Source: Maritimibacter sp. 55A14
GTDB taxonomy: Bacteria; Pseudomonadota; Alphaproteobacteria; Rhodobacterales; Rhodobacteraceae
Length of the DNA: 64,000 nt
Reading direction: 5' to 3'
NCBI RefSeq assembly: GCF_003122205.1
Contig: NZ_QEYE01000012.1
Coordinates: forward strand, 1 to 64,000
Shown here: piece by piece, positions 1-64,000 of the stretch
How the letters are laid out: the number at the start of each line of letters is the position of its first letter
How positions within the stretch are numbered: the first letter of the stretch is position 1
Position numbers and translations under genes: made by a program
The notes under the pieces: generated by a model
Told to the model about the DNA's origin: nothing
The model's database searches: none
Seen by the model: the letters and a program-made list of their open reading frames with translations, nothing else

Positions 1-167
1 TAGACCAACGGGTGCCCCTTGACGAGGATTCCACCTTCCGGATACCCCTTGTTTCATTGAAGGGAAGCCCATCGAGGGTGCCTGTAACGGGAATAGAACC
101 GGGAGCCACAGCAGCCCCCGGGCACCATTTTTCCGGCAGACATGATCCGGGGGATATCGGCCCGGCC

Positions 168-1682
168 TCATCCCGCAAGCGCGGCGGCGTAGCGGTCGCG
201 CAGCGCGGCTTTCTGGACCTTTCCCATCGTGTTTCGCGGCAACTCGTCGACGACGATCAGCCGGCGCGGGCGCTTGAAGGCGGCCAGGGCAACCGCGATC
301 CGCTCCTGCACCATGTCGAGATCGGGCGTCGCGCCCGGCTCGCAGACCAACAACGCCACCGGGCTTTCACCAAAATCGGGATGCGGCACGCCGATCACCG
401 CGCTCTCCGCGATGCCGGGGACCGCGTCGATCACCTCCTCGATCTCCTTGGGGTAGATATTGTAGCCGCCGGAGATGATGAGGTCCTTGTTGCGTCCCAC
501 GATCGCGAGGTAGCCTTGCGCGTCGAAACGGCCCAGATCACCAGTGATGAAGAAGCCGTCCGGGCGCAACTCCTCGGCGGTCTTTTCGGGCATGTTCCAG
601 TAGCCCCTGAAGACATTGGGCCCGCGCACCTCGATCTGCCCGACCGCGCCGTCGGGCAGCCGCGCGCCGGTCTGCGGATCGGTGATCTTGATTTCCACGC
701 CGGGCAGCGGGAAGCCGACCGTGCCCGCGCGCCTTTCGCCGTCATAGGGGTTGGAGCTGTTCATGCCGGTCTCGGTCATGCCGTAGCGTTCCAGGATCCG
801 GTGGCCGGTGCGCGTCTCGAACCGGCGATGGGTCTCGGCCAGAAGCGGGGCGGAGCCGGACACGAAGAGCCGCATATGCGTGGTCAGGTCGCGGTCGAAG
901 CGGGGATCGGCCAGCAGGCGCGTATAGAAGGTCGGCACGCCCATCATCGCAGTGGCCCGCGGCAAATGCGCAATGATCGTGTCGAGATCGAAACCCGGCA
1001 GGAAGATCATCGCGCCACCCGCGGCCAGCGTGACATTGACCGCGACGAAAAGCCCGTGGGTGTGGAATATCGGCAGGGCGTGGAGCAGCACGTCACCCGC
1101 GCCGAAGCGCCAGCAGTCCGTCAGCGTCAGCGCGTTCGACAGCAGGTTCTCCTGTGTGAGCATCGCGCCCTTGGAGCGCCCGGTCGTCCCCGAGGTATAG
1201 AGAAGCGCCGCCAGATCGTCCCGGCCACGCGCCACGGTGGCGAAATCCGTGGGCATCGCCGCCGCCATTTCCGCCAGCGTTCCGCCGCCATCGGCGCCGA
1301 GCGTCTCCAGCCGGGCGCCAGTGCGGGCTGCTATGCCGGCCAGCGCCTCGGCCCCTCCGGGATCGCAGACGAAGAGCCGCGCGCCGCTGTCCTCGACGAA
1401 GTAACCCACCTCACCGGCCATGTACGCGGTATTGAGCGGCAGCAGGACAAGCCCCGCCTGCACGCAGGCCGCGTAGAGCGCCAGCGCTTCGGCCGATTTC
1501 GCGACCTGCACCGCGACCCTGTCGCCGGGGGCGAGCCCGAACCCGGCCAGCGCATTCGCGACGCGCCCGGCGAGGTCGAGGAACGCCGCATGGCTCAGGC
1601 TGCGTCCGTCCGCGAGATGAAGGAATGGCGTCGGCTTCCCGGCATGGGGCGCAAAAAGCGTGTCGTAAAGAGGATTTGCCAT
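168..1682 (-). CDS. matB: Malonyl-CoA synthetase (MatB-like acyl-CoA ligase)
   Basis: A 504-residue member of the ANL superfamily that would activate a carboxylic acid, probably malonate, to its CoA thioester through an acyl-AMP. The AMP-binding P-loop LLYTSGTTGRSKGAM lies near residue 160, the A5-type motif ERYGMTETGMN near 300, and the hinge with FFITGDLG near 380; the C-terminal lysine motif is PRNTMGKVQKA. Length and motifs fit the MatB group. The ATG at 1682 follows a GGGAG ribosome binding site. No malonyl-CoA decarboxylase (matA) or malonate transporter is visible beside it, so the malonate specificity rests on family resemblance; a related methylmalonate or short-chain acid ligase is possible. 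Confidence 0.85.
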   Translation of the reverse strand: MANPLYDTLFAPHAGKPTPFLHLADGRSLSHAAFLDLAGRVANALAGFGLAPGDRVAVQVAKSAEALALYAACVQAGLVLLPLNTAYMAGEVGYFVEDSGARLFVCDPGGAEALAGIAARTGARLETLGADGGGTLAEMAAAMPTDFATVARGRDDLAALLYTSGTTGRSKGAMLTQENLLSNALTLTDCWRFGAGDVLLHALPIFHTHGLFVAVNVTLAAGGAMIFLPGFDLDTIIAHLPRATAMMGVPTFYTRLLADPRFDRDLTTHMRLFVSGSAPLLAETHRRFETRTGHRILERYGMTETGMNSSNPYDGERRAGTVGFPLPGVEIKITDPQTGARLPDGAVGQIEVRGPNVFRGYWNMPEKTAEELRPDGFFITGDLGRFDAQGYLAIVGRNKDLIISGGYNIYPKEIEEVIDAVPGIAESAVIGVPHPDFGESPVALLVCEPGATPDLDMVQERIAVALAAFKRPRRLIVVDELPRNTMGKVQKAALRDRYAAALAG

Positions 1683-1843
1683 CGGCCCGCTCCCATATCC
1701 CGCCCCGAGCCGCGGCCGCGCACGGGGGCAATGACGGCCCGCACCCCGAACCTGTCCGTCCGGGGCGCGGCTCCGTCCTGCTTTTGCGAAATCCCGGCGC
1801 GATCGTAAAGGGCGTTGACCCTCGCGCGACCCACGCGGCGGCC

Positions 1844-2272
1844 TCAGGCGTTCAGCCGGATGTCGAGTTCAATCTCGGCGTCAAGTACCTTCGAGACCGG
1901 GCAGCCTTCCTTGGCCCCTTCCGCGATCCGGTCAAACTCCGCCTGGTCGATGCCCGGCACATGTGCATCGGCGTCGAGATGGATGCGGGTGATGGCGAAA
2001 CCGCCATCGGCCTCGTCCAGTTGCACGGTGGCCTTGGTGGAGACGCTCTTGGGATCATGCCCCGCCTGCGCAAGTTCGTGGCTGAGCGCCATCGAGAAGC
2101 AGCCTGCATGGGCGGCGGCGATCAACTCCTCCGGGTTGGTGCCGTTGACACCGTCCTCAAAGCGGGTCCGGAAGGAATAGCGCGCGTCGTCCAGCACGCC
2201 GCTGGGTGTCGAGATGGTTCCGGCGCCCGATGCGAGATCCCCGTTCCAGATTGCGGATGCGTTGCGTTTCAT
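1844..2272 (-). CDS. osmC: OsmC/Ohr family peroxiredoxin
   Basis: A 142-residue OsmC-type protein, expected to reduce organic hydroperoxides with a cysteine pair in the cytoplasm. The first cysteine is in NPEELIAAAHAGCFSMALS (about residue 58) and the second in KEGCPVSKVL (about residue 124), the usual spacing for this family. The start at 2272 is preferred over upstream starts because it begins with MKRNASAIWNG, typical of OsmC, and has a GGAGA ribosome binding site. It lies downstream of, but divergent from, the gene starting at 2483. No OhrR-type regulator is visible. OsmC fits better than Ohr because of the short N-terminus. Confidence 0.9.
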   Translation of the reverse strand: MKRNASAIWNGDLASGAGTISTPSGVLDDARYSFRTRFEDGVNGTNPEELIAAAHAGCFSMALSHELAQAGHDPKSVSTKATVQLDEADGGFAITRIHLDADAHVPGIDQAEFDRIAEGAKEGCPVSKVLDAEIELDIRLNA

Positions 2273-2482
2273 GTCTCTCCGTCCTTTCTGTCCGTCGGAT
2301 CGTGAAGGAAGCCGGCGCCGTCCGTGCCCCGCGGCGTGGTCTGCGGCTTTCCCGGCCCCTGCCCCTCCAGATGGAGCCGCGAGGCGCGATTTCAACGCGC
2401 GCCCCGCCGCGCCGGCCCTGTCGCACCACCGTCGCAAGCGTGTAACATCCCGCTGGCATCACCGCGCGGAGACGGAGGCCCG

Positions 2483-3180
2483 ATGACGGTTTTCAGACGC
2501 TATGCAGTCTATTTCGCCCCGCCCGCCGGGAGCCCGCTTGCGCATCTGGGCGCGGCCTGGCTGGGGCATTGCCGGATGGCGGCGCGGCACCCGCGCCTCC
2601 GGCGCCACCCGGCCTGCCCCGGCCGCTGGCCGAGGTCACGGCAACCCCGCGCCGCTACGGGTTCCATGCCACGCTGAAGCCGCCCTTCCGACTGGCCGCC
2701 TGGCGCAGCCCCGCGCAGCTTGAACTGTCGCTCGCCGCGCTGGCCCGCAGGCACGCGCCCGTCGACCTGCCCGGCCTCCGCGTCGCCTCGGTCGGGCGGT
2801 TTCTGGCTCTCTTGCCGCGCGCGCCCTGCCCCGCGCTCAACGCGCTGGCGCACGACTGCGTCGCCGCGCCGGAGCCTTTTCGCGCACCCCCCGACGCGGT
2901 GGAGCTCGGCCGCCGGCGGACCGCAGGCCTCACACCCCGGCAGGAGGAGATGCTCCAACGCTGGGGCTACCCTTACGTGATGGCGGAGTTCCGCTTCCAC
3001 ATCACCCTTACAGGGCCGCTGGAGCGGGCGGAGATCGAGCCCCTGCGCCGGGCCGCGGCGGCGCATTTCGCCCCGGTCCTTGCAGAGCCGCATCCGGTGC
3101 GCGAGATCTGCCTTTTCGGCGAGGATGCGGAGGGGTTTTTCCGGCTTCTCCACCGGACCCCGCTCGGCCACGGCGGTTGA
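2483..3180 (+). pseudogene. DUF1045 2H-phosphoesterase-like gene, frameshifted
   Basis: Two adjacent frames together give one DUF1045 protein of about 232 residues. The N-terminal part MTVFRRYAVYFAPPAG reads in frame from the ATG at 2483, which has a strong AGACGGAGG site. The remainder, beginning LPDGGAAPAP and containing RRYGFHATLKPPF and FRFHITLTGPL, is in another frame and ends at 3180. The break is at the G run 2563-2566; adding one G restores a continuous reading frame. The two H-x-T/S motifs (HATL, HITL) are those of the 2H phosphoesterase superfamily, to which DUF1045 belongs; relatives often sit in phosphonate-use operons, but none is here. It is either a recent pseudogene or an assembly error in a homopolymer. 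The downstream frame has no internal stop, which favours a very recent event or an error. Confidence 0.75.
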
Positions 3181-3193
3181 CCGGGCAGGCCGG

Positions 3194-4150
3194 TCAGAAC
3201 CAGCCCTTGCGCTTGAAATAGACCAGCGGGATCACCGCCGAGAGCACCATCGCCCCCAGCGCCGCGGGATAACCGTAGCGCGTTCCGAGCTCCGGCATGA
3301 CCTGGAAATTCATCCCGTAGATCGAGGCGATGAGAGTCGGCGGCAGGAAGACCACCGCGGCGACCGAGAATATCTTGATGATCGCGTTCTGCTCGATATT
3401 GATCAACCCCAGCGTCGCGTCCAGCAGGAAGGCGGCCTTCTGTTGCAGGAATGCCGTCTGTTCGGTAATCGTGCGCACGTCGCGCTGCTGACTCTTCAGC
3501 GCGGCGCGGAAGGCGCGGCGATGCTCGCCGGCGTCCGAGACCGTCAGCAGGAATCCCAGCATCCGATCCACCGTCAGCAGGCTCTCGGAGAGCTGCATGA
3601 CAAGCGTGTCGGTCTGGCCGATCCGGCGCAGGGTCTCGCGGTGGTCGATTTTCTCGGCCGCCTCTGGGCGAAACACGCCGCGGGACGTTCTGTCGATCTC
3701 CCCGCCCGCCATTTCGGTGATGTCGGCCAGCCGGTCGATGATCTCCTCCAGCAGCCCCATCAGGACCGCCTCGGCACTACGGCAGCCCAGCGACGCCCTC
3801 CCGGCGCGCGGCGGGAAGGTCTCGAAGGGGCGCGGGCCGTGATGGCGGATCGTGACAAGCTGATCCTTCGTCAGGATGAATGTCACAGGCCCGATCTCGG
3901 CCTCGCCGCTGGCGCTGCGCGCGGGCAGGAGCACCGTCATCACCGGCAGGCCGTTGTCGAGATAAAGCCGCGAGGACTGCTCGATCTCTTCCTGGTCGGC
4001 CAGGCTCGGGATCGCGGCGCCGTAACGCGCCGAGAGCGCCGCGCGCTCGTCATCCGTCGGCTCCACCAGGTCGAGCCAGATCGCCTCCTCCGGGGCGATG
4101 CCGTCGCGCACCGCCAGCCCCGGCCCCATTGCGATATACTTGAGGATCAT
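3194..4150 (-). CDS. corA: CorA family magnesium/divalent cation transporter
   Basis: A 318-residue inner-membrane channel for Mg2+ (possibly Co2+ or Ni2+). A long cytoplasmic N-terminal domain is followed by two C-terminal transmembrane helices; the signature YGMNF follows the first helix (KIFSVAAVVFLPPTLIASI), and the chain ends with the basic tail FKRKGWF, as in CorA. Length is normal. The ATG at 4150 has a GGGAGG site. It is convergent with the DUF1045 gene, whose stop is 13 bases away. No M-box or other leader is visible in the 87 bases before it. Confidence 0.92.
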   Translation of the reverse strand: MILKYIAMGPGLAVRDGIAPEEAIWLDLVEPTDDERAALSARYGAAIPSLADQEEIEQSSRLYLDNGLPVMTVLLPARSASGEAEIGPVTFILTKDQLVTIRHHGPRPFETFPPRAGRASLGCRSAEAVLMGLLEEIIDRLADITEMAGGEIDRTSRGVFRPEAAEKIDHRETLRRIGQTDTLVMQLSESLLTVDRMLGFLLTVSDAGEHRRAFRAALKSQQRDVRTITEQTAFLQQKAAFLLDATLGLINIEQNAIIKIFSVAAVVFLPPTLIASIYGMNFQVMPELGTRYGYPAALGAMVLSAVIPLVYFKRKGWF

Positions 4151-4237
4151 CCGGCGGCCTCCCTGCTGCTGCCCCCTCTTGCTAGCGCCTCACGGCGTAT
4201 CCGGCCAGTGCCGCGACGCGCGGGCGGCGCGCGCCAG

Positions 4238-5083
4238 TCAGCCCTTCGACAACCGCAGCAGCGCCGCGCCCGCCAGCGTCATCGCCGTGGCCACGACCTT
4301 CATCAGGTTCAGCCGCTCGCCCAGGAAGGCCACGCCGATCAGCAGTGCAAAGACGATGCTCGTCTCGCGCAGGGCCGTGACCAGCGCGATCGGCGCCAGG
4401 GTGAAGGCGTGGACGACCAGCGCATAGGCGGTGAAGGATGCGCCGCCGCCGACCAGCAGCACCCGCGCCTCGCGCAGCGCCGCAGTGATCAGCGCCGGTC
4501 GCCAGAACGCCGCCAGCCCCGCGCAGGCCAGCGCGTTCAGAACAGCCAGCGCGCCGTAGAAACCCAACGCAGTACCCGCCACCCGCGCGCCGATGCCATC
4601 ATTGAGCGAATAGGAGGCGATGAACCCGCCGGTCACCAGCGCCAGTGCCGCGGCCTTGCCCTGGAAAATCCCGTCGGCCCGCCGCACCAGACTGATCGAG
4701 GCGATCCCGATCGCGATCATGGCGATGGCCAGCAATTCCAGCGCGGTGAAGGCGACCCCCAGGATCAGCGCCGAGCCGCCGGCCACCAGCAGCGGCGAGA
4801 CGCCGCGAGCGATCGGATAGACCTGCGTAAGATCGCCCAGCCGGTAGGCCGCCACGAGAAAGGTCTGATACCCCAGATGCAGGATCAGCCCGCCCAGAAG
4901 CCAGGGCCAGCAGGCCGGATTAGGCAGCGGCGCAACGCCCATCCCGGCGAGCCCCGCCAAACCCTGCCCCAGCACCACAGCCAGCATCGCCACTGTCTTG
5001 TCCGCACCGCTCTTGACCAGCGCATTCCAGACCGCGTGCAGCAGCGCAGCCAGCAGAACGATGGCGAAGACCCCGGCGCTCAA
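4238..5083 (-). CDS. EamA/DMT family transporter
   Basis: A 281-residue protein of the drug/metabolite transporter superfamily with about ten predicted membrane helices in two EamA repeats; the second repeat starts near residue 150 and contains GFYGALAVLNALACAG. The substrate cannot be read from sequence. The start is TTG at 5083, overlapping the fosX stop as TTGA; the next ATG would remove the first helix. The 4-base overlap indicates translational coupling to the FosX-like gene, so export of a related toxic compound or metabolite is a reasonable guess but only a guess. Confidence 0.85.
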   Translation of the reverse strand: MSAGVFAIVLLAALLHAVWNALVKSGADKTVAMLAVVLGQGLAGLAGMGVAPLPNPACWPWLLGGLILHLGYQTFLVAAYRLGDLTQVYPIARGVSPLLVAGGSALILGVAFTALELLAIAMIAIGIASISLVRRADGIFQGKAAALALVTGGFIASYSLNDGIGARVAGTALGFYGALAVLNALACAGLAAFWRPALITAALREARVLLVGGGASFTAYALVVHAFTLAPIALVTALRETSIVFALLIGVAFLGERLNLMKVVATAMTLAGAALLRLSKG

Positions 5084-5499
5084 CGTTGCGGCCCCCGGCC
5101 CTGCGCATACCGCGCAAGCCGCTGCGCCAGCGTGCCTGTGTGCAACTCGAACAGGTGGTTGTCGGGCCCGTAGAAATAAATCGAGCGGCCCTCGCCATCG
5201 ACGCGCGGGCGGGGCGGGCGAAGTTCGAGGCCCAGCGCCTCGATCCGGGCCAGTTTCGCGTCGTACTCGCCCTCGCCTATCCGAAAGGCCACGTGGTTGT
5301 AGCTGCGCGCGGGCAGCGGCGGCCCCCGCATGACCGCCACCCAGACATCGCCCACCATAAAGAAACGCTCTTCGGAGACGGAAAAGGTCTCCAATCCGCT
5401 GTCATAGACGCAGCGCGCGTCCAGCACCTGTTCGAGCACGTCCCGCATCCGGTCCGGATCGGCGCTGATGAAGGTGACATGCGACAGCCCGCTGCTCAA
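5080..5499 (-). CDS. fosX: FosX-type fosfomycin epoxide hydrolase (VOC fold)
   Basis: A 139-residue vicinal-oxygen-chelate protein closely resembling FosX, which opens the fosfomycin epoxide with water using a divalent metal. The three metal ligands fall at the same numbers as in the Listeria protein: His7 (SHVTF), His69 (YNHVAF) and Glu118 (LFELHTGTL). The residue that distinguishes hydrolytic FosX, Glu44, is present in VSEERFF. The signature RPRVDGEGRSIYFY is also conserved. The start is TTG at 5499; an ATG just upstream (5516) is closed by a stop after six codons. It lies 13 bases after nrdJ and overlaps the transporter gene by four bases. Activity on fosfomycin is inferred from these residues; natural roles of environmental FosX homologues are unclear. 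Confidence 0.8.
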   Translation of the reverse strand: MSSGLSHVTFISADPDRMRDVLEQVLDARCVYDSGLETFSVSEERFFMVGDVWVAVMRGPPLPARSYNHVAFRIGEGEYDAKLARIEALGLELRPPRPRVDGEGRSIYFYGPDNHLFELHTGTLAQRLARYAQGRGPQR

Positions 5500-5512
5500 C
5501 GTGCCTGTCCGC

Positions 5513-8002
5513 TCATCCGCATTTGCTGAAGCCGCAATCGGCGCAGGTCATGCAGCCTTCGATCATCCGCATCTCGTAGCTGCCGCAGCTCGAACAGGCC
5601 GGACCGCGCGGCAGGCCCGCGCCCGGCGCGGGGATGCCGTGCGGGTCGGATTTCAGCCCCGCCCCGGCGGCGTCGATGAAGCCGATGGCGATCAGGTGTT
5701 CCTCGATCACCCCGCCGATGGCCGCCAGGATCGAGGGGATGTATTTGCCCTGCACCCAGGCGCCGCCGCGCGGGTCGAAGACGGCTTTCAGTTCCTCCAC
5801 CACGAAGGACACGTCGCCGCCGCGCCGGAACACCGCCGAGATCATCCGCGTCAGCGCCACCGTCCAGGCGAAATGCTCCATGTTCTTGGAGTTGATGAAG
5901 ACCTCGAAGGGCCGGCGATGCCCGTTCACGATGATATCGTTGATGGTGATGTAGATCGCGTGTTCCGAGCCGGGCCACTTGATCTTGTAGGTCAGCCCGT
6001 CCAGCGCCTCGGGCCGGTCGAGCGGTTCGGAGATATAGACCACGTCGCCATGCGGGGTGGCGGGTACGGAGTCGCTTAGAGCGACGACCTCGCGCGGCGC
6101 TGCATCGTCGAGAAGGGCGGCAATCTCTACATCCAGAGCCTTTGCGAGCGCCAGGATTGTATCGGCTCCGGGGGTCTTGGTGCGCCTCTCCAGAATATCG
6201 GTGATGGCGCGCGGCTTCAGCCCGGCCTTCTTCGACAGCGCGGCTGCCTTCAATCGCTTTTTCTTCATCAGCGCGGAGAGGCGCGTGGCCAGGTCCGTGG
6301 GCTTCACCTCAGCCACGCTCAGCACGCTCCCCGTCACCGCGTTGGGGCGGTAGGTCGTGCAGCCCTTGCAACCCGAGTCCCAGGCCTGCATGTAGACGTC
6401 CTTGAACGCCTCGAAACCGATATCCTCGGGGCAGTTGATGGTCTTGGAGATCGACGAATCCACCCATTTCTGCGCCGCCGCCTGCATCTTCACATGCTCC
6501 AGCGGCGCCAGGGTCTGGGCGTTCACGAAATACTCCGGCAGTTCCAGGTCGCCGAATTTCTCGTGCCAGATCCGGACCGCGTAGTCTTCCACCTCCTCCT
6601 CGGTGCGGGAGCCGTCCTTCTGAAGCACCTTGCGGGTGTAGGTGTAGGCAAAGACCGGCTCGATCCCCGACGAGACATTGCCGGCATAGAGGCTGATCGT
6701 GCCGGTGGGCGCGATCGAGGTCAGCAGCGCGTTGCGGATGCCGTGCCGGGCGATGGCGTCGCGTACATCCGCATCCATATGGGTCAGCGATCCGCTGGCC
6801 AGGTATTTCTCCGCATCGAAGAGCGGGAACGCCCCCTTCTCGCGCGCCAGATCGGCCGAGGCCAGGTAGGCGCTGCGCGCCAGCCGCTTCAGCCAGGCCT
6901 CGGTCTGCGCCGCCGCCTCGTCGGAGCCATAGCGCAGCCCAAGCATCAGCAGCGCATCCGCCAGCCCGGTCACACCCAGCCCGATGCGCCGCTTGTTGCG
7001 CGCCTCCTCGGCCTGCTGCGGCAGCGGGAAGCGCGAGACATCCACGACATTGTCCATCATCCGCACCGCCACGCGCACCAGATCGTCGAGCGCATCGTCG
7101 TCCAGCGCGGCGGCCTCGCCGAACGGGTCAGTCACGAGCCGCGCCAGGTTGATCGAGCCCAGGAGGCAGGCGCCATAGGGCGGCAGGGGCTGCTCGCCAC
7201 AGGGGTTCGTGGCCGCGATCGTCTCGCAATAGGCCAGGTTGTTCATCGCGTTGATCCGGTCGATGAAGATCACGCCGGGCTCGGCATAATCGTAGGTCGC
7301 GCGCATGATCCGGTCCCACAGCACCCGCGCCTCGACCGTGTGATAGACCCGCCCGCCGAATGTCAGGTCCCATGATCCGTCGGCCTTCACCGCGTCCATG
7401 AAATCGTCCGTCACGAGAACCGAGAGGTTGAACATCCGCAGCCGCGCCGCGTCCTGCTTGGCGGTGATGAAATCCTCGATATCGGGATGGTCGCAGCGCA
7501 TCGTTGCCATCATTGCCCCGCGGCGCGACCCCGCCGACATGATGGTGCGGCACATAGCGTCCCACACATCCATGAAGGACAGCGGCCCCGACGCATCCGC
7601 CGCCACGCCATGCACCGGCGCGCCCTTGGGACGGATGGTGGAGAAGTCGTAGCCGATTCCACCACCCTGCTGCATGGTCAGCGCGGCTTCCTTGAGCATG
7701 TCGAAAATGCCCGCCATGCTGTCGGGCACCGTGCCCATCACGAAACAGTTGAAGAGCGTGACGTCCCGCGCCGTTCCCGCGCCCGCGGTGATCCGGCCCG
7801 CCGGCAGGAAGCGGAAATCCTCCAGCGCGGCATAGAAGCGGTCTTCCCACTCCTCCGGCGCGTCCTCGACAACGGCCAGGGCCCGCGCGATCCGCCGCCA
7901 GCTATCCTCGACCGTCTGGTCGACCGGAGTGCCGTCCGCCTGCTTCAGGCGGTATTTCATATCCCATATCTGCTCGGCGATGGGGGCGGAAAATGCAGTC
8001 AT
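5513..8002 (-). CDS. nrdJ: Adenosylcobalamin-dependent ribonucleotide reductase (class II) with internal XRE HTH
   Basis: An 829-residue class II reductase making deoxyribonucleotides with a B12-generated thiyl radical. The N-terminal part holds the redox cysteine (FNCFVMGTVPDS); the barrel holds the radical cysteine in NPCGEQPLPPYGAC and the phosphate-binding IAPTGTIS; the barrel ends at GCKGCTTYRPNA. The C-terminal part has the TSCPD-like domain (HAIYITINDIIVNGHRRPF) and a cysteine-rich tail CSSCGSYEMR...CADCGFSKCG. Between barrel and TSCPD domain, residues about 568-640, lies an additional segment resembling a lambda-repressor/XRE helix-turn-helix (see separate entry). The start at 8002 is chosen over 8017 because it has an AGGAT site and gives the usual MTAFSAPIA N-terminus. 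Followed after 13 bases by fosX. No B12 riboswitch is visible upstream. Confidence 0.93.
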   Translation of the reverse strand: MTAFSAPIAEQIWDMKYRLKQADGTPVDQTVEDSWRRIARALAVVEDAPEEWEDRFYAALEDFRFLPAGRITAGAGTARDVTLFNCFVMGTVPDSMAGIFDMLKEAALTMQQGGGIGYDFSTIRPKGAPVHGVAADASGPLSFMDVWDAMCRTIMSAGSRRGAMMATMRCDHPDIEDFITAKQDAARLRMFNLSVLVTDDFMDAVKADGSWDLTFGGRVYHTVEARVLWDRIMRATYDYAEPGVIFIDRINAMNNLAYCETIAATNPCGEQPLPPYGACLLGSINLARLVTDPFGEAAALDDDALDDLVRVAVRMMDNVVDVSRFPLPQQAEEARNKRRIGLGVTGLADALLMLGLRYGSDEAAAQTEAWLKRLARSAYLASADLAREKGAFPLFDAEKYLASGSLTHMDADVRDAIARHGIRNALLTSIAPTGTISLYAGNVSSGIEPVFAYTYTRKVLQKDGSRTEEEVEDYAVRIWHEKFGDLELPEYFVNAQTLAPLEHVKMQAAAQKWVDSSISKTINCPEDIGFEAFKDVYMQAWDSGCKGCTTYRPNAVTGSVLSVAEVKPTDLATRLSALMKKKRLKAAALSKKAGLKPRAITDILERRTKTPGADTILALAKALDVEIAALLDDAAPREVVALSDSVPATPHGDVVYISEPLDRPEALDGLTYKIKWPGSEHAIYITINDIIVNGHRRPFEVFINSKNMEHFAWTVALTRMISAVFRRGGDVSFVVEELKAVFDPRGGAWVQGKYIPSILAAIGGVIEEHLIAIGFIDAAGAGLKSDPHGIPAPGAGLPRGPACSSCGSYEMRMIEGCMTCADCGFSKCG
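6083..6300 (-). other. XRE/lambda-repressor-like HTH segment inserted in nrdJ
   Basis: This stretch encodes LATRLSALMKKKRLKAA, ALSKKAGLKPRAITDILERR and then TPGADTILALAKALDVEIA. The pattern of a basic first helix, a short helix with SKKAGL, a recognition-like helix (KPRAITDILE) and a final helix ending in DVEIAALL is that of XRE family helix-turn-helix domains. It sits in frame between the catalytic barrel and the TSCPD domain, a position where the class II enzymes I know have only a short linker. Its DNA looks less GC-biased than the flanks. Whether it binds DNA is not known. Confidence 0.7.
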
Positions 8003-8113
8003 CCAGCAGATCCTCATAGGCGTCAGAGAAGGTCTTCCAGACTAAGCTTTTCAAGGTGCAAGCGCAAGAAATAGGTCGCCGTCGCACCGTCCTACCATTA
8101 TATTGATTCCTTG

Positions 8114-8548
8114 ATGGCCTGTTCACATATCAACCTGCTGAAACTCTGCGTCGGCACCGAAACCGTGGAAGACCTGGCGCGCTGGCAGGCGGGCCGCGCC
8201 GCGACGAACCCGCATGGCCTGCCCCGGCACGTCACGCGGATGTGGCCGAAACGCGCCGACGAATTGCTGGATGGCGGGTCGCTCTACTGGGTGATCAAGG
8301 GCGTGATCCAGGCCCGCCAGCGGGTGATCCGGCTGGACGAGGTGATCGGCGAGGACGGCATCCGCCGCTGCGGCATCGTGCTGGGCGCCGAGATCGTCCG
8401 CACCGAGGCCGCCGCCCGGCGCCCGTTCCAGGGCTGGCGCTATCTCAAGCCGCAAGACGCGCCGCGCGACCTGCCGAAAACCCGCACGCGGGAGGAGGCG
8501 TTACCGCCCGCGCTGGCCACCGCGCTGGCCGAGATCGGGGTGCGCTGA
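8114..8548 (+). CDS. DUF1489 family protein
   Basis: A 144-residue soluble protein of the alphaproteobacterial DUF1489 family, of unknown function. Typical features are the N-terminal HINLLKLCVG, the central TRMWPKRADELLDGGSLYWV and the conserved GIVLGAEIVRTE followed by PFQGWRYL. The ATG at 8114 is preferred over the adjoining TTG at 8111; neither has a strong ribosome binding site. It is divergent from nrdJ across about 110 bases and convergent with hisG. Confidence 0.85.
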   Translation: MACSHINLLKLCVGTETVEDLARWQAGRAATNPHGLPRHVTRMWPKRADELLDGGSLYWVIKGVIQARQRVIRLDEVIGEDGIRRCGIVLGAEIVRTEAAARRPFQGWRYLKPQDAPRDLPKTRTREEALPPALATALAEIGVR

Positions 8549-8586
8549 GCCGTTTTCGACACGCGATCGCCGCAGGTCGGTGCGTG

Positions 8587-9288
8587 TCAGCCCGGCGGCA
8601 GGCCCAGCGTCTTCATCAGCGCCCGGAAATTGCGCGCCTTGGTCCCCGACCAGTCGGCGTCGCGCGCGCGGAAGAGCGTCGCCTGGCTTCGCAGCACCGG
8701 CCCGTCGCCCAGCACCTTCAAGTGGTTGGCGCGCAGCGTCTCGCCCGACGAGGTGATGTCGGCGATCGCCTCGGCCGTCTCGTTGGCCACAGTCCCTTCG
8801 GTCGCGCCCTGGCTGTCCACGAGTTGGTAATCGGCCACCCCATGCGCGCGCAGATAGTCGCGCACCAGCCGGTGATACTTCGTGGCGATGCGCAGGCGGT
8901 GGCCGTGACGGGCGCGGAACGCCGCCGCCGCCGCGTCCAGATCGTCGAGCGTATCTACATCGACCCAGGCCGCGGGCACCGCAAGCACCAGGTCGGCGAA
9001 GCCGAAGCCCAGCGGCGTGATCTCCTCCACCCGCGCGGCCCAGCCGGCGATCTTCTCGCGCACCAGGTCGGTGCCCGTCACCCCCAGATGGATGCGCCCG
9101 GTGGCCAGTTCCCTCGGGATCTCTCCGGCCGAGAGCAGCACCAGCGACACGCCAGCCGCACCCTCGACCGCGCCGGCATATTCGCGCTCCGATCCTGTGC
9201 GCCGCATCTGCACGCCGCGCGCGGCGAACCAGTCGAAGGTCTGTTCCATCAGACGCCCCTTGGAGGGCAGTCCCAGCTTGATCGTCAT
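8587..9288 (-). CDS. hisG: ATP phosphoribosyltransferase catalytic subunit, short form
   Basis: A 233-residue HisG of the short type, catalysing the first step of histidine synthesis (ATP + PRPP to phosphoribosyl-ATP). It begins KLGLPSKGRLME and carries the PRPP-binding loop SQGATEGTVANETAEAI near residue 160. The C-terminal regulatory domain of long HisG is absent, so it needs HisZ, which is encoded immediately upstream with a 4-base ATGA overlap. Histidine feedback would act through the HisG-HisZ octamer. Confidence 0.95.
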   Translation of the reverse strand: MTIKLGLPSKGRLMEQTFDWFAARGVQMRRTGSEREYAGAVEGAAGVSLVLLSAGEIPRELATGRIHLGVTGTDLVREKIAGWAARVEEITPLGFGFADLVLAVPAAWVDVDTLDDLDAAAAAFRARHGHRLRIATKYHRLVRDYLRAHGVADYQLVDSQGATEGTVANETAEAIADITSSGETLRANHLKVLGDGPVLRSQATLFRARDADWSGTKARNFRALMKTLGLPPG

Positions 9289-10385
9289 CGCCCCGCCTCC
9301 AGCACTTCCGCGGGTCGGATCACGCCGCCCACCGCCTGGATCTCGCGTCCCTGTCCCAGAACGCGGGTCAGCGCGTCGTAGCGCCCGCCGGTGGCCACCG
9401 GCGCGCGACCTGTGCCGTTCCCGCCGAAGCCGAAGACAAAGCCGTCATAATATTCCAGCGCGGTGCGGCCATAGCTGGCCTCGAAACCCAGCGCACCAGC
9501 CGCAACACCGCGCGCGGCCAGCGCGTCGCGGCGCGCCGCCAGGCGGTCCAGCGCGGGGGTGAGCGCGGGCATCCCGGCGGCCAGCGTCTCCAGCGCGCGC
9601 AACGCCTCGTCCATCGTACCGCGAAGCGCCAGGATACGCTCGATCACGTCGCGTTCCGCTTCGGGCACGGGCGGCTCGGCGGCATCGGCGCGCAACGCCT
9701 CGATCCGCGCCGCGATCTCCTCCGAGCCGCGCAGCCCGATCACCGGGCCTGCCGCCGCGATCAGCGCCTCGGCGCCGACCTCCTCGGCCGCGGCCAGAAG
9801 TGCGGTGCGCGTGGCCGGGGGCGCGCTGCGCCCGCCGAACCTGTCCAGCAGCGCGCGGAACCGCCGGGGCCGCCAGATATGGCGCATCAGCGCGGCCTTC
9901 CGCCGGGCGGTCGTCGAGAGCCCCGCCACCGCGGCAGTCAGCACACCGATATCGCCGGTGGAGGCCGTCAGCCCCAGCGGCGCCAGCGTCTCGGCAAAGA
10001 GCGCGAAGACCTCGGCATCGGCCGCCGCCGGGTCGGCGCCGTCAAAGACCTCGTAGCCCACCTGCATGTATTCGCAGGCGCGGTCGCTCTCCTCCTCCTG
10101 CATGCGGAAGACGGGGCCGGCATAGGCATAGCGCGCGGGCTCCGCCCCTTCGGCCATGTGCATCTGCACCACCGGCACGGTGAAGTCGGGGCGCAGCATC
10201 ATCTCGCCCCGGACGGGATCGCGGGTGGTGTAGGCGCGGGCGCGGATATCCTCGCCATAGAGATCGAGCAGCGTGCCCGCCGGTTGCAGCAGGTCGGCCT
10301 CCACCTGCACGGCCCCGGCCGCGGTGAAGACCGCCAGCAGCCGCTCGGCCTCGGCGCGTTCGGCAAGGCGCGCGGCGCTGACCAT
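9285..10385 (-). CDS. hisZ: ATP phosphoribosyltransferase regulatory subunit
   Basis: A 366-residue histidyl-tRNA-synthetase paralogue that serves as the regulatory partner of short HisG. It keeps the class II synthetase fold (MMLRPDFTVPVVQMH for motif 2 surroundings, FRMQEEE, and GGRYDALTRVLG near the C-terminus) but lacks the anticodon-binding domain of HisS. The start at 10385 ([17 protein letters not shown]) shares one base with the hisS stop (TGATG), indicating coupling; the longer open frame upstream only overlaps hisS. Confidence 0.93.
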   Translation of the reverse strand: MVSAARLAERAEAERLLAVFTAAGAVQVEADLLQPAGTLLDLYGEDIRARAYTTRDPVRGEMMLRPDFTVPVVQMHMAEGAEPARYAYAGPVFRMQEEESDRACEYMQVGYEVFDGADPAAADAEVFALFAETLAPLGLTASTGDIGVLTAAVAGLSTTARRKAALMRHIWRPRRFRALLDRFGGRSAPPATRTALLAAAEEVGAEALIAAAGPVIGLRGSEEIAARIEALRADAAEPPVPEAERDVIERILALRGTMDEALRALETLAAGMPALTPALDRLAARRDALAARGVAAGALGFEASYGRTALEYYDGFVFGFGGNGTGRAPVATGGRYDALTRVLGQGREIQAVGGVIRPAEVLEAGR

Positions 10386-11941
10386 CAGGCGGTCCCTTTG
10401 TCCAGTAACCGCCGCACCGCCGCCACCAGATCCCCGCGCGAGACCTCGAACTGCGCAGGCTGGCTCTTCCATTCCTCCAGGCTGGCCTCGGCGGCGATCT
10501 TCGCGCCCAGCACCAGGTCTTTGATCTGCACGACGCCCTGCTCGCGCTCGCTCTCGCCCTCGATGATGGCGATGGGGGAGCCGCGCTTGTCGGCGTATTT
10601 GAGCTGGTTGCCGAAGTTTTTCGGGTTGCCCAGATAGACCTCCGCCCGGATGCCGGCGGCACGCAACTCCGCCGCCATCTTCTGATAGTCGGCCATCCGG
10701 TCGCGGTCCATCACGGTGACGACAACCGGCCCCGGCGCGTCACCCCCCGCGCGGCCCTTGGCGCGCAGCGCGGCCAGCAGCCGGTCCACCCCGATGGAGA
10801 TGCCCGTCGCCGGAACCGCCTGCCCGGTGAAGCGCTTGACCAGATCGTCATAGCGCCCGCCGCCCGCGACCGAGCCGAACTGGCGCGGGTTGCCCTTCTC
10901 GTCGGAGAACTCGAAGGTGAGTTCCGCCTCGAAGACCGGGCCGGTGTAGTAGCCGAGGCCGCGCACGACGGAGGGGTCGATGACGATGCGGTCGGCGCCG
11001 TAGCCTTGTGCCGCCAGGAGCTCGGCGATCTGTTCGAGTTCGGTAACGCCGTCCTCGCCTTGTGGCGATCCTTCAACGAGTTCTCGCAGGTTCGCCACCG
11101 TTGCCGAGTTGTCTTCAGCTTTCGCCCCAAGGAACTTTACCAAACTCTCGACTACTAACGGCGGCATTCTCAATCCGGGGATGAAAGCGCCCGAAGCATC
11201 CGTCCTGCCGTCTGTAAGTAGTTCGGTAACACCCGCGACGCCGACTTTGTCAAACTTGTCGAGAGTTCGCATGATGTCGTCAGCAATTTCATACGCTCTT
11301 CGCTCTCCAACGTTCATGGCCTTCTCAACGACGGCGGGATCACCCTCCCGTTGTTCAGGTGCGAAGACACGGCCCATTACCTTGTCGATGATCCCGTTCA
11401 GAACCTTCCGGTTGTTCACCCGGATGAGGTAGTCGCCGCGCTCGATCCCGACCGCCTCCAGCGCATCCGCCAGCATGGCGCACATCTCGGCATCCGCCGC
11501 CATGCTGGCAGACCCTACCGTATCCGCATCGCATTGATAGAACTGCCGGAACCGCCCCGGCCCCGGCTTCTCGTTGCGCCAGACCGGGCCCATCGCGTAG
11601 CGACGATAGGGCGCGGGCAGGTCGTTGCGGTGCTGCGCGGCCACCCGCGCTAGCGGCGCGGTCAGGTCGTAGCGCAGCGCAAGCCAGTCGCTGTCGTCAT
11701 CCTCCTGCCAGGCGAAGACGCCCTCATTGGGGCGGTCCACGTCGGGCAGGAACTTGCCCAGCGCCTCGACGGTCTCGACGGCCGGGCTCTCCAGTGGATC
11801 GAACCCGTAGCGATGATAGACCGCCGCGATTTTGCGCAACATCGCATCGCGTTCGGTCACCTCGGCGCCGAAATAATCCCGAAAGCCCTTCGGCGCCTCG
11901 GCCCGCGGCCGCCGCTGTTTCAGCTTCTTGTCCTTCGCCAT
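10385..11941 (-). CDS. hisS: Histidyl-tRNA synthetase
   Basis: A 518-residue class II aminoacyl-tRNA synthetase. The N-terminus [18 protein letters not shown] and motif 2 ([21 protein letters not shown]) are clear, followed by the HisA/HisB motifs ([17 protein letters not shown] and [17 protein letters not shown]) and a C-terminal anticodon domain. It is longer than a typical 420-residue HisS because the alphaproteobacterial form has an extended insertion between motif 2 and HisA; here that part (about 11040-11400) uses codons unlike the rest. The start at 11941 ([20 protein letters not shown]) has a GAAGG site. First gene of hisS-hisZ-hisG. Confidence 0.95.
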
Positions 11942-12087
11942 GTCGCCTTCGCCCCTGCGCGCAATGATCCCGCGCGTCCTAGCCCATGCCCGGTTGGACG
12001 GCAAGCCGGACAGGCCCGACAGGGCCCAATCCGCTTCGCACTGGCATTCGGCCGGGCGCGCGGCTATGTGGCAGGCGGGAGGACCGC

Positions 12088-12297
12088 ATGGACGACGACC
12101 GCAACCTGAAGCTGGAAGAGCGCATCGCGCATCTGGAACGCGCGCTGGAGGAGATGTCCGACACCGCGCTGCGCCAGGAGCGAGAAATCGAGCGCCTGTC
12201 GCGCCGGGTGGAGCTTCTGCTGGCGCGCGAGGCCGAGCGCGAGACCGATCAGGGCGGCACCGTCCCGCTGGCGGACTGGACCCCGCCGCACTGGTAA
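12088..12297 (+). CDS. slyX: SlyX family protein
   Basis: A 69-residue protein with one long predicted coiled coil ([16 protein letters not shown] through [17 protein letters not shown]) and the characteristic SlyX C-terminus with PPHW. Function is unknown in the family. The ATG at 12088 has GGGAGG five to ten bases upstream. It is divergent from hisS and convergent with the M24 gene. Confidence 0.88.
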
Positions 12298-12304
12298 GCG
12301 CGGC

Positions 12305-13561
12305 TCAGGCCAGCAGCGCGTCCTCGAAGGGAAAGCGCGACAGCAGTTCCACCCCGGTCTCGGTGACCAGGACCTGCTGTTCCAGTTTCACGCCCTCGGC
12401 GCCGCCGTCCTCGCCAATATAGCTTTCCACGCAGAGCGTCATGCCGGGGCGGATTTCCCCGTCATAGCCGGCATCCGGGAAATCGCCGCGATGGTACAGA
12501 TATGGGTACTCCCCCGTCATGCCCACGCCATGCGCCGAGAGGTAGTAACGGTTGGCGTGGTATTTCTCCGGAATGTTCCAGGCCGCATCGGCATAGTCGC
12601 GAAAGCTCATCCCCGGCGCCAGGATGCCCATGTTGTGATGCACCTGTTCATGCGCCAGCTTGTAAAGCTCGCGCTGTTGGGCTGACGGGCGACCGGGCCC
12701 GGAATGGAACGTTCGCGAGAAATCCGCGTAATAGCCGTGACACCCCACCACATCGGTATCGAGCGCGATCAGCTCGTCCGGTTCGATCACCTTGGGCGAG
12801 GCCTCCTGAAACCACGGGTTGGTGCGCGCGCCGGCATTGAGCAGCCGGGTTTCCACGTAATCGCCGTTCTGCGCGATCACCGACTGGTGCAGCACCGACC
12901 AGAGCTGCGTCTCGGTCAGTCCGGGGCGGATCGCATCGCGCAGATGGCCCACGGCGGTCTCGGTCGCCCGGAGCGAGGCGTTCACGCATTTCATCTCCTC
13001 CGGAGACTTGATCGCGCGAGCCATCTCCACCGGCTCCTGCGCATCGACCAGCGTCAGGCCCTGCGCCTGCAAGGCGAGTGCGGTGCCGGCGTTGAGCCGT
13101 TCCAGCCCGACGGTCGCGCCGCGGCCCACGAGCGTGTGGATCAGATCGGCCATTTCCGCCGCCCACGCGCGTTCGCGCTCGGCGATATGCGGCCCCGCGG
13201 CAACGAAACTGGCGGTCCTGGCAGGCCGCACCTCGTCCACTGTCTCGAACCCCGATGCCAGATGCAGGCAGCCTGTGAATTCAAAGAGGATGGAGCGCTC
13301 GGCGGTGAGCAGCAGGTAACGCGACGGCGCGTTGCGCATCGAAAAGACCTGCATGTTCCGAGTGCCGGTGGCATACCGGATATTAACCGGGTCGCTCAGG
13401 ATGACCGCGCCGATACCGCGCTGCGCCATTTCGTGGCGAACCCGCGCCTGCCGGTAACGGCGCACCGCCACAAGGTCTATGCCGGCGTCATCCGGCGCCC
13501 GGTCCAGCAGGGCGAGATTCTGCAAATCGCTGCGTTCGGCGTGCCAGTCCAGTTCGGCCAT
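12305..13561 (-). CDS. M24 family metallo-enzyme, DddP-like but lacking the DddP catalytic Asp
   Basis: A 418-residue pita-bread-fold protein with clear similarity to the DMSP lyase DddP over its full length, for example DPVNIRYATGTRNMQ, YVETRLLNAGARTNPWFQE and ALDTDVVGCHGYYADFSRT. The six DddP metal ligands align with Asp268, Asp270, Asp280, His344, Glu379 and Glu394, and the active-site tyrosine aligns with Tyr339. However the residue aligned with the DddP catalytic base (Asp377 in the Ruegeria lacuscaerulensis enzyme, as I recall it) is Gly350 in HGVGMTGEYP. So it is probably a DddP paralogue with another substrate, such as a peptide or creatinase-like C-N substrate, rather than a DMSP lyase. 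The start at 13561 has an AGGAG site; a start nine codons upstream lacks one. Confidence 0.75.
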   Translation of the reverse strand: MAELDWHAERSDLQNLALLDRAPDDAGIDLVAVRRYRQARVRHEMAQRGIGAVILSDPVNIRYATGTRNMQVFSMRNAPSRYLLLTAERSILFEFTGCLHLASGFETVDEVRPARTASFVAAGPHIAERERAWAAEMADLIHTLVGRGATVGLERLNAGTALALQAQGLTLVDAQEPVEMARAIKSPEEMKCVNASLRATETAVGHLRDAIRPGLTETQLWSVLHQSVIAQNGDYVETRLLNAGARTNPWFQEASPKVIEPDELIALDTDVVGCHGYYADFSRTFHSGPGRPSAQQRELYKLAHEQVHHNMGILAPGMSFRDYADAAWNIPEKYHANRYYLSAHGVGMTGEYPYLYHRGDFPDAGYDGEIRPGMTLCVESYIGEDGGAEGVKLEQQVLVTETGVELLSRFPFEDALLA

Positions 13562-13725
13562 ATCCGGTGTCTCCTGTCTTGACGGCAAGTCTCCCCGATC
13601 CCGAACCGCAACAAAAGACTGGAAATTCTCTTCGCAATGGAAAACCAGTGGTCATGACGGGATTTCGCAAGGATTTGCCATCCCCGATGGCGACGGCGAT
13701 TTTCCCGGCAACCGCGCTGCCCGAC

Positions 13726-16700
13726 TCAGAATTCCTCGACGGTCACCACGCCGGCCAGGCTCTTGATTGCGCCCCGGACCTGCGGCGTGACGGGGAACTC
13801 GTCGGGCAGCGTGACCTCCACCTCGCCCGGCAGGTCGGGCGCCATGAGGCAGAGCGCGACCGGCCCACGCCCGCGCGGCCCCGCGGCCTCGGCGCGGGCG
13901 CGGTCCAGCACCCGCGCGACGGTCTCCAGCGCGGCCTCGCGGTCGAGATAGACGCGCATTCCCGCCGCGCCCGCATCGGCCACGACCCCGTCAACGGGCT
14001 GCACCCCGCGCGCCAGCAGCTTGAGCTGCTCGGATTCCAGCGTCGCCTCGACCGAGAGCACCACGTTGGTCCCCGGCTCCAGATGGTCGCGCGCCGCCTC
14101 CAGCGTGTCGGAGAAGACCGTGACCTCGTAGAGCCCCGACGGGTCCGAAAGCTGCACGAAGGCGAAGCGGTTGCCGCGGGCCGACTTGCGTTCCTGCCGG
14201 GCGGACACGGCGCCCGCCAGCTTGACCGCGGCAGGCCCGGCGGCGACCTTCCTCTCCACCTCCGCCAGCGTCATGACGCCCTTGCGCCGAAGCGCGGGCA
14301 TGTAGTCGTCCAGCGGATGGCCGGACAGGTAGAAGCCCACCGCCTGATGCTCTGCCGCCAGCCGCTCGGCCGGCATCCAGTCCTCCGGGTCCGGGAGGCG
14401 CGGCTTGGGCAGTGCCTCGCCCCCGTCCCCGAACAGCGAGACCTGCGCCGAGCTGCGGTCCTCGTGCACCGCTGCGGAATAACCGGTCAGCGCGTCGAGC
14501 CCGGCGAAGACCCGCGCGCGGTTGCGGTCGAGCGCATCGAAAGCCCCGGCGCGCGCCAGCATCTCCAGCGACCGCTTGCCGATGCGCTTCAGATCGACCC
14601 GGTCGGCGAAATCGAAAAGGTCGCGGAACGGCCGCTCGCCGCCCTCGGTACGCCGTGCCGCGACGATCATGCGCATCGCCTCCACGCCCACGTTCTTCAG
14701 CCCGCCCAGCGCATAGACGATCTCGCCGTCGCGCACGGTGAACATCGCTTCCGAGCGGTTGACGCAGGGCGGCACCAGCCCGATGCCCAGCCGGTCGACT
14801 TCGCGCTTGTAGATGTTGAGCTTGTCGGTCAGGTGGATGTCGCAGTTCATCACCGCGGCCATGAATTCCACCGGGTGGTTGGCCTTGAGCCAGGCCGTCT
14901 GGTAGCTGACCACCGCATAGGCCGCGGCGTGAGACTTGTTGAAGCCGTAATTGGCGAATTTCTCCAGCAGGTTCCAGACTTCCAGCGCCTTCGCGTCATC
15001 GACCCCGTTCGCCTTCGCCCCCTCGATGAACTTGGGACGTTCGGCGTCCATCGCCTCCTTGATCTTCTTGCCCATGGCGCGGCGCAGCAGATCGGCGCCG
15101 CCCAGCGTGTAGCCCGCCATTTCCTGGGCGATCTGCATCACCTGTTCCTGGTAGACGATGATGCCCTGGGTCTCGTCCAGGATATGGTCGATACTGGGAT
15201 GCAGCCGGTCGCGTTCGCTGAGGTCGTTCTTGACCTCGCAATATTTCGGGATGTTCTCCATCGGGCCGGGACGGTAGAGCGCCACCAGCGCCACGATATC
15301 CTCGATGCAAGTGGGCTTCATGCGCCTGAGCGCATCCATCATACCCGAGCTTTCCACCTGGAACACCGCCACCGTCTTGGCGCTGGCGTAAAGCTCGTAG
15401 GTCTTCGCATCGTCGAGCGGGATCATCCCCGGATCGACGTCCACGCCCCGGAGCCTGAGCAGATCGACCGCGTTCTGGATCACGGTCAGCGTCTTGAGGC
15501 CGAGGAAGTCGAACTTCACCAGCCCCGCCTGCTCCACCCATTTCATGTTGAACTGCGTGGCCGGCATGTCCGAGCGCGGATCCTGGTAGAGCGGGACCAA
15601 CTCGTCGAGCGGCCGGTCGCCGATCACGACGCCCGCCGCATGGGTCGAGGCGTTGCGCAAGAGCCCCTCCACCCGCTGCGCGTAGTCGAGCATGCGGCCC
15701 ACCACCTCCTCGCCCCGCGCCTCGTCGCGCAGGCGCGGCTCGTCGGCCAGCGCCTTGCCGATGGAGACGGGCTTCACCCCCTCCACCGGAATGAGTTTCG
15801 ACAGCCGGTCCACCTGGCCATACGGCATCTGCAGGACACGCCCCACGTCGCGCACCGCCGCCTTGCTGAGGAGCGCGCCGAAGGTGATGATCTGCGCCAC
15901 CTTCTCGCGGCCGTATTTGCGCTGGACGTATTCGATCACCTCCTCGCGGCGGTCCATGCAGAAGTCGATGTCGAAGTCCGGCATACTCACCCGCTCGGGG
16001 TTCAGGAAGCGCTCGAAGAGCAGGCTGTAGCGCAGCGGGTCCAGATCGGTGATGGTCAGCGCATAGGCCACGAGGCTGCCCGCGCCCGAGCCGCGCCCAG
16101 GCCCCACCGGAATGTCGTGCTCCTTGGCCCATTTGATGAAATCGGCGACGATCAGGAAATAGCCGGGGAACCCCATCCCCTCGATGATGCCAAGCTCGAA
16201 TTCGAGGCGCTTTTCGTAGTCCTCCACGCTGGCGGCATGGGGGATGACCTCCAGCCGCCGGGCCAGCCCCTCGCGGGCCTGCCGACGCAACTCGTCGACC
16301 TCGTCCTCGGCGAAGCGCGGCAGGATCGGGTCGCGCGTCTCCACCCGGAAGGCGCAGCGCCGGGCGATCTCGACGGTGTTTTCCACGGCCTCCGGCAGGT
16401 CGGCGAACAGCGCGGCCATCTCCTCCGGCGACTTGAAGGAATGCTGCGGCGTCAGCATCCGCCGCGGCCCCGCCTGGTCCACATAGGCCCCCTCGGCGAT
16501 GCAGATCAGCGCGTCATGCGCCTCGTACACCTCCGGATCGGGGAAATAGACGTCGTTGGTCGCCACAAGCGGCAGATCGGCGCCATAGGCGATCTCGACG
16601 AAACCCGGTTCGGTCTCGGCCTCCGCGGCGGTGCGCGGCCCGTCGCCGCCGGGATGGCGCTGCACCTCGATGTAAAGCCGGTCGGCGAAGGCCCGCGCGA

Positions 16701-17187
16701 GCCGCGCCACCAGCGCCTCGGCGCGGTCCCGGTGCCCGCCCCGCAAGAGCCGCCCGACCGGCCCTTCCGCCCCGCCGGTGAGGCAGATCAGCCCGTCGGC
16801 ATGGCGCTCCAACTCCGCGGGCAGCAGCCTTGCCGCCTGCCCGTCGCGGCGCAGATGCAGGCAGGTGTTGAGCTTGAGCAGGTTCCGGTAGCCCGCCTCG
16901 TTCTGCGCCAGCAGCACGACCGGCGCCGGATCGGCGGCCCGCTCGCCGGGCTGGGGCTCCTCGTAATCGAGGCTCATCTGGCAGCCGACGATCGGCTGGA
17001 TGCCCTCGCCCGCGGCCGCGACGGAAAATTCCAGCGCCGCGAAGAGATTGTTGGTGTCGGTCACGGCGACGGCCGGCATCCCCGCGGCGCGGCAGAGGCC
17101 CGCCAGCTTCTTGACCGGCACCGCACCTTCCAGAAGCGAATACTCGCTATGCAGGCGGAGATGGATGAATCGGGGCTGGATGCTCAT
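13726..17187 (-). CDS. dnaE: DNA polymerase III subunit alpha
   Basis: A 1153-residue replicative polymerase. The N-terminal PHP domain begins FIHLRLHSEYSLLEGAVPV; the catalytic palm aspartates are in VSMPDFDIDFCMDRREEVIEY near residue 400; the tandem HhH and OB-fold regions follow, ending with GAIKSLAGVVTVEEF. Length is normal for alphaproteobacterial DnaE1. The PHP domain lacks the second histidine of the HLHVHS motif seen in active PHP exonucleases (here HLRLHS), so intrinsic PHP proofreading is unlikely. It stands alone, divergent from the xdh operon. Confidence 0.97.
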   Translation of the reverse strand: MSIQPRFIHLRLHSEYSLLEGAVPVKKLAGLCRAAGMPAVAVTDTNNLFAALEFSVAAAGEGIQPIVGCQMSLDYEEPQPGERAADPAPVVLLAQNEAGYRNLLKLNTCLHLRRDGQAARLLPAELERHADGLICLTGGAEGPVGRLLRGGHRDRAEALVARLARAFADRLYIEVQRHPGGDGPRTAAEAETEPGFVEIAYGADLPLVATNDVYFPDPEVYEAHDALICIAEGAYVDQAGPRRMLTPQHSFKSPEEMAALFADLPEAVENTVEIARRCAFRVETRDPILPRFAEDEVDELRRQAREGLARRLEVIPHAASVEDYEKRLEFELGIIEGMGFPGYFLIVADFIKWAKEHDIPVGPGRGSGAGSLVAYALTITDLDPLRYSLLFERFLNPERVSMPDFDIDFCMDRREEVIEYVQRKYGREKVAQIITFGALLSKAAVRDVGRVLQMPYGQVDRLSKLIPVEGVKPVSIGKALADEPRLRDEARGEEVVGRMLDYAQRVEGLLRNASTHAAGVVIGDRPLDELVPLYQDPRSDMPATQFNMKWVEQAGLVKFDFLGLKTLTVIQNAVDLLRLRGVDVDPGMIPLDDAKTYELYASAKTVAVFQVESSGMMDALRRMKPTCIEDIVALVALYRPGPMENIPKYCEVKNDLSERDRLHPSIDHILDETQGIIVYQEQVMQIAQEMAGYTLGGADLLRRAMGKKIKEAMDAERPKFIEGAKANGVDDAKALEVWNLLEKFANYGFNKSHAAAYAVVSYQTAWLKANHPVEFMAAVMNCDIHLTDKLNIYKREVDRLGIGLVPPCVNRSEAMFTVRDGEIVYALGGLKNVGVEAMRMIVAARRTEGGERPFRDLFDFADRVDLKRIGKRSLEMLARAGAFDALDRNRARVFAGLDALTGYSAAVHEDRSSAQVSLFGDGGEALPKPRLPDPEDWMPAERLAAEHQAVGFYLSGHPLDDYMPALRRKGVMTLAEVERKVAAGPAAVKLAGAVSARQERKSARGNRFAFVQLSDPSGLYEVTVFSDTLEAARDHLEPGTNVVLSVEATLESEQLKLLARGVQPVDGVVADAGAAGMRVYLDREAALETVARVLDRARAEAAGPRGRGPVALCLMAPDLPGEVEVTLPDEFPVTPQVRGAIKSLAGVVTVEEF

Positions 17188-17520
17188 GGGGGCACATTAG
17201 GTGGGCGCGCGCGGTGCGAAAAGCCCCCAATGCCGCACCTGCGCGGCAGGGCGGGAATTGCCCGCTCCCGATTGAAGGACTTTCAAGAAAACGCGGCCCT
17301 TTGCTTCTACACATGTCACAATCTCATGATATGAAACGAAAATCACGGATCGCCCCCACACAGCCATCGCTTGCGCCACAGACCGCGCGTCGGCGATTCC
17401 ACCCTTGCCAAGCGATTTGCCTGCCGCGTAGCCTTCTGGAACGGGAAAGCCTGTGCCCCTCTACGCCGCATCGGGGGGCGCGCATAACAAAGGCGGAGGT
17501 ACCGCGGCGGGCATAATGCC
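17188..17520. promoter_or_regulatory. Divergent dnaE/xdhA intergenic region with a candidate operator
   Basis: This gap of 333 bases separates dnaE (minus) from xdhA (plus) and holds no convincing gene. It is AT-richer around 17270-17350. A short perfect inverted repeat TTGAA-GGACT-TTCAA lies at 17272-17286 and could be an operator for either promoter. A GGCGGAGG element about 20 bases before the xdhA ATG is somewhat distant for a ribosome binding site. No regulator gene is adjacent, so operator function is conjecture. Confidence 0.3.
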
Positions 17521-18963
17521 ATGGACATCACGTTTCTTCTCAACGGGGAGACCGTAGAACTCCGCGCCGTCTCGCCCACCGAGACCCTGCTCGACTGGCT
17601 GCGTGAGCGCCGCGGGCTGACCGGCACCAAGGAAGGCTGCAACGAGGGCGATTGCGGGGCCTGCACGGTCATGGTGCTCTCCGAAGCGAAACCGCGCCCG
17701 CTCTGGCGCGCGCTCAACGCGTGCATCCTCTTCCTGCCCCAGCTCCACCACCGCGCGCTGCGCACTGTCGAAGGCATCTCCGGTCCAGATGGCGCGCTCC
17801 ACCCCGTGCAGCAGGCGATGATCGACCATCACGGCGCGCAATGCGGGTTCTGCACACCCGGTTTCGTCGTCGCCATGGCCGCCGCGCATGCCAATGGAAG
17901 ACGCGACTTCAACGACGCGCTGGCGGGAAATCTCTGCCGCTGCACGGGCTACGCACCGATCATCCGGGCCGCCGAGGCCGCAACCGCCGCCCCGGTCCCC
18001 GCCTGGATCGCCGAGGATGCCGAAAAGCTGCGCCGCTTCTTCTTGCCCGAAATATCCTCGGGGGGGCCCGAAGGGCGGGGGGCGGAAAGCCCCCCTCCGG
18101 CCGGCGACGGCTTCCTGCCGGCCGATCTCGACGCGCTGGCCGCCTGGTATGCCGAGAACCCCGACGCCACGCTGATCGGCGGGGCCACGGACGTCGGGCT
18201 CTGGGTGACCAAGGCGCTGCGTGACCTGCCGAAACCCTGTTTCCTGGCCCACCTCCCCGAACTGCGCCGGATCGAGGAGACGCCCGACGGCCTGCGCATC
18301 GGCGCAGGCGTGACGCTCAACGCCCTGCGCGAGGCCATCGCGCCCCTGCATCCCGATTTCGCCGAGTTGATCCGCCGCTATGGCTCCGACCAGGTGCGCG
18401 GCGCGGCCACGATCGGCGGCAACATCGCCAACGGCTCGCCGATCGGGGACGGGCCGCCGGCGCTGATCGCGCTGGGCGCGGACCTGCACCTGCGCCGCGG
18501 CGACGCACGGCGTTCGATGCCGCTGGAGGATTTCTTCCTCGATTACGGCAAGCAGGACCGCGCGCCCGGCGAGTTTGTCGAGGCGGTGACGATCCCGCGC
18601 CAGACGGACCGGCTGAAATGCTACAAGCTGTCGAAACGGTTTGACCAGGATATCTCGGCGGTCTGCGGCTGTTTCAGCATCACGGTCGAGGATGGAAGGG
18701 TCACCGCGGCGCGCATCGCCTTCGGCGGCATGGCCGCCACGCCCCGGCGCGCCTGCGCGGTCGAGACCGCACTTACAGGCCAGGACTGGTGCGAGGAGGC
18801 GATCCGCGCCGCGCAGGCGGCGTTCGACCGGGATTTCCAGCCGATCGACGACATGCGCGCTTCGGCCCGCTACCGGATGGAAGCCGGGCGCGCCATGCTG
18901 ATGCGCTATTTCCTGGAGGACGGCGCCACCGCACCGACCCGCGTTCTGGAGGTACGGGCATGA
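17521..18963 (+). CDS. xdhA: Xanthine dehydrogenase small subunit (FeS/FAD)
   Basis: A 480-residue XdhA. The first [2Fe-2S] cluster ligands are in EGCNEGDCGACTVM, the second in CGFCTPGF and NLCRCTGYAP; the FAD-binding domain follows with GGATDVGLWVTK and GAATIGGNIANGSPIGD, then the CODH flavoprotein C-terminal domain. It passes electrons from the molybdenum centre of XdhB to FAD and NAD+. Between the FeS and FAD domains, residues about 172-205 (FFLPEISSGGPEG...) are an insertion encoded by a repeat element (18036-18066) and adjoining GC-rich palindrome. First gene of the operon; its stop overlaps xdhB by ATGA. Confidence 0.95.
   Translation: MDITFLLNGETVELRAVSPTETLLDWLRERRGLTGTKEGCNEGDCGACTVMVLSEAKPRPLWRALNACILFLPQLHHRALRTVEGISGPDGALHPVQQAMIDHHGAQCGFCTPGFVVAMAAAHANGRRDFNDALAGNLCRCTGYAPIIRAAEAATAAPVPAWIAEDAEKLRRFFLPEISSGGPEGRGAESPPPAGDGFLPADLDALAAWYAENPDATLIGGATDVGLWVTKALRDLPKPCFLAHLPELRRIEETPDGLRIGAGVTLNALREAIAPLHPDFAELIRRYGSDQVRGAATIGGNIANGSPIGDGPPALIALGADLHLRRGDARRSMPLEDFFLDYGKQDRAPGEFVEAVTIPRQTDRLKCYKLSKRFDQDISAVCGCFSITVEDGRVTAARIAFGGMAATPRRACAVETALTGQDWCEEAIRAAQAAFDRDFQPIDDMRASARYRMEAGRAMLMRYFLEDGATAPTRVLEVRA
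18036..18105 (-). repeat. Interspersed repeat copy 1, in frame within xdhA
   Basis: Read on the minus strand the core is GAGGATATTTCGGGCAAGA followed by AGAAG, matching the copies at 20132-20160 and 49660-49687. It is flanked by a GC-rich inverted repeat (GGGGGCTTTCC/GGAAAGCCCCC arrangement near 18061-18105). The repeat is translated in the xdhA frame as FFLPEISSGG and extends the linker between two domains without disrupting either. Confidence 0.65.
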
Positions 18964-21308
18964 GCATCGCGAAACCCCTGCCCCACGACGCCGCGCGCCT
19001 GCATGTCACCGGAACCGCGCGCTATATCGACGACATCCCGGTGCCGGCGGGCTGCCTGCACCTGGCCTTCGGGGTCTCGCCGGTGGCGCATGGTTGGATC
19101 ACCAAGCTCGATCTCGACCCGGTGCGGCGCGCGCCGGGTGTCGTCGCGGTCCTGACCGCCGCCGACCTGCCCGGCGCCAACGACGTCTCGCCCTCGGTGC
19201 ATGACGAGCCGCTCCTGAGCGACGGGTCAGTGCACTATGTGGGCCAGCCGGTCTTCCTGGTGGTCGCGACGAGCCATCTGGCCGCGCGCAAGGCCGCCCG
19301 CCTGGCCGGGATCGCCTGCGACGAGGAGACACCGGTGCTGAGCGTGGACGATGCGCTGGCCGCGGACAGCCGGCTGGAGCCGCCGGTAACCTGGGAGAAG
19401 GGCGATGCGGAGGCCGCGCTGGCCGCCGCCCCCCGCCGGGTCGAGGGCGTGATGGAACTGGGTGGGCAGGAACATTTCTACCTGGAAGGCCAAGCGGCGC
19501 TGGCGCTGCCGCAGGAGGGCGGCGACATGGTGGTGCATGCCTCCTCGCAGCACCCGACGGAGATCCAGCATAAGGTTGCCCATGCCCTGGGCATGCCGAT
19601 GAACGCGGTGCGCGTCGAGGTGCGCCGTATGGGGGGCGGCTTCGGCGGCAAGGAAAGCCAGGGCAACGCGCTGGCGGTGGCCTGCGCCGTGGCCGCGCGG
19701 CTGACCGGGCGGGCCTGCAAGATGCGCTACGACCGCGACGACGACATGACAATCACCGGCAAGCGCCACGATTTCCGCATCGCCTACCGGGCGGGATTCG
19801 ACGGCGACGGGCGGCTCCTGTCGGTGATCTTCGAGCAATTTGCCCGCTGCGGCTGGGCGATGGATCTGTCGATGCCCGTGGCTGACCGCGCCATGCTGCA
19901 TGCCGACAACGCCTATCACCTGCCGGCAGCGCGGATCACCTCGCACCGGCTGCGCACCAACACCCAGAGCGCGACCGCCTTCCGCGGCTTCGGCGGGCCG
20001 CAGGGCATGGTCGGCATCGAGCGGGTGATCGACCATGTCGCCCATGCGCTGGGCCGCGACCCGGCCGGCATCCGGCGGGCGAATTACTATGCCGACGATC
20101 CGGAAGCGGGGGGCTGCCCGCCCCCCGCACCCCCCGGGGATATTTCCGGCAAGAAGAAAGTCCAGACCACGCCCTACGGGATGGAGGTGGAGGATTGCGT
20201 GATCGGCGCGATCACCGAAGCGCTGCTGGAGAGCTCGGACTACCGTGCCCGGCGGGCGGAGATCGCGCGCTGGAACGCCGGCAGCCCGGTCCTCAAACGC
20301 GGGATCGCGCTGACGCCGGTCAAGTTCGGCATATCCTTCACGCTGACCCATCTCAACCAAGCCGGGGCGCTGGTGCATCTCTACCAGGACGGCTCGATCC
20401 ACATGAACCACGGCGGCACGGAGATGGGTCAGGGGCTTTTCCAGAAGGTCGCGCAGGTCGCCGCGGCGCGCTTCGGCCAGCCGCCCGACGCCGTCAAGAT
20501 CACCGCGACCGACACCGGCAAGGTGCCCAACACCTCGGCCACCGCGGCCTCGTCCGGCTCGGATTTGAACGGCATGGCCGTCAAGGCCGCCTGCGACAAG
20601 ATCACCGCGCGGCTGGCGGAGTTCCTGGCCGCCGAGCACCAGACCACGCCCGACCGGGTGGCGTTCCGCGATGGCGCGGTCTTCGTGGGCGAGGAGCGGC
20701 TCGACTTCGCCGCGGTTGCGGAGCGGGCATATCGCGCGCGAGTGCCGCTTTCGGCCACCGGGTTCTATGCGACACCGAAGATCACCTGGGACCGTGTGGC
20801 AGGCCGCGGCCGGCCGTTCTTCTATTTTGCCTATGGCGCGGCGGTCACCGAGGCGGTGATCGACACGCTGACCGGCGAGTACCGGATGCTGCGCGCGGAC
20901 ATCCTGCATGATGCGGGCGCCTCGCTGAATCCGGCGCTGGACATGGGACAGGTCGAAGGAGGATTCGTACAGGGCGCGGGCTGGCTGACCACCGAGGAAC
21001 TGGTCTGGGACGAGAGGGGTCGGCTTGCGACGCATGCGCCCTCGACCTACAAGATCCCGGCCTGTTCGGATCGGCCGGAGATCTTCAACGCCGCGCTCTG
21101 GGACCGGGGCCGCAACCGCGAGGACACGATCTATCGTTCCAAGGCGGTGGGCGAACCGCCGCTGATGCTGGGCATCTCGGCGCTGATGGCGCTCTCGGAT
21201 GCCGTGGCGGCCTGCGGCGACGGGCATCTCTATCCGGGACTCGACGCCCCGGCGACGCCGGAACGGGTGCTGGCGGCGGTGGCGCGCCAAAGGGAGGGCG
21301 TGGCATGA
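18960..21308 (+). CDS. xdhB: Xanthine dehydrogenase large (molybdopterin) subunit
   Basis: A 782-residue XdhB with the molybdenum cofactor and substrate site. Recognisable segments are the N-terminal TARYIDDIPVPAGCLH, RRMGGGFGGKESQGN, the AFRGFGGPQGM loop with the substrate arginine, NHGGTEMGQGL and the C-terminal KAVGEPPLMLG carrying the catalytic glutamate. The start at 18960 overlaps the xdhA stop. An in-frame insertion (PEAGGCPPPAPPGDISGKKK, about residues 383-402) from a repeat element separates NYYADD from TPYGMEVEDC, which in related enzymes are nearly adjacent. Converts hypoxanthine and xanthine to urate in the cytoplasm. Confidence 0.95.
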   Translation: MSIAKPLPHDAARLHVTGTARYIDDIPVPAGCLHLAFGVSPVAHGWITKLDLDPVRRAPGVVAVLTAADLPGANDVSPSVHDEPLLSDGSVHYVGQPVFLVVATSHLAARKAARLAGIACDEETPVLSVDDALAADSRLEPPVTWEKGDAEAALAAAPRRVEGVMELGGQEHFYLEGQAALALPQEGGDMVVHASSQHPTEIQHKVAHALGMPMNAVRVEVRRMGGGFGGKESQGNALAVACAVAARLTGRACKMRYDRDDDMTITGKRHDFRIAYRAGFDGDGRLLSVIFEQFARCGWAMDLSMPVADRAMLHADNAYHLPAARITSHRLRTNTQSATAFRGFGGPQGMVGIERVIDHVAHALGRDPAGIRRANYYADDPEAGGCPPPAPPGDISGKKKVQTTPYGMEVEDCVIGAITEALLESSDYRARRAEIARWNAGSPVLKRGIALTPVKFGISFTLTHLNQAGALVHLYQDGSIHMNHGGTEMGQGLFQKVAQVAAARFGQPPDAVKITATDTGKVPNTSATAASSGSDLNGMAVKAACDKITARLAEFLAAEHQTTPDRVAFRDGAVFVGEERLDFAAVAERAYRARVPLSATGFYATPKITWDRVAGRGRPFFYFAYGAAVTEAVIDTLTGEYRMLRADILHDAGASLNPALDMGQVEGGFVQGAGWLTTEELVWDERGRLATHAPSTYKIPACSDRPEIFNAALWDRGRNREDTIYRSKAVGEPPLMLGISALMALSDAVAACGDGHLYPGLDAPATPERVLAAVARQREGVA
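20108..20160 (+). repeat. Interspersed repeat copy 2, in frame within xdhB
   Basis: The core GGGGATATTTCCGGCAAGAA continues with GAAAG at 20137-20160, and is preceded by a GC-rich CCCGCCCCCCGCACCCC tract. In the xdhB frame it gives PPGDISGKKK. Opposite orientation to copy 1, so a different frame of the element is translated. Confidence 0.65.
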
Positions 21309-22291
21309 GCTTCGATGCGGAGGCGCTGCGCGCGGCGATCGCGCGCCACGGCCCGGTTGCGCGCGTGGTGATCGCGGAGGTGGCGGGCTCCGCCCCACGC
21401 GAGCCGGGCGCGGCGATGCTGGTCTGGCCCGGCGGGCAGTCCGGCACGATCGGCGGCGGCGCGCTGGAATGGGAGGCGGCCGGGATCGCACGCGACCGGC
21501 TGGCCGCGGCGCGGGCGGCGCCGGGTCATGAGTATTTGGAGAAAGATGAAGGGCGCGGGGCGGCGCTGATCCTGCGCCGCCCGCTGGGGCCGGCGCTGGG
21601 TCAATGCTGCGGCGGCGCGGTGGTGCTGGTGGTCGAGATCTTCGCCGCGGTGCCGGAAGCGGAGGCGGGCGTGGTGGCGCGCCCGGTTTCCGGCGCCGCG
21701 GAGATGCCGCTGGCCCTGCGCCGGCTGCTCGCGCAGGCGCGCAGCGGCGGGCACGCGCCCGTACCGCAGCTTCTCGAGGGCTGGATGGTGGAGCCGCTCA
21801 GCCGGGCGCAGCGCGAGATATGGATCTGGGGCGCGGGCCATGTGGGCCGTGCGCTGGTCGCCACCCTGGCGCCGCTTCCGGAGTTCGCGATCACCTGGGT
21901 CGACACAGCGGCCGACCGCTTTCCGGAGGATGTCCGCGACGGCATCACACAGCTTGTGGCGGTCAACCCGGCCGATCTGGTGGCCCATGCCCCGGCCACG
22001 GCCGAGCATCTGGTACTGACCTATTCGCACGCGCTCGACCTGGAGCTTTGCCATCGCCTGCTGGGCCACGGCTTCGCCCGCGCCGGGCTGATCGGGTCGG
22101 CCACGAAATGGGCACGCTTTCGCCGCCGGCTTCGGCAACTGGGCCATTCGCCTGCCCGAATCTCGCGCATCGACTGCCCGATCGGCGATCCGGCACTTGG
22201 CAAGCATCCGCGGGCCATCGCCATCGGCGTGGCATCTGAAATGCTGCGCCCCGGCGCCGCCCGGCAGAAATCCCAGGAGAATCGCGCATGA
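21305..22291 (+). CDS. xdhC: Xanthine dehydrogenase accessory protein XdhC
   Basis: A 328-residue XdhC/CoxI family chaperone that binds molybdenum cofactor, promotes its sulfuration and inserts it into XdhB. The N-terminal XdhC domain includes GSAPREPGAAMLVW, GTIGGGALEWEA and the paired cysteines of GQCCGG; the C-terminal Rossmann part has IWIWGAGHVGRALV. It overlaps both neighbours by ATGA. Residues HEYLEKDEG come from a degenerate copy of the interspersed repeat (21527-21553) in the linker before LGPALGQCCGG. Confidence 0.93.
   Translation: MSFDAEALRAAIARHGPVARVVIAEVAGSAPREPGAAMLVWPGGQSGTIGGGALEWEAAGIARDRLAAARAAPGHEYLEKDEGRGAALILRRPLGPALGQCCGGAVVLVVEIFAAVPEAEAGVVARPVSGAAEMPLALRRLLAQARSGGHAPVPQLLEGWMVEPLSRAQREIWIWGAGHVGRALVATLAPLPEFAITWVDTAADRFPEDVRDGITQLVAVNPADLVAHAPATAEHLVLTYSHALDLELCHRLLGHGFARAGLIGSATKWARFRRRLRQLGHSPARISRIDCPIGDPALGKHPRAIAIGVASEMLRPGAARQKSQENRA
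21527..21555 (+). repeat. Interspersed repeat copy 3 (degenerate), in frame within xdhC
   Basis: GAGTATTTGGAGAAAGATGA followed by AGGG resembles the core of the intergenic copy at 49660-49687 (GGATACTTGGAGCAAGAAGA). It reads HEYLEKDEG in the xdhC frame. The GC-rich flanks of the other copies are weak here, so this is the least certain copy. Confidence 0.45.
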
Positions 22292-23832
22292 CCAGTTTGC
22301 TGACCATCGAGGGGCTGACCAAGGCCTATCCCGGCGTCGTGGCCAATGACGACGTGACCTTCGCCATCGCGCCGGGCGAGGTGCATGCGCTGCTGGGCGA
22401 GAACGGCGCGGGCAAATCGACGCTGGTGAAGATGATCTACGGTCTGGTGCGGCCCGATGCGGGCCAGATGACGCTGCACCGCCAGCCCTTTTCGCCTTCC
22501 AAGCCGTCGGAGGCGCGGGCCCGCGGGGTGGCGATGGTGTTTCAGCATTTCTCGCTCTTCGAAGCGCTCAGCGTGGCCGAGAACGTCGCGCTGGGCATGG
22601 AAGATCCGCCGCCGCAGCGCCAGCTGGCGCGACGCATCCGCGACGTGTCGGAAGCCTATGGGCTGCCGCTCGACCCCGACCGGCTGGTGGGCGATCTTTC
22701 GGCCGGCGAACGCCAGCGAGTGGAAATCATCCGCTGCCTGTTGCAGGATCCCAAGCTCCTGATCATGGACGAGCCGACCTCGGTGCTGACGCCGCAGGAG
22801 GTGGAGGTGCTATTCAAGACGCTCCGCACACTCGCCGCGGAGGGCACGGCGATCCTTTATATCTCCCACAAGCTCGACGAGATCCGGACGCTCTGCGACG
22901 GGGCGACCGTGCTGCGGCTGGGCCGCGTCGTGGGCAGTTGCAACCCGCGCGAAAAGTCCGCCTCGGAACTGGCGGAGATGATGGTGGGCAGCGCGCTCAA
23001 ACCACCGGCCCGCGACGGGGCCGAACCCGGCGAGATCGTGCTCGACGTGACCGGCCTGTCGGTCAAGTCGGCCAACCCGTTCGGCACGTCGCTCAAGAAC
23101 ATCCATTTCACGGTTCGCGCGGGCGAAGTGCTGGGCATCGGCGGGGTCGCGGGCAACGGGCAGGACGAGTTGCTGGCAGCGCTTTCGGGCGAGGCGCGCG
23201 CGGTGCCTGAGGCAGTGAAGTTCCAGGGCCGGCCGGTGGGTCACCTGGGGCCGAACGAGCGCCGGGTGCTGGGCATCCTGTCGGCCCCGGAGGAACGGCT
23301 GGGCCATGCCGCCGCGCCGGATATGAGCCTGACCGAAAACGCGCTGCTGACCGGTGCGATCCGCGAGGGGCTGACGCGGGGCGGGTTCCTGCGCTGGGAC
23401 GCGGCGGAGGATTTCGCGCGCCGGATCGTCAAGGAGTTCGACGTGCGCACACCGGGCGTGTCGAACGTGGCGCGCGCGCTCTCGGGCGGCAACCTGCAGA
23501 AATTCGTAATCGGCCGGGAGGTGCTGCAACGCCCAGACGTGCTGGTGGTCAACCAGCCGACATGGGGTGTGGACGCCTCGGCCGCCGCCGCGATCCGGCA
23601 GGCGCTGCTCGATCTCGCGGCACGCGGTACGGCGGTGATCTGCATCAGCCAGGATCTGGACGAACTGATGGAGATTTCCGACCGCTTCGCCGCGCTCAAT
23701 GGCGGCCGCCTGACCGCGCGGCGCCCTGCCAAGGGCCTGACGGTGGAGGAAATCGGCATGATGATGGGCGGCGCGCATGACATGGAACCCCCTGCACAGA
23801 CAGCCCCGGAGGTCCGCCATGTTGAGGCTTGA
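22288..23832 (+). CDS. Nucleoside-type ABC transporter ATP-binding protein (two ABC domains)
   Basis: A 514-residue protein with two ABC ATPase domains, as in transporters that use BMP-type binding proteins. Domain 1 has Walker A GENGAGKST, signature LSAGERQRVEI and Walker B LLIMDEPTSVLTP; domain 2 (from about residue 255) has GVAGNGQDELLAAL, a degenerate Walker A, and signature LSGGNLQKFVIGRE. It would energise import of purine nucleosides or bases. It overlaps xdhC by ATGA and the next gene by 14 bases. Confidence 0.92.
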   Translation: MTSLLTIEGLTKAYPGVVANDDVTFAIAPGEVHALLGENGAGKSTLVKMIYGLVRPDAGQMTLHRQPFSPSKPSEARARGVAMVFQHFSLFEALSVAENVALGMEDPPPQRQLARRIRDVSEAYGLPLDPDRLVGDLSAGERQRVEIIRCLLQDPKLLIMDEPTSVLTPQEVEVLFKTLRTLAAEGTAILYISHKLDEIRTLCDGATVLRLGRVVGSCNPREKSASELAEMMVGSALKPPARDGAEPGEIVLDVTGLSVKSANPFGTSLKNIHFTVRAGEVLGIGGVAGNGQDELLAALSGEARAVPEAVKFQGRPVGHLGPNERRVLGILSAPEERLGHAAAPDMSLTENALLTGAIREGLTRGGFLRWDAAEDFARRIVKEFDVRTPGVSNVARALSGGNLQKFVIGREVLQRPDVLVVNQPTWGVDASAAAAIRQALLDLAARGTAVICISQDLDELMEISDRFAALNGGRLTARRPAKGLTVEEIGMMMGGAHDMEPPAQTAPEVRHVEA

Positions 23833-24901
23833 GAAACGCCCCGTCCCCTCGCGGTTCTGGACGATCATGACGCCCGTGGTGGCGGTGGTCGCGACGATGG
23901 TCGCGGGCGGGCTGCTCTTCGCCTTCCTGGGCAAGGACCCGGTCGCGGCGATCCGCACGATCTTCTGGGACCCGATCTTCAGCGAGTTCGCCTGGTATTA
24001 CCGCGCGCAGCTCTTGGTGAAAGCCGCGCCGCTGATCCTGATCGCGCTGGGCTTGTCGCTGGGCTTCCGCGCCGGCATCTGGAACATCGGCGCGGAGGGG
24101 CAGTACATCGTCGGCGCGATCACCGGCGCGGCGGTAGGGCTGGCCTTCTATCCGCTCGACGCCTGGTACATCTTTCCGCTGATGATCCTCGCCGGCGCGC
24201 TGGGCGGCTGGGCCTGGGCGATGATCCCGGCGCTGCTGAAGATCCGCTTCGGCACAAACGAGATCCTGGTCTCGCTGATGCTGGTCTACGTGGCCGAGCA
24301 ATTGCTGGCTAAAATGTCACTGGGGTTGCTCAAGAACCCCGACGGGCATGGCTTTCCGGGCTCGCGCAACTTCCAGGAGTATCCCAGCGCGCATAACGTG
24401 GAATTGATCGAGGGCACAGGCATGCATGGCGGAGTACTCGCCGGATTCATTGCGGTGATCGCCGCCTATGTGCTGCTCAACCGGCACATTCTGGGCTACC
24501 AGATCAGGCTGACCGGGCAATCGGCGCGCGCCGCGCGCTTTGCCGGGGTGCGCCCCAAGCTGCTGGTGGCGTTCTGCCTGGGCACGTCCGGGGCGCTCGC
24601 CGGGCTCGCCGGACTTTTCGAGGTCGCCGGCCCTGCCGGGCAGATCACCATAGATTTCAACGTGGGCTACGGCTTCACCGCGATCATCGTGGCCTTCCTG
24701 GGCCGGCTGCATCCGGTGGGCATCCTGCTGGCCGGCCTGCTGATGGCGCTGACCTATGTCGGCGGCGAGATCGCGCAGGCCAACCTGCGCCTGCCGGCGG
24801 CCGCAATCCAGGCCTTCCAGGGGATGCTGCTCTTCTTCCTGCTGGGCTTCGACGTACTTGCCAATTACCGCATCCGCCCGATCAAGAGAGAGGTGGCCTG
24901 A
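23819..24901 (+). CDS. ABC transporter permease (nucleoside/BMP type), first
   Basis: A 360-residue inner-membrane permease with about ten hydrophobic segments. GLSLGFRAGIWNIGAEGQY is the family hallmark, with RFGTNEILVSLMLVYVAE following. The start at 23819 has GGAGG nine bases upstream and lies inside the end of the ATPase gene. Forms a heterodimeric channel with the next gene product. Confidence 0.92.
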   Translation: MLRLEKRPVPSRFWTIMTPVVAVVATMVAGGLLFAFLGKDPVAAIRTIFWDPIFSEFAWYYRAQLLVKAAPLILIALGLSLGFRAGIWNIGAEGQYIVGAITGAAVGLAFYPLDAWYIFPLMILAGALGGWAWAMIPALLKIRFGTNEILVSLMLVYVAEQLLAKMSLGLLKNPDGHGFPGSRNFQEYPSAHNVELIEGTGMHGGVLAGFIAVIAAYVLLNRHILGYQIRLTGQSARAARFAGVRPKLLVAFCLGTSGALAGLAGLFEVAGPAGQITIDFNVGYGFTAIIVAFLGRLHPVGILLAGLLMALTYVGGEIAQANLRLPAAAIQAFQGMLLFFLLGFDVLANYRIRPIKREVA

Positions 24902-24902
24902 C

Positions 24903-25835
24903 ATGGATCTGTCCGCAATCAATCCGCTGGTGCTGATCGCCAGCCTGATGGTCGCCGCGACACCGATCCTGCTGGCCGCGATCGGCGAGCTGGTGGTGGA
25001 GAAATCCGGCGTGCTCAACCTCGGGGTCGAGGGCATGATGATCACCGGCGCGATCTGCGGCTTCGCGATCGCGGTGGAAAGCTCCAGCCCCTGGCTGGGC
25101 CTGCTTGCGGCGGCAGGCGGCGGCGCGCTGCTGGCGCTGGTCTTCGGCGTGTTGACGCAGTTCTTCCTGTCCAATCAGGTGGCCACGGGCCTGGCACTGA
25201 CGCTCTTCGGGCTCGGGCTCTCGGCGTTGCTGGGACAGGGCTATGCCGGGATCAAGCCGCCGCCCTCGCCACGGCTCGACGTGCCGTTCCTGGCCGATCT
25301 GCCGGTGCTGGGGCGCGTGCTCTTCCAGCACGACTACATGGTCTATATCTCGATCCTGATCGTGGCCTGCGTCTGGGCGGTGCTGAAATACACCCGCGCC
25401 GGTCTGATCCTGCGCGCCGTGGGAGAGAGCCACGACGCCGCCCACGCGCTGGGCTACAAGGTGGTGCGCATCCGGCTGATGGCGATCGCCTTCGGCGGCG
25501 CCTGCGCGGGGCTGGGCGGCGCGTATCTGAGCCTGATCCGGGTGCCGCAATGGACCGAGGGCATGACCGCGGGCGCGGGCTGGATCGCGCTGGCGATCGT
25601 GGTCTTCGCCTCATGGCGGCCCTGGGGCGTACTCCTGGGCGCCTATCTTTTCGGCGGCGTGACGGTGCTGCAGCTCAACCTGCAGGCCGCGGGGCTGGAG
25701 TTGCCGGTCGAATACTTGTCCATGGCCCCGTATTTGATAACCATTCTCGTGCTGGTCATCATGTCCGCCGACCGGGGGCGCGCGGCACTCAACGCGCCCG
25801 CCGCGCTTGGCAAGATCTTCCACGCCTCGAGTTGA
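24903..25835 (+). CDS. ABC transporter permease (nucleoside/BMP type), second
   Basis: A 310-residue permease, paralogous to the preceding one, with VVEKSGVLNLGVEGMMI in place of the FRAGIWNIGAEG motif and about nine membrane segments. The ATG at 24903 is one base after the preceding stop. The pair with the two-domain ATPase and the downstream BMP protein makes a complete importer. Confidence 0.92.
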   Translation: MDLSAINPLVLIASLMVAATPILLAAIGELVVEKSGVLNLGVEGMMITGAICGFAIAVESSSPWLGLLAAAGGGALLALVFGVLTQFFLSNQVATGLALTLFGLGLSALLGQGYAGIKPPPSPRLDVPFLADLPVLGRVLFQHDYMVYISILIVACVWAVLKYTRAGLILRAVGESHDAAHALGYKVVRIRLMAIAFGGACAGLGGAYLSLIRVPQWTEGMTAGAGWIALAIVVFASWRPWGVLLGAYLFGGVTVLQLNLQAAGLELPVEYLSMAPYLITILVLVIMSADRGRAALNAPAALGKIFHASS

Positions 25836-25897
25836 GGCGCGGCACCAACGAACCGGGGCGGCAGCAAAGGCCGCCCCCCACCAACAGGGAGACCCAA

Positions 25898-26971
25898 ATG
25901 AACCATATCAGATCCATCCTTGCGGCGGCCGCGCTGTCGCTGGGCCTCGCGGCACCGGCGGCGGCCCAGGACCCGTTGAAGGTCGGCTTCGTCTATGTCG
26001 GCCCGATCGGCGATTTCGGCTGGTCCTACCAGCATGACCAGGGCCGACTGGCCGTGGAGGAGGAATTCGGCGACAATGTCGAGACCGTCTATCAGGAAAG
26101 CGTGCCGGAAGGCGCCGACGCGGAGCGGGTGCTGACGCAGATGGCGCTATCTGGCACCGATCTGATCTTCACCACCTCCTTTGGCTATATGGACCCCACG
26201 CTCAATGTTGCCAAGAAATTCCCGAACGTGAAATTCGAGCACGCCACGGGCTACAAGCGCGCACCCAATGTCTCGACCTATTCGGGGCGCTTCTACGAGG
26301 GACGCACGGTTCTGGGCCATATCGCCGGCCACATGACCAAGACCAACAAGATCGGCTATATCGCCTCCTTCCCGATCCCCGAGGTCGTGCGCGGCATCAA
26401 CGCCGCCTACCTGGCCGCCAAGGCGGTCAACCCGGATGTGAAGTTCAGCGTCGTCTGGGTGTCCACGTGGTTCGACCCCGCCAAGGAAGCCGACGCGGCC
26501 AATGCTCTGATCGACCAGGGCGCGGATGTCCTGATGCAGCACACCGACAGCCCGGCGGCCATGACCATCGCCGAGGACAAGGGCATCTACGCCTTCGGCC
26601 AGGCCTCCGACATGGAACGTTTCGGCCCGAACGCGCAGCTCACCGCGATCGTCGACAACTGGAACCCCTATTATATCGAGCGGGTCCACGCCGTGCTGGA
26701 GGGCACCTGGGAAAGCCAGGATAGCTGGCATGGCCTGGCCGAGGGCATGACGCAGATGGCGCCGCTCTCCGACGCGATACCCGACGACGTCAAAGCCTCG
26801 ACACAGGAAATCATCGACAAGCTTGCCTCGGGCGAGATGCACTCCTTCGAGGGGCCGATCAACCGGCAGGACGGCTCGGCGTGGCTTGCTGAAGGCGAAC
26901 GCGCCGAGGACGGCACGCTTCTGGGCATGGATTTCTATGTCGAGGGGATCGAGGGGTCGCTGCCCAAGTAA
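25898..26971 (+). CDS. BMP family ABC transporter substrate-binding protein
   Basis: A 357-residue periplasmic binding protein of the basic membrane protein (BMP/PnrA) family. A signal peptide runs to AAPAAAQ (about residue 24); there is no lipobox, so it is soluble. The mature part has KVGFVYVGPIGDFGWSYQHD and the hinge region GQASDMERFGPNAQL. Family members bind purine nucleosides; the xdhABC context supports a purine substrate such as guanosine, inosine or a free base. A terminator follows. Confidence 0.92.
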   Translation: MNHIRSILAAAALSLGLAAPAAAQDPLKVGFVYVGPIGDFGWSYQHDQGRLAVEEEFGDNVETVYQESVPEGADAERVLTQMALSGTDLIFTTSFGYMDPTLNVAKKFPNVKFEHATGYKRAPNVSTYSGRFYEGRTVLGHIAGHMTKTNKIGYIASFPIPEVVRGINAAYLAAKAVNPDVKFSVVWVSTWFDPAKEADAANALIDQGADVLMQHTDSPAAMTIAEDKGIYAFGQASDMERFGPNAQLTAIVDNWNPYYIERVHAVLEGTWESQDSWHGLAEGMTQMAPLSDAIPDDVKASTQEIIDKLASGEMHSFEGPINRQDGSAWLAEGERAEDGTLLGMDFYVEGIEGSLPK

Positions 26972-26998
26972 CTCCGCCCGGAACTGCAAGGCCATGGA

Positions 26999-27027
26999 CC
27001 CGCGCCCCGGCGCGGGTTCTTTTCTTT
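26999..27027 (+). terminator. Rho-independent terminator after the xdh-ABC operon
   Basis: CCCGCGCC pairs with GGCGCGGG (26999-27016) and is followed by TTCTTTTCTTT. It ends the purine operon 28 bases after the binding-protein stop. Confidence 0.75.
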
Positions 27028-27162
27028 CGCACCGGTCCTGCCTGCGACCTTGCGCGCCCGCCGCGGCTTCGGGCTATAAAGCAGCTGAGCGACACCGCGA
27101 TTTCACTTGCGGCGGTCACGTTCGGCAGGAGTCGCGCGACGCACAGGACAGGGAGAGCCGCC

Positions 27163-28557
27163 TTGATCATCGAAAACCGCACCTTCGACGAGTTGCAGCC
27201 CGGCGACAGCTCCGAGATCCGCCGGCTCTGTACCAATGACGACCTGATCGTCTTCGCCAATGTCTCGGGCAACCACAACCCGATGCACCTGCACGACCAT
27301 GACGGCGATGGCGACGGCCAGCCCGAAGCGATCGTGCCGGGGCTTTTCATCGGTGCGCTCGTCTCGGCGGTTCTGGGCAATGTCCTGCCCGGCGCGGGCA
27401 CGCTCTACCGTGCGCAGAGCTTCCGTTTCCTGGGCCGCGCCCGCGCCGGGGAAGAACTGATCTCGCGCGTGACCGTAACCGGGAAGAACGCCGAGGCGGG
27501 CACCGTCACGCTATCGACCGAGGTGCGCCGGGCACGCGACGACGAGGTGATCGTGACCGGCGAGGCCGTGGTCGAGGCGCCGCGCCGCAAGGTTCATTAC
27601 AACGCCCGCGACCTGCCCGGCCTGATCGTGCAGCGCCACCGGCATTTCGAAGCGCTGCTCAAGCGGGCCGAACCGCTGCCCGCCCTGCTGACCGCCGTGG
27701 TCTGCCCCGACGGGCCCAATTCGCTGGGCGGCGCGCTTCTGGCGCGCGAACACACGATCATCGAGCCGATCCTGCTGGGTGACGCGGCCCGTATTCGCGA
27801 CGCTGCCGCCACGCTGGACGCGAGCCTCGACGGGATCGAGGTCATCGACCTGCCCGACGAACGTGCCGCCGCCGCCCATGCGGTCGAACTTGTGAATGCG
27901 GGGCGCGCGCAAGCGCTCATGAAGGGCAATCTGCACACCGACACATTGCTGCGCCCGGCGCTCGACAAGACCGCCGGGCTGCGCGCCGGACGCCGCTTCA
28001 CCCATGTCTTCGTCATGGACGTGCCGGGGCTCGCGCATCCGCTGCTGGTGACGGACGCGGCGGTCAACATCGCGCCCGACCTCAAATGCAAGGTCGATAT
28101 CGTGCAGAATGCCATCGACCTTGCGCTCTCGCTGGGGATCGAGGCGCCCAAGGTCGGCGTGCTTTCGGCGGTGGAGACGGTCAATCCGGACATCCCCTCC
28201 TCCATCGACGCGGCGCTCCTGTCGAAGATGGCCGAACGCGGGCAGATCACCGGCGGGCTGGTGGACGGGCCGCTGGCGATGGACAACGCGGTGGACATCA
28301 CCGCGGCGCGAATCAAGGGGCTGACCTCGCCTGTCGCGGGCCACGCCGACATACTGGTGGTGCCGGGGCTCGACGCGGGCAACATGCTGGCCAAGCAACT
28401 CACATATCTCAGCCATGCCGAGGCCGCCGGTCTGGTGCTGGGCGCGCGGGTGCCGATCATCCTGACCAGCCGCGCCGACAACGACATGGCGCGGCTCGCC
28501 TCCTGCGCGGTGGCGGCGCTGCATCACGCGGGACACGGCGGCGGGGCGGCGGGATGA
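27163..28557 (+). CDS. MaoC-like enoyl-CoA hydratase / phosphate acetyltransferase fusion
   Basis: A 464-residue two-domain protein. Residues 1-140 are a MaoC hot-dog domain with the catalytic pair in NVSGNHNPMHLHD; residues about 160-460 are a phosphate acyltransferase domain (ALMKGNLHTDTLLRP, HVFVMDVPG, VTDAAVNIAPDL). The combination is an annotated family (bifunctional enoyl-CoA hydratase/phosphate acetyltransferase). It would convert acyl-CoA to acyl phosphate for the kinase encoded next, with a four-base ATGA overlap. The start is TTG at 27163, six bases after GGGAGA; the next ATG would remove part of the hydratase fold. Acyl specificity is not evident; acetyl is the default. Confidence 0.88.
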   Translation: MIIENRTFDELQPGDSSEIRRLCTNDDLIVFANVSGNHNPMHLHDHDGDGDGQPEAIVPGLFIGALVSAVLGNVLPGAGTLYRAQSFRFLGRARAGEELISRVTVTGKNAEAGTVTLSTEVRRARDDEVIVTGEAVVEAPRRKVHYNARDLPGLIVQRHRHFEALLKRAEPLPALLTAVVCPDGPNSLGGALLAREHTIIEPILLGDAARIRDAAATLDASLDGIEVIDLPDERAAAAHAVELVNAGRAQALMKGNLHTDTLLRPALDKTAGLRAGRRFTHVFVMDVPGLAHPLLVTDAAVNIAPDLKCKVDIVQNAIDLALSLGIEAPKVGVLSAVETVNPDIPSSIDAALLSKMAERGQITGGLVDGPLAMDNAVDITAARIKGLTSPVAGHADILVVPGLDAGNMLAKQLTYLSHAEAAGLVLGARVPIILTSRADNDMARLASCAVAALHHAGHGGGAAG

Positions 28558-29762
28558 ACGCCCATGTCCTGACGCTCAACGCGGGCTCCTCGTCACTCAA
28601 GCTGGGGCTCTTCGCGCTCGGGGGCGCCGGGCCCGCCCCGGTCGCGGCCGGGCTGGTGGAGAAGATCGGCGCCACGCCCCGGCTGGAACTGAGGGACGCG
28701 GCGGGAGACATCTTCGCGGATCGGCCGCTCGACCCGGAAAGCGCCGCCAGCCATGCCGGCGCGCTCGATGCCGCGTTGCGCGAACTGGAAGCCCGCCATC
28801 CCGGCGCGCGGATCGAGGCGGTGGGCCATCGCGTCGTGCATGGCGGCATGGGCTTCACGGCCCCCACCGTCCTGACCCCCGGCGCGCTCGACGCGCTGGA
28901 GACGCTCACGCCCTTCGCACCGCTCCACCAGCCGCATAATCTCTCGGGCGTGCGCGCCGCGCAGGCGGCTTTCCCCGAGGCGCTCCAGATCGCCTGTTTC
29001 GACACCGCCTTCCACCGGAGCCATCCCTTCGTCAACGATGTCTTCGCGATCCCGCGCGCCTATTACGACAAGGGCGTGCGCCGCTACGGCTTCCACGGGC
29101 TTAGCTACGACTACATCGCCGGTACGCTGGCCGAACGCGCGCCGATGCTCCATGCCGGACGCGTCGTCGTCGCGCATCTGGGCAATGGCGCGTCGATGTG
29201 CGCGATGCAGGCGGGCCGCTCGGTGGCCTCGTCGATGGGCTTCTCGGCGCTGGACGGTCTGCCGATGGGCACGCGGCCGGGCCAGATCGACCCCGGCGTA
29301 CTTCTCTACCTGATGCAGCAGGAGGGCATGACGGCTGCGGAGATCGCCGATCTGCTCTATCGCCGCTCCGGCCTGCTGGGGCTCTCGGGCGTCTCCAACG
29401 ACATGCGCGAACTGGAAGCCTCGGACGCGCCGGAGGCCCGCCAGGCGATCGAGTATTTCGTATTCCGCATCCGCCGCGAGCTGGGCGCGCTGGCCGCAGC
29501 GCTGGAAGGTCTCGATGCGTTGGTCTTCACCGGCGGCATCGGCGAGAACGCGGCGCGCATCCGCGCCGATGTCTGCGCCGGCATGGGCTGGATCGGAATC
29601 GCGCTCGACGCGGCGCGCAACGAGGCCGGGGCCGAGATCGTCAGCAGCGATCAGAGCCGGGTGCGCGTGATGGTCATCCCCACCGACGAGGAGATCGTGA
29701 TCGCCCGCGCCGCGGCGGTGCTGGCCGGCGCGCCGGGCCAGGACCGCGTCCCGAGAGGTTGA
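28554..29762 (+). CDS. ackA: Acetate kinase
   Basis: A 402-residue kinase interconverting acyl phosphate and carboxylate with ATP. The ASKHA signatures LTLNAGSSSLKLGLF (N-terminus), GHRVVHGG, FDTAFH, YGFHGLSYDYI and the C-terminal VFTGGIGENAARIR are all present. It overlaps the MaoC-Pta gene, giving a Pta-Ack module for overflow or substrate-level phosphorylation. The gene is followed by about 110 bases with no obvious terminator, then the convergent LAB_N gene. Confidence 0.95.
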   Translation: MNAHVLTLNAGSSSLKLGLFALGGAGPAPVAAGLVEKIGATPRLELRDAAGDIFADRPLDPESAASHAGALDAALRELEARHPGARIEAVGHRVVHGGMGFTAPTVLTPGALDALETLTPFAPLHQPHNLSGVRAAQAAFPEALQIACFDTAFHRSHPFVNDVFAIPRAYYDKGVRRYGFHGLSYDYIAGTLAERAPMLHAGRVVVAHLGNGASMCAMQAGRSVASSMGFSALDGLPMGTRPGQIDPGVLLYLMQQEGMTAAEIADLLYRRSGLLGLSGVSNDMRELEASDAPEARQAIEYFVFRIRRELGALAAALEGLDALVFTGGIGENAARIRADVCAGMGWIGIALDAARNEAGAEIVSSDQSRVRVMVIPTDEEIVIARAAAVLAGAPGQDRVPRG

Positions 29763-29875
29763 ACCGAAGCGGTGGTAGCCCCTTTGGTCGTTTGCAGGTT
29801 GGGAGACGAGCCGCGCGGGGGCAATGGATAGCTGTCCATTCATGCCCAAGCGCTGCGGATCGGGTGGAGGCCGCT

Positions 29876-30199
29876 TTACAGTTCCGGCGGCTCGCCGCCG
29901 CCGCGCCGCGCCGCCCAGATGAAGTAGATGTTGCGCGAATAGACCAGCAGCCCGAACCCCTGTCCCAGGATGAAGACCGGATCTTTGCGGTAGATCGCAT
30001 AGGCGAAGAGCAACGCCCCGCCGGCAAAGGAGAAATACCAGAAAAGCTCCGGCACGATGGACCGGCGCACCCGTTCGCTGGCGATCCACTGCACCAGGAA
30101 CCGGGCCGAGAACATGGCCTGGGCGGTGAACCCGATGGTCAGCCAGATCAGCTCCACCGCCGGGGTCTCCGCCAGGAACTCGCGCATCGCCTCGATCAC
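29876..30199 (-). CDS. Lipid-A-disaccharide synthase N-terminal-like (LAB_N) membrane protein
   Basis: A 107-residue protein with three predicted membrane helices, matching the LAB_N domain: FTAQAMFSARFLVQWIASE, PELFWYFSFAGGALL and GQGFGLLVYSRNIYFI. Stand-alone LAB_N proteins commonly accompany GT2 transferases in lipid modification, as here. The start is GTG at 30199, overlapping the GT2 stop (GTGA). Confidence 0.88.
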   Translation of the reverse strand: MIEAMREFLAETPAVELIWLTIGFTAQAMFSARFLVQWIASERVRRSIVPELFWYFSFAGGALLFAYAIYRKDPVFILGQGFGLLVYSRNIYFIWAARRGGGEPPEL

Positions 30200-30915
30200 G
30201 GCTTCGCCTCCTCAGTACTGCGCGCCCAGCGGGTGCGCCGGATCAGCCAGGACACGCCCACCAGGTCATAGGCGCCCATGACGCCGCGCCGCCAGTTGGA
30301 ATAGTTCGACTGCCCATGCGCCCGCGCCCGGTCGTTCACCGGCGCATAGGCCGTGGTGCAGCCATAGGCGCGGAAGAGCGCTGGCAGATAACGGTGCTGA
30401 CCGTGGAAGAAGGGCAGGCGCAGATAGACCTCGCGGCTGAAGACCTTGGTGCCGCAGCCGGTGTCAGGGCAGTCGTCATGCAGCACCGTTCGCCGGATCG
30501 CGTTGGCCGCGCGCGAGGCCAGCCGCTTGGAGAGCGTGTCGCGCCGTTTCGCCCGGATGCCGCCGACGAGCTGCGGCCCCTCCGGGCGGTGAAGCGCGGC
30601 CAGTTTCGGCAGATCGGCCGGGTCGTTCTGCCCGTCGCCGTCGAGCGTGCCGATGAGCGGGAAGCGCGCCGCCAGCACGCCGCTGCGCACCGATGCGCTC
30701 TGCCCCGCATTGGTCAGGTGGCGGATCAGGCGCAGGCTGTCGTGACGCTCCATCAGCGCGGCGACCTCGGCCGCGGTGCCGTCGGTCGAACAATCGTCCA
30801 CCACCACCACCTCGCCCAGCAGGTCGCCGGGCACGGCCGCATAGGTCTCGGCGACGAGACGCCCGATATTTCCGGCCTCGTTGAAGGCGGGGATGACGAC
30901 GGAAAGCTGTGACAA
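30196..30915 (-). CDS. Family 2 glycosyltransferase (dolichol-phosphate-mannose-synthase type)
   Basis: A 239-residue GT2 protein with SVVIPAFNEAGNIGRLV at the N-terminus, the nucleotide-sugar motif VVVDDCSTDGT, the metal site GTLDGDGQNDP and the acceptor-side HGQSNYSNWRRG. It has no clear membrane anchor, unlike ArnC. It probably moves a sugar from a nucleotide donor to polyprenyl phosphate for lipid A or cell-surface modification, with the LAB_N protein as membrane partner. The start TTG at 30915 is the only one that keeps the first beta strand; its ribosome site is weak. Confidence 0.85.
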   Translation of the reverse strand: MSQLSVVIPAFNEAGNIGRLVAETYAAVPGDLLGEVVVVDDCSTDGTAAEVAALMERHDSLRLIRHLTNAGQSASVRSGVLAARFPLIGTLDGDGQNDPADLPKLAALHRPEGPQLVGGIRAKRRDTLSKRLASRAANAIRRTVLHDDCPDTGCGTKVFSREVYLRLPFFHGQHRYLPALFRAYGCTTAYAPVNDRARAHGQSNYSNWRRGVMGAYDLVGVSWLIRRTRWARSTEEAKP

Positions 30916-31256
30916 GGTTCGCGCGCCTTGGTCTGGCCCCGGCGGGGGCTGTTCGGCGTCCCTCTAGCACGCGCGGAAATGCGTGTCACGAGGCATGGGC
31001 GGAGGGGCGCCGCCTAAGGTGGGACATCGCGCGGGCCCCCGCATACACCCGTTGGTAGTGAGAGCCGATCGAAGGTCACGGGTGGTCCCAACAGGGACCC
31101 CGATCATGGCTATCGACGCGAGCCGCCGATCCGCTTCACCATGTCTTGTGCCAGATGATTCAAACTGCCCGGATCGACATAGTGGCTAACGAAATTTGCG
31201 CTGCTTTCGATCACCACTTCTCAGCACTGATCGAAACGTTGACCTCAATGCTTGGC
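30916..31256. other. Intergenic gap before the orphan gene
   Basis: 341 bases without a convincing gene. From about 31040 the composition becomes AT-richer, like the orphan gene beside it, so the foreign segment probably starts here. A small hairpin GGTCCC-AACA-GGGACC lies at 31084-31099 without a T run. I find no tRNA end, direct repeat or integrase remnant that would mark an attachment site. Confidence 0.4.
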
Positions 31257-32552
31257 CTACGGATTGTTCGCTTTAAAAACTTGGGCGAACGCATCAACGA
31301 TTTTCTTTCCACCAAACATTGTGGCTCCTATACTCGCTCCAATCACTGGCGCACCAAGCAACCCGCCCAAGCCAGCACAAACGCCCACGATGGCGACTCG
31401 ACATGTAGAGTCGACAAGCTCATTCGCGTTCTCTCGCGGCCAGCCGCGGAAGAGATCGAGGTATGTTTTTAGCAACCCAACAACTTTTTGCGCTTCTTCT
31501 AGGGTCGGCTCGCCCTTCTGCGGCAGAGCATCCCTAAGGCCGGCGACAGCTGCGAGTAGCCTACGAAAGAAGTCTAGTTGACGTTCTCGTTGAACAGTTT
31601 CGAATTCGTCTGCCGGGTTCATGCCGCGAATGCGCTCAATCTCTTCATCAATCATCAGATACAACGCGCAGAGCTGTGCTTCGAGGCTAGCCCGATTATC
31701 CTTGAGCCCACGACGAACAGCATTAACTGGAATCTCATCGGCATTTCTAGAGTGATCTTCGACGAGCCCCGCAACGATCCAGTTCAGATGAACCGGCCCC
31801 TTGGTCCAGTCCTCGTCCGGGATCTGGACGATCGCCTCAAGCAAGTCCCAATTCCTCACTCGCTCCGCTAGGACATCTTCATACCAGTCAATCCAGAATG
31901 ACCAATCGGCGCGATCGGCATCGAGCGCCGCACGAACCCGACCCCAATCGAGTTTCACTTCCTCAGGCATCCCTTCGGGCCATAGAGGCCCGGTCAGTAT
32001 CTCAGAGGATCGGACTATCCTGGCGCGCGATGTGGAATCTCCGTCTCTAGTGCGTCCTTGCTCCACAACGAGTTTTGCCAAGTCGATACGCACCGCTTCC
32101 CATTCGCTTTCGGATCGGAAAGCCCGCGCGGCATCGCCGACCGCATAGGATCGGCCATTGCCAACGGCTTGGGTCACCGAATCCAGAACGGTTTCGAACT
32201 CTACAAATCCGGGCGTCGCGCCAGACTCGGCAATGAGCGCCTTCGCAACGTCTGTCGGTGGCGCCGACGATCTGACGGCATCAAGCGTGGAGAACGGATC
32301 TGCCGGCCCCGTCGGAGTACCATCTGGTGACCAACTGTGTGCACAGACCATTGCGTTGAGCATGTATCTGAATACCGCGAGTACATAGCCCGGCGCATAT
32401 CTCGCGACCTGCTCATATGCAAAGACATCGTGGCACCTTGGCAAGAGACGCAAACCTATCCGGGCGCCTAAAACCGCCGCCGCGCTACCCGAAGAATATT
32501 CTTCCATTTCCGCGGCCAGCGTCTCCGCATCTGTAATCGCAGTGGTATCCAT
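31257..32552 (-). CDS. Orphan hypothetical protein with Trp-rich module and Gly-rich hydrophobic tail
   Basis: A 431-residue protein I cannot assign to a named family. Residues 1-200 are mostly helical and of no recognised type. Residues 216-263 form a Trp-rich module (DWSFWIDWYEDVLAER, NWDLLEAIVQIPDEDW, GPVHLNWIVAGL); I have the impression of similar modules in other uncharacterised alphaproteobacterial proteins. Residues 284-370 are long charged helices. Residues 386-415 are a hydrophobic glycine-rich stretch (VAIVGVCAGLGGLLGAPVIG) that could insert in a membrane. The start at 32552 has a perfect AGGAGG; the frame upstream does not. Codon use and base composition are clearly lower in GC than all neighbours, suggesting horizontal transfer. 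It is alone, with unrelated metabolic genes either side. A membrane-acting defence or toxin role is possible but unsupported. Confidence 0.6.
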   Translation of the reverse strand: MDTTAITDAETLAAEMEEYSSGSAAAVLGARIGLRLLPRCHDVFAYEQVARYAPGYVLAVFRYMLNAMVCAHSWSPDGTPTGPADPFSTLDAVRSSAPPTDVAKALIAESGATPGFVEFETVLDSVTQAVGNGRSYAVGDAARAFRSESEWEAVRIDLAKLVVEQGRTRDGDSTSRARIVRSSEILTGPLWPEGMPEEVKLDWGRVRAALDADRADWSFWIDWYEDVLAERVRNWDLLEAIVQIPDEDWTKGPVHLNWIVAGLVEDHSRNADEIPVNAVRRGLKDNRASLEAQLCALYLMIDEEIERIRGMNPADEFETVQRERQLDFFRRLLAAVAGLRDALPQKGEPTLEEAQKVVGLLKTYLDLFRGWPRENANELVDSTCRVAIVGVCAGLGGLLGAPVIGASIGATMFGGKKIVDAFAQVFKANNP

Positions 32553-32622
32553 GCGTTCCTCCTGATGCCACACTAGCCACAGGCACGCTGCTAGACCACC
32601 GCGGGACGCGCCCCTCGCCCGC

Positions 32623-33861
32623 CTACCCCTCCTCCGGCGGCGCGCCGCCCTGGAACGTGTTCTCGCGGCTGTAGTTGCAGGGGGCTTCCTGCATTTCCAG
32701 ATGCAGCCGGTCCCCGGTATAGGGATGCGCGCGGGCCAGGTCCTCGTCGAAGGCGATGCCCAGCCCCGGCGCGTCGGGCGGGCGGACGAAGCCGTCCTCC
32801 CAGGCGATCGTGTGGCCGATCAGCGCGGCGTGGAAGCCGTCGCCGGTGCCGATCGTCTCGACCATCAGCAGGTTGGGGATCACTGCGGCAAGCTGCACAT
32901 TCGCCGCCCATTCCACCGGCCCGGCATAGAGATGCGGCGCAATCTGCGCGTTGAACGCCTCGGCCAGCGCGGCGATCTTGCGGCATTCCAGGATGCCCCC
33001 GGCCCGGCCCAGTGCAGGTTGCAGGATCGACGCGCCGCCCAGCCGCAAGAGCGTGGCGAACTCCGCCTTGGTGCAGAGCCGCTCGCCCGTGGCGATGGGA
33101 ATGCGGACAGCCTGCGCCACGCGCGCGAATTCGGCCGGATTGTCGGGCGGTATGGGCTCCTCGAACCAGAGCGGGTCGAACGCCTCCAGCCGCCGGCCCA
33201 GCCGGATCGCCCCGTCGGTGGTGAACTGGCCATGGGTGCCGAAAAGCAGATCGGCGCGCGCGCCCACCGCGTCCCGGATCGCGCGGCAGAATTCGGCGGA
33301 AAGCTCGATATCGCGCATCGCGGGCTGGTGGCCGCCGCGGATCGTGTACGGCCCCGCGGGGTCGAATTTCACCGCCGTGAAGCCCATCTCCACCATGTCG
33401 AGCGCGGCTTCCGCGGCCATCTCGGGCGAGGACCAGAAGGCCGACGGGTCGTGCCCCGGCTGCGGGTAGAGATAGGTATAGGAGCGTATGCGTTCGTTCA
33501 TCCGCCCGCCGATCAGCGCATGGACCGGGCGCTCATGCGCCTTGCCCAGGATGTCCCAGCAGGCGATCTCGAGCCCCGAAAAGGCGCCCATCACGGTGGG
33601 ATCGGGACGCTGCGTGAAACCCGAGGAATAGGCGCGGCGGAACATGAGCTCGATGTTTTCGGGATTCTCGCCGGCCATGTGGCGCTCGAACACATCCTCG
33701 ATCACCGCGCGCATGGCCTGCGGCCCCACCGCGCTGGCGTAGACCTCGCCATAGCCGATAATGCCGTTATCGGTGGTCAGGCGCACGACTATCCAGTAGC
33801 GCCCGCCCCAGCCCGGCGGCGGCGGGGCGACCACGAAAATCTCCAGATCGCGCAGCTTCAT
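32623..33861 (-). CDS. Mandelate racemase/muconate lactonizing enzyme family protein
   Basis: A 412-residue enolase-superfamily enzyme, likely a sugar-acid dehydratase. The N-terminal capping domain includes WIVVRLTTDNGIIGYGEVYA; the barrel has GFTAVKFDPAGPY at the end of strand two, FGTHGQFTTDGAI, LWFEEPIPPDN, IPIATGERLCTKAEF (third metal glutamate) and NAQIAPHLYAGPVEW with the catalytic histidine. The substrate cannot be set from sequence; a galactonate- or arabinonate-type acid is plausible. The ATG at 33861 lies 14 bases after the ADH stop, so the two are co-transcribed. Confidence 0.82.
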   Translation of the reverse strand: MKLRDLEIFVVAPPPPGWGGRYWIVVRLTTDNGIIGYGEVYASAVGPQAMRAVIEDVFERHMAGENPENIELMFRRAYSSGFTQRPDPTVMGAFSGLEIACWDILGKAHERPVHALIGGRMNERIRSYTYLYPQPGHDPSAFWSSPEMAAEAALDMVEMGFTAVKFDPAGPYTIRGGHQPAMRDIELSAEFCRAIRDAVGARADLLFGTHGQFTTDGAIRLGRRLEAFDPLWFEEPIPPDNPAEFARVAQAVRIPIATGERLCTKAEFATLLRLGGASILQPALGRAGGILECRKIAALAEAFNAQIAPHLYAGPVEWAANVQLAAVIPNLLMVETIGTGDGFHAALIGHTIAWEDGFVRPPDAPGLGIAFDEDLARAHPYTGDRLHLEMQEAPCNYSRENTFQGGAPPEEG

Positions 33862-33875
33862 CGCGCGCCCCCTTA

Positions 33876-34964
33876 TCAGTCGAAGACGATGACGTTGCGC
33901 CGGGCATGACCCGCGTTCACCTCGGCGATGGCCTCGTTGATCTCCTCCAGCCGGTAGCGCCGGGAGATCAGCTCGTCGAGCTTGAGGCGGCCCTGCCGGT
34001 ACATCTCGATCAGCCACGGGATGTCGCGCGCGAGCACCGTGTCGCCCATCTTGGAGCCGACCATGGACTGGCTCAGCGCCGCAACGATCGAGGGGTCGTA
34101 CTCGACCTTGGCCCCCGCGGGCGTCATGCCGACCATCACCAGCATCCCGCCCGGCGCCAGGTAGCGCGGTGCCTCGGCATAAACGACCGGCACGCCCACG
34201 GTGACAAAGGCGTAATCCGCACCGCGCCCGCCGGTGATCGCGCGTACCTCCTTCCACGGCGCGCCGGTGTCCGCCAGGACGCCATGCGTCGCCCCGAATT
34301 CCCGCGCAGCCTTCAGCCGTTCTTCCGACAGGTCCACCGCGACGATCTGCGACGCGCCGCAGAGTGCTGCGCCCTGTATGGCGTTGAGCCCGACGCCGCC
34401 CGCGCCGATCACCACCGCGCTCTTGCCTGGCTTCATCGCGGCGCTGTTGGTCACCGCGCCGACCCCGGTGATCACGCCGCACGCAAGCAGCGAGGCCGCG
34501 TCCATCGCGATATCGTCGGGCAGCCCGACGATCTGACTGGCATCAACGACCACGCGCTCGGCGAAGGCGCCGGTATCGAGCCCCTGTTCCAGTGCCCCGC
34601 CATCGGGCAGGCTGAGCGGCCCCGGCCCCGGCGCGCGCCGGGTCTCGCAGCGCACCGGATGCGCCTCGGCGCAGCCCGGACAATGCCCGCAGGACCTGAT
34701 CAGCGTGACCAGCACTGCATCGCCCTCCGCGTAGCCGCGCACGCCTTCTCCCAGCGCGGTGATCCGGCCCGCGGCTTCGTGCCCATAGACCGCCGGCAAC
34801 GCGCCGCCCCAGGCCCCTTCGGCATAGGAAATGTCCGAATGGCAAACGGCGCAGGCGTCGATCTTCACCTCGACTTCGCCGGGACCGGGCGCGGCCAGTT
34901 CGGCCTCGCCGATGCGCAGCGGCTCGCCGAAGGCTTCGCAGATGGCGGCGCGGATTCTGGTCAT
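33876..34964 (-). CDS. Zinc-dependent alcohol dehydrogenase (MDR family)
   Basis: A 362-residue medium-chain dehydrogenase. The catalytic zinc ligands are in CAVCHSDISY and VYGHEAAG; the structural zinc cysteines are in CGHCPGCAEAHPVRC; the cofactor loop is VVIGAGGVGLNAIQGA. The organisation resembles class III-type ADH. With the downstream enolase-superfamily protein it may form part of a sugar or polyol oxidation route. The ATG at 34964 has GGGAGGG just upstream. Confidence 0.88.
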   Translation of the reverse strand: MTRIRAAICEAFGEPLRIGEAELAAPGPGEVEVKIDACAVCHSDISYAEGAWGGALPAVYGHEAAGRITALGEGVRGYAEGDAVLVTLIRSCGHCPGCAEAHPVRCETRRAPGPGPLSLPDGGALEQGLDTGAFAERVVVDASQIVGLPDDIAMDAASLLACGVITGVGAVTNSAAMKPGKSAVVIGAGGVGLNAIQGAALCGASQIVAVDLSEERLKAAREFGATHGVLADTGAPWKEVRAITGGRGADYAFVTVGVPVVYAEAPRYLAPGGMLVMVGMTPAGAKVEYDPSIVAALSQSMVGSKMGDTVLARDIPWLIEMYRQGRLKLDELISRRYRLEEINEAIAEVNAGHARRNVIVFD

Positions 34965-35454
34965 GGTCCCTCCCAGGGTTGCGGGCCGCCTGCGCGGTCG
35001 CTCCGGCCGCGAGCGGAGCCCAAAGCGCCCCGGCGGTCAAGCGGAAATCCCGGCTGTGGCCGGGGTCCGCGCCGTGGCGTAGGGCCAGACAGCCGCAATC
35101 GAGTTCTTGTCTCTCATCGCTTTCTTTGGCCCATATTCAGCAACAATCCGCAGCCTATACGCTGAATGTCGCCGGAAATCCGCATCCCCTTGCCCGCGCT
35201 TTCCCCACATGCGGCGGCGCATCCTCGACGCCCGGAGCTCCAGCGGGCCGCACGTGGCCCGCTTTGCAATCCATATGGCGCCTTTGGATGCACCGGTTCC
35301 GCTCACGTCGCTTCACATCTGGGTGGCGCGAGCATTTATGGGCGCAAAATGACGAAACCCGCCCAGAGGTAACGAATTCCTGCCTTTTTCAAGTCAATGT
35401 TCCCGAGTAATTTTGCCGATGGGTGGCGATGTAATCGGGACGAGTGCGCGTGCC
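34965..35454. promoter_or_regulatory. Divergent intergenic region with an inverted repeat
   Basis: 490 bases between the ADH gene (minus) and a small membrane protein gene (plus). I see no gene in it. ATTCAGC at 35135-35141 and GCTGAAT at 35161-35167 form a perfect inverted repeat with a 19-base spacer, which could be a regulator site. The AT content rises after 35090, as expected for promoters. Confidence 0.25.
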
Positions 35455-35778
35455 ATGACCACATTGATTTTCCGGCCTGCCCTCTATGCGCTGCTTTGCG
35501 CACTGGGCTTTATCGGGGCGATCATCTTCCTCAACACCACACCGCTGTCCCCGACGATGGCGGCGCTGTCGCTGGTGACCTCCACCACGCTGGGCGCGGC
35601 GCTCTGCGAACTGCCGGTGCTGCGCAACCGCCATCCGGTGTTCATTTTCGTGGCCACATTCGGGCTGGTCGGCGCCTTCGTCTACGTGCTGTCCTTGATG
35701 CTCGGCGCGCCCGCGCCGGGGGCCGAGCTTTGGGGGATCGTGCTGATCGCCGCGGGGCTGGCCTGCATGTCGCGCTGA
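35455..35778 (+). CDS. Small three-helix membrane protein, unknown
   Basis: A 107-residue hydrophobic protein with three predicted membrane helices (ALYALLCALGFIGAIIFL; HPVFIFVATFGLVGAFVYVL; LWGIVLIAAGLACM) and short loops. I do not recognise the family. The ATG at 35455 is preferred because it begins at the hydrophobic core; ATG 35419 would add 12 residues, and neither has a strong ribosome site. It lies 73 bases before pcaD in the same direction, without an evident functional link. Confidence 0.6.
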   Translation: MTTLIFRPALYALLCALGFIGAIIFLNTTPLSPTMAALSLVTSTTLGAALCELPVLRNRHPVFIFVATFGLVGAFVYVLSLMLGAPAPGAELWGIVLIAAGLACMSR

Positions 35779-35851
35779 AGCCCGGCTTGCGGCGGGCTGC
35801 GCGATCCGCGAAACTCGCCGAAATCCAACCGGCGGCGGAGCGTATGTTTTC

Positions 35852-36646
35852 ATGCAGATGATCGACCTGGGCGACGTGCGCCTGCATTGCGTCGAGACAG
35901 GAACGCCCGACGGCGCACCGCTGGTCTTTGCGAATTCGCTGGGCACCGATCTGCGCATCTGGGACCGCGTGGTGGACCGGATGCCGCGGGAGTTGCACAT
36001 CGTCCGCTACGACATGCGCGGGCACGGGCTGTCCTCCTGCCCTGGCGGGCCATACGCGATGGGAGCGCTGGTGCGCGACGCCGAGCGGCTTCTCGACCGG
36101 CTGGAGGTGCGCGACTGCGTCTTCGTGGGGCTCTCCATCGGCGGCATGGTCGCGCAGGGGCTGGCGGTCAAGCGGCTCGATCAGATCCGCGCGCTGGTGC
36201 TGTCGAACACCGCCGCCAAGATCGGCACGGCGGAGGCCTGGCAGGACCGGATCGCGGTGGTGGAGAAGGACGGCATCGCCGCTTTGGCCGAACCGGTGCT
36301 GGAACGCTGGTTCTCCGCCCGCTTTCGGCGCGAACACCCGGCGGAACTGGAAGGTTGGCGCAACATGCTGACGCGCCAGCCCGCCCAGGGGTACGCCGGC
36401 TGCTGCGCCGCAATCGCGGGCACCGATTTCTACACCCCCACATCCGGGCTGACCCTGCCGACATTGGCCATCGCCGGAAGCGAGGACGGCGCCACCCCGC
36501 CCGATCTGGTACGCGAGACTGCCGGGCTGATCCACGGCGCGCAGTTCGAGCTGATCCGCGGCGCGGGGCACATCCCGTGCGTCGAGGCGCCGGAACGCTA
36601 TGCCGAATTGCTGGAGGGCTTCCTGCGCGAGATCGGCCATCTCTGA
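35852..36646 (+). CDS. pcaD: 3-oxoadipate enol-lactonase
   Basis: A 264-residue alpha/beta hydrolase, PcaD, hydrolysing 3-oxoadipate enol-lactone in the protocatechuate branch of the beta-ketoadipate pathway. The nucleophile elbow is GLSIGGMVAQGLA, preceded by RYDMRGHGLSSCP; the late catalytic histidine is in RGAGHIPCVEAP. Usually the first gene of pcaDCHGB in roseobacters; here pcaC, pcaH and pcaG are missing and a BKACE gene follows directly. Confidence 0.88.
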   Translation: MQMIDLGDVRLHCVETGTPDGAPLVFANSLGTDLRIWDRVVDRMPRELHIVRYDMRGHGLSSCPGGPYAMGALVRDAERLLDRLEVRDCVFVGLSIGGMVAQGLAVKRLDQIRALVLSNTAAKIGTAEAWQDRIAVVEKDGIAALAEPVLERWFSARFRREHPAELEGWRNMLTRQPAQGYAGCCAAIAGTDFYTPTSGLTLPTLAIAGSEDGATPPDLVRETAGLIHGAQFELIRGAGHIPCVEAPERYAELLEGFLREIGHL

Positions 36647-36718
36647 GCCTGCCCCTTTGCCATCGCCCGACCGCATGGTATCTGCAACGCGAAATCGCAG
36701 CCTTGGAGCGGACAGACC

Positions 36719-37552
36719 ATGACCAATCCCTGCATCCTCTGCGTGGCCATCACCGGCTCGGTCCCGCGCAAGGAGAACAACCCGGCCGTGCCGATCACCG
36801 TATCCGAACAGATCGAGAGCACCCATGAAGCCTTCGAGGCCGGCGCCTCGATCGCGCATTGTCATGTCCGGCTCGACGACGGCACGCCCACATCCGACCC
36901 CGACCGTTTCGGGCGGCTGATGGAGGGCATCCGCGCCCATTGCCCCGGCATGATCGTGCAGCTTTCCACCGGCGGGCGCTCGGGCGCGGGGGCGGAACGC
37001 GGCGGCATGTTGCCGCTGCGCCCCGAGATGGCCTCGCTCTCGGTCGGGTCCAACAACTTCCCGACGCGCGTCTACGAGAACCCGCCCGATCTGGTGGACT
37101 GGCTGGCGGCGGAGATGCTGAAATACGACGTCAAGCCCGAGATCGAGGCCTTCGACCTGTCGCATATCTTCCAGGCGGTGAAGATGCAGGGCGACGGACG
37201 GCTCAAGGGGCCGCTGCATGTCCAGTTCGTGATGGGCGTCAAGAACGCCATGCCCGTGGACCGCGAAGTCTTCGATTTCTACGTTGCCACGCTGCGCCGG
37301 CTGACCCCCGACGCCACATGGTGCGGGGCGGGCGTGGGTCCGGGACAGGTGCTGCTCAACGAATGGTCCATCGCCGCGGGCGGCCACACCCGCACCGGGC
37401 TGGAGGACAATATCCGCTGGGACCGCGAACGGCTGGCCCCGTCCAATGCCGCGCTTGTCGGGCGCGCCGCCGAGATCTGCGCGCGCCACGAACGCCCGGT
37501 TGCCACGCCGGCGCAGGCGCGGGCGATCCTCGGGCTCCGGGCAGCGGGCTGA
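36719..37552 (+). CDS. Beta-keto acid cleavage enzyme (BKACE, DUF849)
   Basis: A 277-residue TIM-barrel zinc enzyme of the BKACE family, which transfers the acyl half of a beta-keto acid to an acyl-CoA, releasing acetoacetate. The zinc histidines are in AHCHVRLDDG, with an N-terminal CVAITGSVPRKENNPAVPI. Position between pcaD and pcaB suggests beta-ketoadipate as substrate, giving succinyl-CoA and acetoacetate in place of the PcaIJ/PcaF steps. That is inference from context. A four-base gap separates it from pcaB. Confidence 0.85.
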   Translation: MTNPCILCVAITGSVPRKENNPAVPITVSEQIESTHEAFEAGASIAHCHVRLDDGTPTSDPDRFGRLMEGIRAHCPGMIVQLSTGGRSGAGAERGGMLPLRPEMASLSVGSNNFPTRVYENPPDLVDWLAAEMLKYDVKPEIEAFDLSHIFQAVKMQGDGRLKGPLHVQFVMGVKNAMPVDREVFDFYVATLRRLTPDATWCGAGVGPGQVLLNEWSIAAGGHTRTGLEDNIRWDRERLAPSNAALVGRAAEICARHERPVATPAQARAILGLRAAG

Positions 37553-37556
37553 GCCG

Positions 37557-38897
37557 ATGGCCGTGACACCCTTCGACAGCTCGCTCTACCGCGATCTTTT
37601 CCACGACGCGGAGCTGGGCAAGCTCTTCACCGACAGTGCCGAGGTTCGCGCGATGATGATCGTCGAGGGCGCGCTGGCCAAGGTGCAGGGCAAACTGGGC
37701 GTGACCCCCGAGATCAGCGGCGAGGCCATCCACCGCGCGAGCCTGGAGTTGCAGATCGACCCCGGCGGGCTGACGGCGGAGACCGGCGTGAACGCGGTGC
37801 CGGTACCGGCGCTGGTGCAGGCCTTCCGCGCCGCGATGCAGGCCCCCGACCACGCGCAATACCTGCATTGGGGCGCGACCTCGCAGGATATCAAGGACAC
37901 CGCGCTGGTGCTGCGGCTCCGCCAGGCGGCGGTGCTGATGGACGCGCGGCTCGCCGCGCTGGCGGGCACGCTGGCGGCGCTCGCGGAAACCCATCGCGCC
38001 ACGCCCATGGCCGCGCGCACATGGGGCCAGGCCGCCACACCCACGAGTTTCGGCGCGGTCGCGGCGGGCTGGGGCTGGCCCCTGCTCGACCACCGCGCCC
38101 GGCTGGCCGAACTGCGCCCGCGGCTTCTTCGGGTCAGCCTGTCGGGGGCGGCGGGCACCGGATCGGCACTTGGGCCGCAAGCCACCGAGACCGCCATGGC
38201 GCTGGCCGAGGCGCTGGGGCTCGCTGCGCCGGGGCATAGCTGGCACGCCACCCGCGACGCTCTGGCCGAGTTCACCGGCTGGCTGGCGCTGGTGGCCGGA
38301 AGCCTCGCCAAGATGGGCGAGGATGTGCACCTGATGTCCCAGACAGGCATCGCGGAGCTTGGCGCGGGCGCGAGCGACGGCGGCGGCTCCTCCACCATGC
38401 CGCAGAAGCGCAACCCGGTGCAGCCCGCGCTGCTGGGCGCACTCGCCCGCCACGCCGCCACGCTTCAGGCCGCGATGACGGGCGCCCTGGCGCACCGGCA
38501 GCAACGCGACGGCGCGGCCTGGATGACGGAATGGCTCTGCCTGCCGCAGATCTGCATGGCCACGGGGCGGGCGCTGTCGATCGCCTGCGAGATGGCCGGC
38601 AGCCTGGTGCCGGAGCCGCGCCGCATGGCCGCCAATCTCGCCGGCGACGGGCTGGGACTGATCCATGCCGAGGCGTTGAGCTTCGCGCTGGCCGGGACCA
38701 TGCCGCGCCCGGAGGCGCAGGCCGCCGTCAAGACACTCTGCGCGGAGGCCGCCCGAACCGGCACGCCGCTGCCGGAGCTTGCCGCGACTCGCTGGCCGGA
38801 ACAGGATTTCTCGGCCGTATTCGACCCGGCGGCGCAGCTCGGGCAGGCGCCCGCCGAAGCCGACCGTTTTGCCGCCGCCGTGCGCGCCGCGCCCTGA
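37557..38897 (+). CDS. pcaB: 3-carboxy-cis,cis-muconate cycloisomerase
   Basis: A 446-residue fumarase/aspartase superfamily protein. The region GGGSSTMPQKRNPVQPALL is the superfamily signature with the catalytic serine loop, and WGATSQDIKDTALVLR is the second conserved region. PcaB forms gamma-carboxymuconolactone, which PcaC decarboxylates; no pcaC is in the window. Length matches PcaB better than adenylosuccinate lyase. The ATG at 37557 follows the BKACE stop by four bases. Confidence 0.9.
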   Translation: MAVTPFDSSLYRDLFHDAELGKLFTDSAEVRAMMIVEGALAKVQGKLGVTPEISGEAIHRASLELQIDPGGLTAETGVNAVPVPALVQAFRAAMQAPDHAQYLHWGATSQDIKDTALVLRLRQAAVLMDARLAALAGTLAALAETHRATPMAARTWGQAATPTSFGAVAAGWGWPLLDHRARLAELRPRLLRVSLSGAAGTGSALGPQATETAMALAEALGLAAPGHSWHATRDALAEFTGWLALVAGSLAKMGEDVHLMSQTGIAELGAGASDGGGSSTMPQKRNPVQPALLGALARHAATLQAAMTGALAHRQQRDGAAWMTEWLCLPQICMATGRALSIACEMAGSLVPEPRRMAANLAGDGLGLIHAEALSFALAGTMPRPEAQAAVKTLCAEAARTGTPLPELAATRWPEQDFSAVFDPAAQLGQAPAEADRFAAAVRAAP

Positions 38898-38922
38898 CAT
38901 CCCGCGCAGAAAGGAGCCACCC

Positions 38923-39267
38923 ATGATCGCCGTCATCTTCGAGGTCACGCCCGCGGAAGGACACTACGACGCCTATCTCGATATCGCCGCCAAGCTGCGC
39001 CCGCACCTTGAGCAGATCGACGGGTTCATCTCGGTCGAGCGGTTCCGCAGCCTGACCGAGGAAGGCAAGCTGCTCTCGGTGTCCTTCTTCCGCGACGAGG
39101 CCGCCGTGGCGCAGTGGCGCAACACCGATTTCCACCGCGAGGCGCAGGCCGCGGGGCGTGGCGGTGTCTTTGCCGACTATCGGCTTCGGGTCGCGGAGGT
39201 ACTGCGCGACTACGGCATGCAGGACCGCGCCGAGGCCCCCGCAGACAGCCGCGCCCATCACGGCTGA
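38923..39267 (+). CDS. Antibiotic-biosynthesis-monooxygenase (ABM) domain protein
   Basis: A 114-residue ferredoxin-like dimeric alpha-beta barrel protein with MIAVIFEVTPAEGHYDAYLD and GFISVERFRSLTEEGKLLSVSFF typical of ABM/stress-responsive small proteins. It has a strong AAAGGAG site. It is 25 bases after pcaB, so probably in the same transcript; a role in handling reactive aromatic intermediates is possible. Confidence 0.8.
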   Translation: MIAVIFEVTPAEGHYDAYLDIAAKLRPHLEQIDGFISVERFRSLTEEGKLLSVSFFRDEAAVAQWRNTDFHREAQAAGRGGVFADYRLRVAEVLRDYGMQDRAEAPADSRAHHG

Positions 39268-39408
39268 GCGCGCGCCGCGCGGATCACCGCGCATTGACCC
39301 GGCGCGAATGTGCCACACGGAGGACGCCAGTATACGGCACTGTGAACCGGCCGCCATCTGTGCCAATCTCGTCCAGATTCTGCTGCGTAACGGACCCGAG
39401 CCCGAGTC

Positions 39409-41208
39409 ATGCGTTTCCCCTTCCCTTCCCGTGCCATGCGGCTGTTGCGCAACGGCGTGCTGCTGGCCTGCCTGCTCGCGCAGGGGGCTGCCGCCGCGGA
39501 GCTTTCGCTGCGCCTGAAAGGCGGGAATGACGACCTGAAGGACGCGCTTCAGGGCGCCTCGCTTCTGAGCACCGCGATGCGCGACAAGGTCACTGACCCC
39601 GACGAGGTCCTGGCGGCGGCTGATGCCGACTATGCCCGGCTTCTGGCGGTGCTTTACGACGCGGGCTATTTTTCCAGCGTCCTGTCGATCCGCATCGACG
39701 GGCGGGAGGTGGCCTCGATCTCGCCATTCGACCGGCTGGACCGGGTGGACAAGATCGTGATCGCCGCCGAAACCGGCCCCCGCTTCACCTTCCGCCAGGC
39801 GGAAATCGCGCCGCTCGCGCAGGCGACCGAACTGCCGGAGGGGTTCGCGCCGGGAAGGCCCGCCTCCACCGGCATGATGCAACGCGCGGTCACTGCCGCC
39901 GTCGAAGGCTGGCGCGATGCCGGCCGGCCCAAGGCGCGCCCGGCCGGGCAACGCATCATCGCCGATCACCGCACCAGGCGCGTGGACGCGGCCTTCACGC
40001 TCGATCCGGGACGGCTGGCCCATATCGGCGAATTGCGTGTCACCGGCAACAGGGACGTGCGCGCCGGCCGGATCATCGACATCGCCGGGCTCGACCGTGG
40101 CGCGCCCTTCTCTCCGGAGCGCCTGCGCCGCTCCGAACGCCGCCTGCGCAGGTCTGGCGCCTTCAGCTCCGTCGCGCTGACGGAGGCCGAGGAGATCGAC
40201 GACGAGGGCAATATCGACATCATCGCGCAGGTCTCGGAGGCCAAGCCGCGGCGCATCGGGGCGGGCGCCGAGTACAGTACCGATGACGGCTTTGCCCTCA
40301 ACGCCTACTGGCTGCACCGCAACCTTCGAACCGGCGCCGAGCGGCTGCGGATCGAAGGCGGCGTCAAGGGCATCGGCGGCACCGCCGGCGGGATCGACTA
40401 CAACATCGCCACCACCTTCAGCCGCCCCGCGACGTTCAGCCCGGACACCGATGCGGAGCTACGGCTGGAGATCCAGCATCTCGATGAGCCCGAGTTCAAA
40501 CTCGACAATTTCGACATCGAGACCGGCGTGCGGCACATCTTTTCGGATGAGTTGGAGGGCCGGCTCGCGATTGGATACCGGCATTCCGAAGTGGATGACG
40601 ATTTCGGCTCCCGCAGCTTCGAGATCGTCAAGCTGCCCGGCGCGCTGACCTGGGACCGGCGCGACGACGAACTCGACGCCACCGAGGGCTTCTACGCCCA
40701 TGCCACGGCGATGCCCTTCACCGATGTCACCGACCCGAAGCCGGCCGTCCGGCTGACCTTCGACGGGCGCGCCTATCGCAGTGTCGGCAAGGTGGTTCTG
40801 GCGGGCCGCGTGCAGGTGGGCAGCGTCGCGGGGCCGGGGCTGCTCGACGTGCCGCCAGACCTGCTCTTCTTCTCGGGCGGCGGCGGCACGGTCCGCGGCC
40901 ACGACTTCCAGGCGCTGGCCGTCGAACGGCCGGGCGGGCGGAGCACCGGCGGCCGCTCGTTCCTGGGGCTTTCCGTCGAGGCCCGCATGCCGGTGACAGA
41001 AACGATCGGCATGGTCGCCTTCACCGATGCGGGCTATATCAGCGACCAGAGCGTTCCGGGCGTCGATGGCGAATGGCATGCCGGCGCGGGGCTCGGGCTG
41101 CGCTACGCCACGCCGATCGGGCCGATCCGCGTCGATCTGGCCACCCCGGTGCGCGGCGGCAGCAGCGGTCAGGTGCAGCTCTATATCGGGATCGGACAGG
41201 CGTTTTGA
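39409..41208 (+). CDS. tamA: Translocation and assembly module outer-membrane protein TamA
   Basis: A 599-residue Omp85-family protein. A signal peptide ends near AQGAAA (about residue 29); POTRA domains fill residues 30 to about 270 (for example HIGELRVTGNRDVRAGRIID); a 16-strand beta barrel follows, with the Omp85 motif FSGGGGTVRGHDFQ and the terminal aromatic strand ending IGIGQAF. With TamB it assembles outer-membrane and lipid cargo. Its stop overlaps the tamB start. Confidence 0.92.
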   Translation: MRFPFPSRAMRLLRNGVLLACLLAQGAAAAELSLRLKGGNDDLKDALQGASLLSTAMRDKVTDPDEVLAAADADYARLLAVLYDAGYFSSVLSIRIDGREVASISPFDRLDRVDKIVIAAETGPRFTFRQAEIAPLAQATELPEGFAPGRPASTGMMQRAVTAAVEGWRDAGRPKARPAGQRIIADHRTRRVDAAFTLDPGRLAHIGELRVTGNRDVRAGRIIDIAGLDRGAPFSPERLRRSERRLRRSGAFSSVALTEAEEIDDEGNIDIIAQVSEAKPRRIGAGAEYSTDDGFALNAYWLHRNLRTGAERLRIEGGVKGIGGTAGGIDYNIATTFSRPATFSPDTDAELRLEIQHLDEPEFKLDNFDIETGVRHIFSDELEGRLAIGYRHSEVDDDFGSRSFEIVKLPGALTWDRRDDELDATEGFYAHATAMPFTDVTDPKPAVRLTFDGRAYRSVGKVVLAGRVQVGSVAGPGLLDVPPDLLFFSGGGGTVRGHDFQALAVERPGGRSTGGRSFLGLSVEARMPVTETIGMVAFTDAGYISDQSVPGVDGEWHAGAGLGLRYATPIGPIRVDLATPVRGGSSGQVQLYIGIGQAF

Positions 41209-44200
41209 GACGGCTCACTGCATATCTGCTCATCGCGCTTTTCGCCTTCGTGCCGCCCGGCTCGCTGGGCGCACAGGAAGGCGAGGAGGGCAAGGACTAC
41301 CTGACCCGCAAGCTGGAGGAGCTGTTGTCGGCCGCCGGCTACCTGGTGCGCATCGAGGGGTTTGAGGGCGCACTCAGTTCCACCGCATCGCTGGACCGGC
41401 TGACCATTTCGGACGAGGGCGGCGTCTGGCTGACGCTCGAAGGGGTCGCGCTGGACTGGACGCGCTCGGCGCTCCTGCGCGGGCGGGTGGAGGTCAATGC
41501 ACTGACCGCCAAGGCCATCACGCTCGCGCGCCCGCCAGAGCCGGTCGAGGGTGCGAACAGACCGGAAGCCGAGGCGTCCGGCTTCTCGCTGCCGCAACTG
41601 CCCGTCTCGGTGGAGATCGGCGAGATCGCGGCCGGGCGTGTGAACCTGGGCAAGCCGGTGATCGGCGTCGCCGCCGCGGTTTCGCTCAAGGGCTCAATGT
41701 CGCTGGTCGAGAACCGTGCATTGGCCGATCTGGAGATCCTGCGCATCGACGGGCCGAAGGGACAGTTCACCATCAAGGTCGATTTCGACGGCACCGCCGA
41801 GACGCTGTCGCTCGACCTGGCGCTGGTGGAAGGGCCCGACGGGATCGCGGCGAATATAATGGATCTGCCGGACCGCCCGGCGGTCGAGTTGACGCTCTCG
41901 GGCACCGGGCCGCTGTCGGATTTCGGCGCCGAGCTGCTACTGGCCACAGACGGGCAGGAGCGGCTGACCGGCAGGTTCCGCCTCGCCGAAACAGAAGAGG
42001 GCGGCGCACGCGGCTTCACGACCGACCTCTCGGGCGATGTGACGGCCCTGCTGGCCCCCGATTTCCGGCCGTTTTTCGGAGCCGATGTCCGCCTCCATGC
42101 CAGGGGCGCGCGGGCCGCGGACGGGCGCATGGTGCTCGACGCGCTGGAACTCAGCGCCGCGACGCTGACCCTCGAAGGTTCTGCGGCGTTGGCCGCCGAC
42201 GGCTTTCCGGAATCCTTCGCGCTGAACGCCCGCCTGGCCGACCCTGAAGGCGGCCGGGTGCGCCTGCCCGTGGAGGGGCCGCCGATCATGGTGGACCGGG
42301 CCACGCTCGACCTGGATTTCGACGCCGCGGAGGGCTCCGCCTGGGAGGGCGCCTTCGACGCCCGTGGGCTCGAACGCGGCGGCATGGCACTCGACATGCT
42401 GCGGCTCGACGCGGGCGGCACCATTGCACGCGGCACGGATGCGGGCAGCGTCGATCAGGTGCGCGCCAATCTCGACCTGGCGGGCCGTGGCCTACGGCTC
42501 GAGGATCCTGGACTGGCCCGCGCGATGGGTGACCGGCTGGACGGCGCAGCGCGGATCATCTGGAAGGAGGGCGCGCCGCTGACGCTCACCTCGCTCTGGC
42601 TCGACACGCGGAGCGCGCGCATGGCGGCCTTCGGCACGGTGGAGGATCCTGCCGGCGGCATCACCGCCCGTGGCACGGCGCGGGCCGAGATCTCCAACCT
42701 TGCCGCTCTGTCGGAGATCGCCGGTCGGCCGCTGGAAGGCCAGGCGTCGCTGGCCGTCAGTGGCGTGGCGACGCTGCTGGCCGGCACGTTCGATCTGGAC
42801 ATTTCGGGGACCACGCAGGGGCTGGTTCTGGGCGAAGAAATCCTCGACCGCCTGCTGCATGGCGAAAGCCGCCTGAAGCTCGCGATCCGCCGCGACGAGA
42901 CGGGCATCCGGCTGGGCGACGCGCGGCTGAAGACGCCGGAACTCGACGTTACCGCCGACGGCGCACTCAGCTCCGACGATGCGGGGCTGGACATTTCCGC
43001 GCGCCTGCGCGACGCCTCCGCGCTGACGCCCAAGCTCTCCGGCCCGGTGACCGTGCAGGGCCGCCTCACCCAGCGCGGCGAGGGCTACGATATCGACATG
43101 GACGCCACCGGGCCGGGCGGCGCGGAAGCCGCATTGCGCGGTGTGCTGAGCGACCCCACGGGCACGGCGACCTGGGAGGGCGCAGTGCAGGCCAGCGTCG
43201 CGGAACTGTCGGCCTATGCGAAACTGGCCGGGCGGCCGCTGCGCGGGCGCGCCGCGCTCGACCTCGACGGCGTCCTGCGCCCGCTCGAACCGGCGTTCGA
43301 CCTGGAGCTTTCGGGCAGCGCGACCGACCTCGCCCTCGACGAGGAGACCGTGGACCGGCTGCTGCGCGGCGAGAGCCGGATCGAGGGCGGCGTCCGGCTC
43401 GAGGGCCGGTCGCTCACGCTGCGCCATGTCACGCTCGAGACACCGGAGCTTTCGGCCTCGGGCGACGGGACGATCGGGCCGGAGGCCGAGGGGCTCAGCT
43501 TCGAGGCGCGGCTCAACGATGTGGGCCGGATCACCCCGGCGCTTTCGGGTCCGGTTTCCGCGCGCGGCACGCTTGCGCAGGAGGGTGAGCGCTACCGCGT
43601 CGATTTCAGCGCCGATGGCCCCGGCGGCGCAACGGCGGCGGTGGCCGGCACGCTGCCTGCGGGCGCGGGCGATCTGGACGTGACCGCGCGCGGCCAGCTT
43701 CCGCTGGCGCTGGCCGACGGAATGCTGGAAGCCTCGGGCGTGCGCCTGCGCGGCGGGCTTTCGTTCGATCTGGCGCTGCGCGGGCCGCCGGGGCTGGGCG
43801 CGCTTTCGGGCCGCGTCTCGACCGGCGGCGCGCAAGTCTTCGTCCCCGCGGCGCAACTGACGCTGGAGGGGCTTGAGGCCAGCGCCGACATCGCGGGCGG
43901 CGCGGCGCGGCTGGAGGCCAGAACCAGTATCGCGGGCGGCGGGCGCGCCAGGCTATCGGGGCGGGTCGCGCTCGACCCCGCCGCCGGTTTTCCCGCCGAA
44001 CTGGCGCTGGAACTGCGCGACCTGGTGCGCCGCCAGCGCCGGCTCTACAGCACCATCATCGACGCCGATATCAACGTTGACGGCCCGCTGACCGGCGGCG
44101 CGATGATCGCGGGAAATGTCCGGCTGGGCGAGACGGAACTGCGCATCCCCTCTGCCTCCGCGGGCGGGGCGGCGGCGATCCCCGACATTACCCATCTGGG

Positions 44201-44984
44201 CGCACCGCCTGCCGTCCGCGCCACCCTGGCGCGCGCCGGGTTCGGCACAAGTGCGGACGCCATAGACAGCAGCCGCGGCGGACGGCCATTCCGGCTCGAC
44301 CTCCAGATCGATGCGCCGCGGCGCATCTTCCTGCGCGGGCGCGGTCTCGACGCCGAGCTTGCCGGCGCGATCCGGCTGCGCGGCACCACCGCCGATGTCC
44401 AGCCCGCGGGGCGGTTCGAACTGATCCGGGGGCGCCTGGATTTCCTGGGCAAGCGGCTGACCCTCACGGAAGCGAACGTAACCTTGGCCGGGCGGCTCGT
44501 GCCCACGGTCCGCATCGTCGCGCGTAGCGAGGCCGAGGACGGCACGACCGTCTTCGTCACGGTGGAAGGCCCGGCCAGCGAACCGACGATCAGCTTCAGT
44601 TCGGACCCCGCGCTGCCCGAGGACGAGATCCTGGCGCGGCTGATCTTCGGGCGCGGCGTGACGCAGCTTTCCGCGGTGCAGGCCGCGCGGCTTGCCTCGG
44701 GCGTCGCGCAACTGGCCGGCAAAGGCGGCATCGGCGTGCTGGGCAAGCTGCGAAAGGCGACGGGGCTCGACGATTTCGACGTGACATCGGATGGCGAAGG
44801 CACGACGACGGCGCGGGCGGGCAAATACATCTCCGACAGGGTCTACACCAATGTCGAGGTGGACAGCGAAGGCCAAAGCAACGTCACGATCAATCTCGAC
44901 GTCACCAAGAGCCTGACGGCGCGCGGCCGGGTCGGATCGGACAATACCAGCAGCATCGGGATATTCTTCGAACGCGATTACTGA
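41205..44984 (+). CDS. tamB: Translocation and assembly module protein TamB
   Basis: A 1259-residue AsmA-like, bridge-type protein anchored in the inner membrane and spanning the periplasm. The start is TTG overlapping the tamA stop (TTGA), giving a signal anchor RRLTAYLLIALFAFVPPG. The body is repetitive beta structure; residues about 505-840 contain a tandem duplication of about 169 residues, each unit starting AGRPL and containing a variant of RLLHGESR. The C-terminal DUF490 domain ends with the family-typical SIGIFFERDY. No ATG near the N-terminus is in frame. Confidence 0.9.
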   Translation: MRRLTAYLLIALFAFVPPGSLGAQEGEEGKDYLTRKLEELLSAAGYLVRIEGFEGALSSTASLDRLTISDEGGVWLTLEGVALDWTRSALLRGRVEVNALTAKAITLARPPEPVEGANRPEAEASGFSLPQLPVSVEIGEIAAGRVNLGKPVIGVAAAVSLKGSMSLVENRALADLEILRIDGPKGQFTIKVDFDGTAETLSLDLALVEGPDGIAANIMDLPDRPAVELTLSGTGPLSDFGAELLLATDGQERLTGRFRLAETEEGGARGFTTDLSGDVTALLAPDFRPFFGADVRLHARGARAADGRMVLDALELSAATLTLEGSAALAADGFPESFALNARLADPEGGRVRLPVEGPPIMVDRATLDLDFDAAEGSAWEGAFDARGLERGGMALDMLRLDAGGTIARGTDAGSVDQVRANLDLAGRGLRLEDPGLARAMGDRLDGAARIIWKEGAPLTLTSLWLDTRSARMAAFGTVEDPAGGITARGTARAEISNLAALSEIAGRPLEGQASLAVSGVATLLAGTFDLDISGTTQGLVLGEEILDRLLHGESRLKLAIRRDETGIRLGDARLKTPELDVTADGALSSDDAGLDISARLRDASALTPKLSGPVTVQGRLTQRGEGYDIDMDATGPGGAEAALRGVLSDPTGTATWEGAVQASVAELSAYAKLAGRPLRGRAALDLDGVLRPLEPAFDLELSGSATDLALDEETVDRLLRGESRIEGGVRLEGRSLTLRHVTLETPELSASGDGTIGPEAEGLSFEARLNDVGRITPALSGPVSARGTLAQEGERYRVDFSADGPGGATAAVAGTLPAGAGDLDVTARGQLPLALADGMLEASGVRLRGGLSFDLALRGPPGLGALSGRVSTGGAQVFVPAAQLTLEGLEASADIAGGAARLEARTSIAGGGRARLSGRVALDPAAGFPAELALELRDLVRRQRRLYSTIIDADINVDGPLTGGAMIAGNVRLGETELRIPSASAGGAAAIPDITHLGAPPAVRATLARAGFGTSADAIDSSRGGRPFRLDLQIDAPRRIFLRGRGLDAELAGAIRLRGTTADVQPAGRFELIRGRLDFLGKRLTLTEANVTLAGRLVPTVRIVARSEAEDGTTVFVTVEGPASEPTISFSSDPALPEDEILARLIFGRGVTQLSAVQAARLASGVAQLAGKGGIGVLGKLRKATGLDDFDVTSDGEGTTTARAGKYISDRVYTNVEVDSEGQSNVTINLDVTKSLTARGRVGSDNTSSIGIFFERDY

Positions 44985-45316
44985 TCCGGTGGCCACCGAC
45001 TCCGCCGAGTCCTCGAAACCGCAATTTCCAAATGCTATCAGGGGTCGTCCGGCAGGCGATCCGGCCCGCATCCGCGATTGTCACAATACATTCATGTATC
45101 TGACATGCAGATGTTGCCTTGGGTTGTAGTGTTGCCAAAGACACACTGTCACAAAAACGTTAACTTGATAAATTTACTAATATTTCTAATTATTTATTCA
45201 TAAACGACTTTCTTTTCCTTTGCTGTTGCAGAAATACTATAGCCAGCCTCACGCGAGGGGCGTAGGTGGGGGCCACTCCAATCAGGAGCGTGACAACCCA
45301 CCCATGTGAGGGACCC
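44985..45316. promoter_or_regulatory. AT-rich promoter region of the porin gene
   Basis: 332 bases without a gene. The stretch 45085-45240 is far more AT-rich than anything else nearby, with runs such as TTTACTAATATTTCTAATTA; a candidate -10 element TACTAT is at 45235-45240. The strong AT bias is typical of a highly expressed porin promoter with upstream binding sites for nucleoid or two-component regulators. No terminator for tamB is obvious. Confidence 0.4.
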
Positions 45317-46501
45317 ATGAAAAAATCCATCCTCTTCACCGCGAGCGCGCTTGCGCTGCTCGCCTCGCCGGTTGCGGCACAGCAATTCACCCAGGCGCAA
45401 CTCGACTGGCTGAACGAAAACTACGTGCCGCGCACGGAAATCGGCAAGAACGGCGCCGTGACCCACGGCAAGTCGGGCGTCCGCCTGAAACTGTCGGGCC
45501 AGGTCAACCGCGCCATCCTGTTCACCGATGACGGCGACGAGACCGACCACTTCTTCGTGGACAACGACAACTCCTCGACCCGCGTCCGCTTCCAGGGCGA
45601 AGGCGATGTCGGCGACTACACCATCTTCACCAATATCGAGGTCCAGTTCGAGTCGAACTCGACCGCCGACGTCAGCCAGCTCGACGACACGACGGGCGGC
45701 GCCAGCTTCACCGAGCGTAAGCTGGAAGTGGGCGTCAAGGGCCCGATCGGCAAGCTGAGCCTGGGTCAGGGCGACATGGCGTCGAACGGCACCTCCGAGG
45801 TCGATCTGTCGGGCACCGGCGTGATCGGCTATTCCGGCATCGCCGACTTCGCCGGCGGCATCCTGTTCCGTGACGAGACGACCGGCGTGCTCTCCGGCAC
45901 CACCATCGGCGACGTCTTCACCCAGTTCGACGGCCAGAGCCGCCGCGACCGCATCCGCTACGACAGCCCGACGCTGGCCGGCTTCACCGCCTCCACGTCC
46001 TTCGGCGAAGACGACCGCTGGGACGCCGCGCTGCGTTACGCGGGTGAATTCGGCTCGATCCGCGTCGAGGGTGCGGCCGCCTACGGTTCCGACAACAACT
46101 CGGACGAAATCCTGAACGGCTCGGTCTCCTTCCTGGAAACCAATTCCGGCATCAGCGTGACGCTGGCTTACGGTGAAGAGGATCTGGACGTGAACCCGAA
46201 CAATATCGACCCACAGTTCTACTACGCCAAGCTCGGCTGGCAGACCAACGGGTTGACCTCGCTCGGCAAGACCGCGTTCGCAATCGACTATACCCAGGCT
46301 GACGAACTCGATCCTGACGGCTCAGGTGCGCTTACCGGGGTGGACGGCGAGTTCACCTCCTACGGTATCTTCGTGGTGCAGAACATTGACGCTGCCGGAA
46401 CCGAACTCTACGCTGGCGTCCGCAACCACGAGTACGATTCACCCGCCACGAATTTCGATGACATCCTGGCCGCCATGGTCGGTGCACGGGTCAAGTTCTG
46501 A
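45317..46501 (+). CDS. Outer-membrane porin
   Basis: A 394-residue general porin of the alphaproteobacterial type. Signal peptide MKKSILFTASALALLASPVAA, then a beta-barrel with SGVRLKLSGQVNRAILFTDDG and the final strand MVGARVKF ending in Phe. Acidic, Asp- and Asn-rich loops fit a marine organism. Unusual in one respect: its stop codon shares a base with the start of a small lipoprotein gene (TGATG). The preceding leader is AT-rich, and a double terminator follows, so the two genes form one transcript. Confidence 0.92.
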   Translation: MKKSILFTASALALLASPVAAQQFTQAQLDWLNENYVPRTEIGKNGAVTHGKSGVRLKLSGQVNRAILFTDDGDETDHFFVDNDNSSTRVRFQGEGDVGDYTIFTNIEVQFESNSTADVSQLDDTTGGASFTERKLEVGVKGPIGKLSLGQGDMASNGTSEVDLSGTGVIGYSGIADFAGGILFRDETTGVLSGTTIGDVFTQFDGQSRRDRIRYDSPTLAGFTASTSFGEDDRWDAALRYAGEFGSIRVEGAAAYGSDNNSDEILNGSVSFLETNSGISVTLAYGEEDLDVNPNNIDPQFYYAKLGWQTNGLTSLGKTAFAIDYTQADELDPDGSGALTGVDGEFTSYGIFVVQNIDAAGTELYAGVRNHEYDSPATNFDDILAAMVGARVKF

Positions 46502-46674
46502 TGAACGCAACGAAGAGTTCCCTGGCGATACGCGCCCTTGCCATCCTCGCTCTGCTGGGTCTTGCGGCCTGCGGCGATCCCATCGACCCCGACAATGTCG
46601 CACGGGTTGACGAGATCCCGCCCGGCTCCGGCCTGCTGACCAAGGAAGAAGGCGCCTTCGTCAAGGAGTTCTGA
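46501..46674 (+). CDS. Small lipoprotein translationally coupled to the porin
   Basis: A 57-residue protein too short for standard ORF calls. It has a type II signal sequence with lipobox LAAC at residues 21-24, and the short mature part CGDPIDPDNVARVDEIPPG ends in VKEF. Its ATG shares one base with the porin stop, so it is read by reinitiation. I do not recognise the family; possible roles are porin assembly, stability or a surface-lipoprotein partner. The stop is followed immediately by two terminator hairpins, supporting a real gene end. Confidence 0.7.
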   Translation: MNATKSSLAIRALAILALLGLAACGDPIDPDNVARVDEIPPGSGLLTKEEGAFVKEF

Positions 46675-46682
46675 GAAGACAA

Positions 46683-46717
46683 GGCCCGGTGCGGACACCC
46701 CGCACCGGGCCATTCTC
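46683..46717 (+). terminator. Terminator hairpin after the porin-lipoprotein unit
   Basis: GGCCCGGTGCGG (46683-46694) pairs perfectly with CCGCACCGGGCC (46700-46711) across a five-base loop, a 12-base stem, followed by ATTCTCT. Confidence 0.7.
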
Positions 46718-46722
46718 TGCCC

Positions 46723-46755
46723 GCCCGGCCCGGAGAACTCCGGACCGGGCGTTTT
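46723..46755 (+). terminator. Second terminator hairpin
   Basis: GCCCGGCCCGGAG (46723-46735) pairs with CTCCGGACCGGGC (46738-46750) with one mismatch and a two-base loop, then GTTTT. Placed between the lipoprotein and the convergent MBL-fold gene; a backup terminator for the strongly expressed porin transcript. Confidence 0.65.
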
Positions 46756-46758
46756 CAC

Positions 46759-47688
46759 TCACAGCATCATCTGATAGCTGACCGGCACATAGTCGAAGCC
46801 GTCGCCCCGTGTCTCGACATACCCCATCGCCGGGAACGGCATGTGGTAGCCGATGAAGGTCACCCGGTCCGCGGCCAGCATCCCCAAAACCTTTCGCCGC
46901 GTCTCCGCCGCCCTTCCCTTGTCCATGTCGAAGCGCACCTCCCAGTCGGGATAGGCCAGGGACCAGACATAGTGGTTGGCGGTATCGGCGAAGACCAGAA
47001 GCTGCCTGCCGCCGCTTTCCAGCATGTAGGCCATGTGCCCCGGCGTGTGGCCGAACGCCTCCACCGCCGTGATGCCCGGCGCCACGGCGCCGCCCCCGGA
47101 CAGGAAGCTCATTCGGTCGGCCAGCGGCGCGACATTGGCCTCGAAAAGCTCGTTGCCGGCCTTGGACCAGGCGTCGAATTCCACCTGCCCGGTGACGAAG
47201 CGCGCATTCGGAAAGGTCGGCGCGCCGTCGGTCATCAGACCGCCGATATGGTCGGGATGCATATGGGTGATGACAACCACATCGACCTGATCGGGCGCAT
47301 ACCCGGCCGCACCCAGCGCGCCGGCGATGCCCGCCCCGTTCAGCCCGGTGTCGAAGAGCACAAGTTCGGCCCCGGTATTGACCAGCGTGGGCGTGAAGAA
47401 GAACTGCGAGACATCGGTCGGCAGGAACGCCGCGCGGGAGACGGCCTCGAACTCCTCGACGCCGACATTGAGCCCGAAGATGCCGTGCGGGTTCTCGACC
47501 GGGCGGGTCGCCGCCAGAAGCACCGTCACCTCGAGATCGCCCAGCATGAAGCGGTTGAAATCCTTGCCGCCCGGCCCCTTCATTTCGGCCCCCGCATGGG
47601 CGGCTCTGCCCGGCAGCGCGGCCGAGAGCGGCAGCGCGGCGGCTCCGATCAGCGCGGCGCGGCGCGAAAGTCTCAACGTGTCAGACAT
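46759..47688 (-). CDS. Tat-exported MBL-fold metallo-hydrolase
   Basis: A 309-residue metallo-beta-lactamase-fold protein. The N-terminus MSDTLRLSRRAALIGAAALP is a twin-arginine signal. The zinc motif THMHPDHIGG is present, followed by AFGHTPGHMAYML and the late FIGYHMPFP. The substrate is not known; relatives include quorum-quenching lactonases and sulfatases. The start at 47688 has AGGGGGA upstream; the longer frame adds a non-signal N-terminus. Confidence 0.85.
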   Translation of the reverse strand: MSDTLRLSRRAALIGAAALPLSAALPGRAAHAGAEMKGPGGKDFNRFMLGDLEVTVLLAATRPVENPHGIFGLNVGVEEFEAVSRAAFLPTDVSQFFFTPTLVNTGAELVLFDTGLNGAGIAGALGAAGYAPDQVDVVVITHMHPDHIGGLMTDGAPTFPNARFVTGQVEFDAWSKAGNELFEANVAPLADRMSFLSGGGAVAPGITAVEAFGHTPGHMAYMLESGGRQLLVFADTANHYVWSLAYPDWEVRFDMDKGRAAETRRKVLGMLAADRVTFIGYHMPFPAMGYVETRGDGFDYVPVSYQMML

Positions 47689-47816
47689 GAAAGTGTCCCC
47701 CTTACGATTGCCAAATTCCTTCCCGGACGCCAGGGCGCGGACCGGTTCTGGCGACACCGTAACCCGCATTCAGGCATCGGATCATGACATTCCGGTGAGG
47801 GCGCGACGCGCCGGGC

Positions 47817-48221
47817 TCATTCCCACCAGCGGTCGATCTCGGCGATATCGTCATCGGACCAGCCGAAATGATGGGCAAACTCGTGGACCGTGACATGGGC
47901 AACGAGCTCTTCCAGCGTGACATCGCCGCGGTCGCGCCACTCCGCCAGGATCGCGCGGCGGTAGAGCCATACCGTATCCGGGCAGAGCGGCTGGTCGAAG
48001 ACCGATTTCTCGGTCATCGGGATGCCGTCATAGAGCCCGGTCAACTCCAGCGGGTCTATGAGGCCGAGTTCCGTCAGGATTGCGGCGGGCGCGGTATCTT
48101 CCACGCGGATCGCAACCGCGCGGGCGGCGGCGGCGAAGGGCGCGGGAAAACCATCCGCCGTGGCCCGCGCCAGCGCGGCCATTGCACCTGCGCTCGTGTC
48201 CGTCCGGCCCTGGTTCATCAT
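47817..48221 (-). CDS. Zincin-like metallopeptidase family protein
   Basis: A 134-residue protein of the zincin_1 family (possible zinc metallopeptidase). The motif VTVHEFAHHFGWSDDDI contains HExxH, with the third ligand a late Asp. It is soluble and small. The ATG at 48221 has AGGGGAGG at the right spacing. It is divergent from gltX across 79 bases. Confidence 0.82.
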   Translation of the reverse strand: MMNQGRTDTSAGAMAALARATADGFPAPFAAAARAVAIRVEDTAPAAILTELGLIDPLELTGLYDGIPMTEKSVFDQPLCPDTVWLYRRAILAEWRDRGDVTLEELVAHVTVHEFAHHFGWSDDDIAEIDRWWE

Positions 48222-48300
48222 GGCGCCTCCCCTGCCCCGCCTGCAGATATGGACAAAACCGGGCCGGTATGAAAGAGCAGGCGCAATCAGGAGACCTGCA

Positions 48301-49626
48301 ATGACCGTCACCCGTTTCGCCCCCTCGCCCACCGGATACATCCATGTGGGCAACCTGCGCACCGCGCTCTTCAACTTCCTGATCGCCCGCAAGTCCGGCG
48401 GCCAGTTCATCCTGCGCCTCGACGACACCGACCCCGAGCGCTCACGCGAGGAATATGCCGACGCGATCAAGCGGGATCTCGAATGGCTGGGGCTGACCTG
48501 GGACCGGTTGGAGCGCCAGTCGGAACGGCTGGATCGCTATGCCGAGGCCGCCGACCGGCTGCGCGACGCGGGCCGTTTCTACGAGGCGTTCGAGACACCG
48601 GGCGAGCTCGACCTGAAGCGCAAGAAACAGCTCAACATGGGCCGCCCGCCGGTCTATGACCGTGCGGCCCTGGCGCTGTCGGAGGCCGACATGGACCGGC
48701 TACGCGCCGAGCGCGGCGAGGGGCACTGGCGCTTCAAGCTGCTGCATGAGCGCATCGAATGGACCGACGGCATCCTGGGCGATATCTCGATCGACGCGGC
48801 CAGCGTGTCCGACCCGGTCTTGATCCGCGGCGACGGGCTGGTGCTCTATACCCTGGCCTCGGTCGTGGACGACATGGAGATGGGCATCACCCATGTGGTG
48901 CGCGGCTCCGACCACGTGACGAACACCGCCACGCAGATCCAGATCATCGAGGCGCTGGGCGGCACGCCGCCCGCCTTCGCCCATCATTCGTTGCTGACCG
49001 GCCCGCAGGGCGAGGCGCTGTCGAAACGGCTGGGCACGCTGAGCCTGCGCGATCTGCGCGCGCGCGGCGTGGAGCCGATGGCGCTGCTGTCGCTGCTGGC
49101 GCGGATCGGCTCCTCCGACCCGGTGGAACTGCGCGGATCGGTCGAGGAACTGGTGGAGGGGTTCGAGCTGTCGCATTTCACCTCCGCGCCCACGAAATTC
49201 GACGAGAACGACCTCTTCCCGCTGACCGCACGCCATGTCGCCGCCCTGCCCTTCGAGGCGGTGGCGGGCCGTATCGCGGAATTGGGCGTGCCCGCGGAGC
49301 TGGCGCCGCGCTTCTGGGAGGTGGCGCGCGAGAACATCACCGTGCTGGACGACCTGGAAGGATGGTGGCGCCTCTGCCGCGACGGGGCCGAGCCACTGGT
49401 CGAGCCCGAGGATCGTGACTTCGTGGCCGAGGCAATGGCGCTGCTGCCCGCCCCGCCCTATGGCGAGGCGAGCTGGGCGGACTGGACCGAGGCGGTCAAG
49501 CAGCAGACCGGCCGCAAGGGCAAGGCGCTCTACATGCCGCTGCGCAAGGCGGTCACGGGCATGTCGCGCGGACCGGAAATGGCGCAGCTCATGCCACTTC
49601 TGCAACGGGTGCGCGCACGCGGCTGA
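48301..49626 (+). CDS. gltX: Glutamyl-tRNA synthetase
   Basis: A 441-residue class I aminoacyl-tRNA synthetase. The HIGH motif is in RFAPSPTGYIHVGNLR and the KMSKS motif in ALSKRLG (residue about 240). It is of the short type; alphaproteobacteria often have two GltX, one being specialised for tRNA-Glu or mischarging, which this single copy cannot resolve. The ATG at 48301 is preceded by CAGGAG. Confidence 0.92.
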   Translation: MTVTRFAPSPTGYIHVGNLRTALFNFLIARKSGGQFILRLDDTDPERSREEYADAIKRDLEWLGLTWDRLERQSERLDRYAEAADRLRDAGRFYEAFETPGELDLKRKKQLNMGRPPVYDRAALALSEADMDRLRAERGEGHWRFKLLHERIEWTDGILGDISIDAASVSDPVLIRGDGLVLYTLASVVDDMEMGITHVVRGSDHVTNTATQIQIIEALGGTPPAFAHHSLLTGPQGEALSKRLGTLSLRDLRARGVEPMALLSLLARIGSSDPVELRGSVEELVEGFELSHFTSAPTKFDENDLFPLTARHVAALPFEAVAGRIAELGVPAELAPRFWEVARENITVLDDLEGWWRLCRDGAEPLVEPEDRDFVAEAMALLPAPPYGEASWADWTEAVKQQTGRKGKALYMPLRKAVTGMSRGPEMAQLMPLLQRVRARG

Positions 49627-49651
49627 GCCTGGCGCATGCCGGGGCGGGCAG

Positions 49652-49687
49652 CCGCCTCCGGCGGGGATACTTGGAGCAAGAAGAAGG
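49652..49687 (+). repeat. Interspersed repeat copy 4, intergenic
   Basis: GGGGATACTTGGAGCAAGAA continues with GAAGGG, preceded by a CCGCCTCCGGCGG palindrome. It lies between the gltX stop and the convergent GGCT gene. It is the only copy in the window outside a coding region and shows the element without coding constraint. Confidence 0.6.
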
Positions 49688-49707
49688 GACGCGCGGCGCG
49701 CGGGCAG

Positions 49708-50289
49708 TCAGGGCGTGCGCAGAGGCGCCGGCAGCCGGGCGAGCCGGTCGTCGATGAAGGTGCGTTCGGCGGCGCTCAAGTCCACATGCCGGGCGTATTG
49801 CGGGCGGGCGCGGTCATTCAGGATCGGCGTCTCCCAGCCATCGGTCGTGGCGATGAAGGCATCGGCGCCCGCGGGGCCGAAAACATGCAGGAAGCCCTGC
49901 AAGACGCAGTCGAGATAGCTCAGCAGGATCGGGTGTTCGGCGACGGGCGCGGCAAAAGCCGGACTGGTGCGGTAGATATGGACCTCCGCCGGAACGGGCA
50001 GGTCATGGGTGACGTCCCGCAGCGGAAGCCGGTCATAGGCGGCCTCGCGCAGGTCAAGCGCAGCCCAGTCCCCGCCGGGCACTGCCGCCACCAGCCCGTC
50101 GATGGCCTGGTCCGGCGCAGGCTCGACCGACAGGAAGGCGGCCTGGCGCCGGGTTGTGTGGCGCCAGACGCGCCGCCAGCCGATGGCGCGGGCCGGCCGG
50201 GCGTCGGGGAAATCATGGGTCCTGCGGTTCACCAGCGAGCCGTAGCCGAAGAAATACGGGTCCGCGGGGCGGTCTCTCGAAATTGTCAT
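49708..50289 (-). CDS. Gamma-glutamylcyclotransferase (ChaC/GGCT-like) family protein
   Basis: A 193-residue GGCT-fold protein. The substrate-binding loop is in YFFGYGSLVNRRTHDF (YGSL motif). Family members cleave gamma-glutamyl peptides such as glutathione to 5-oxoproline, but this one could act on other gamma-glutamyl compounds. The ATG at 50289 starts just before the motif; the ribosome binding site is weak. Confidence 0.8.
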   Translation of the reverse strand: MTISRDRPADPYFFGYGSLVNRRTHDFPDARPARAIGWRRVWRHTTRRQAAFLSVEPAPDQAIDGLVAAVPGGDWAALDLREAAYDRLPLRDVTHDLPVPAEVHIYRTSPAFAAPVAEHPILLSYLDCVLQGFLHVFGPAGADAFIATTDGWETPILNDRARPQYARHVDLSAAERTFIDDRLARLPAPLRTP

Positions 50290-50371
50290 GGCTTCGGGAA
50301 TGCCACGGGGCCGCACCGGGATGCAAGGCGCTTGCCCGGCAGATTGCTTTGGTCTACCACTGCATACGCAA

Positions 50372-50526
50372 GCACGGGAGAACCGGACACCACCGGTGCC
50401 GAAGGAGCAACCGCCCCGGAAACTCTCAGGCCAAGGGACCGTGCCTTGCGTCAGAACTCTGGAGAGATCCCGGTGCGTGCCGGGGCGCCGAAGGGATAAC
50501 GATCTCAGGCGAAAGGACAGAGGGGG
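50372..50526 (+). ncRNA. Tandem glycine riboswitch upstream of gcvT
   Basis: Two aptamers are visible. Aptamer 1 (about 50372-50444) has a GCAC...GTGC closing stem and the conserved GCCGAAGGAGCAACCG and AAACTCTCAGGCCAAGGGAC. Aptamer 2 (about 50455-50526) has CGCCGAAGGGATAACG and ATCTCAGGCGAAAGGACAGA. These match the glycine riboswitch (gcvT motif). It should activate expression of gcvTHP when glycine is high. The gcvT start is about 85 bases downstream. Confidence 0.95.
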
Positions 50527-50609
50527 CATCGCCGGCGACCCGCGGGGTCGCTTTGACGCGGTGCCGGTCGTTCTGCAACATGGGCGTCGGCGACAGACGG
50601 GAGGCAAAG

Positions 50610-51740
50610 ATGCCCGAGCTGAAACGCACGGCCTTGCATGCGCTCCATGCGGAACTGGGCGCCAGGATGGTACCCTTCGCCGGCTACGAGATGCCGGTGC
50701 AGTACAAACCCGGCGTCCTGAAGGAGCACCTGCACACGCGCGCCGCCGCGGGGCTTTTCGATGTCGGTCATATGGGCCAGGTGATCCTGCGCCCGCGCTC
50801 CGGAGCGCTGGCCGATGCCGCACTGGCACTGGAGGCGCTGGTGCCGGTCGATCTGCTGAGCCTGGCCGAGGGCCGGCAACGCTACGGGGTCTTCACCAAT
50901 GCGGCGGGCGGGATCCTGGACGATCTGATGATCACCAACCGGGGTGATCACCTGCTGCTGGTGGTGAACGCCGCCTGCAAGGCGGCCGACATCGCGCATC
51001 TGCGCGCGCATCTGGACGAGACCTGCACCATCGAGGTGCTGGACGAACGCGCGCTGATCGCGCTGCAGGGGCCCGAGGCGGAGACAGCACTGGCCCGGCT
51101 GGCCCCGGAAATGGCCGGGATGCGCTTCATGGACGTGGCGACCGTGCCGGTCAGCGGCGGCGAAATATGGGTGTCGCGATCGGGCTATACCGGCGAGGAC
51201 GGCTTCGAGATTTCCCTGCCCGCGGCCGAGGCCGAAGGTTTCGCCAAGGCACTGCTGGAGATGGACGAGGTGGAGCCGATCGGGCTGGGCGCGCGCGATT
51301 CGCTGCGCCTGGAGGCGGGGCTCTGCCTCTATGGAAACGACATAGACGAGACCACCAGCCCTGTGGAGGCCGGGCTGAGCTGGGCGATCCAGAAGGCGCG
51401 GCGGCGCGGGGGCGACCGGGAAGGCGGCTTTTCTGGCGCGGAGCGCATCCTGGCGGAACTGGAGACCGGCCCCGCGCGGCTGCGCGTCGGGCTGCGCCCG
51501 GAGGGCCGGGCGCCGATGCGCGAGGGCGTGGCGCTCTACGCCGCGGCTGAAGGCGGCGCCGCGGTGGGGCATATCACCTCGGGCGCATACGGCCCCTCGG
51601 TCGAGGTGCCGGTCGCGATGGGCTATCTGCCCGCCGAACTCGCCCGGCCCGGCACCACCGTCCATGGCGAGCTGCGCGGCAAGCGCCTGCCGGTCACCGT
51701 CGCGGAGATGCCCTTCCGCCCATCCACCTACAAACGCTGA
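50610..51740 (+). CDS. gcvT: Aminomethyltransferase (glycine cleavage T protein)
   Basis: A 376-residue tetrahydrofolate-dependent aminomethyltransferase that takes the methylene from lipoylated GcvH. The N-terminal part has [10 protein letters not shown] and [21 protein letters not shown] and [18 protein letters not shown] are typical. The start at 50610 has ACGGGAGG. First gene after the riboswitch. Confidence 0.95.
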
Positions 51741-51757
51741 AACAGGGAGTGAGAGAT

Positions 51758-52117
51758 ATGAAATTCACCGAAGAACATGAATGGCTGCGCATCGAGGAGG
51801 ATCTCGTCGTGGTCGGCATCACCGAACACGCCGCCGAGCAGCTTGGCGACATCGTGTTCGTGGAACTGCCCGAGCAAGGCACCAAGGTCGCCAGCGGCGA
51901 CGACGCGGTGGTGATCGAGAGCGTCAAGGCGGCCTCGGACATCCTGGCCCCGCTGGACGGCGAGATCGTCGAGGTCAACGGCACGCTGGACGACAACCCG
52001 GCGCTGGTCAACGAGGACCCGCTGGGCGCCGGCTGGTTCTTCAAGATGAAGATCGACGATCTCTCGGCGCTGGACGCCTTCATGGACGAAGACGCCTATA
52101 AGGACCTGATCGACTGA
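51758..52117 (+). CDS. gcvH: Glycine cleavage system H protein
   Basis: A 119-residue lipoyl carrier with the lipoylated lysine at position 57 in [11 protein letters not shown]. It shuttles the aminomethyl group from GcvP to GcvT. The ATG at 51758 has AGGGAG; a GTG three codons upstream is less likely. It lies 17 bases after gcvT. Confidence 0.95.
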
Positions 52118-52142
52118 TCCCACCCCATCCGGGAGCAACCCC

Positions 52143-54989
52143 ATGACCTTCGAGCCCACCAGCTACCTGCCCTACGACTTCGCGAACCGCCGCCATATCG
52201 GCCCCTCCCCGGCCGAGATGGAGGAGATGCTCGAAACGCTCGGCGTCGCCGATCTTGAGGCGCTGATCGACGAGACCGTGCCCCGGAGCATCCGCCAGTC
52301 GGAGCCACTGGACTGGGGGCGCCCCAAGTCCGAGCGCGAGGTGCTGCACCACATGCGCATCACGGCGGCGAAGAACCGGGTTCTGACCTCGCTCATCGGG
52401 CAGGGCTATCACGGCACGGTCACACCGCCCGCGATCCAGCGCAACGTCCTGGAAAACCCCGCCTGGTACACCGCCTACACGCCCTACCAGCCGGAGATCA
52501 GCCAGGGCCGGCTGGAGGCGCTGCTGAACTACCAGACGATGGTCAGCGACCTGACCGGGCTGGAGATTGCCAATGCCTCGCTTCTGGACGAGGCCACGGC
52601 CTGCGCAGAGGCGATGGTAATGGCCGAGCGTGTCGCGAAATCCAAGGCCCGCGCCTTCTTCGTTGACGAGAACTGCCATCCGCAGAACATCGCGGTGATG
52701 CGGACCCGCGCGGCGCCCGTCGGGATCGAGATCCTGGTGGGCGATCCGGCGCGCGATCTCGATCCGGGCGCGGTCTTCGGGGCGATCTTCCAATATCCTG
52801 GCACATACGGTCATGTGCGCGACTTCACGGATGCCATCGCCGCGCTGCACGACGCCCAGGCGATCGGCGTCGTCGCGGCCGACCCGCTGGCGCTGACGAT
52901 CCTCAGGGAGCCCGGCGCGATGGGCGCCGATATCGCGGTGGGCTCGACCCAGCGTTTCGGCGTGCCCGAGGGCTTCGGCGGGCCGCACGCGGCCTATCTG
53001 GCCACAAAGGACACCTACAAGCGGTCGATCCCCGGCCGCATCGTGGGTGTGTCGGTCGACAGCCACGGCCACCGCGCCTACCGGCTGTCGCTGCAGACGC
53101 GCGAGCAGCATATCCGGCGCGAGAAGGCCACCTCCAATGTCTGCACCGCGCAGGCGCTGCTGGCAGTCATGGCCTCGATGTACGCGGTCTTCCACGGACC
53201 CGAGGGGCTGAGGGCCATCGCGCAGCGCATCCACCGCAAGACGGTGCGGCTGGCCAAGGGGCTGGAGAGCATCGGGCTGGAGATCGAGCCCGCCACCTTC
53301 TTCGACACGATCACGGTCGATGTCGGCCCGATGCAGGAAGTGCTGCTGAAATCGGCGCGCGAGGAGGGCATCAACCTGCGCAAGGTCGGCAGCACGCGGA
53401 TCGGCATCGCGATCGACGAACGTACGCGGCCCGCGGATATCGAGGCCGTCTGGCGCGCCTTCGGGCTTGAGCGGGCCGACAACGATCTGACGCCGGACTA
53501 CCGCCTGCCCGAGGAGATGCTGCGCACCAGCACCTATCTTGAGCATCCGGTCTTCCACATGAACCGGGCCGAGACCGAGATGATGCGCTACATGCGCCGG
53601 CTGGCCGACCGCGATCTGGCGCTCGACCGGGCGATGATCCCGCTGGGCTCCTGCACGATGAAGCTCAACTCGGCCGCCGAGATGATGCCGGTGAGCTGGC
53701 GCGAGTTCTCGCTGCCCCACCCCTATGCGCCGGCCGATCAGATGGAGGGCTACCGGGAATTGATCGCCGATCTGTCGGAAAAACTCTGTACCATCACCGG
53801 ATACGATTCGATGTCGATGCAGCCCAACTCCGGCGCGCAGGGCGAGTATGCGGGGCTGCTGACCATCGCCGCCTATCACCGCGCCCGCGGCGACGATCAG
53901 CGCCGCGTCTGCCTGATCCCCACCTCCGCGCACGGCACGAACCCGGCCTCCGCGCAGATGGCAGGAATGGAGGTCGTGGTGGTCAAGGCCGCAGAAAACG
54001 GCGATGTCGATCTGGACGATTTCCGCGCCAAGGCCGAAAATGCCGGCGACCGGCTGGCCGCCTGCATGATCACCTATCCCTCCACCCACGGCGTCTTCGA
54101 GGAGACCGTGCGCGAGGTCTGCGAGATCACCCACGCGCATGGCGGTCAGGTCTACATGGACGGCGCCAACCTCAACGCGTTGGTCGGGCTGGCCAAGCCC
54201 GGCGAGATCGGCTCGGACGTGAGCCACCTGAACCTGCATAAGACCTTCTGCATCCCGCATGGAGGCGGTGGTCCGGGCATGGGGCCGATCGGGGTGAAGG
54301 CGCATCTGGCGCCCTATCTGCCGGGCGACCCGCTGATGGGCGAAGGCGCGGTATCGGCTGCGGCGTTCGGCTCAGCCTCGATCCTTCCGATCTCATGGGC
54401 CTATGTGCTGCTGATGGGCGGTGCGGGGCTGACCCAGGCGACGCGGGTTGCGATCCTGAACGCCAATTACGTCGCGACGCGGCTCTCGGGCGCCTATGAC
54501 GTGCTTTACAAGGGGCCCACGGGCCGGGTGGCGCATGAATGCATCATCGACACGCGGCCCTTCGCCGAAAGCGCGGGCGTCAGCGTGGACGACATCGCCA
54601 AGCGGCTGATCGACTGCGGCTTCCATGCACCGACGATGAGCTGGCCCGTCGCCGGCACGCTGATGATCGAGCCGACGGAGAGCGAGACGAAAGCTGAACT
54701 GGACAGGTTCTGCGAGGCGATGCTGGGCATCCGCGAGGAAATCCGCGCCATCGAGGAAGGCCGCATGGACCGGGAGAACAACACCCTCAAGAACGCGCCC
54801 CACACGATGGAGGATCTCACCGGAGACTGGGACCGGCCCTATTCACGCAAGGAAGGCTGCTTCCCGCCGGGCTCGTTCCGCGTGGACAAGTATTGGGCGC
54901 CAGTCAATCGCGTGGACAACGTCTATGGAGACCGGCATCTCGTCTGCACCTGCCCGCCTGTTGAAAGCTACGCCGAGGCGGCCGAATAG
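52143..54989 (+). CDS. gcvP: Glycine dehydrogenase (decarboxylating), P protein
   Basis: A 948-residue single-chain P protein (fused GcvPA-GcvPB type). The pyridoxal-phosphate lysine is in [19 protein letters not shown]; the N-terminal half ends near [14 protein letters not shown]. It decarboxylates glycine and passes the aminomethyl group to GcvH. The ATG at 52143 has GGGAGCAA upstream. Last gene of the riboswitch-controlled operon; no clear terminator. Confidence 0.96.
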
Positions 54990-55791
54990 GAAGATCATGG
55001 CCCCGAGAACGGACGGCGCGCAGGCGAAGGCTGCGCGCGACGCACGTTACTGCGGGGTCTTCCTGTTCTTCATGAACCGCAGTTCCGGCGCGAAGAGCGC
55101 CTTCAATTCGGATTTGGTGAGGGTCTGCTTCTGCGCGGACTGGCGTCGGACGTGTTGCGCGCGCAGGCTGGGCACGGCGATCCTGAGACGGAACCGTTGG
55201 AAGAACGCCGCCCTTCGCGGCGGACTCATATGGTCGTGTTCGATTACAGACATCTCGTAGCATCCCCAGCTTCAAGTCATTACCCAAGAGTTTGCGCAAA
55301 ATTCCGCTCAACAGAAGAGGGAATCCTGCCACATCGGGCGTCTCAATTCGGGCGCAAATGTGGCACATGGCTGTTAATACCCTGATTCAGTTGAAAAAAG
55401 TGCGCCACAACTTTGACGAGAATCCTGCGCCGTTTTCAGCTCATATTTCAACTCAGGGATTATTGATCGGTGCGCCACCAGAACAAATCTCCCGGCTAAA
55501 GCCAGCAGGTTTCCAAAGCCGAAACAATTCTGCCGCCACGGCCGACCAGCGGCACCCTCCGATTCGCAGTTTGGACCGGTGCTGGAAGAAGATCGCCGGC
55601 ATCCATGCGCGCCTGAAAAACTTTGGCGGCGGCGGCGGCGGACACGCCGGTCCCTGCGCCAGCCCGCCACGCACGGGGCCGCGCCGATGCTGCAAGAGAG
55701 ACATGAATCCGGGCGGCGGTCCGGTAAAATTCGCGCGGATCCGCACGAAAAACCGCTTCACCTCGGCGTGTGAGTGCGTATAGTGCGCCGC
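54990..55791. other. Large intergenic gap between gcvP and the leu leader
   Basis: About 800 bases with no convincing gene. A 68-codon frame on the minus strand at 55047-55253 has no recognisable family. TGCCACAT (55327-55334) and ATGTGGCA (55358-55365) form a perfect inverted repeat. A hairpin CGCGCAG/CTGCGCG is at 55017-55037 without a T run. A short GGC repeat run is near 55624-55640. The AT content is higher than in genes, so regulatory elements are likely. Confidence 0.4.
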
Positions 55792-55881
55792 ATGACGCGC
55801 GACGTGATCCATATTCCGATGATCGGGGCGGCCCCTTCGGCCCGCCCGCTTTCCGCGCTTCTGCTGCTTAGCCGCCTCTGA
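55792..55881 (+). CDS. leuL: Leu-rich leader peptide of leuA
   Basis: A 29-codon open frame MTRDVIHIPMIGAAPS then ARPLSALLLLSRL and a stop. Four consecutive leucine codons plus two more just before the stop are the signature of a ribosome-attenuated leucine operon. It ends 88 bases before leuA; a hairpin CTGAGCG...CGCTCAG (55878-55909) directly overlaps the stop and would be the attenuator or an alternative structure, though there is no clean T run. Confidence 0.75.
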   Translation: MTRDVIHIPMIGAAPSARPLSALLLLSRL

Positions 55882-55909
55882 GCGTGCCGTTTCCGGCGCG
55901 TGCGCTCAG
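55878..55909 (+). promoter_or_regulatory. Candidate leuA attenuator hairpin
   Basis: CTGAGCG at 55878-55884 pairs with CGCTCAG at 55903-55909; an inner GCCG/CGGC pair (55886-55889, 55894-55897) strengthens it. It starts in the leader stop codon, so ribosome stalling at the leucine run would change its formation. Confidence 0.45.
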
Positions 55910-55969
55910 GGGATGTGTATTCGCGCCGTTGAACCCCACAGCTAAGCATTGACCCGAGAGAGTTCCCAG

Positions 55970-57553
55970 ATGACTGAAGCATCCAAATCCCCGCAGGCCA
56001 AAGCCCCGCAGGATCGCGTCCTGATCTTCGACACCACGCTGCGCGACGGCGAGCAGTCGCCCGGCGCGACCATGTCCCATGCCGAGAAGCTGGAGATCGC
56101 CGCGCTTCTGGACGAGATGGGCGTGGATATCATAGAAGCGGGCTTCCCAATCGCCTCCGAAGGCGATTTCGAGGCCGTCCGCGATATTGCCAAACTGTCG
56201 AAGCAGGCGGTGATCTGCGGGCTGGCGCGCGCCAACCCGACCGATATCGACCGCGCCTGGGAGGCCGTGAAGCATGCCCGGCGGCCGCGCATCCACACCT
56301 TCATCGGCACCTCGCCGCTGCATCGCGACATCACCGCGCTCGATCAGGACGGCATGGCCGAACGCATCCACCAGACGGTGAGCCACGCGCGCAACCTCTG
56401 CGACAATGTGCAATGGTCGCCGATGGACGCGACCCGGACAGAGCATGACTATCTCTGCCGGGTCATCGAGATCGCTATCAAGGCAGGGGCGACGACGATC
56501 AACATCCCCGACACGGTGGGCTACACAGCGCCGGTGGAATCGGCCAACCTGATCCGCATGCTGCGCGCCCGCGTGCCCGGCGCCGACGAGATCGTCTTCG
56601 CGACGCATTGCCACAACGACCTGGGCATGGCGACGGCAAACGCGCTGGCCGCCGTCGAGGCGGGCGCGCGCCAGATCGAATGCACCATCAACGGGCTGGG
56701 CGAGCGCGCGGGCAACACCGCGCTGGAAGAGGTGGTGATGGCGATGCGCGTGCGCAACGACATCATGCCCTACCACACCGGCATCGACACCACCAAGATC
56801 ATGCAGGCCAGCCGCATGGTCGCCACCGTCTCGGGCTTCCCGGTCCAGTACAACAAGGCCATCGTGGGCAAGAACGCCTTCGCCCATGAAAGCGGCATCC
56901 ACCAGGACGGGGTGCTCAAGAACGCCGAGACATTCGAGATCATGCGGCCCGAGGATATCGGCCTGACCGACACCAACCTGGTGATGGGCAAGCATTCGGG
57001 CCGCGCGGCGCTGCGCGCGAAGCTGTCGGAACTGGGATATGAGCTGGGCGACAACCAGCTCAAGGACGTGTTCGTGCGCTTCAAGGCGCTGGCCGACCGC
57101 AAGAAGGAAATCTACGACGACGACCTGATCGCGCTGATGGCCGACAGCACCACCAACGCGGCCCATGACACGATCCAGGTCAAGTTCCTGCGCGTGATCT
57201 GCGGCACCGAGGCGCCGCAATCGGCCGACCTGACACTGACCATCGACGGCAAGGACCACCAGGTGACCGCGCAGGGCGACGGGCCGGTGGACGCGACCTT
57301 CAACGCGGTCAAGGCACTCTTCCCGCATGATGCGAAACTGGCACTCTACCAGGTCCACGCGGTGACCGAGGGCACCGACGCGCAGGCCACCGTCTCGGTC
57401 CGGATGGAGGAAGCGGGGCGCATCGTGACCGGCCAGTCCTCGGACACCGATACGGTCGTCGCCTCGGCCAAGGCCTATGTGAACGCGCTCAACAAGCTGC
57501 TGCTGCGCCGCACCAAGCAGGACCCCGATTCGAACCTGCAATCGGTGTCTTGA
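55970..57553 (+). CDS. leuA: 2-isopropylmalate synthase
   Basis: A 527-residue LeuA joining acetyl-CoA and 2-ketoisovalerate as the first committed step of leucine synthesis. The catalytic barrel begins FDTTLRDGEQSPGATM, with the metal site HCHNDLGMATANALAAVEAG and the regulatory C-terminal domain with two Gly-rich lobes for leucine feedback. The ATG at 55970 is preceded by GAGAG. Leucine control is thus both allosteric and through the leader peptide. Confidence 0.95.
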   Translation: MTEASKSPQAKAPQDRVLIFDTTLRDGEQSPGATMSHAEKLEIAALLDEMGVDIIEAGFPIASEGDFEAVRDIAKLSKQAVICGLARANPTDIDRAWEAVKHARRPRIHTFIGTSPLHRDITALDQDGMAERIHQTVSHARNLCDNVQWSPMDATRTEHDYLCRVIEIAIKAGATTINIPDTVGYTAPVESANLIRMLRARVPGADEIVFATHCHNDLGMATANALAAVEAGARQIECTINGLGERAGNTALEEVVMAMRVRNDIMPYHTGIDTTKIMQASRMVATVSGFPVQYNKAIVGKNAFAHESGIHQDGVLKNAETFEIMRPEDIGLTDTNLVMGKHSGRAALRAKLSELGYELGDNQLKDVFVRFKALADRKKEIYDDDLIALMADSTTNAAHDTIQVKFLRVICGTEAPQSADLTLTIDGKDHQVTAQGDGPVDATFNAVKALFPHDAKLALYQVHAVTEGTDAQATVSVRMEEAGRIVTGQSSDTDTVVASAKAYVNALNKLLLRRTKQDPDSNLQSVS

Positions 57554-57594
57554 GCGGCGCGGCGAGGCAGGAAACCGCACCAGCCGCCCGGTGA

Positions 57595-58773
<1,179 letters not shown>

Positions 58774-58824
58774 CGCATACGCCCGCGCGTGCGGCAGCGC
58801 GCGTAAGGCGAAAACGGATGGCTC

Positions 58825-59763
58825 ATGGCCCGCGACCGTAACTCCGACGACATTTACACCCGCCCGATCCGGCGCCTGCTGATCGGTTTCCTGGTGGTGC
58901 TGCTGCTGGCGGTGTTTCTGGTCTGGCGCATCGACAGCCCGCGGGTGGAGCGGTTCCGCGCCGCGGTGGTGGACCGCATCGTGCCCAGCATGGACTGGGC
59001 GATGGTGCCGGTCACGCGGGTTGCGCGCATGGTCGAGAATTTCCAGTCCTACACCCGCATCTACGAACAGAACCAGGAATTGCGGCGCGAGTTGCAACAG
59101 ATGAAGGCCTGGCGGGAGGCCGCGATCCAGCTCGAACAGCGCAACGCCAAGCTGCTCGATCTCAACAAGGTGCGGCTCAGCCCGCAGCTCACCTATGTCA
59201 CGGGTGTGGTGCTGGCCGACAGTGGCTCGCCCTTCCGCCGCTCGGTGCTGCTCAATGTCGGGGCCCGCGACGGCATCCGCGACGGCTGGCCGGTGATGGA
59301 CGGCCTGGGCGTCGTCGGCCGCATCTCGGGCGTCGGGCGCACCACTGCGCGGGTGATCCTGGCCACCGATTCAAACAGCCGTATCCCGGTGCGCATCCAG
59401 CCCTCCGGCCAGCGCGCGATGGCTGCCGGCGACAACAGCGACACGCCGCCGCTGGAGTTTCTGGAAGCCCCCGAACTTGTCCGGCCGGGCGACCGGGTGG
59501 TGACGTCGGGTGATGGCGGCATCTTTCCCGCGGGCCTGCTGCTGGGCCAGATCGCCACCGGCCCCGATCGCCGCCTGCGCGTGCGCCTGGCCGCCGATTA
59601 TGAACGGCTGGAATTCCTGCGCGTGCTGCGCAGCCACCCGGCCCGGCACATCGACGAGCCCGGAAACCTGGTGGGGCTCGCCCCCGAGGAGGAGGAGGAG
59701 GAAGCGCCCGGTATCGAGGATCTGAGAGCGCCTGCTGCGGCGGGGACGGCACCCGATGATTGA
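58825..59763 (+). CDS. mreC: Rod shape-determining protein MreC
   Basis: A 312-residue bitopic inner-membrane protein. One N-terminal transmembrane helix (LLIGFLVVLLLAVFLVWRI) is followed by a coiled coil (EQNQELRRELQQMKAW) and the beta-rich periplasmic domain with ARDGIRDGWPVMDGLGVVGRI. The C-terminus is acidic (EEEEEEAPGIEDL). It links MreB to PBP2 and RodA. Overlaps mreD by eight bases. Confidence 0.93.
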   Translation: MARDRNSDDIYTRPIRRLLIGFLVVLLLAVFLVWRIDSPRVERFRAAVVDRIVPSMDWAMVPVTRVARMVENFQSYTRIYEQNQELRRELQQMKAWREAAIQLEQRNAKLLDLNKVRLSPQLTYVTGVVLADSGSPFRRSVLLNVGARDGIRDGWPVMDGLGVVGRISGVGRTTARVILATDSNSRIPVRIQPSGQRAMAAGDNSDTPPLEFLEAPELVRPGDRVVTSGDGGIFPAGLLLGQIATGPDRRLRVRLAADYERLEFLRVLRSHPARHIDEPGNLVGLAPEEEEEEAPGIEDLRAPAAAGTAPDD

Positions 59764-60295
59764 TCCCGCCGCGCTGCATGTCTGGAGCCACCGCGTCTAT
59801 TTCGTGCTGGTCTGCCTGGCACTGATCTTCATCCGCCTGCTTCCCATTGATATCGGTTTCTTCGGCCTGCCCGGCCCCGACCTGATGCTCTGCGTCACCG
59901 CGGCCTGGATCATCCGGCGGCCGGACTTCGTGCCGCCCATCCTGATCGCGCTGCTTTTCCTGACGGCCGATCTGCTCTTCCAGCGACCGCCGGGACTGCA
60001 CAGCGCGCTGGTCCTGATCACCGCCGAATTCCTGCGCCGCCGGGTCCAACGCTATGGCGACATGACGTTCGCGGTCGAATGGCTGCTCGTGTCCGGCGCC
60101 TTCCTGGCCCTGACCGTGGCCGAGCGCGTGGCGCTCGCCGTCAGTTTCACGCCCAAGCCCGGATTGGGACCGATGCTGCTGGTCGCGCTGCTGACTGTGC
60201 TGGCCTATCCGCTGGTTGTGCTCTTCTCCAACATGGTGTTTCGGGTTAGAAAGGCTGCACCACGCGAGGCCGGCATTCTGGGACACAGGCTGTGA
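59756..60295 (+). CDS. mreD: Rod shape-determining protein MreD
   Basis: A 179-residue membrane protein with about five helices, typical of MreD (for example RVYFVLVCLALIFIRLLPI and LLVALLTVLAYPLVVLFSN). It stabilises the MreBCD complex. The start at 59756 lies inside mreC; its stop overlaps the next gene as GTGA. Confidence 0.88.
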   Translation: MIDPAALHVWSHRVYFVLVCLALIFIRLLPIDIGFFGLPGPDLMLCVTAAWIIRRPDFVPPILIALLFLTADLLFQRPPGLHSALVLITAEFLRRRVQRYGDMTFAVEWLLVSGAFLALTVAERVALAVSFTPKPGLGPMLLVALLTVLAYPLVVLFSNMVFRVRKAAPREAGILGHRL

Positions 60296-62238
60296 GACAA
60301 CCGGGCAAGGATACCGAGGAAAGTGTCCGCCGCATCACCCGGCGCGGGCTGATCCTGGGCAGTGCGCAGGCCGGTTTCATCGCGCTCCTGGCCGGGCGGA
60401 TGCGTTACTTGCAGGTCAACCAGGCCGACGAGTTCCGCCTGCTCGCCGAGGACAACCGCATCCGTATCCGGCTGCTGGCCCCGGCGCGCGGACTGATCTT
60501 CGACCGCCAGGGCGTGCTGATCGCCGAGAACCAGCAGAATTACCGCATCGTCGTGGTGCGGGAGGAAACCGACGACCTTGAGGCGGTGCTGACCCGGCTG
60601 CGCAAGCTGGTCGATCTCGACGACGCGCTGGTGGACCGCGCGATCGAGGAGATGCGCGCGCGTAGCCCCTTCGTGCCATACACCCTGGTGGACCGCCTCG
60701 CTTGGGAAGAGGTCGCCGCGGTGGCGGTCAACGCGCCATCCCTGCCCGGCATCACCGCCGAGGTGGGGCTGTCGCGCCACTATCCGCTGGGGCCGGATTT
60801 CACCCATGTCGTGGGTTATGTCGGCCCGGTCAGCGACTACGATCTCGGCCGGATCGAGGATCCCGACCCGCTGCTCCAAATCCCGAATTTCCAGATCGGC
60901 AAATACGGCGCCGAAGCCCGGCTGGAGCCGCTTCTGCGCGGCAAGGCAGGCAACCGCAGGATCGAGGTGAACGCCGCCGGACGCGAGATGCGCGAGCTTG
61001 ACCGGACGCCAGGCACGCCGGGCTCCGACGTCCAGCTCACGGTCGATTATGCGCTGCAAAACTTCGCCCAGGCGCGCATGGCGGGAGAGAGCGCCGCCGC
61101 CGTGGTGATTGATGTCCGGAACGGCGATCTGGTGGCTGTGGGCTCGGCCCCGACCTACGATCCCAACCTTTTCGTGCGCGGCATTTCCGTGGGCGACTAC
61201 AAGGCGCTGACAGAAAACAAATTCCGCCCGCTGGCCAGCAAACCAGTGCAGGGCATCTATCCGCCGGGCTCGACCTTCAAGATGGTGGTCGCGCTGGCGG
61301 CGCTGGAAGCCGGTGTGATCTCGCCCGGCGAAACCGTCTGGTGCCCCGGCTTCAAGCAGACCTCCGGGCGGCGCTTCCATTGCTGGAAGCGCGGCGGCCA
61401 CGGGCACATGAACATGCATAACAGCCTCAAGCAGTCCTGCGATGTCTACTACTACGAGGTCGCCGAGCGGGTGGGCATCGACCGGATTGCGGCGATGGCG
61501 CGGCGGCTGGGCATCGGCACACGCCACGCATTGCCGCTGTCGGGCATTGCCGAGGGGCTGGCGCCGGACAAGGCCTGGAAGCAGAGCCGCCACGGCGAGG
61601 CGTGGCTGCTCGGCGACACGCTCAATGTCGGGATCGGCCAGGGCTACGTGCTGGCCTCGCCTTTGCAACTGGCGGTGATGGCCGCGCGCATCGCCAGCGG
61701 CACGGCGGTCGCGCCGCGGCTGGTGAAATCCGTCGACGGCGTGGACACCGGCACCGAGGCCGAACCGCTGGGCATCTCAGCCGCCGCGCTCAACGCCGTT
61801 CGGCGCGGCATGTTCGGCGTTTCCAACGAGGTCGGTGGCACCGCGCGCCGGTCCCGCATCGCCGCCGCGGAGATGGAGATGGCGGGCAAGACCGGGACCA
61901 GTCAGGTGCGCAACATCACCGCCGACGAGCGCCGCCGCGGCGTCTTCCGCAACGAGGACCTGCCTTGGGAACGGCGGGACCACGCGCTCTTCGTCTGCTT
62001 CGCGCCCTTCGAGGCGCCGCGCTACGCCGTATCGGTGGTCGTGGAACATGGCGGCGGCGGATCGGTGGCGGCCGCGCCGATCGCGCGCGACGTGCTGCTC
62101 TATGCGTTGCATGGCGGGCTGCCGCCGCTGGAAGCCTATCCTGCCGAACAGCGCCGCGAAGTGGGCGAGCGGTTCGACGCGCTCGACCTGCGCGGGCCGC
62201 TGAAACCGCCACCGACCGATAGCCGGAGCCGCGCATGA
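60292..62238 (+). CDS. mrdA: Penicillin-binding protein 2 (cell elongation transpeptidase)
   Basis: A 648-residue class B PBP. An N-terminal membrane anchor (RRGLILGSAQAGFIALLAG) precedes the pedestal domain (ARGLIFDRQGVLIAEN); the transpeptidase motifs are SxxK in YPPGSTFKMVVALA, SxN as SCD in KQSCDVYYYEV, and KTG in AGKTGTSQV. The start is GTG at 60292, coupled to mreD. Works with RodA in lateral wall synthesis. Confidence 0.96.
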   Translation: MRQPGKDTEESVRRITRRGLILGSAQAGFIALLAGRMRYLQVNQADEFRLLAEDNRIRIRLLAPARGLIFDRQGVLIAENQQNYRIVVVREETDDLEAVLTRLRKLVDLDDALVDRAIEEMRARSPFVPYTLVDRLAWEEVAAVAVNAPSLPGITAEVGLSRHYPLGPDFTHVVGYVGPVSDYDLGRIEDPDPLLQIPNFQIGKYGAEARLEPLLRGKAGNRRIEVNAAGREMRELDRTPGTPGSDVQLTVDYALQNFAQARMAGESAAAVVIDVRNGDLVAVGSAPTYDPNLFVRGISVGDYKALTENKFRPLASKPVQGIYPPGSTFKMVVALAALEAGVISPGETVWCPGFKQTSGRRFHCWKRGGHGHMNMHNSLKQSCDVYYYEVAERVGIDRIAAMARRLGIGTRHALPLSGIAEGLAPDKAWKQSRHGEAWLLGDTLNVGIGQGYVLASPLQLAVMAARIASGTAVAPRLVKSVDGVDTGTEAEPLGISAAALNAVRRGMFGVSNEVGGTARRSRIAAAEMEMAGKTGTSQVRNITADERRRGVFRNEDLPWERRDHALFVCFAPFEAPRYAVSVVVEHGGGGSVAAAPIARDVLLYALHGGLPPLEAYPAEQRREVGERFDALDLRGPLKPPPTDSRSRA

Positions 62239-63386
62239 GCTATCTGGAGTATCGCGTCACCACGGTTCCGCACGGCCTTCGCAAGGTGTTGCATTTCAAC
62301 TGGGGCCTGCTTCTGCTGCTGGCCGCAGTGGCAGGATTCGGCTTCCTGATGCTCTATTCCGTCTCGGGCGGCAATATCGACCGCTGGAGCGCGCCGCAGA
62401 TGCAGCGCTTCGGGCTGGGACTGGTGCTGATGATGATCGTGGCCTTCGTGCCGATCTGGTTCTGGCGCAACATGAGCGTGCTGGCCTATGGCGTGTCGAT
62501 GCTGCTGCTGGTGCTCGTGGAGTTCATGGGCGCAACGGGCATGGGCGCAACCCGCTGGATCGACCTGGGCTTCATGCGCCTGCAACCCTCGGAACTGACC
62601 AAGATCACGCTGGTGATGGCGCTGGCCGCCTATTACGACTGGCTGGACATCCGGAAGGTCTCCCACCCGTTCCAGGTGTTGCTGCCGCTGATCCTGATCG
62701 CGCTGCCGATGGCTCTGGTCCTGCGCCAGCCGGACCTGGGCACCGCGCTCCTGCTGGCGATGGGCGGCGGCGCGGTGATGTGGCTGGCCGGCGTCCACTG
62801 GCTCTATTTCGCGATGGTCATGCTGGCGGGCGTGGGAACGGTCGGCGCGGTGATGGCATCGCGCGGCACGCCCTGGCAGCTTATCAAGGACTACCAGTTC
62901 CGCCGCATCGACACCTTCCTCGACCCGTCCACCGATCCGCTTGGGGCGGGCTATCACATCACCCAGTCGAAGATCGCGCTGGGTTCCGGAGGCTGGACCG
63001 GGCGGGGCTTCATGCAGGGCACGCAATCGCGGCTGAACTTCCTGCCCGAGAAGCACACCGATTTCATCTTCACCACCCTGGCCGAGGAATTCGGTTTCCT
63101 GGGCGGAATATCGCTGCTGTCGCTCTACGCGCTGATCATCCTGTTCTGCTTCGCCTCGGGGCTGCGCAATCGCGATCGTTTCGCCTCGCTCCTGACGCTG
63201 GGTATCGCCAGCGCCTTCTTCCTCTTCTTCGCGGTCAACATGTCGATGGTCATGGGTCTGGCGCCGGTCGTGGGCGTGCCGCTGCCGCTGGTCTCCTTCG
63301 GCGGATCGGCCATGCTGGTGCTGATGATCGCCTTCGGCCTGGTCCAGAGCGCGCATATCCACCGGCCGCGCCAGGGGGGAAGATGA
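62235..63386 (+). CDS. rodA: Rod shape-determining peptidoglycan polymerase RodA
   Basis: A 383-residue SEDS family glycosyltransferase with about ten membrane helices. Hallmarks are RWIDLGFMRLQPSELTKI, QPDLGTALLLAMGGG, GFMQGTQSRLNFLPEKHTDF and a late VPLPLVSFGGSAML. It polymerises lipid II for the elongasome with PBP2. It overlaps both neighbours by ATGA. Confidence 0.96.
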   Translation: MSYLEYRVTTVPHGLRKVLHFNWGLLLLLAAVAGFGFLMLYSVSGGNIDRWSAPQMQRFGLGLVLMMIVAFVPIWFWRNMSVLAYGVSMLLLVLVEFMGATGMGATRWIDLGFMRLQPSELTKITLVMALAAYYDWLDIRKVSHPFQVLLPLILIALPMALVLRQPDLGTALLLAMGGGAVMWLAGVHWLYFAMVMLAGVGTVGAVMASRGTPWQLIKDYQFRRIDTFLDPSTDPLGAGYHITQSKIALGSGGWTGRGFMQGTQSRLNFLPEKHTDFIFTTLAEEFGFLGGISLLSLYALIILFCFASGLRNRDRFASLLTLGIASAFFLFFAVNMSMVMGLAPVVGVPLPLVSFGGSAMLVLMIAFGLVQSAHIHRPRQGGR

Positions 63387-64000
63387 GCACGGTCGCAATG
63401 TTCGCCGCCGGCGAGGAACGCTGGGCGCAATACGAGCGCCCGCTGCGCGACGCCTTCGCCGAGAAGCGACTCGAGGTGGAGCTAACCCGCGCGCCCGGCG
63501 ATCCGGCGGAAGTCGATTACATGATCTTCGCGCCGGGCGGACCGCTTACGGACTTCACGCCGTTCACCGGGCTCAAGGCGGTGCTCAACCTCTGGGCCGG
63601 GGTCGAGGATATCGTCGACAACGAGACGCTGCGCGTGCCGCTGGCGCGGATGGTCGACGAGGGACTGACCGAAGGCATGGTGGAATGGGTGACAGGCCAT
63701 GTGCTGCGCCACCATCTGGGCATGGATGCGCAAATCTGCCGGCAGGATGGGGTCTGGCGCCACAATGTGCCGCCGCTGGCGCGCGACAGGGCGGTGGGCA
63801 TCCTGGGGCTGGGTGCACTGGGGCAGGCCTGCGCGGCGGCTCTGGCGGCGCTGAATTTCCGCGTCGGCGGCTGGAGCCGGAGCCCGAAGGCGTTCGACGG
63901 CATCACCAGCCACCATGGCGAGGATGGCCTGGCGGAGTTGCTGGCGGACTCGGATATCCTGGTGCTGCTCCTGCCGCTCACCCCGCAAACGGAGAACCTG
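63383..64000 (+). CDS. 2-hydroxyacid dehydrogenase (GhrA-like), partial at window edge
   Basis: The first 206 codons of a D-isomer-specific 2-hydroxyacid dehydrogenase, cut by the window end. The N-terminal part has VDYMIFAPGGPLTDFTPF and the NAD(P)-binding loop VGILGLGALGQACAAALAAL with SRSP after it. It resembles glyoxylate/hydroxypyruvate reductase A; the missing C-terminus holds the catalytic His and remainder of the catalytic domain. Its ATG overlaps the rodA stop (ATGA), so it is read with the cell-shape operon although its function looks unrelated. Confidence 0.82.
   Translation, partial: MSTVAMFAAGEERWAQYERPLRDAFAEKRLEVELTRAPGDPAEVDYMIFAPGGPLTDFTPFTGLKAVLNLWAGVEDIVDNETLRVPLARMVDEGLTEGMVEWVTGHVLRHHLGMDAQICRQDGVWRHNVPPLARDRAVGILGLGALGQACAAALAALNFRVGGWSRSPKAFDGITSHHGEDGLAELLADSDILVLLLPLTPQTENL

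Follow-up and report, generated by a model that had tools for sequence, protein, structure and literature searches.

The M24-family gene at positions 12305-13561 of the window (the whole stretch of DNA analyzed, 64,000 nucleotides) encodes a protein related to the DMSP lyase DddP, in which glycine occupies the column of the proposed catalytic base. We found that it represents a real DddP-related subfamily, as the sequence-only reading had surmised: Gly350 comes with co-changed residues, the protein falls in a separate clade, and the genome has its own DddP besides. Judging from sequence, this subfamily probably runs a different reaction. The reading that we favor, roughly an even call, is that the protein is a dinuclear-metal enzyme in the DddP-like part of M24 whose substrate is of the betaine type and is neither DMSP nor a peptide.

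Gene, fold, and active-site residues

The gene and the codons discussed below are as follows.

12305-13561, minus strand: M24-family gene for the Gly-type DddP-like protein (418 amino acids; coordinates include the stop codon)
13334-13336, minus strand: Arg76 codon, arginine in 74 of 74 Gly-type rows
12758-12760, minus strand: codon of metal ligand Asp268 (DddP Asp295)
12752-12754, minus strand: codon of metal ligand Asp270, the extra ligand of the DTD motif (DddP Asp297)
12722-12724, minus strand: codon of metal ligand Asp280 (DddP Asp307)
12545-12547, minus strand: Tyr339 codon (DddP Tyr366)
12530-12532, minus strand: codon of metal ligand His344 (DddP His371)
12512-12514, minus strand: Gly350 codon, at the column of the proposed DddP base Asp377
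12425-12427, minus strand: codon of metal ligand Glu379 (DddP Glu406)
12380-12382, minus strand: codon of metal ligand Glu394 (DddP Glu421)

The minus-strand frame opens with an ATG at 13561 and closes with a TGA stop at 12307-12305; this ATG is supported because orthologues share the MAELDWHAERSDL-like N terminus. Both M24B Xaa-Pro peptidase domains are present (PF00557 Peptidase_M24, 109 bits; PF01321 Creatinase_N, 40.5 bits).

Residues 30-417 align in phmmer with RlDddP (4rzy; E 5.9e-72). The available part of the 2014 structure paper gives the RdDddP ligands as Asp295, Asp297, Asp307, His371, Glu406, and Glu421, and favors Asp377 as the base, with Tyr366 as the alternative (PMC4108388). 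The sequence-only reading had all six ligands and the tyrosine intact and glycine in place of the base, and our alignment with DddP and M24 peptidases bore this out: D268, D270, D280, H344, E379, E394, and Y339 match the RdDddP residues, and Gly350 falls on Asp377 without a gap (HGVGMTGEYP in the target, HGVGLCDEWP in DddP). The extra aspartate of the DTD motif, Asp270, is missing from the five other aligned M24 rows. In two M24 sequences, 3q6d and L021 (the latter from a related genome), the Gly350 column holds the histidine of HGxGLxxHExP; we take this residue to be the catalytic histidine of M24B Xaa-Pro peptidases. Among the other M24 rows, L003 has its histidine one column off, and L004, L005, and L022 are without the HGxGLxxHExP motif.

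The predicted model of the target (mean pLDDT, 89.7) matches four DddP entries at the fold level with Z scores of 46.9 to 47.1 (rmsd, 1.8 to 1.9 Å over 399 residues; 33 to 34% identity). The next-best fold is an Xaa-Pro dipeptidase (Z 35.2), and creatinase (1chm, Z 33.6) and ectoine hydrolase follow at Z 33.6 to 33.8 with 18 to 22% identity. RlDddP and RdDddP are also the best solved relatives by sequence, with E values of 4.3e-72 to 1.9e-70; a proline dipeptidase comes next (3q6d, E 3.2e-15). By analogy, the target is probably homodimeric.

Its M24 fold with PF00557 and PF01321, the name of its relatives ("Xaa-Pro peptidase family protein"), and a family-5 (oligopeptide/nickel-type) binding-protein gene that adjoins in nine Pseudomonas loci would all suit an Xaa-Pro or related peptidase. 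We nevertheless consider a peptidase quite unlikely, because Gly350 and Phe251 align with histidines of 3q6d, because the DTD form of its metal site is that of DddP, and because RlDddP itself is described, in the accessible portion of a review, as having no measurable activity on valine-proline (PMC5395565).

Residue signature and position in the family

Three of 156 matches were dropped for unreadable key positions, and residues were counted in 126 dereplicated relatives, which are related by descent, so that the counts are not independent events. At the base column these rows have Gly (74), Asp (46), Asn (4), or Val (2), with Gly over-represented because the named-genome scan used Gly-type peptide patterns and kept the best 80 of 582 matches. 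All 37 orthologues found among those best 80 of 582 (L050-L085 and L113; 65 to 86% identity) have Gly. All 126 rows retain the metal ligands, save that position 270 is Gly in three, and the equivalent of Tyr339 is present in every Gly row (74/74) and every Asp row (46/46). In one Asp-type subgroup (L012, L037, L038, and L039), DCG stands for DTD and the sixth ligand is missing; the six-ligand site is thus not universal in DddP-like proteins.

Further columns changed along with the base. Gly rows have Arg76 (74/74), Tyr or Phe at 235 (74/74) and at 278 (74/74), and Phe or Tyr at 73 (73/74), whereas Asp rows have His76 (38/46, with a gap in 4), Trp235 (46/46), Cys278 (40/46), and Trp73 (39/46), and Arg76 in none of the 46; an exception from outside the 126 rows is L162, an Asp-type plasmid protein with Arg76. 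The target fits the Gly-type group defined in this way, with Arg76, Tyr/Phe235, Tyr/Phe278, Gly350, and an intact six-ligand site. Another acid at the catalytic position would have spoken against the sequence-only reading; column statistics over the 126 rows revealed none, in that no column of residues 30-418 was Asp or Glu in ≥90% of Gly rows and ≤20% of Asp rows. The nearest polar candidate is residue 349, which is Thr, Ser, His, or Asn in 73 of 74 Gly rows. According to the available part of a review, the DMSP sulfur is bound in DddP by a Tyr and by a Trp for which no residue number is given (PMC5395565); if, as we assume, this is the Trp of the DddP NMQLW motif, its counterpart in the target is Phe73.

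These changes bear on whether the protein is still a DMSP (or DMSOP) lyase that relies on Tyr339 or another base, with Gly350 only lowering or altering the rate. Such activity would fit the intact metal ligands and Tyr366 equivalent, the naming of Tyr366 as an alternative base in the 2014 paper (PMC4108388, seen in part), and the cleavage of both DMSP and DMSOP by DddP enzymes reported in the portion of PMC10686828 available to us. We regard it as decidedly unlikely, since a full DddP is already encoded in this genome, since further columns changed along with the Asp, since Phe73 stands at the NMQLW Trp, and since orthologues extend beyond marine alphaproteobacteria (to Burkholderia, Nocardiopsis, and a Clostridiales MAG).

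The NCBIfam DddP model (NF043017) gave the target 312.7 bits, under its cut-off of 600; the genome's own DddP (L002; G000 contig 14, 49184-50368), with HGVGLCDEWP, scored 876.1 bits. A Gly-type protein and a full-strength DddP thus coexist in one genome. Scores with the same model were 371 to 425 for three Asp-type non-DddP relatives, 317 to 372 for four Gly-type proteins, and 312 for one Val-type protein. It had been suggested that automated annotation could call the target a DMSP lyase, which now appears unlikely: the score is far below the cut-off, and plasmid relatives are named as peptidases (13 of the 13 annotated among the 40 plasmid relatives listed, all <60% identical, are "Xaa-Pro peptidase family protein"). 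NCBIfam ectoine-hydrolase (DoeA/EutD) models gave the target only 41 to 47 bits against cut-offs of 575 to 613.

The target lies in a 48-row clade of the tree (SH-aLRT, 99), with Roseovarius pacificus and R. halotolerans as its nearest neighbors and apart from RlDddP and RdDddP, which sit together in a small clade among the Asp types. Five changes are needed to account for the four residue labels on this tree (least possible, 3; shuffled mean, 44), which was built by a quick method, with an unsure root and very long outgroup branches; one Gly row, L124, joined the outgroups. The word "replaced" in the earlier reading suggests that the Asp was lost from DddP, an order of events that the tree does not support: DddP makes up just a small clade among the Asp types, and the change between Asp and Gly could have run either way. 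Six Gly rows out of the 74, including five from Bacillaceae, group with the Asp types, so the Gly state may have arisen more than once. All five Bacillaceae Gly copies in the tree are on the Asp side.

Within the target's own family, 221 of 394 genomes (drawn from a larger group) have a match at E ≤ 1e-60, and an orthologue that is at least 70% identical occurs in only 6 of the 394, in one case spread over two frames. The named collection holds at least 37 orthologues at 65 to 86% identity, among the best 80 of 582 matches, in Roseobacter-, Hyphomicrobiales-, and Rhodospirillales-type genomes, Halomonas, Burkholderia, Nocardiopsis, other gammaproteobacterial genomes, and MAGs labeled Actinomycetota and Clostridiales.

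The target gene is under purifying selection, with dN/dS of about 0.1: values against four orthologues were 0.12, 0.14, 0.15, and 0.08, the last from a pair whose synonymous sites approach saturation (dS 1.8). Its features are not those expected of a decayed DddP: orthologues share the Gly, dN/dS is low, and the genome has a separate, full DddP. We rejected loss of function on the strength of dN/dS of about 0.1 together with the kept metal ligands. A catalytically dead paralogue, whether regulatory or being lost, would fit the absence of the proposed base and the broken copies in G317, one of the six orthologue-bearing family genomes, and in G007; yet with that dN/dS and with the metal ligands kept in all Gly rows, we consider it highly improbable. 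In G317, the orthologue is split over two frames at contig 1, 3879258-3880489 (L029), and the G007 relative lies in pieces, with internal stops, at contig 11, 1619-2505 (L020); the sequence of these two broken copies suggests local gene decay.

Gene neighborhoods and a possible betaine link

In the window, the target lies between slyX/hisS and dnaE. Neighbors tested were hisS, a second tRNA-synt_His protein, hisG, slyX, dnaE, and a xanthine-dehydrogenase-like pair, and none of the nine window proteins scanned pointed to betaines. Elsewhere in the window, the minus-strand gene at 5513-8017 encodes a ribonucleotide reductase-like protein in which a match to a Cro/C1-type HTH domain (residues 579-637) separates the barrel from the TSCPD domain.

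Neighbors of other Gly-type genes were counted by family searches on all ORFs of the flanks, several of which are short; BetaineABC seeds were left out of evidence, as they also match other ABC transporters. Of the 37 orthologue loci (among the best 80 of 582 matches), 14 have a divergent LysR gene at most 200 bp away, five have a gene for an OpuAC-type binding protein no farther than 2.5 kb off (Burkholderia, Nocardiopsis, Halomonas, a Hyphomicrobiales MAG, and a Clostridiales MAG), and two have an MTTB gene directly upstream (Aliiruegeria and Oricola, the latter also with a DAO/GCV_T protein directly downstream); in 30 of the 37, some with short flanks, the 2.5 kb around the gene holds neither OpuAC nor MTTB. 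OpuAC ORFs numbered six in 175 kb near orthologues, two of them at a single locus (L078) with two Gly-type genes, versus one in 457 kb farther off. Although the OpuAC partner is similar to glycine-betaine-binding proteins, this does not fix the substrate of the enzyme. The target's own genome has five MTTB genes; two of them, 69% and 78% identical to the orthologue-neighbor MTTBs, lie on contigs other than the window's.

Of 30 further Gly loci outside Bacillaceae, 28 have a HalD-like gene directly alongside and 20 an OpuAC gene no more than 2.5 kb away; betaine-type neighbors occur at a minority of orthologue loci and at most loci of a sister group. The HalD-like gene is conserved beside the M24 gene (L090, L114, and 26 further Gly loci) in Halomonas, Pseudomonas, Paraburkholderia, and relatives; that of L090 belongs to PF23169, and the match of the HalD-like partner to halogenase B is weak (5.6e-4). 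Six Bacillaceae Gly loci (L086, L088, L089, L091, L099, and L110) had no OpuAC, MTTB, HalD, or LysR match. Seven Asp-type loci had no OpuAC, MTTB, or HalD match, a weak control since the seeds came from Gly-type loci.

On a Sinorhizobium plasmid, the Gly-type gene is surrounded by genes for MTTB, an FAD oxidoreductase, an isochorismatase-family protein, a betaine ABC transporter, and an MR/MLE protein. The isochorismatase-family gene, which directly follows the Gly-type gene on Sinorhizobium and Shinella plasmids and just precedes it in a Clostridiales MAG, points to another candidate activity: C-N hydrolysis of a non-quaternary guanidino or ureido (creatine-like) compound, feeding an isochorismatase-type amidohydrolase and sarcosine oxidation. 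Sarcosine oxidase genes in the Shinella stretch would agree with this, as would creatinase and ectoine hydrolase among the next-best folds (Z 33.6 to 33.8). We think it rather unlikely, given how far the target falls below the ectoine-hydrolase cut-offs and given that the isochorismatase seed had no match in the 37 orthologue loci, although Pfam finds a short one in L085.

The MR/MLE neighbors gave no lead to a substrate: that of Halomonas best matches galactonate dehydratase (4.2e-31), and that of Sinorhizobium (L159 14540-15664) matches 2pgw (E 1.2e-251), deposited as muconate cycloisomerase. The betaine context may help to name the Sinorhizobium protein.

Asp-type relatives also lie near such genes: a HalD-like gene adjoins a Pseudomonas plasmid copy that also has a betaine ABC transporter some 7 kb away, and two Asp-type plasmid copies are near ring-hydroxylating (Rieske-type) oxygenase genes. 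The betaine link is therefore not peculiar to the Gly type and may belong to the wider DddP-like family; if so, DMSP, itself betaine-like, would be a special case.

Proposed function and comparison with known systems

On the betaine-type reading, the Gly type would help to break down quaternary or methylated ammonium compounds. The metals and Arg76, which may line the partner subunit's active site, would hold the substrate carboxylate, and Gly350 would leave room for a head group bulkier than dimethylsulfonium. A metal-bound hydroxide, aided by Tyr339 or the polar residue 349, might then break a C-N bond in the manner of creatinase or ectoine hydrolase; elimination driven by a Tyr is our second choice and seems less likely. 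More broadly, and tentatively, somewhat short of an even call, the Gly proteins may form an unrecognized enzyme family, represented in Pseudomonadota, Actinomycetota, and Bacillota, in which the DddP metal site serves a new purpose: cleaving a quaternary-ammonium betaine or the compound left by its partial demethylation. DddP would then be a small sulfonium-specialized offshoot of a broad onium-cleaving family.

Our literature search, which covered titles and abstract openings and lay mostly outside subscription journals, returned no description of the Gly-type group and no assay of a Gly-type enzyme; nor is the group described in the available portions of PMC4108388, PMC5395565, and PMC10686828 or in the reference list of PMC12478193. 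As stated in the accessible part of PMC10686828, dddP is the commonest bacterial DMSP-cleavage gene in ocean surveys. Gly-type look-alikes with intact ligands should be left out of dddP counts, and a handful of signature residues can now help to separate them from DddP. If the Gly group does degrade betaines, it would fill an unassigned step of nitrogen-osmolyte turnover and hint at the origin of DddP.

Creatinase and ectoine hydrolase act on small nitrogenous compounds. The target has a fold like theirs, at 18 to 22% identity, but is far under the DoeA cut-offs. With M24B Xaa-Pro peptidases (prolidase and aminopeptidase P), it has Peptidase_M24, Creatinase_N, and the fold in common; it differs from them in Gly350 and Phe251 at the 3q6d His columns, in the extra DTD aspartate, and in a Z score of at most 35.2.

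Its Gly-type relatives in Halomonas, Pseudomonas, Paraburkholderia, and Sinorhizobium (about 46 to 55% identical) share Arg76, Tyr/Phe235, Tyr/Phe278, and Gly350 with it; they mostly lie beside HalD-like and/or betaine- or Dpp-type transporter genes, whereas the window gene stands alone. With DddP (RlDddP 4rzy, 4s00, and 4s01; RdDddP 4b28; NF043017), the target has in common the fold, the six-ligand DTD site, and the Tyr366 equivalent, but it is without Asp377, has Phe for the NMQLW Trp and Arg76, Tyr235, and Tyr278 for His, Trp, and Cys, and falls under the family cut-off and outside the DddP clade.
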